From contig JANQGC010000341.1 of the NCBI GenBank assembly GCA_028277515.1, forward strand, positions 1 to 19,213: DNA of 19,213 bases, read 5' to 3'. The notes below the pieces were generated by a model. The model made no database searches. It was given only the letters and a program-made list of their open reading frames with translations, and was not told the DNA's origin. Below are positions 1 through 19,213 of the stretch, one piece after another. The translations under genes were made by a program, and so were the position numbers. Source of the stretch: Anaerolineae bacterium. GTDB taxonomy: Bacteria > Chloroflexota > Anaerolineae > Promineifilales > Promineifilaceae. Position 1 is the stretch's first letter. Each line of letters begins with the position of its first letter.

Positions 1-957
1 GAAATGTTTTACAATGACCGGCGCGGTCAATTAATGGCGGCGTTGGCTGAGAAAATGCCTGCCAGTTTGAATCGTTTTTTCCTGTGTAATTCCGGGACAG
101 AGGCGATAGAAGGGGCGATTAAATTTGCCAGGCTGAGAACTGGACGGCCGAATATCGTAGCTGCCATGCGCGGCTTTCACGGGCGTACATTGGGTTCATT
201 ATCCGCGACGCACAAGGCCAAATATAAAAAGCCGTTTATGCCCCTGGTGCCCGGGTTTACGCATGTCCCTTTCGGCCGAATTGAGCCTCTGGACGAGGCG
301 CTGACGAATGATTGCGCGGCGGTTATATTGGAGATCGTGCAGGGGGAAGGCGGCGTTCGGCCGGGAACGGCCGGTTATTTTCAGCAGGTTCAGGAACTAT
401 GTGCCGAGCGGGGTGCGATGTTCATTGTCGATGAAATTCAGACCGGTTTTGGACGCACCGGATGCTGGTTTGCCTTTCAGCATATGGGGATTGAACCGGA
501 CCTGGTTTGTTTGGGCAAAGCAATCGCCGGGGGTGTACCCATGGGTGCAATTGCTATTGGGTCACGGATTGGATCGTTTCCTTCCGGGGTTCATGGCACA
601 ACTTTTGGCGGGAATCCACTGGCTTGCGCGGCCGCCCTGGCCACTTTACAGGTCATCGAACAAGAGAATTTGGTTGAACAGGCAGAGAGCCTGGGAGCAC
701 ATTTTCTTGCACAATTACAAAAAATTGAATCCCCTGTGATTCGCGAGGTGCGCGGATTGGGCTTGATGATTGGCATTGAGTTACGCGTGCGGGCGATGCC
801 CCTGGTACAGGCTTTGGCCGAAGAAGGGGTACAGGTGCTGACCGCCGGACCCACAGTGATCCGCCTGCTTCCTCCTCTGGTCATCTCGCGCAAGGAAATA
901 GATGAAGTTTTGCGCTGTGTTTCTCATGTGCTCAGCGGGGTGGAAATTGCAGCCTGA
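1..957 (+). CDS. lysJ: [LysW]-aminoadipate semialdehyde aminotransferase, 5' truncated by window edge
   Basis: This is a PLP-dependent class III aminotransferase that transfers an amino group from glutamate to the LysW-bound semialdehyde in the alpha-aminoadipate route to lysine; homologues can also act in LysW-ornithine synthesis. The frame is open from base 1, and the first in-window ATG (base 4) is internal because about 75 N-terminal residues of a roughly 395-residue family are missing. Visible motifs are NSGTEA (PLP phosphate contact), GFHGRT, VDEIQTGFGRTG (the PLP-ring Asp), the Schiff-base Lys in CLGKAIAGG (codon at 517-519), HGTTFGGNPLA and the C-terminal GPTVIRLLPPLV. The stop overlaps the lysK start by one base, suggesting translational coupling. 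An acetylornithine aminotransferase (ArgD) is close in sequence, but the neighbouring lysK, hcs, lysT and lysU make LysJ the better name. Confidence in the family is very high, and in the pathway high. Confidence 0.93.
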   Translation, partial: EMFYNDRRGQLMAALAEKMPASLNRFFLCNSGTEAIEGAIKFARLRTGRPNIVAAMRGFHGRTLGSLSATHKAKYKKPFMPLVPGFTHVPFGRIEPLDEALTNDCAAVILEIVQGEGGVRPGTAGYFQQVQELCAERGAMFIVDEIQTGFGRTGCWFAFQHMGIEPDLVCLGKAIAGGVPMGAIAIGSRIGSFPSGVHGTTFGGNPLACAAALATLQVIEQENLVEQAESLGAHFLAQLQKIESPVIREVRGLGLMIGIELRVRAMPLVQALAEEGVQVLTAGPTVIRLLPPLVISRKEIDEVLRCVSHVLSGVEIAA

Positions 958-2030
958 TGGATGCCGTTGATTTATTGCAGCAGTTGGTCGCTATTCCCAG
1001 CTTATCAGGGAATGAGCGGGAAGCGGTTGATTTCCTCGTCTCTGCCATGTCCGGATTGGGATTTTCGGCCGAGGTTGATAAAGCCGGAAATGCTGTTGGT
1101 ATACGGCAGAATATTGCCTTGAATGGTCGAATAACCAGTGAAATAATGCTTTTGGGGCATATTGATACCGTCCCTGGCGATATCCCGGTTCGGATAGAGG
1201 ATGGTGTGTTATACGGCCGTGGCGCGGTGGATGCAAAAAGCCCTCTTGCTGCCTTTATTATGGCTGCATCCCAGGTCGTTCTTCCTCCAGGCACAAGAAT
1301 CGTTGTCGTTGGCGCTGTTGAAGAGGAATCTGCAACCTCAAAGGGAGCGCGGCACATCGTCCGCAACTATAGTCCGGATTACTGCGTTATCGGTGAACCA
1401 AGTGGATGGGATGGCATCACCTTGGGTTATAAAGGGCGGATATTGATCGATTATAAGGACGATCAGGATATGGGACATACGGCGGGAAGCCAACGAAGTG
1501 TCGCTGAAAAGGGGATTGATTGGTGGAATGATTTGTCATCATTGATTGATGAATTTAACCAGGGTCGGGAGCGGGTATTTGACCAGCTTCTGCCGTCATT
1601 GCGACACGTTCAGACCGGGAGTGACGGATTACGTAATCAAATCGACATGAAGGTCGGCGTGCGCCTTCCACCAGATTTTGACATCGAATGGCTCAAAGAA
1701 CAGGTTTTTGCGTTATCTAATGGCGCGCAGCTAAGGATGTATGCCCATGAGCCAGCGTTTCAATCCTCGCGCCGCACACCATTGGCCAGGACGTTTAACA
1801 AAACCTTTCGCCAGGCAGGCGTGAAACCCCGTTATAAATTAAAGACCGGGACCTCAGACATGAATGTTGTGGGTCCGCTTTGGCAAATTCCCATAGTCGC
1901 CTATGGACCTGGTGACAGTTCGCTCGATCATGCACCCAATGAGCATATTGTTATCTCTGAATATTTACAGTCGATTGAAATTCTGCAGGCAGTTCTAACG
2001 GATATGGGGCGTGAAGCCACTGCTCAGTAA
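957..2030 (+). CDS. lysK: [LysW]-lysine/ornithine hydrolase (M20 family)
   Basis: The 357-residue protein is a cytosolic M20-type metallohydrolase that releases lysine (or ornithine) from the C-terminal Glu of the carrier LysW, the last step of the pathway. M20 features are in order: metal-binding His68 and Asp70 in LLGHIDTVPGD, bridging Asp92 in GRGAVDAKSPLAAF, Glu122-Glu123 in VEEES, Glu147 in IGEPSGWDG followed by LGYKGRI, and C-terminal metal His325 in DHAPNEHI. Length fits LysK better than the longer ArgE/DapE enzymes, and the dimerisation lid is short, as in this family. The ATG shares its A with the lysJ TGA (TGATG arrangement) and there is no strong independent Shine-Dalgarno, so reinitiation after lysJ is likely. 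The gene ends 11 bases before the homocitrate synthase ATG. Confidence 0.92.
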   Translation: MDAVDLLQQLVAIPSLSGNEREAVDFLVSAMSGLGFSAEVDKAGNAVGIRQNIALNGRITSEIMLLGHIDTVPGDIPVRIEDGVLYGRGAVDAKSPLAAFIMAASQVVLPPGTRIVVVGAVEEESATSKGARHIVRNYSPDYCVIGEPSGWDGITLGYKGRILIDYKDDQDMGHTAGSQRSVAEKGIDWWNDLSSLIDEFNQGRERVFDQLLPSLRHVQTGSDGLRNQIDMKVGVRLPPDFDIEWLKEQVFALSNGAQLRMYAHEPAFQSSRRTPLARTFNKTFRQAGVKPRYKLKTGTSDMNVVGPLWQIPIVAYGPGDSSLDHAPNEHIVISEYLQSIEILQAVLTDMGREATAQ

Positions 2031-2041
2031 GGAGTTGAGTG

Positions 2042-3172
2042 ATGAGTTTGGAAGAGTTTTCGATTATAGAGTCAACATTGCGAGAAGGGGAACAGTTTGT
2101 CAATGCTTTCTTTTCCACGGAGCAAAAGATCCAAATTGCCAAGCTGCTGGATGCGTTTGGGGTCGAATTTCTGGAACTGACTTCGCCTTGCGCTTCTCGC
2201 CAAAGTTTTGAGGACTGTGTCACCATTGCCGGACTGGGGTTGAATACAAAAGTTTTAACCCATATCCGCTGTCATATTGAAGATGCCAAAAGAGCGATTG
2301 AAACCGGGGTAGACGGGGTTGATGTGGTCATTGGTACATCATCTCAGCTACGGACCTTCAGCCACGGAAAAAGCATTGATGCAATTATCGAGGTTGCCCA
2401 TGAGGTGGTAACGTTTCTTCAAGATCAAGAGGTCGAGGTGCGATTCAGCACGGAAGATAGTTTACGCAGTGATCCACAAGATTTGTTCCGGGTTTATGAA
2501 GCTGTAGACGCATTAGGTGTTGATCGGGTTGGCATTGCCGATACGGTGGGAATTGGTACACCGCGACAAATTTACGATCTTGTTTCTGCTCTGCGACAAC
2601 GCATTCAGGCAGATATTGAATTTCATGGCCATAATGATGCCGGTTGCGCTATTGCCAACGCCTACGCCGCATTAGAAGCGGGAGCGACTCATATTGATAC
2701 GAGTGTCCTAGGTATTGGGGAGAGAAATGGGATCACGCCTCTGGGTGGGCTTGTTGCTCGTTTGTATGCCACGAATCCGCAATTTGTTAGCAAGTATCGA
2801 CTGCCGTTGCTGCAAGAGATTGACCAACTGGTGGCGGAATGGGTGGCGGTGGATGTTCCATTTAATAATTACATTACGGGCTTTTGCGCTTTTACGCATA
2901 AGGCAGGTATTCATGCTAAAGCAGTGCTCAATGATCCGTCCACTTATGAGGCGTTGCGGCCGGAGGCGTTTGGTTTGACGCGATATATCCATATCGCGCA
3001 CAGGCTTACCGGCTGGAATGCGGTCAAGAACCGGGCTGGACAGTTGGGTCTAAAGTTGAATGATGAACAGGTCAAGTTGATTACAGGGCAGATTAAAGAG
3101 ATGTCGGATGAACGGCTGTTAACCCTTGATGATGTTGATGGTTTGCTGCGTGGAGCAACAGTACAGGCTTGA
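2042..3172 (+). CDS. hcs: Homocitrate synthase
   Basis: This enzyme condenses acetyl-CoA with 2-oxoglutarate to homocitrate, the committed and usually lysine-inhibited step of the alpha-aminoadipate pathway. The 376-residue TIM barrel carries the DRE-TIM signature [12 protein letters not shown] (Arg14, Glu15), [22 protein letters not shown], the metal site EFHGHNDAG (His195, His197) and the long invariant stretch around [13 protein letters not shown], then NNYITG and [11 protein letters not shown]. Overall it looks very close to the Thermus enzyme and is shorter than isopropylmalate synthase, lacking the latter's leucine regulatory domain. An in-frame GTG lies one codon upstream at 2039, but AAGGAG at 2029-2034 sits 7 bases before the ATG at 2042, so that ATG is preferred. 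The Shine-Dalgarno overlaps the lysK stop codon. A citramalate or isopropylmalate synthase is a weaker alternative given the lys neighbours. Confidence 0.93.
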
Positions 3173-3188
3173 TTAAAAGGATAAGGAA

Positions 3189-4424
3189 ATGGGTCAAACA
3201 TTAGCCGAACAAATCATTAGCCAAAAAGCCGGTAGAAAGGTGACACCGGGGGAACTGGTGATCGTCGAACCGGATGTCGTTATGGGTCATGATTCGCTTT
3301 CTCCGGGGATCATCCGCATCATGACGGAACAACTAGCTATCGAGAAGGTGCACAACCCCGATCATATTGTTTTGGTTTTAGATCATGTCGCTCCTGCATC
3401 AACCGTAGGCACGGCCAACAGCCAAAACTTGATTCGCCAATTCGCCCGGAATCAGGGCATTCGCCTGTTTGAAGTGGGCCACGGCATCTGCCACCAGGTG
3501 TTGGTGGAAGAAGGCATCGCCCAACCGGGAATGATTGTGCTTGGCTCGGATTCCCATTCGACCAGTTATGGGGCTGTCGGGGCGTTTGGATCGGGCATGG
3601 GTTCCACCGATATCGCTTTGATTTGGGGGACCGGCAAAACCTGGCTGCGCGTTCCGGAAACCATTCGATTGCAGTTCAAGGGACGCTTCCAACGGGGTGT
3701 GGATGCAAAAGACCTGGCCTTAAAGCTGTGCCGGGAGATGGGTATCGCTGGAGCCACCTATGCTGCCCTGGAGTATCACGGTCTCGATTGGCTGCCACTT
3801 CCAGGAAGGCAGACAATGGCCAGTATGGCCATAGAACTGGGGGCTAAAGCTGGGATTTTCCCACCGCAGAACGATGGGAATGGTGATGTTTCCGTTCCTG
3901 ATTGGCTCTTTGTTGATCCGCAGGCTGAATATGCTGAAACGCTAACGTTTGATTTAAACGATCTGGAACCTCAAATCGCCAAACCGAGTGCTGTGGACGA
4001 TGTTGTTGACCTTTCAGAAGTGATAGATACAAAGATCGATGTGGTTTTTCTGGGGACATGCACGAATGGGCGGTATGAAGATATGCGCGCCGCGGCCGAT
4101 ATTTTAAGAAACCAGACCATTTCAGAGCAAGTGAGATTTTTGGTAACACCGGCTTCGCGCCGCGAACTGCGACGGGCGATGGCGGACGGCACAATGGACA
4201 TTTTATTAAGCGCCGGAGCGACGCTGACAACGCCGGGTTGTGGCGCGTGTATGGGACGGCACCAGGGAACGTTGGGTGACGGGGATGTATGCCTGTCTAC
4301 CGGCAACCGCAATTTTTTAGGGCGTATGGGATCGCCAGATTCTAAAATTTACCTGGCTTCGCCCACTGTCGCGGCTGCAAGCGCGCTTTCCGGCCGCATA
4401 AGCGATCCGCGGATTGTATATTGA
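3189..4424 (+). CDS. lysT: Homoaconitase large subunit
   Basis: The 411-residue protein is the iron-sulphur subunit of homoaconitase, which with LysU converts homocitrate through cis-homoaconitate to homoisocitrate. It belongs to the LeuC/LysT branch of aconitases. The three [4Fe-4S] ligands are visible: Cys291 in FLGTCTNGRYED, and Cys351 and Cys354 in TPGCGACMGRH. Other signatures are VDHVAPAST-like DHVAPAST, VGHGICHQVLVEEG, GSDSHSTSYGAVGAFGSGMGSTD and the C-terminal STGNRNFLGRMGSP. An AAAAGGA at 3175-3181 is 7 bases before the ATG. It is followed 28 bases later by lysU. LeuC (isopropylmalate isomerase) cannot be excluded from sequence alone, since both share these motifs, but the position between homocitrate synthase and homoisocitrate dehydrogenase supports LysT. 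Confidence 0.9.
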   Translation: MGQTLAEQIISQKAGRKVTPGELVIVEPDVVMGHDSLSPGIIRIMTEQLAIEKVHNPDHIVLVLDHVAPASTVGTANSQNLIRQFARNQGIRLFEVGHGICHQVLVEEGIAQPGMIVLGSDSHSTSYGAVGAFGSGMGSTDIALIWGTGKTWLRVPETIRLQFKGRFQRGVDAKDLALKLCREMGIAGATYAALEYHGLDWLPLPGRQTMASMAIELGAKAGIFPPQNDGNGDVSVPDWLFVDPQAEYAETLTFDLNDLEPQIAKPSAVDDVVDLSEVIDTKIDVVFLGTCTNGRYEDMRAAADILRNQTISEQVRFLVTPASRRELRRAMADGTMDILLSAGATLTTPGCGACMGRHQGTLGDGDVCLSTGNRNFLGRMGSPDSKIYLASPTVAAASALSGRISDPRIVY

Positions 4425-4452
4425 AAAATTGCCGTATAGAGGAGTTTAAGTT

Positions 4453-4956
4453 GTGACAGTTAGCAAAGGAATTGTGTGGAAATTTGGGGCTGACGTGGAT
4501 ACTGATCAAATTGTTCCTGGAAGGTATGCGCCTTATATGCGGCCGAACGCCGATGTGGGGGACGCGGCTTTTATTGAAGCGCACCCGGAATTTAATAAGC
4601 ATGCCAGGCCAGGAGATGTCATTGTCGCTGGGTCAAATTTTGGCTGTGGTTCATCGCGCGAGTATGCGCCATATGCTTTGAAAAGAAGAGGCATCGCCGC
4701 TATTTTCGCCATTGATTTTGCCCGTATTTTTTACCGCAACGCCATTAATTTAGGGATTCCCGTTTTTTCATCGGAGATTGCCATGAGTCTAATGGATAGG
4801 GATGAAGTGATATTGGATTTGAATGAAGGCACGATACAGGCGAACGCTAACATTTTCCAGCTTCCCGACTTACCCTCATTCGCACGAACGATTATAGATG
4901 CCGGCGGTATTGTGCCCTATGTGCGCGAGCACGGAAATTTTCCTGGGGTGAATTAG
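4453..4956 (+). CDS. lysU: Homoaconitase small subunit
   Basis: This 167-residue swivel-domain protein is the partner of LysT. It shows the family opening KFGADVDTDQIVPGRY and the loop GSNFGCGSSREYAPYALK (Gly60 onward), where the Ser-Ser-Arg segment forms part of the substrate-binding site in the aconitase superfamily. A Tyr-Ala-Pro run in that loop is typical of the LeuD/LysU small subunits. The start is GTG at 4453, supported by AGAGGAG at 4438-4444 with an 8-base spacer. The stop TAG is followed with no gap by the ATG of the dehydrogenase gene, so the two are surely translated from one message. LeuD is the alternative identity; context favours LysU. Confidence 0.9.
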   Translation: MTVSKGIVWKFGADVDTDQIVPGRYAPYMRPNADVGDAAFIEAHPEFNKHARPGDVIVAGSNFGCGSSREYAPYALKRRGIAAIFAIDFARIFYRNAINLGIPVFSSEIAMSLMDRDEVILDLNEGTIQANANIFQLPDLPSFARTIIDAGGIVPYVREHGNFPGVN

Positions 4957-5940
4957 ATGCCCGATTTATGTGTCATTGAGGGTGATGGGATTGGCCGCGA
5001 GGTGATTCCGGCTGCGGTAGAAATATTGCAGGCGGCCGTTCCCAATTTGCATATCATTGAGGCTCAAGCCGGTTGGGATTATTTCCTGGAAAATGGTGTT
5101 TCTGTTCCACAATCAACTCTTGAAATGATTCGTGACTGCCGTGCAGGGTTGTTTGGCGCCGTCTCTTCGCCCGCCCGCCCTGTTGAAGGGTATCGCAGCG
5201 CCATTCTTACTATGCGTCAGGAGCTAGATCTTTATGCTAACATTCGGCCGGTACAAAGTCGGCCAACGGTATCACCTGTTGAAGATGTTGATCTGATTGT
5301 TGTGCGCGAGAACAGCGAGGGTTTATATGTCGGCCGTGAGCAATGGATAGGGGATGCCGCTATTGCGGAGCGTATCATTTCAAAAAAAGGATCGCTTCGC
5401 ATAGCCAATAAATGTTACCAGTTGGCCACTTTGCTTAACAGGGAAAGAATAACAATTGTCCATAAGGCCAATGTAATGCCATTAACGGATGGGTTATTCC
5501 GAGATACCGTTCTAGAAGTTGTGTCAGAACAATTCACGGTGGATGAGCTGCTTGTGGATGTAGCGGCTTTGAAAATGGTGGCTGATCCACATTCATTTGA
5601 TGTCATCGTTACCCCTAATTTATATGGTGATATTTTGTCGGACGCGGCTGCTCACTGGGGTGGAGGCCTGGGATTGGCGCCATCTTTAAACTGGGGAGAT
5701 GAGATGGCCATAGCTGAGCCTGTTCATGGGTCCGCGCCGGATATTGCCGGCAAAGGGGTGGCCAATCCAATTGCGGCGGTTTTGAGTGGGGCTTTGCTGG
5801 TGCGTTATGTATGGCAGAATGAATCTGCGGCCGATCGAATCGAGTCGGCCGTTTATCAAACCCTGCGGCAATCGCCGCAGGGTTTCAGCGGCACGCAAGA
5901 GATTAACAAAAAAATATTAGACAATATGGATCGGATCTAA
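4957..5940 (+). CDS. hicdh: Homoisocitrate dehydrogenase
   Basis: The 327-residue protein is an NAD-type beta-decarboxylating dehydrogenase that oxidises homoisocitrate to 2-oxoadipate and CO2, completing the front half of the pathway encoded here. It has the family start VIEGDGIGREV, the substrate-contact region LTMRQELDLYANIRP (Arg87, Arg97), VRENSEGLYVG, KANVMPLTDGLF, and the metal signature NLYGDILSDAAA (Asp225, Asp229), ending with EPVHGSAPDIAGKGVANP. The length matches the short bacterial homoisocitrate/isocitrate group rather than 3-isopropylmalate dehydrogenase (about 350). It begins immediately after the lysU stop, without a spacer, so it is likely translated by coupling. It is the last gene of the visible lysine operon; the next gene lies on the other strand. 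Confidence 0.9.
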   Translation: MPDLCVIEGDGIGREVIPAAVEILQAAVPNLHIIEAQAGWDYFLENGVSVPQSTLEMIRDCRAGLFGAVSSPARPVEGYRSAILTMRQELDLYANIRPVQSRPTVSPVEDVDLIVVRENSEGLYVGREQWIGDAAIAERIISKKGSLRIANKCYQLATLLNRERITIVHKANVMPLTDGLFRDTVLEVVSEQFTVDELLVDVAALKMVADPHSFDVIVTPNLYGDILSDAAAHWGGGLGLAPSLNWGDEMAIAEPVHGSAPDIAGKGVANPIAAVLSGALLVRYVWQNESAADRIESAVYQTLRQSPQGFSGTQEINKKILDNMDRI

Positions 5941-5954
5941 TATTGTGTTACCTA

Positions 5955-6017
5955 AAATTTGACAACTTTTATTAATTGGTTTTCGCTCATATTTTAAGTG
6001 GAAAAGTTGTCAAATTT
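5955..6017. repeat. 16-bp perfect inverted repeat with 31-nt spacer
   Basis: Bases 5955-5970 (AAATTTGACAACTTTT) and 6002-6017 are exact reverse complements. The element lies in the 105-bp gap between the end of the lysine operon and the end of the minus-strand gene, so it could act as a shared transcription stop. However, the spacer is long and no U-run follows either arm, which is unlike an intrinsic terminator. A small non-autonomous mobile repeat or a protein-binding site is equally possible. No target-site duplication is evident. Confidence 0.75.
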
Positions 6018-6045
6018 CTGTGCGAAAGGTATTTGTAACAGAGTG

Positions 6046-6303
6046 CTAATTTTCAGTTTCCGGAATGTTGGCCAGAAATTCCGAATCAGGTTTTCGTCCA
6101 AAGATAAAATAACTGATCGGACCGATGAAGTTGATGAAGACGACGGCCGTCCAGATCCATTTGCTCCCACGAAATTCATCATTCGGCCGATGATGGATGT
6201 CCCATTGAGCGGCAATGAGCAGTCCCATCTGGATGAAAACAGCAAGTAGTGAAATTGCTTTTTGGGCGGGCGTTAAGTCAGACCATTTTTTCTTGTTGTT
6301 CAT
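6046..6303 (-). CDS. Small PLDc_N-like membrane protein
   Basis: The 85-residue protein has two predicted membrane helices (about residues 16-33 and 50-67) separated by a polar loop ending GSKWIW, with the sequence INFIGPISYFIFGR at the second helix. This matches the stand-alone 'phospholipase D-nuclease N-terminal' (PLDc_N) fold found at the front of cardiolipin synthases, without any catalytic HKD domain. Stand-alone versions are frequent in bacteria, and their function is not known to me. The N-terminal segment is basic (NNKKKW), fitting an inside-facing end. A GTG 12 bases upstream (6315) is in frame, but the ATG at 6303 has GGAAA a suitable distance upstream and is preferred. It is convergent with the lysine operon and divergent from the Nudix gene, and sits between two inverted repeats. 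Confidence 0.75.
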   Translation of the reverse strand: MNNKKKWSDLTPAQKAISLLAVFIQMGLLIAAQWDIHHRPNDEFRGSKWIWTAVVFINFIGPISYFIFGRKPDSEFLANIPETEN

Positions 6304-6350
6304 AATAATTTCCACTGGTAATCAATACATCGTCTTAGAAGCTCCTTCAA

Positions 6351-6392
6351 AAGTGACAGTCACCTGGTTTATTCTTTTAGTAACTGTCACTT
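6351..6392. repeat. 10-bp inverted repeat containing a GTGAC-A-GTCAC palindrome
   Basis: AAGTGACAGT at 6351-6360 is the exact reverse complement of 6383-6392, with 22 bases between. The left copy is also part of a local palindrome GTGAC-A-GTCAC at 6353-6363, so three related half sites occur in about 40 bases. It lies upstream of the divergent PLDc_N-like and Nudix genes, so it could be an operator for either, or the residue of a short palindromic mobile repeat. The rest of the 6304-6559 gap holds no gene that I can support. Confidence 0.6.
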
Positions 6393-6559
6393 CACAGCAA
6401 TTGTTTATATTATACCTAATTTTTGAGTGTACACTTTTCGTTGACCGCGAGGCCATTTTCCACGTCCTCAACCTTGAATTCTTGCAGTGCTGGATGCAGA
6501 GGGTACACTCTAGCGATATGTCTTATTCCTTCATCTGTTACGATTTCTGAAAAAGGGGC

Positions 6560-7528
6560 ATGAATAGAGATTCTTATATTCGCTGGCTGCGCAGCAAGGT
6601 GGGCAAACGAAAAATCTTTTTACCCTTCGCTACGGTCATTGTCCGCAATGCGCAGGAACGAATCCTTCTACAAAAGAGGAATGATTTAAAGGTATGGGGA
6701 TTGCCCGGCGGGATATTGGAGCTTGATGAGGATTTGCAAACGTGTGCCAGGCGAGAATTGTGGGAGGAGACGGGATTAAAAGCCGGCCCCCTGCGGTTGG
6801 TAGGTGTTTATACGGATCCCAAGTATGATGTTGTTTATCCAAATGGCGACCAGGTGCAGCAGTTTACGATTTGTTTTGAAGCGGTGGCCAATGGGGGACG
6901 CATGCGCCCTGATGGTTTAGAATCAAGTGATCAGGCCTTTTTCTCAATGAATGAAATTAACAATTTAGATATACCTGTCTGGTATCGCGACATGATCCAG
7001 GATGCATCCCGGCCTGGGTTGCCAACGTTTCGATCGCCAAGGACATTAGAGAAAACCGAGGATCAAATTGCTGCTGTCCGCCCTTACATTGGCCATGCCT
7101 GGTACTCCGGCACAGGTGCTTCAGTTGTAATCGAAGATGACCAGAGTCGGATTTTAATGCTCAAACATCATGGGGAGAAAAATTGGCGGCCGCCGGCCGG
7201 CTTTAGCGATTTGGGTGAAAATGTGGCGCAGACGGCCGTTCGTGAAACCTTGGAAGAGACCGGGCTGCGGATTCAGCCGGAGCGCATAGTGGCCATTCAT
7301 TCTACTCCCCGGCTAAATGTGACCTACCCTAACGGTGATCAAATACGCAATGTGGGTGTGGTATTTAAAGCCACGCTGCTTGGTGGCGAGCCAAAAGTGG
7401 ATGGCCTTGAAATCGACAAATTGGATTGGATGACGCGAGATGAAGCCCTGGCAAGTTATGATTTGGAACGTCGTTGGTTCATGAAAAAACTAATCGATCA
7501 TCTTGATGATAGGCATTTTGTGTGCTGA
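6560..7528 (+). CDS. Tandem Nudix hydrolase-domain protein
   Basis: The 322-residue cytosolic protein contains two complete Nudix folds. Box 1 spans residues 51-73 and fits GX5EX7REUXEEXGU exactly (Gly51, Glu57, Arg65-Glu66, Glu69-Glu70, Gly72). Box 2 spans 214-236 with all acidic metal ligands kept (Glu220, Glu229, Glu232, Glu233), but Thr230 replaces the usual hydrophobic residue. Each box is followed at a similar distance by YPNGDQ and then by a DGLE motif, so the protein arose by internal duplication of about 150 residues. Nudix enzymes hydrolyse nucleoside diphosphates linked to another group; the substrate here cannot be told from sequence. The ATG has only a close-spaced AAAAGGGG before it. 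It is followed after 6 bases by the potassium channel gene, suggesting an operon. Confidence 0.88.
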   Translation: MNRDSYIRWLRSKVGKRKIFLPFATVIVRNAQERILLQKRNDLKVWGLPGGILELDEDLQTCARRELWEETGLKAGPLRLVGVYTDPKYDVVYPNGDQVQQFTICFEAVANGGRMRPDGLESSDQAFFSMNEINNLDIPVWYRDMIQDASRPGLPTFRSPRTLEKTEDQIAAVRPYIGHAWYSGTGASVVIEDDQSRILMLKHHGEKNWRPPAGFSDLGENVAQTAVRETLEETGLRIQPERIVAIHSTPRLNVTYPNGDQIRNVGVVFKATLLGGEPKVDGLEIDKLDWMTRDEALASYDLERRWFMKKLIDHLDDRHFVC

Positions 7529-7534
7529 TTTGAT

Positions 7535-8548
7535 ATGACCAGTAACGGTAAATTAATTCGCATTGTCGGCTACGCCCTGCTCATTCTCGTCATTGGTACA
7601 TTGGGTTACATGATCATTGAAGGATGGTCTCTGTCAGACGCGGTTTTCATGACAGTAACGACATTGTCTACGGTGGGCTACGGTCTGGTGGGACCATTGT
7701 CGCTTTCCGGCCGAGTTTTTACGGTAGCTTTGATACTTGTAGGCGTGGGTATTCTTGTTTATAGTTTTTCCACCTTTGGTGAATATCTTGTTGTCGCGAC
7801 CATGCGGCAACAATTTCAAAGACGGCGGACAACCAGAATGATAGAAAAATTGAAAGAGCATGTGGTAATTTGTGGCTATGGCCAGGTTGGAAGCAGCACC
7901 GCAATAACCCTTCGCGACAGTGATAACAACATCGTCATTATTGATTCCGATAAGGAACGGATTTTACAGGCGCAAGACGAAGGTTTTTTAGCTCTTGTTG
8001 GAGATGCCTCTGAAGATGAAATCTTATATGAGGCTGGATTGGAACAGGCGAAGAGTATCATTGTTACAACAGGTGATGATTCATTAAATTTATTTATTGT
8101 GCTTTCAGCGAGAGCGATCAATCCTGATTTGTTGATAATTTCCCGCGCGAATAATGCAATAAACGAGAAAAAATTGAAAAGGGGTGGGGCAGACCGGGTC
8201 GTATCCCCATATCAAATTGGCGGCCGGCATATGGCCAATATCGTTGTTAGACCGCAAGTGACAGATTTCTTTGATGTCGTAACGCTAAAGGGTGGAGTTG
8301 AATTGTGGATTGAAGAGTTGGTTATTTCCGATTCGAGCGCGATTGCTGGAAAAACAGTTGGTGAAGCCGATATTCGCCGCAAAACTGGCGTCTCTCTCGT
8401 CGCACTTTATCGCCAGCAAGAAGAGGGTAATATAGTTCCGAATGCCGAAACAAGGCTGCAAGTGGGGGATAAACTGTTGGTATTGGGAACAAGGGACCAA
8501 TTATTAGTTCTGGAGAAATTGACAAATACCTCAGCAGCGAGCGTGTAA
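7535..8548 (+). CDS. Two-helix potassium channel with cytosolic RCK (TrkA-N/TrkA-C) domain
   Basis: The 337-residue protein has the Kch/MthK-type architecture. An outer helix (about residues 8-28) is followed by a pore helix and the canonical selectivity filter Thr46-Val-Gly-Tyr-Gly50 in TTLSTVGYG. An inner helix runs from about 60 to 86 and contains the hinge-like VGVGILVYS. A basic linker RQQFQRRRTTR leads to the RCK Rossmann domain starting HVVICGYGQVG (Gly114-x-Gly116-x-x-Gly119), with an acidic residue at the end of strand 2 (IVIIDSD) typical of NAD(H)-type or nucleotide binding. The last 80 or so residues look like a TrkA-C domain (GDKLLVLGTRDQL). Such channels pass K+ and open in response to a cytosolic ligand. 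It has no clear Shine-Dalgarno and is only 6 bases after the Nudix stop, so coupled expression is likely. Confidence 0.93.
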   Translation: MTSNGKLIRIVGYALLILVIGTLGYMIIEGWSLSDAVFMTVTTLSTVGYGLVGPLSLSGRVFTVALILVGVGILVYSFSTFGEYLVVATMRQQFQRRRTTRMIEKLKEHVVICGYGQVGSSTAITLRDSDNNIVIIDSDKERILQAQDEGFLALVGDASEDEILYEAGLEQAKSIIVTTGDDSLNLFIVLSARAINPDLLIISRANNAINEKKLKRGGADRVVSPYQIGGRHMANIVVRPQVTDFFDVVTLKGGVELWIEELVISDSSAIAGKTVGEADIRRKTGVSLVALYRQQEEGNIVPNAETRLQVGDKLLVLGTRDQLLVLEKLTNTSAASV

Positions 8549-8649
8549 TTATTGTGTTAGATCAGTTGCAATTCAGAAACTCAGGAAGTAACATTAAAAC
8601 GATAAGAAAGTGGTGCTGTTATTTTGTAACTGTAGATAAATGAAATTTT

Positions 8650-8671
8650 CCTGCCGCCTTGTGGCAGCAGG
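8650..8671. other. GC-rich hairpin in the leader of the 8690 gene
   Basis: CCTGCCGCC at 8650-8658 can pair with GGCAGCAGG at 8663-8671, with a single mismatch and a 4-base loop. It lies about 100 bases after the channel stop and 18 bases before the next start codon. No U-run follows, so it is not a convincing terminator; it may be a leader structure or a weak stop for the upstream operon. Confidence 0.35.
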
Positions 8672-8689
8672 CTTTAACGGAGCATAATC

Positions 8690-9052
8690 GTGATAGAACC
8701 AGAACTGATTGAAATTATTGAAGGACCGACCCCGGAGTTTCAACCTACCATTCAGAACTGGCTCCAGTCTTTATATGAAGGGCCAGAAGTGATGGAAGTA
8801 GCCATGTGCCAACTGCGAACGGCTTCAGGTACAGATATAAAAGAGCGGTGTGAACAAGCCTGGAACGAAAATCGTCCTGTCCTTCTCGATTTTCCTGATG
8901 AATGGGGTTTGAGACAGCAGCTAGATGTTGTGGCTTTAAGGCTTTCGGAAGTTGAAGAAGGAGAACTGCTTACGATCTGGGTGGCTGTTCCTTATATGCC
9001 GGCTGATGATGAAGAAGATGAAGAGGATGATGAAATTTATCCTCTAAACTGA
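8690..9052 (+). CDS. Small acidic protein of unknown function
   Basis: I do not recognise this 120-residue protein. It is strongly acidic, with a run of ten consecutive Asp/Glu residues at 106-115, and has no signal peptide, membrane helix or cysteine motif. The body looks like a compact soluble alpha/beta domain (for example VEEGELLTIWVAVPYMP), which may bind a basic partner through its tail. The start is GTG at 8690, chosen because GGAG at 8679-8682 lies 7 bases upstream. A strong intrinsic terminator starts 16 bases after the stop, so this is a single-gene unit or the end of the Nudix-channel unit. Codon use and composition match the neighbours. Conserved hypothetical is the honest label. 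Confidence 0.75.
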   Translation: MIEPELIEIIEGPTPEFQPTIQNWLQSLYEGPEVMEVAMCQLRTASGTDIKERCEQAWNENRPVLLDFPDEWGLRQQLDVVALRLSEVEEGELLTIWVAVPYMPADDEEDEEDDEIYPLN

Positions 9053-9067
9053 GTTTTTTCATATTTT

Positions 9068-9097
9068 GCGCAAGGGAAATTTCCTTGCGCTTTTTTT
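9068..9097 (+). terminator. Intrinsic terminator
   Basis: GCGCAAGG at 9068-9075 pairs perfectly with CCTTGCGC at 9083-9090 around a 7-base loop, and seven T follow at 9091-9097. It ends the small acidic protein transcript. The T-run overlaps the stop codon of the convergent gene (9096-9098), so the two genes end practically tail to tail. On the minus strand the stem lacks a U-run, so it would be at best a weak stop in that direction. Confidence 0.92.
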
Positions 9098-11276
9098 ATT
9101 GGTTAGCTTTGTAGAGCGTATTGCCAACGGTTACAAAAATTCTCAGTGGAGCCTCTGTGACTGCCAGGTCCGTGCCGCCCACAAATATATCTTGTCCACG
9201 ATCATCAAGGGCACGATATTGAGCCAAAATAGTTCCTAAACGGCTTATTTGGATGATGCGGCCGCTTGCCGCATCTAAGACAAAAATGGAGGCGTTTAAG
9301 CCCTTGCCAACCAGCTTTGCCGCGACAGGATATTCAACTGGAGTGGCTAAACCATTTTCCAGTAAATCGGTCTCATCCCATTGAATGCGGCCTGAACGGG
9401 TATCATAATAACGGATACGGCCGTCGGCGTAGGTCACTAGCAGGCTGCCATCCTCACTGTACAGATCAATATCGAGAGCATTATTCAGATCGAAGTCTTC
9501 AGCATTCATGATCAATTGGCGTTCAGCCTCATCAACGATGAACCCATCTTCTTGAGGAAAATACTTCCATATCGCGGCGGCTGCCGGATCGAGGATGTAG
9601 AGTCTTTCTAAAAATTGAGTATAAGCGAGCGGACTTTGCCATTCGCTGCTTAGTCCGAGCAAAACCGCCCTCGTTTCCCCCGAACTGGGATAATGGGTGA
9701 CAAGCGCCCCGCCATTGTCTAGCATCGCCAGGCCATCCTGGCTGACTTGAACACCACTGGGTCGCCATTCGATATCCACGACCTCTTGAATGACATGACT
9801 GCCTACTGCCTGGCCGGCAAATCCGATCGTTTGGGGTTCTTCCGATTGCAGATTGGTGAAGGTTTCATCTGTCTCATGGGTATAAACTGTGTCGTTAGCG
9901 CCATCGAGCGTGTAAATACCGCCGGTGAAATCGCCGCGTAAGGCTACTGCGGATAATTCGGCCGATGAACCAAACGTGTAAAATGGTTCAGCATCCACCC
10001 GGGTAACGCCATCTAATTCATCCATAGCAACAATTGCCTGGCTTCGCATTTGGGCGACGCCAGGATCGCCGGGTCGCAACTCCTCGGCCTGGACCGCCAA
10101 ATCAATCAAGCGAGCGTAATATTGCCGGGCAAGATCGTTATCCGCCCCCGCGTCCTGGGCGAGTACCAGGCTATTAGACATTTCCTGACGCAGTTGGGCT
10201 ACCTGGCGAACGCGGCCGCGCTGCAGATATACGCCGCTGACAACAATGGCTACAACTAGCGGAATGAGAATGGCGATAGCCGCAGGAATGGCCCAACTTG
10301 CCCGGCTTTCTTCTCCCTCACCAGCGGGCGGATTTAAGCGGAACATCAGATCGGCTAACCAGCCGGTTAGAAATGACAAACCGCGCGCCGAATTGGAAAC
10401 TGCCTGTCGAGCTGTATATTCGACCGTCTCACCAATATGCAACTCATCCTCGACTTCAACTACCGTCTCGGTGGTTACGGTTTGTCCTTCACGCAGTGGC
10501 TGAACAGCCATGGTTGTAGGTGCGACGGCCAGTGAGGATTCCTTGGGTAGTGTGATTCGCCCTCTTTTTAGGATTGGCCTGGCAATAACGGGTAGAGATT
10601 CTGGGCTTTCATCAGTGAATTCAACGAGAAGAAGACGCCCTGAATCCGATGCGATGGTTTCACGCAATTCGTCCAAACCCAACTCCAATTCCGTATCAAC
10701 CAGGGCAGGGGTCAGGCTGTGGCTGGGTAGATGGCTAATTCTTGGGTCCGCGAGGAGCAGCATGTCCCCGGGTTGTAATCGTTGGTGATAATAGCGGAAG
10801 TCCAGACCAGTACTTCTACCCAGTGGTGTTACATGTTCGGGAACACGCGCAGGGATTCTTTCTACGCCGAAGTTGTGACCAATCAGGGCGAGTGATTCGC
10901 CGGACTGGACGACAAATATTTCATTTTTGCGCAAGACTGCGCAAGTAATGGCTCCTTCGCGAGGGGTATGTTTTCCATTGAGGTTTAATTGTAGTAAGCG
11001 GTTGTTGGTTTCCTGGATGACTTGTCGCAAGGCGGCCGTGGCGCTGCCGGAGCTTTTGAAATATTGCTGGCTGATGCCTTGCAGCAATCCTTGCATCAAG
11101 TTGGCTGTGTCAGCCAGGGGTCCTGATAGTGTGAGATGGACAAATAAGACTTCCCGCTGTCGATTATGGGCTGCCCGACCAGAGGCCCGCTGGGCAAGCA
11201 GACCTGGTACTGGCGTTTGATTCTGCTCAACGCCATCAACGATAAATAACTGACCGGCGACTGCATGCAGATCCAT
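9096..11276 (-). CDS. Membrane protein with PP2C-like cytosolic domain and large propeller-like exterior domain
   Basis: The 726-residue protein has three parts. Residues 1-222 resemble a PPM/PP2C phosphatase: the strands AITCAVLRKNEIFVVQSGES and LQPGDMLLLADPRI correspond to the family's core, with Asp177 at the position of the late metal ligand. The usual early metal motifs (DG, GDS with Asp) are not visible, so it is probably a pseudophosphatase or a very divergent enzyme. A linker rich in Thr/Val/Glu follows, then a single membrane helix at about 327-351 flanked by Arg. A coiled segment (355-402) precedes 300 residues of repeated short beta motifs such as GGIYTLDGANDTVYTH, ERLYILDPAAAAIWKY and ASIFVLDAASGRIIQI, consistent with a beta-propeller, probably outside the cell. 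This suggests a signalling or envelope-stress role. No clear Shine-Dalgarno precedes the ATG. Confidence 0.82.
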   Translation of the reverse strand: MDLHAVAGQLFIVDGVEQNQTPVPGLLAQRASGRAAHNRQREVLFVHLTLSGPLADTANLMQGLLQGISQQYFKSSGSATAALRQVIQETNNRLLQLNLNGKHTPREGAITCAVLRKNEIFVVQSGESLALIGHNFGVERIPARVPEHVTPLGRSTGLDFRYYHQRLQPGDMLLLADPRISHLPSHSLTPALVDTELELGLDELRETIASDSGRLLLVEFTDESPESLPVIARPILKRGRITLPKESSLAVAPTTMAVQPLREGQTVTTETVVEVEDELHIGETVEYTARQAVSNSARGLSFLTGWLADLMFRLNPPAGEGEESRASWAIPAAIAILIPLVVAIVVSGVYLQRGRVRQVAQLRQEMSNSLVLAQDAGADNDLARQYYARLIDLAVQAEELRPGDPGVAQMRSQAIVAMDELDGVTRVDAEPFYTFGSSAELSAVALRGDFTGGIYTLDGANDTVYTHETDETFTNLQSEEPQTIGFAGQAVGSHVIQEVVDIEWRPSGVQVSQDGLAMLDNGGALVTHYPSSGETRAVLLGLSSEWQSPLAYTQFLERLYILDPAAAAIWKYFPQEDGFIVDEAERQLIMNAEDFDLNNALDIDLYSEDGSLLVTYADGRIRYYDTRSGRIQWDETDLLENGLATPVEYPVAAKLVGKGLNASIFVLDAASGRIIQISRLGTILAQYRALDDRGQDIFVGGTDLAVTEAPLRIFVTVGNTLYKANQ

Positions 11277-11334
11277 AATATGTAAAGCTTAGCACGGGTC
11301 TTGTCAAATACAAAACCCGCTATTAATATAATTC

Positions 11335-11607
11335 CTACTTCGGGTATATAGGTGTATCGGGACCGACAAAATCACGAAAAATTTGTTGAATTTCTCCTGG
11401 TTCGGCGTGGCGGCCAGTCGATTTTTTTGAATAAAGCAGATCATCATCCACTCTTAATTCAAATGCGCCCTTGGTTCCAGTAATAAACGTAAAATTTTCG
11501 ATGACATGTTGGTAGTTGGCCATGATTTCATCTGCCGCACGGACAGCGCGCTGCCAATAGTTTCAAGGCACGCAATATTCAAGAGTTATTGTATATTTTT
11601 TCTCCAT
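11335..11607 (-). CDS. Rdx-family (SelW/SelT/SelH-type) selenoprotein with in-frame TGA (Sec) in CVPU motif
   Basis: Read through one in-frame TGA (11565-11563), the minus strand gives a 90-residue protein starting MEKKYTITLEYCVPU-NYW (U = TGA, residue 15) and continuing to the typical Rdx body FTFITGTKGAFELRVDDD and LLYSKKSTGRHAEPGEIQQ. The Rdx family is thioredoxin-like with a CxxC or CxxU redox motif right after the first strand, and the TGA falls exactly at the second redox position after Cys12. The start ATG at 11607-11605 has a strong AAAGGA 9 bases upstream. The downstream ATG at 11523 would give a 62-residue fragment lacking the redox site and first strand. Without recoding the gene would be a nonsense pseudogene, but every other residue is well kept. 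Selenocysteine insertion needs selA/B/C/D elsewhere in the genome, which I cannot see. Confidence 0.85.
11534..11554 (-). promoter_or_regulatory. Candidate bacterial SECIS hairpin
   Basis: Directly after the UGA the message can fold with 11554-11553 pairing 11535-11534 and 11551-11548 pairing 11540-11537. One A-G mismatch and one G-U pair occur, leaving a 7-base loop GCUGUCC. The first loop base is G and lies 16 bases after the UGA, which fits the loose rule for bacterial SECIS elements (G among the first two loop bases, about 16-37 nt from the UGA, stem of at least 4 bp). Alternative folds around the palindrome CAGCGCGCTG compete, so this is tentative. Confidence 0.45.
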
Positions 11608-11616
11608 TTCAATTTT

Positions 11617-11622
11617 TCCTTT
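11617..11622 (-). promoter_or_regulatory. Shine-Dalgarno site that fixes the selenoprotein start
   Basis: AAAGGA on the minus strand lies 9 bases before the ATG at 11607. It is the best ribosome site nearby and shows that translation begins 14 codons before the in-frame TGA, not after it. This supports read-through rather than a shorter downstream gene. Confidence 0.8.
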
Positions 11623-11645
11623 GATAAAAACTAACTCAATATCAT

Positions 11646-11657
11646 TGCTTTAAAGCA
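11646..11657. repeat. 12-bp perfect palindrome
   Basis: TGCTTTAAAGCA is an exact palindrome in the AT-rich gap between the selenoprotein start and the end of the regulator gene. It is a possible operator for the selenoprotein gene, but no matching copy was found elsewhere in the window. Confidence 0.4.
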
Positions 11658-11746
11658 TATCGAATTACTAACCTTTCCTATAACTTTAACATAACTTGAA
11701 TAGAGAGCTACTTCTCCTTCATGGCTTTAGAAATGTATTTTTTGGT

Positions 11747-12544
11747 TTAGTTCCCAGAGCGCAGTTGATCGATCAAAGTTGATAAATCGTTTGCCGGCTC
11801 AGCCTCTTCCCACAGGCTAACCACATAACGGTTAAAAAATTGATCGTACCATTGGGGATGTTGCTGTTGGTCAATGAAAAAGCCCGGACGCTGTCCATGC
11901 TCAAAGTCTCCGAACAGGTATGGAATATAGAGCACACGCCCATGTCTAGTATGGTGATTCACAATAACAATATTATTGACCGGGCGAGCAAGGATCAGAC
12001 GTAGCTCAACCGTGCATTGTGCAGCCCATTCCTGTATTTGTAAGAGGCTGCTGAGGATTTTCAGTTTTTTGCGTTCAAACTGGTTGGGAGTCGCTAAACC
12101 ATCTGTGCTGTAGGGAACCCAAACCAATTCCGGCCGGGGGAACACAAAACGCATCTTGATGCCCCTCTTTACCAACTTGCTCAGTACAGGATTACTGGCA
12201 TCGAAGGCGTTTGGTAGCCAGGCTGATGTAAAGAAGAGGGATTTAGCCGGGTGAAGGAAGTCATTAAAATCTGTTGAGGATGTTGAAAAGGTTGTATTAA
12301 CTATTTCCCAAGCCGGCATTGTTGATGGTTGTTCGTCTTTTAGTGCTTTCTCCCCCCAAAGCAGCCAATCAGCACTTACACTAAGGATTTCGCATATGCT
12401 CATCAACGCATTTATGGGGGGTTTAGCCCGCCCTTGTACCCACTTACTAACGGCCGCTTCACTGTAATCTATGCTTAGTGCCAGTTCGCGCTGAGTCATT
12501 CTGCGCAGTTGGAGGACTTGCGCTAACCGCTCATGTAATTCCAC
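11747..12544 (-). CDS. XRE-family transcriptional regulator with C-terminal sensor-like domain
   Basis: The 265-residue protein begins with a classic Cro/CI helix-turn-helix at about residues 5-62 (MTQRELALSIDYSEAAVSKWVQG, then PPINALMSICEILSVSADWLLWG). After a short linker comes a domain of about 170 residues that I do not recognise with certainty. It has alternating strands and helices (SLFFTSAWLPNAFD, LVKRGIKMRFVFPRPE, VELRLILARPVNNIVIVN, RVLYIPYLFGDF) and an HH-T-RHGR segment, faintly recalling phospholipase D-like or ligand-sensing folds seen behind HTH domains. It is transcribed divergently from a methyltransferase gene across a 121-bp gap with two direct repeats, so it probably controls itself and that gene. 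The ATG has no strong Shine-Dalgarno. Composition is like the neighbours. Confidence 0.85.
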   Translation of the reverse strand: MELHERLAQVLQLRRMTQRELALSIDYSEAAVSKWVQGRAKPPINALMSICEILSVSADWLLWGEKALKDEQPSTMPAWEIVNTTFSTSSTDFNDFLHPAKSLFFTSAWLPNAFDASNPVLSKLVKRGIKMRFVFPRPELVWVPYSTDGLATPNQFERKKLKILSSLLQIQEWAAQCTVELRLILARPVNNIVIVNHHTRHGRVLYIPYLFGDFEHGQRPGFFIDQQQHPQWYDQFFNRYVVSLWEEAEPANDLSTLIDQLRSGN

Positions 12545-12546
12545 AA

Positions 12547-12574
12547 TTTACTCTCACGAAAACCCCTTTACTCT
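12547..12574. promoter_or_regulatory. Paired TTTACTCT direct repeats, candidate operator
   Basis: TTTACTCT occurs at 12547-12554 and again at 12567-12574, exactly 20 bases apart (about two helical turns), directly in front of the regulator's start codon. This spacing suits a dimeric helix-turn-helix protein on one DNA face, so autoregulation by the adjacent XRE protein is a fair guess. Binding is not shown by the sequence. Confidence 0.4.
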
Positions 12575-12665
12575 TTGTAATATACCATTTTCAATTTGTA
12601 TTGCCCGTTTTACCAGCAAAAGCCTTATTATTAGAGCTAGGTATAGTTTTAAAGGAGAAAAAAAT

Positions 12666-13484
12666 ATGATGAACTGGCACAATATTATGCAGAGCTGGGA
12701 TGACCAGCAAACAGCTTATCTCCCTTACCGGGAGGAACGTTTTAAGGTTATGCTTGATGTTCTGGACAGTCTCTTTGATGGCAAATTCAACGTTCTTGAC
12801 CTGGCGTGTGGACCAGCCTCAATCAGCGCCCGGGTTTTGGATCGTTTTCCAGCAGCACGCTGCATCGCGGCCGATATTGATCCAATTTTGATGGAAATAG
12901 GCAAACAGGTGTTGGATGCAAACCCGCGAATAACCTGGTTGGATATAGATCTCAACCATCCTTCCTGGTCAGTAAATGGCAATGATTCCCTCGGTTGGTT
13001 GAAAACACAATCGATTGATGCAGTCCTGACCACTACAGCGTTACACTGGCTCCCTCCAGAGGCGCTCACCCGCGTCTATCTTGAGCTTGGGGACATACTT
13101 GCTCCGGGTGGAGTGGTCATGAATGGTGACCATATGATGTTCTTACCGCACATGACAACTTTTCGCCAGTTGAGCGAATCAGCAAAGGAACAACAATACC
13201 GGAAGGCGTTTGACTTTGAAAGTAAACCTGATTACGCAGCATGGTGGCAGTCGCTGCGGGATCAGCTATTGCAGACCGACCCCGAGCTATATGGTCAAAT
13301 GTTCGAAGAGCGGGAACAACGATTTAAGAGCCATCAAGGAGATTTTAGCGAGCCGATTCGCTTGATGCACCAGGCGGCTCTGCACAACGCCGGGTTTGTA
13401 GAAGTTGGACCCATTTGGCAACGCTTCGATAACTGTGTATTGCTTGGCATTCGCGGTCTGAAGCAGGCACCTGTCAAAAATTAG
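12666..13484 (+). CDS. Class I SAM-dependent methyltransferase
   Basis: The 272-residue soluble protein has the Rossmann-type methyltransferase core. Motif I is VLDLACGPASIS (residues 43-54), motif II is CIAADIDPILMEIG with the ribose-binding acidic residue near 70-72, an acidic WLDIDLN follows, then the motif IV-like TTTALHWLP (about 103-110) and a motif VI-like ILAPGGVVMNGD. This resembles small-molecule methyltransferases such as trans-aconitate or ubiquinone/biotin-type enzymes; the substrate is not evident. AGGAG at 12653-12657 is 8 bases before the first of two successive ATG codons (12666 and 12669), so the first is used. The gene diverges from the XRE regulator, which probably controls it. 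It is followed after 69 bases by the tRNA promoter. Confidence 0.87.
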   Translation: MMNWHNIMQSWDDQQTAYLPYREERFKVMLDVLDSLFDGKFNVLDLACGPASISARVLDRFPAARCIAADIDPILMEIGKQVLDANPRITWLDIDLNHPSWSVNGNDSLGWLKTQSIDAVLTTTALHWLPPEALTRVYLELGDILAPGGVVMNGDHMMFLPHMTTFRQLSESAKEQQYRKAFDFESKPDYAAWWQSLRDQLLQTDPELYGQMFEEREQRFKSHQGDFSEPIRLMHQAALHNAGFVEVGPIWQRFDNCVLLGIRGLKQAPVKN

Positions 13485-13553
13485 GCGAAATGTATAAGGA
13501 ACTTTGTGACTGATGCCTGGCTTCGGAACAGCGTGATCTATCGATTAGTCTCC

Positions 13554-13582
13554 TTGACAAGCCCCCAATGCTGAGCTAAGAT
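13554..13582 (+). promoter_or_regulatory. Near-consensus sigma-70-type promoter for the tRNA-Ala/T-box/leuS transcript
   Basis: TTGACA at 13554-13559 and TAAGAT at 13577-13582 are separated by exactly 17 bases. Transcription should begin at about 13589-13590, a few bases before tRNA-Ala(CGC). No equally good promoter is visible between this tRNA and the T-box Stem I, nor before the second tRNA, so one long transcript through both tRNAs into leuS is plausible. Confidence 0.8.
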
Positions 13583-13595
13583 TCAGGTCGCTTTC

Positions 13596-13668
<73 letters not shown>

Positions 13669-13725
13669 CAGAGCGCAGGTGTGAAAGCGACAAGTTACAC
13701 GCTTGTGACCATTGCAATATTTAAA

Positions 13726-13825
13726 AGCTGAGATCAGGAGTAGTAGATACGGGGCTGATTTGCTCACCAGAGAGCTGTCTCGAAGGCTGAAAAGGCAGCA
13801 AATGTATTGAACTCGCCTGTGAGCT
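13726..13825 (+). ncRNA. T-box Stem I with Leu (CUC) specifier
   Basis: The base helix pairs AGCT 13726-13729 with 13822-13825. A kink-turn (GAGAT opposite TG) leads to CAGG 13735-13738 paired with CCTG 13816-13819. Next comes the S-turn AGTAG (13739-13743) facing the specifier loop GAACTCG, where CTC at 13812-13814 sits between GAA and a purine as expected. ATAC 13747-13750 pairs with GTAT 13804-13807, and ATTTGCT 13758-13764 with AGCAAAT 13797-13803. The conserved ACCAGAGAG bulge (13766-13774) and the distal loop GGCTGAAAAGGC (13785-13796) complete the domain. Confidence 0.9.
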
Positions 13826-13888
13826 GTGATGGTGAATTGTTTAGCTGTCACCGGTTAGCGGCCGTTATACGTTTAAGTGGATAGTCAT

Positions 13889-13961
13889 GGGCCCATAGCT
13901 CAGTTGGGAGAGCGCCACAATGGCATTGTGGAGGTCAAGGGTTCGAGTCCCTTTGGGTCCA
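13889..13961 (+). tRNA. tRNA-Ala (anticodon GGC), inside the T-box leader
   Basis: A full cloverleaf forms. Acceptor GGGCCCA pairs with TGGGTCC including G3-U70, the D arm is GCTC/GAGC, the anticodon stem is CCACA/TGTGG with loop ATGGCAT, and the T stem is AAGGG/CCCTT with TTCGAGT. Anticodon GGC reads GCC and GCU. Discriminator A is at 13961 and CCA is not encoded. No promoter of its own is visible, and it lies 63 bases after Stem I and 37 bases before the T-box sequence. Confidence 0.96.
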
Positions 13962-13998
13962 CTTTAGCCTAAGGCATTACCGGGCATTTTCTATCAAT

Positions 13999-14030
13999 CA
14001 GAGTGGTACCGCGGAACCCTTTCGTCTCTG
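13999..14030 (+). promoter_or_regulatory. T-box sequence and antiterminator
   Basis: CAGAG 13999-14003 pairs with CTCTG 14026-14030, and GCG 14011-14013 with CGT 14023-14025. Between them is the classic bulge TGGTACC (14004-14010), whose UGGU would pair with ACCA of an uncharged tRNA with discriminator A. The sequence GTGGTACCGCGG is nearly the textbook T-box. Confidence 0.93.
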
Positions 14031-14047
14031 AACGAAAGGGTTTTTTT
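14015..14047 (+). terminator. T-box-controlled intrinsic terminator
   Basis: AACCCTTTCGT 14015-14025 pairs with ACGAAAGGG plus TT (14032-14042) around loop CTCTGA, and seven T occupy 14041-14047. Its 5' arm and loop are the same bases that form the antiterminator, giving the exclusive switch. Confidence 0.93.
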
Positions 14048-14075
14048 GTTGTTGAAATTTTTCAGCCATTTGAAT

Positions 14076-14080
14076 CAGGG
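14076..14080 (+). promoter_or_regulatory. Shine-Dalgarno-like site that decides the hydrolase start
   Basis: CAGGG lies 9 bases before the TTG at 14090, downstream of the terminator. It indicates that translation starts at this TTG and not at the in-frame GTG at 14003, which is inside the T-box bulge. Confidence 0.55.
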
Positions 14081-14089
14081 AAACTGGTT

Positions 14090-14683
14090 TTGAACGATAT
14101 TTACATTAATATTTCGCAAACGACAGTATTTGGAAAAGCGGCGGGTGACCCTGGTAATTTGTTGGTTTTAGGTCTCCATGGCTGGAGTCAACGCAATGGC
14201 TGGCATACCTGGCAACCTATGATTGAACCATTGGCTGATGCCGGATTTTTTGTCGTGAGCGTTGATATGCCCGGCTGGGGGAAAAGTTCTCCCACCAGCG
14301 ATTCACCCCTGGTTGGAAAGGCAGCGGTAGAAGTTATCATCGAGATCTTAGATGCGTTGGAAGTTGACAGAGCTGCTTTGATGGGAAAAAGTTGGGGGGG
14401 AGGTGTTGCCGTCAAAACGGCCGTAGATTTTCCCGACCGGGTCAGTCACCTGATTTTAACGGCTCCGGCCTTACGTAATTATGGACAATTGAAGTCACTT
14501 CAACAACCAGCCCTACTCGTCTGGGCAGAAGATGATCCGGTTATTCCAATGGCTCACGCGCAACGCTTTATTGACGCTGTTCCCCACACCGTATTGGTTA
14601 CATATAAAAACGGTGGCCATAGCGCTGCCCCGAAAAATGCAGATGATTTCGCCCCGAAAGCGATAGAATTCTTACATCATTAG
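14090..14683 (+). CDS. Small alpha/beta hydrolase
   Basis: With the TTG start the protein has 197 residues and the minimal alpha/beta hydrolase fold without a lid. Motifs are the oxyanion region LGLHGWSQRNGW, the strand FVVSVDMPGWGKS, the nucleophile elbow GKSWGGG (Ser), the acid in WAEDDPVIP, and the catalytic His in NGGHSAAP. It resembles the ABHD14-like group of short serine hydrolases; the substrate is unknown. The longest open frame begins with GTG at 14003, but that codon and the first 29 codons lie in the T-box antiterminator and terminator, so they are leader RNA. The gene is under T-box control and ends 17 bases before leuS, so it is in the same transcript. A role linked to leucine or aminoacyl-tRNA metabolism is only inferred from position. 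Confidence 0.82.
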   Translation: MNDIYINISQTTVFGKAAGDPGNLLVLGLHGWSQRNGWHTWQPMIEPLADAGFFVVSVDMPGWGKSSPTSDSPLVGKAAVEVIIEILDALEVDRAALMGKSWGGGVAVKTAVDFPDRVSHLILTAPALRNYGQLKSLQQPALLVWAEDDPVIPMAHAQRFIDAVPHTVLVTYKNGGHSAAPKNADDFAPKAIEFLHH

Positions 14684-14700
14684 GGAGTATTTATATCTTT

Positions 14701-17148
14701 ATGACCATTCAATATAATCCCGGAGAAGTAGAGGCTAAATGGCAGAAAATTTGGTCTGAAACGGATCTGTACAGACAGACAATCGACACTTCCAAGCCCA
14801 AACATTATGCCCTGACGATGTTGCCCTATCCATCGGGCGACTTGCACATTGGGCATTGGTATGCCATGGCTCCGAGTGATGCAAGGGCCAGATTTATGCG
14901 CATGAAGGGTTTTAATGTCCTGTTTCCTATTGGATTTGATGCCTTTGGATTACCGGCTGAAAATGCGGCCATTCAGCGCAATATCCATCCGGCAATCTGG
15001 ACGTTTGACAACATTGAAAATATGCGTGGGCAGTTACGCAGTATGGGGACTATGTTTGATTGGGAACGGGAAGCGGTGTCGGCCGATCCTTCATATTATA
15101 AATGGACCCAATGGTTTTTCAAAAAACTCATCGAAATGGGATTAGCTTATCGTCAGATGGCAGCGGTCGATTTTTGCCCCAACTGCAATACGACATTGGC
15201 CAGAGAACAGGTATGGGGCGAAGATAATCATTGCGAACGCTGCGGAACGCCAGTTATTAAAAAAGACCTGGAACAGTGGTTCTTCAAAATAACCGATTAT
15301 GCCGAGGAACTGTTAGATTTCAGCGAGATCAATTGGCCCGACCGCGTAAAATTGATGCAGACCAATTGGATCGGCCGCTCCGAAGGGGCTAATGTGACAT
15401 TCCACACGGAATTTGGTGACCCCATCGAAATTTTCACGACCAGGCCAGATACATTGTGGGGGGCAACGTTCATGGTTCTGGCGCCTGAGCATCCCTTAGT
15501 TGATAAAATCACAACGCCTGAACAAGCCGTGGATGTATTAGCCTACCGAGAGCAGGCGAAACGATTAAGCGAGATCGACCGTGAGGCTGCGGATAGGGAA
15601 AAAACCGGCATTTTTACCGGGGCATACGCTATTAATCCGGTCAATAATGCCCGCATTCCCATATGGATCGCCGATTATGTGTTGATGACCTATGGCTCCG
15701 GCGCCATTATGGCTGTTCCGGCTCATGATGAACGAGATTTCGAGTTCGCAACAAAATACGGCCTGGAAATCATTGAAGTTATTCAAATGCCAGGGCGAGA
15801 AGATTCGGTTGGTCCATTGACAGAAGCGTTTACATCGAAAAGTGAAGGGGTCATGATCAACTCCGGCCAATTTGATGGCACGTCGGTTAAAGATGCCATA
15901 TCAACAGTGACAACCTGGCTGGAAGATGAGGGCAAAGGTGAGGGAGCGGTCAATTATCGCTTGCGCGATTGGTTGATCAGCCGCCAACGTTATTGGGGCG
16001 CACCTATTCCCGTTGTGTATTGTCCGGATCATGGCGCTGTGCCGGTGCCGGATGAAAAGTTGCCCGTTCTCCTGCCGGAGGATGTGGAGTTTGTGCCGAC
16101 CGGTGAGAGTCCTTTGAAATTTCATGATAGTTTCCTGCATACGGAATGCCCTGTTTGTGAAAAACCGGCGCTCAGGGAAACGGATACGATGGATACATTT
16201 ATGTGCTCATCATGGTACCAATATCGCTATCTAAGTCCTGATTATGAACTTGCTCCTTTCGATCCTGAAGAAGGAGCTTATTGGCTGCCCGTTGACCAAT
16301 ATACAGGTGGGATTGAACATGCAACGATGCACTTGATTTATACACGCTTTTTCACCAAGGCGATGCGCGAGATGGGACTGGTAGAATTTGATGAGCCGAT
16401 GCTGGCTTTGTATAACCAGGGTATGGTTCTCGGTGAGGACGGCGAGAAAATGTCTAAATCGCGAGGGAACGTCGTCGCGCCTGATAGTTTAGTGGATGCG
16501 TACGGGGCAGACACGGTCCGAACATATCTGATGTTCTTTGCCAAATGGGACCAGGGAGGTCCCTGGAACTATGATGGCATTAAAGGTCCGCAGCGTTTGT
16601 TAAATGATGTCTGGGATTTGGCAATGACTGGCTACGAATCCGGATCAATTGAGCAAAAAGCAAACCAGGCTTTACAACGCAAGACACACCAGGTGATTCA
16701 AAAAGTCACCGAAGATTTTGAAGGTTTTTCATTTAACACGGCCGTTGCGGCGATCATGGAACTGCGCAACAGTTTGCAAGCGGCGCGGCGTGAGAAAAAT
16801 GTTGCTGAAGCAATCTGGCATGAAGCGGTGGATAATATGCTGCTGTTATTGGCGCCTATGGCACCGCATATCACGGAAGAGTTGTGGTCGCAGCGAGGCA
16901 AATCATATAGCATTCACCAACAGTCCTGGCCGGTATGGGATCCAGATATTGTCAAGGAGGAAAGTATTACTCTCATTGTTCAGGTCAATGGTAAGGTGCG
17001 TGACCGGATGGTTGTCCCTGCCAATACGGATGATGATGACCTGCGCAAATTAGCTCTGGCTTCAGAAAATGTTCAGCGATATCTGATTGACAAAGAACCA
17101 CGAAAGGTCATTGTTGTAAAGGGCAAATTGGTAAACGTCGTAGTTTAA
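14701..17148 (+). CDS. leuS: Leucyl-tRNA synthetase
   Basis: The 815-residue class Ia synthetase charges tRNA-Leu in the cytosol. It shows PYPSGDLHIGH (HIGH at 49-52), a zinc-ribbon insert CPNCNTTLAREQ with CERCG, the CP1 editing domain with the threonine-rich TTRPDTLWGAT (246-255) and the Asp-containing VPAHDERDFEFA, the catalytic LRDWLISRQRYWG, the leucine-specific METDTMDTF-like TMDTFMCSSWYQ, and KMSKS at 583-587. The C-terminal anticodon and LeuS C domains end with VNGKVRDRMVVPA and VIVVKGKLVNVVV. The length is normal for bacteria. GGAG at 14684-14687 is 13 bases from the ATG, somewhat far. The T-box with CUC specifier upstream matches its role: low charged tRNA-Leu would raise its expression. 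A terminator follows 31 bases after the stop. Confidence 0.97.
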   Translation: MTIQYNPGEVEAKWQKIWSETDLYRQTIDTSKPKHYALTMLPYPSGDLHIGHWYAMAPSDARARFMRMKGFNVLFPIGFDAFGLPAENAAIQRNIHPAIWTFDNIENMRGQLRSMGTMFDWEREAVSADPSYYKWTQWFFKKLIEMGLAYRQMAAVDFCPNCNTTLAREQVWGEDNHCERCGTPVIKKDLEQWFFKITDYAEELLDFSEINWPDRVKLMQTNWIGRSEGANVTFHTEFGDPIEIFTTRPDTLWGATFMVLAPEHPLVDKITTPEQAVDVLAYREQAKRLSEIDREAADREKTGIFTGAYAINPVNNARIPIWIADYVLMTYGSGAIMAVPAHDERDFEFATKYGLEIIEVIQMPGREDSVGPLTEAFTSKSEGVMINSGQFDGTSVKDAISTVTTWLEDEGKGEGAVNYRLRDWLISRQRYWGAPIPVVYCPDHGAVPVPDEKLPVLLPEDVEFVPTGESPLKFHDSFLHTECPVCEKPALRETDTMDTFMCSSWYQYRYLSPDYELAPFDPEEGAYWLPVDQYTGGIEHATMHLIYTRFFTKAMREMGLVEFDEPMLALYNQGMVLGEDGEKMSKSRGNVVAPDSLVDAYGADTVRTYLMFFAKWDQGGPWNYDGIKGPQRLLNDVWDLAMTGYESGSIEQKANQALQRKTHQVIQKVTEDFEGFSFNTAVAAIMELRNSLQAARREKNVAEAIWHEAVDNMLLLLAPMAPHITEELWSQRGKSYSIHQQSWPVWDPDIVKEESITLIVQVNGKVRDRMVVPANTDDDDLRKLALASENVQRYLIDKEPRKVIVVKGKLVNVVV

Positions 17149-17179
17149 AACCTCTATTTTCTCGAAAATTGAAGTGATT

Positions 17180-17212
17180 CGGCCGTTGCCTTGTTGGGTA
17201 ACGGCCGTTTTT
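17180..17212 (+). terminator. Intrinsic terminator after leuS
   Basis: CGGCCGTTGCC at 17180-17190 pairs with GGTAACGGCCG at 17197-17207 (11 bp with one G-U), around a 6-base loop, followed by five T at 17208-17212. Both arms carry the hexamer CGGCCG that is unusually common in this window. Confidence 0.9.
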
Positions 17213-17258
17213 ATAAGGAGATATTTGGTTCTTCGGGAGTTGTGTGCCTTGAGGCTCA

Positions 17259-17279
17259 TCGTTAAGGTCCTCTTAACGA
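17259..17279. repeat. 8-bp inverted repeat, possible regulatory hairpin
   Basis: TCGTTAAG 17259-17266 is the exact reverse complement of CTTAACGA 17272-17279, with 5 bases between. It lies in the 195-bp gap between the leuS terminator and the secreted glycosidase gene, about 130 bases before the latter's start. It has no U-run, so an operator or leader hairpin is more likely than a terminator. No other structure stands out in this gap. Confidence 0.45.
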
Positions 17280-17407
17280 AATGTTCACAAAGATGGTATG
17301 GAGTTCCATTATGCCATTGGTAAAATTAGGAGTATCGCTTTTGTAAGAAATTACTTCCAGGCAAATTACACCTGAGATGCAATGATAAATTCTCTAGATA
17401 GCACAGT

Positions 17408-19213
17408 ATGATAAGCAAAAGTATCATAAGTAAAATATCAAAAGAGCGCAATTGGTTGAAATCGAGCCCCTTTCTCTCGCTGGTAATATTGGCGATTTTG
17501 CTTTTTTACACCCGAACAAGCGGACAGGCCCAGGAAGACCATTCCCCAATATTTGAGACGGTGTCATGGAATAATGTAATCGCATTTGGTGTTGATTTCA
17601 TCACCTCGGCTGAGTCTCATGCCGATGCGCAGCAATTAGCAAATGGTGTAGCATCCGGCGCCGGTTGGGATCGCTGGCCTATGTACTGGTTTAATATTGA
17701 AACGAGTGAAGGTCAATTTGATTGGTCGCGGCAGGATGCGGCCGTTCAGGCTGACATTGACTATGGCTTGCAGCTTAACGCTATCCTTTTGGGGACGCCA
17801 AGTTTTTATACGACCGGTTTTTTCAGGCAAATGGACCAGCCTTTCCAGCACGCTCCTCGACCCGGTATCCTGGCATTGCAATCGCCGGAAACAGCAACGC
17901 CCAAAGGGCTGTATGGTCCGGTATTTATGGATGGGGATGCGCCTGGTCCGGGAAAAGTAATCAATCCCAACAATAAATGGGCGGTGTTTGTTTACGAGGC
18001 GGTCAATCGTTATAAACCTGGCGGCGCATTAGCGCAGGAGAATGGCTGGCCGGATGGTGCCGGAGTAACCCATTGGGAAATGTGGAATGAACCCGATCTG
18101 AATTTCTTTTGGGATGCCAGTTTAGGCGATTATGCTCGTTTGTTGAAAGTGGGTTACCTGGCGGCCAAACACGCCGATCCCAACGCCCAAATTATGTCTG
18201 GTGCGATGGCCAATAATTGGCAGCGCCCGGATTACTATGACAATATCCTGGATGTATACGAGAACGATGCATTAGCTTCTGACAATAATTACTTTCACGA
18301 TATTATGGCTACGCATAATTATTTCGCAGCCTGGCGCTCCTGGTATTATGTTGAGGTAGCTAAAGAGGCGATGAGAGAGCACAATCTGGCTGAGAAGCCA
18401 ATCTGGCTCAATGAATCCGGCGTTCCTGCCTGGGATGATTATCCAGGTCCTGTATGGGATCCGTTAAGTCCGTTAAGAGCGACTGAATTGGAACAGGCGG
18501 ATTTCGCGATTCAAAGTGCTTTTCATGCTCTTTCCGGGGGAGCGGATGCTATTTTTCATTTTCAGCTTTATGATGGCTGCGGCAATCAGCCTGCCGGCAC
18601 CAATTTTCCGCCACATAATGGCGAATTGTGTGATGAGAATGGGCAATACAATGGAAAACCTTGTGCCGGTGACGCCAATGGATTGTTCAGTAATCCCACC
18701 GATGCCGCTTGCTTCAGGCAGCATCCCCAGCCGGAAACAGCCCGCCCGGTTTTTACCGCATTTAAGATATTGACTACCTATCTGCAAGGAGTAGAACCTG
18801 ATTGGCGAGAGCAGCCGGGTGATCCTTTAAATGATCCCACTTGCCCGGGGCCGGGAGGTCCCCAAGAGTGGGTGGGGTTGTATAATCCACAGTTAAAGAA
18901 GCGCGTAGTCGGTATGTGGGCGCGCTGTGGAAAAGATGAAATCGCGATCATCGCTGCTACCGACCCTGGCGGATTGGCCGAGCTAATTGCGCCGGATGGG
19001 AGCGTCATTGAAATTTCGGCCGAGAACGGCTTCTATCAGATCCCACTGCCTGCGGCAACCAACCGCAACCCGTTTCCTGGTCAAAGCATCAATTCCTCAT
19101 ATCCAATTGGGGGTCGTCCCGTCATTTTAATTGAAAATGATTATCGGGGGAATCCGCCAACGGCCACACCGACAATAACGCCAACGGCAACGATCACACC
19201 GACGGCAACGATT
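17408..19213 (+). CDS. Secreted glycoside hydrolase-like protein (clan GH-A type), 3' truncated by window edge
   Basis: The frame is open for 602 codons to the end of the window with no stop. Residues 1-42 form a signal peptide: basic start (KSIISKISKERNWLK), hydrophobic core FLSLVILAILLFY and a probable cut after GQA. The next 450 or so residues look like a (beta/alpha)8 glycosidase: WPMYWFNIETSEGQFDW, the acid/base Glu228 in HWEMWNEPD, and the likely nucleophile Glu336 in IWLNESG. This pair at strands 4 and 7 is the clan GH-A pattern and recalls GH39 or GH5-type enzymes; the sugar substrate is unknown. A Cys-rich insert (YDGCGNQPAG to DAACFRQHP) may be disulphide-bonded. The chain then enters a Thr-Pro-rich linker, probably leading to a surface anchor or sorting domain beyond the window. 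No clear Shine-Dalgarno precedes the ATG. Confidence 0.85.
   Translation, partial: MISKSIISKISKERNWLKSSPFLSLVILAILLFYTRTSGQAQEDHSPIFETVSWNNVIAFGVDFITSAESHADAQQLANGVASGAGWDRWPMYWFNIETSEGQFDWSRQDAAVQADIDYGLQLNAILLGTPSFYTTGFFRQMDQPFQHAPRPGILALQSPETATPKGLYGPVFMDGDAPGPGKVINPNNKWAVFVYEAVNRYKPGGALAQENGWPDGAGVTHWEMWNEPDLNFFWDASLGDYARLLKVGYLAAKHADPNAQIMSGAMANNWQRPDYYDNILDVYENDALASDNNYFHDIMATHNYFAAWRSWYYVEVAKEAMREHNLAEKPIWLNESGVPAWDDYPGPVWDPLSPLRATELEQADFAIQSAFHALSGGADAIFHFQLYDGCGNQPAGTNFPPHNGELCDENGQYNGKPCAGDANGLFSNPTDAACFRQHPQPETARPVFTAFKILTTYLQGVEPDWREQPGDPLNDPTCPGPGGPQEWVGLYNPQLKKRVVGMWARCGKDEIAIIAATDPGGLAELIAPDGSVIEISAENGFYQIPLPAATNRNPFPGQSINSSYPIGGRPVILIENDYRGNPPTATPTITPTATITPTATI
19154..19213 (+). 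repeat. Thr-Pro linker coding repeat
   Basis: The last 20 codons encode a low-complexity run of the form TPTATI, with ACG/ACA-CCG/CCA-ACG-GCA codons repeated almost in register. Such linkers separate catalytic and wall- or surface-binding domains in secreted Chloroflexota proteins and are prone to length change. It continues past the window. Confidence 0.85.

Follow-up and report, generated by a model that had tools for sequence, protein, structure and literature searches.

Can a riboswitch function when its core has to be severed afterwards to release another RNA, and does severing it have any consequence? The question is raised by a 19,213-nucleotide stretch of DNA from an Anaerolineae bacterium (hereafter the window), in which a leucine-sensing T-box riboswitch upstream of leuS holds a complete gene for tRNA-Ala(GGC). 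T-boxes permit read-through when their cognate tRNA is uncharged and terminate transcription when it is charged; tRNAs, for their part, are excised from their precursors by RNase P and 3' nucleases. We argue, at a probability of roughly three in four, that this leader is an old, double-purpose one: a leucine-sensing T-box that is also a source of tRNA-Ala(GGC), which is later cut out.

The T-box, which like all features described here lies on the forward strand, has the parts of its family in the family's order. The Rfam T-box model (RF00230) aligns along its complete length (1–219) at positions 13721–14032 of the window (89.0 bits, E = 5.5e-20), around a 104-nt insertion that contains an intact tRNA-Ala(GGC). 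The untruncated alignment takes in Stem I with its specifier loop (approximately 13726–13825), in which motif and alignment agree on a CUC leucine codon at 13812–13814 within GAACUCGCC; the region of Stem II and Stem IIA/B (approximately 13826–13869); and the antiterminator (14000–14032), whose UGGN bulge is the UGGUACC at 14004–14010. A terminator scan placed the competing intrinsic terminator with its U tract at 14013–14047 (stem 14013–14044). The motif RRRxG-Stem III-AA reads AAGUG-GAUAG...CUAUC-AA, with AAGUG at 13875–13879, the two strands of Stem III at 13880–13884 and 13991–13995, and AA at 13996–13997. Between the strands, at 13889–13961, lies the embedded tRNA-Ala(GGC), a 73-nt cloverleaf with a GGC anticodon that keeps G3:U70, does not encode its CCA, and is called both by RF00005 (65.9 bits; cut-off 29) and by ARAGORN. 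The loop of Stem III is made up of 4 nt, the tRNA and 29 nt, so that the tRNA is in effect mounted on the tip of Stem III. At 89.0 bits the window's T-box falls 4 bits short of the Rfam gathering score of 93, so that a default Rfam scan reports the tRNAs alone. Minimum-free-energy folds of the leader were no better than those of shuffled sequences (z of −0.66 and 0.36) and were uninformative.

Upstream of Stem I lies a second tRNA gene, tRNA-Ala(CGC) (13596–13668; Rfam and ARAGORN), an order common to many relatives. Directly 5' of it is a promoter-like site, TTGACA-17-TAAGAT (13554–13582), that agrees with the consensus at 10 of 12 letters; against 0.5 such sites expected by chance, this one is suggestive at most. 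It was the single promoter-like site returned by a simple scan of 13480–14150, the single terminator-like site being the terminator of the T-box, and the scan gave neither kind of site between tRNA-Ala(CGC) and the embedded tRNA. The first gene after the T-box encodes an alpha/beta hydrolase (mechanical open reading frame 14003–14683, with the real start codon probably 3' of the terminator), and the second is leuS (14701–17148), an 815-residue leucyl-tRNA synthetase (LeuRS) that, judged by sequence, matches the CUC specifier. Elsewhere in the window, at 4453–5940, are genes for an aconitase C-terminal domain protein and an isocitrate/isopropylmalate dehydrogenase family protein, possibly leuD and leuB.

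Much of this had been anticipated in an earlier note made from the letters of the window. Its leucine T-box holding a complete tRNA-Ala, its Stem I of true T-box type and leuS downstream have all held up, leuS being the second gene, behind the hydrolase, and in the window the scan gave no separate promoter or terminator between the parts. The tRNA does lie between Stem I and the antiterminator, as the note had it, but in the loop of Stem III and not in a plain linker; and its suggestion that the tRNA stands in for Stem II/III as a spacer had to be given up, because Stem II, Stem IIA/B and Stem III are all present. Nor, by inspection, is the embedded tRNA the T-box's own ligand, as its GGC anticodon does not pair with a CUC specifier.

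The arrangement recurs. In the closest named relative (locus L047 of genome G001; LeuRS 72% identical in the best segment) RF00230 likewise matches a T-box, at 3368–3667, with a tRNA-Ala(GGC) inside it at 3550–3622 and the same gene order as in the window. A generic pattern, consisting of any tRNA T-arm, a gap and TGGTACC, was run on genome samples centred on G001; within its family, 4 of 11 genomes matched with a short gap and 0 of 11 with a long one, and the wider samples gave matches in 47 of 154 genomes (order), 123 of 396 (class) and 76 of 301 (phylum). The class of G516 (L062, Peptococcaceae bacterium BRH_c4b) gave 41 of 113, and the phylum of G893 (L068, Ruminiclostridium papyrosolvens), with a stricter core, 64 of 348. 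Part of these matches arose by chance, many of them in what is apparently coding DNA, and were dropped by requiring an ARAGORN tRNA; tRNA-Ala(GGC) was thereby confirmed around G001 in 35 of 154 genomes (order) and 81 of 396 (class, plus one Ala(CGC)), and, in the three groups for which part of the matches was examined, in at least 33 of 301 genomes for the phylum of G001, at least 20 of 113 for the class of G516 and at least 38 of 348 for the phylum of G893, the samples overlapping. At 112 of 118 candidate places a tRNA stood where it was expected (111 GGC, 1 CGC), and at six there was none; less two duplicates of L047, 110 remain.

Taken over all loci examined, 199 distinct tRNAs stand just 5' of a T-box core: 197 are tRNA-Ala(GGC), one is tRNA-Ala(CGC) and one tRNA-Glu, the last (L146) a chance neighbour as judged by eye. 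The pattern itself is not specific for alanine, but which of its matches to examine was decided by eye, on a 3' end resembling that of a tRNA; the census is therefore incomplete, and a rare tRNA of another kind could have been missed. The 197 sites, window included, fall in Chloroflexota and Bacillota, mostly 5' of leuS and with a CUC specifier, and genomes with long contigs are among them (for example L249, L267 and L319). The search of related genomes that the earlier note had called for thus finds the arrangement many times over, which makes misassembly very unlikely and disposes of an insertion peculiar to the window.

In the first set, 102 of the 112 nested rows have LeuRS downstream (the other ten have none within the stretch examined, some being cut by a contig end), as do 39/39, 19/20 and 20/20 loci of further sets, where the 39 are the loci at which the pattern was seen again, a fortieth (L286) being without it; ARAGORN gave a tRNA in 18 of 20 loci of one set (not L291 or L298). 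The one locus of the 20 without LeuRS in the stretch examined, L292, has a nested T-box and an open frame that by eye resembles a group II intron reverse transcriptase. A CUC specifier motif was found in 140 of 158 loci; three of the remaining 18 are cut by a contig end, and of 11 inspected, nine have CTC in a variant context, while L218 gave a weaker specifier reading on inspection. RF00230 matched along 1–219 in 18 of 18 further chosen nested loci (39.7–134.7 bits), six of them above the gathering score; the embedded tRNA, as an insertion, explains why default scans undercall some such T-boxes. In nine Bacillota loci (L247–L255) leuS begins 1.9–2.4 kb behind the T-box; by eye, the intervening gene in the Bacillota loci inspected resembles an acyl-CoA synthetase, and the upstream genes resemble yqeK and rsfS. 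Two loci depart from the plan. At L178 (G475) Stem I is apparently deleted, with tRNA, Stem III and antiterminator retained; at L166 (G269) a tRNA-Ala(CGC) stands directly 5' of the antiterminator and the Stem I motif was not found there, which could stem from recombination between two tRNA-Ala genes or from misassembly.

According to a 2020 review (PMC7583486), T-box structures have revealed that Stem III and its flanks (5'-RRRxG-Stem III-AA-3') belong to the aminoacylation sensor, and that an antiterminator without them hardly binds tRNA; PMC7778990 gives the same motif. In most of the nested loci a helix closes around the tRNA, and this helix covaries. In a best-of test that allowed true and swapped partners the same anchor freedom, and in which swapping leaves sequence relatedness in, 131 of 192 sites have a Stem III run of at least 5 bp, G-U allowed; swapped partners gave 26.0 such sites on average and 36 at most (five of the 197 sites, with too little flank or no AA anchor, were left out). 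The helices are diverse, 44 different 5-bp versions being seen, among them GAUAG/CUAUC, GAUGG/CCAUC, GGUGG/CCACC, GUCGG/CCGAC, GGUAA/UUACC and GGCCA/UGGCC. With fixed anchors, a fraction of 0.809 of the first five positions pair versus 0.580 in shuffles (sd 0.016; 0 of 2000 as high) among 154 anchored loci of 158 with 92 distinct strand pairs, a set to which L287–L326 do not belong; looser anchors, which mis-anchored some loci, gave 0.658 versus 0.485, with all five pairs formed in 37 of 93 versus 5.2. The fixed-anchor and best-of tests supersede an earlier count that took the best anchor within 140 nt and was biased. At 51 of the 192 sites the run within 60 nt is shorter than 4 bp; by inspection, part of these have their 5' strand more than 60 nt upstream, with a longer loop, or carry one mismatch. 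By eye, L169–L174 have an extra hairpin-like inverted repeat between the 3' end of the tRNA and the 3' strand of Stem III.

Is the embedded tRNA in use? All 197 embedded tRNAs, that of the window included, carry A73 and G3:U70, the latter being the alanine identity pair; the acceptor stem is fully paired in 196, and 88 encode CCA. The reading of the embedded tRNA as a degenerate copy was rejected. A tRNA-Ala(GGC) pattern was run on 80 nested genomes, mostly drafts, out of 109: by comparison of coordinates it matched the nested place in 80 of 80, and it matched nothing else in 79, G287 having a second match. When 12 further genomes were taken for comparison, among them the nested one of L041, the same pattern gave one match in nine and none in three; as it can evidently overlook genes, the sole copy is to be understood as the sole recognisable copy. 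A sole match in 79 of 80 genomes indicates that the embedded gene probably has to mature from the leuS leader, and on these sequence grounds it is apparently indispensable. That maturation would sever Stem I and Stem II from the antiterminator, as the earlier note reasoned, follows from the anatomy and gains weight from this count; Stem III could keep both cut halves together for a time.

These observations fit a simple course of events. The leader would act as a standard transcriptional leucine T-box with specifier CUC and tRNA-Leu(GAG) as its expected ligand. By analogy with the T-box family, uncharged tRNA-Leu would bridge Stem I and the antiterminator during transcription and let the polymerase read on towards leuS, and charged tRNA-Leu would lead to termination. 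Because the tRNA-Ala lies 5' of the terminator, both outcomes would deliver it, in every round and independently of leucine. Once the switch has been thrown, the tRNA would be cut out on both sides by RNase P and 3' nucleases, within the loop of Stem III; such excision is suggested by the finding of a single gene of this kind. Stem III would tolerate an insertion at its tip, and its closing helix would keep the discriminator assembled up to the excision of the tRNA and perhaps beyond it. The sequences themselves show the anatomy and its conservation, the covarying helix, the intact alanine identity and the single recognisable copy; we infer that events run in this order and that the tRNA leaves the decision of the switch unaffected.

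A possible reading, though clearly a less probable one, makes processing part of the switch itself. Cuts by RNase P and RNase Z in Stem III would then dismantle the discriminator, release the tightly bound tRNA-Leu and set the stability of the leader, and the output of leuS would hinge on the cell's capacity for tRNA processing and on the body of the tRNA-Ala. Both expected cut sites do fall inside the aminoacylation-sensing domain, and the arrangement has been retained in two phyla despite relocation being possible; a co-transcriptional decision, however, is expected to precede processing, and long conservation could mean merely that a needed gene is trapped there. We regard as equally tentative the specific proposal that excision of tRNA-Ala ends the complex of tRNA-Leu and T-box, lets tRNA-Leu go, determines where the leuS message begins and how stable it is, and ties leucyl-tRNA synthetase output to tRNA maturation; the arrangement would have been kept since before the nested Chloroflexota and Bacillota lineages diverged or exchanged it.

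The history of the arrangement was followed on a LeuRS tree and in non-nested relatives. In a FastTree of 195 LeuRS sequences, a quick tree with many partial rows, the 145 rows that bear a T-box call for 4 changes between nested and non-nested; scoring rows without a T-box, which were checked up to 4 kb upstream, as not nested raises the number to 16. Nested rows occur in both phyla, and every one of the 18 rows in the starred set that includes the window is nested. A common origin before the nested lineages parted and an old transfer are both possible. Non-nested leuS T-boxes of Anaerolineales (L003, L008, L016 and others) share with the window the control of leuS and the proximity of tRNA-Ala(CGC) and tRNA-Ala(GGC), but there both tRNA genes lie together 5' of Stem I, and by eye Stem III forms a hairpin that is short in L016, with longer ones in L006 and L010; the gene can therefore sit outside the loop. 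At L005 and L007 the pair tRNA-Ala(CGC) and tRNA-Ala(GGC) also stands upstream of leuS, and a TGGNACCNCG core was not found there.

It is rather unlikely that the locus consists of two independent, overlapping units, a tRNA with its own promoter and a T-box whose terminator serves as the tRNA's terminator. The idea draws on 15 relatives of the window that have 59–123 nt between the RRRxG motif and the tRNA, containing promoter-like sites; the clearest, which end 16–42 nt 5' of the tRNA, are in L190 (0 of 200 shuffles as good), L187, L198, L199 and L184, and in such long-loop relatives the tRNA may have a separate transcript as well. Shuffles were beaten at 0.045 or less in just 5 of 18 long loops, however, which is suggestive at most, and three more distant long-loop loci showed no good promoter-like site. 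Most nested loci, moreover, leave too little room for a promoter wholly within the loop: the spacing from RRRxG to tRNA is below 30 nt in 126 of 154 anchored loci and 9 nt in the window, where the best promoter matches in 13670–13724 and 13826–13889 reach just 8 and 7 of 12 letters.

It is very improbable that the tRNA does no more than cap Stem III as a structural element and has dropped out of translation: its exact placement on the helix would suit such a role, but a gene that is the sole tRNA-Ala(GGC) match in nearly every genome searched, with G3:U70, A73 and acceptor pairing kept, speaks against it. Chance or artefact, whether misassembly or a tRNA that happens to lie beside an unrelated TGGTACC, has next to no likelihood, for although the search pattern alone does yield false places, full T-box matches surround the tRNA in the window, in L047 and in all 18 further loci modelled, and the arrangement recurs in long contigs.

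We return, then, to a leucine T-box that doubles as a tRNA-Ala(GGC) source, and to how it relates to known systems. tRNA genes can be co-transcribed with mRNAs, as in metY-nusA and thrU-tufB of E. coli, where a tRNA is likewise cut from an mRNA leader; those tRNAs, however, are neighbours of a ligand-sensing fold and are not enclosed by it. With leuS-type T-boxes (RF00230) the window shares a Stem I with CUC, Stem II, Stem IIA/B, RRRxG-Stem III-AA, the UGGN bulge, the antiterminator/terminator pair and leuS, and it adds to them a conserved tRNA-Ala(GGC) in the Stem III loop, about 100 nt with two expected processing sites. Insertions, role unknown, occur in every T-box domain, Stem III among them, according to the available part of the 2020 review (PMC7583486); that part names no tRNA gene as an insertion in the discriminator, and the words 'tRNA gene' are absent from its text. 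Our literature search agrees with the earlier note in finding no description of a T-box with a tRNA gene in Stem III; it covered neither of the two key T-box surveys that would be likeliest to mention one (Vitreschak 2008 and Gutierrez-Preciado 2009). T-boxes and co-transcribed tRNAs are both known, and a tRNA gene inside Stem III of a T-box is apparently new, an earlier mention being possible.

The relatives provide natural comparisons for the question with which we began: the tRNA nested, relocated, equipped with a possible inner promoter, or accompanied by a T-box from which Stem I is missing. The finding suggests that an entire folded domain can be accommodated at the tip of Stem III, which would be useful for RNA engineering. 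In two phyla, the sensing domain of a riboswitch that responds to one tRNA houses the gene for a different one.
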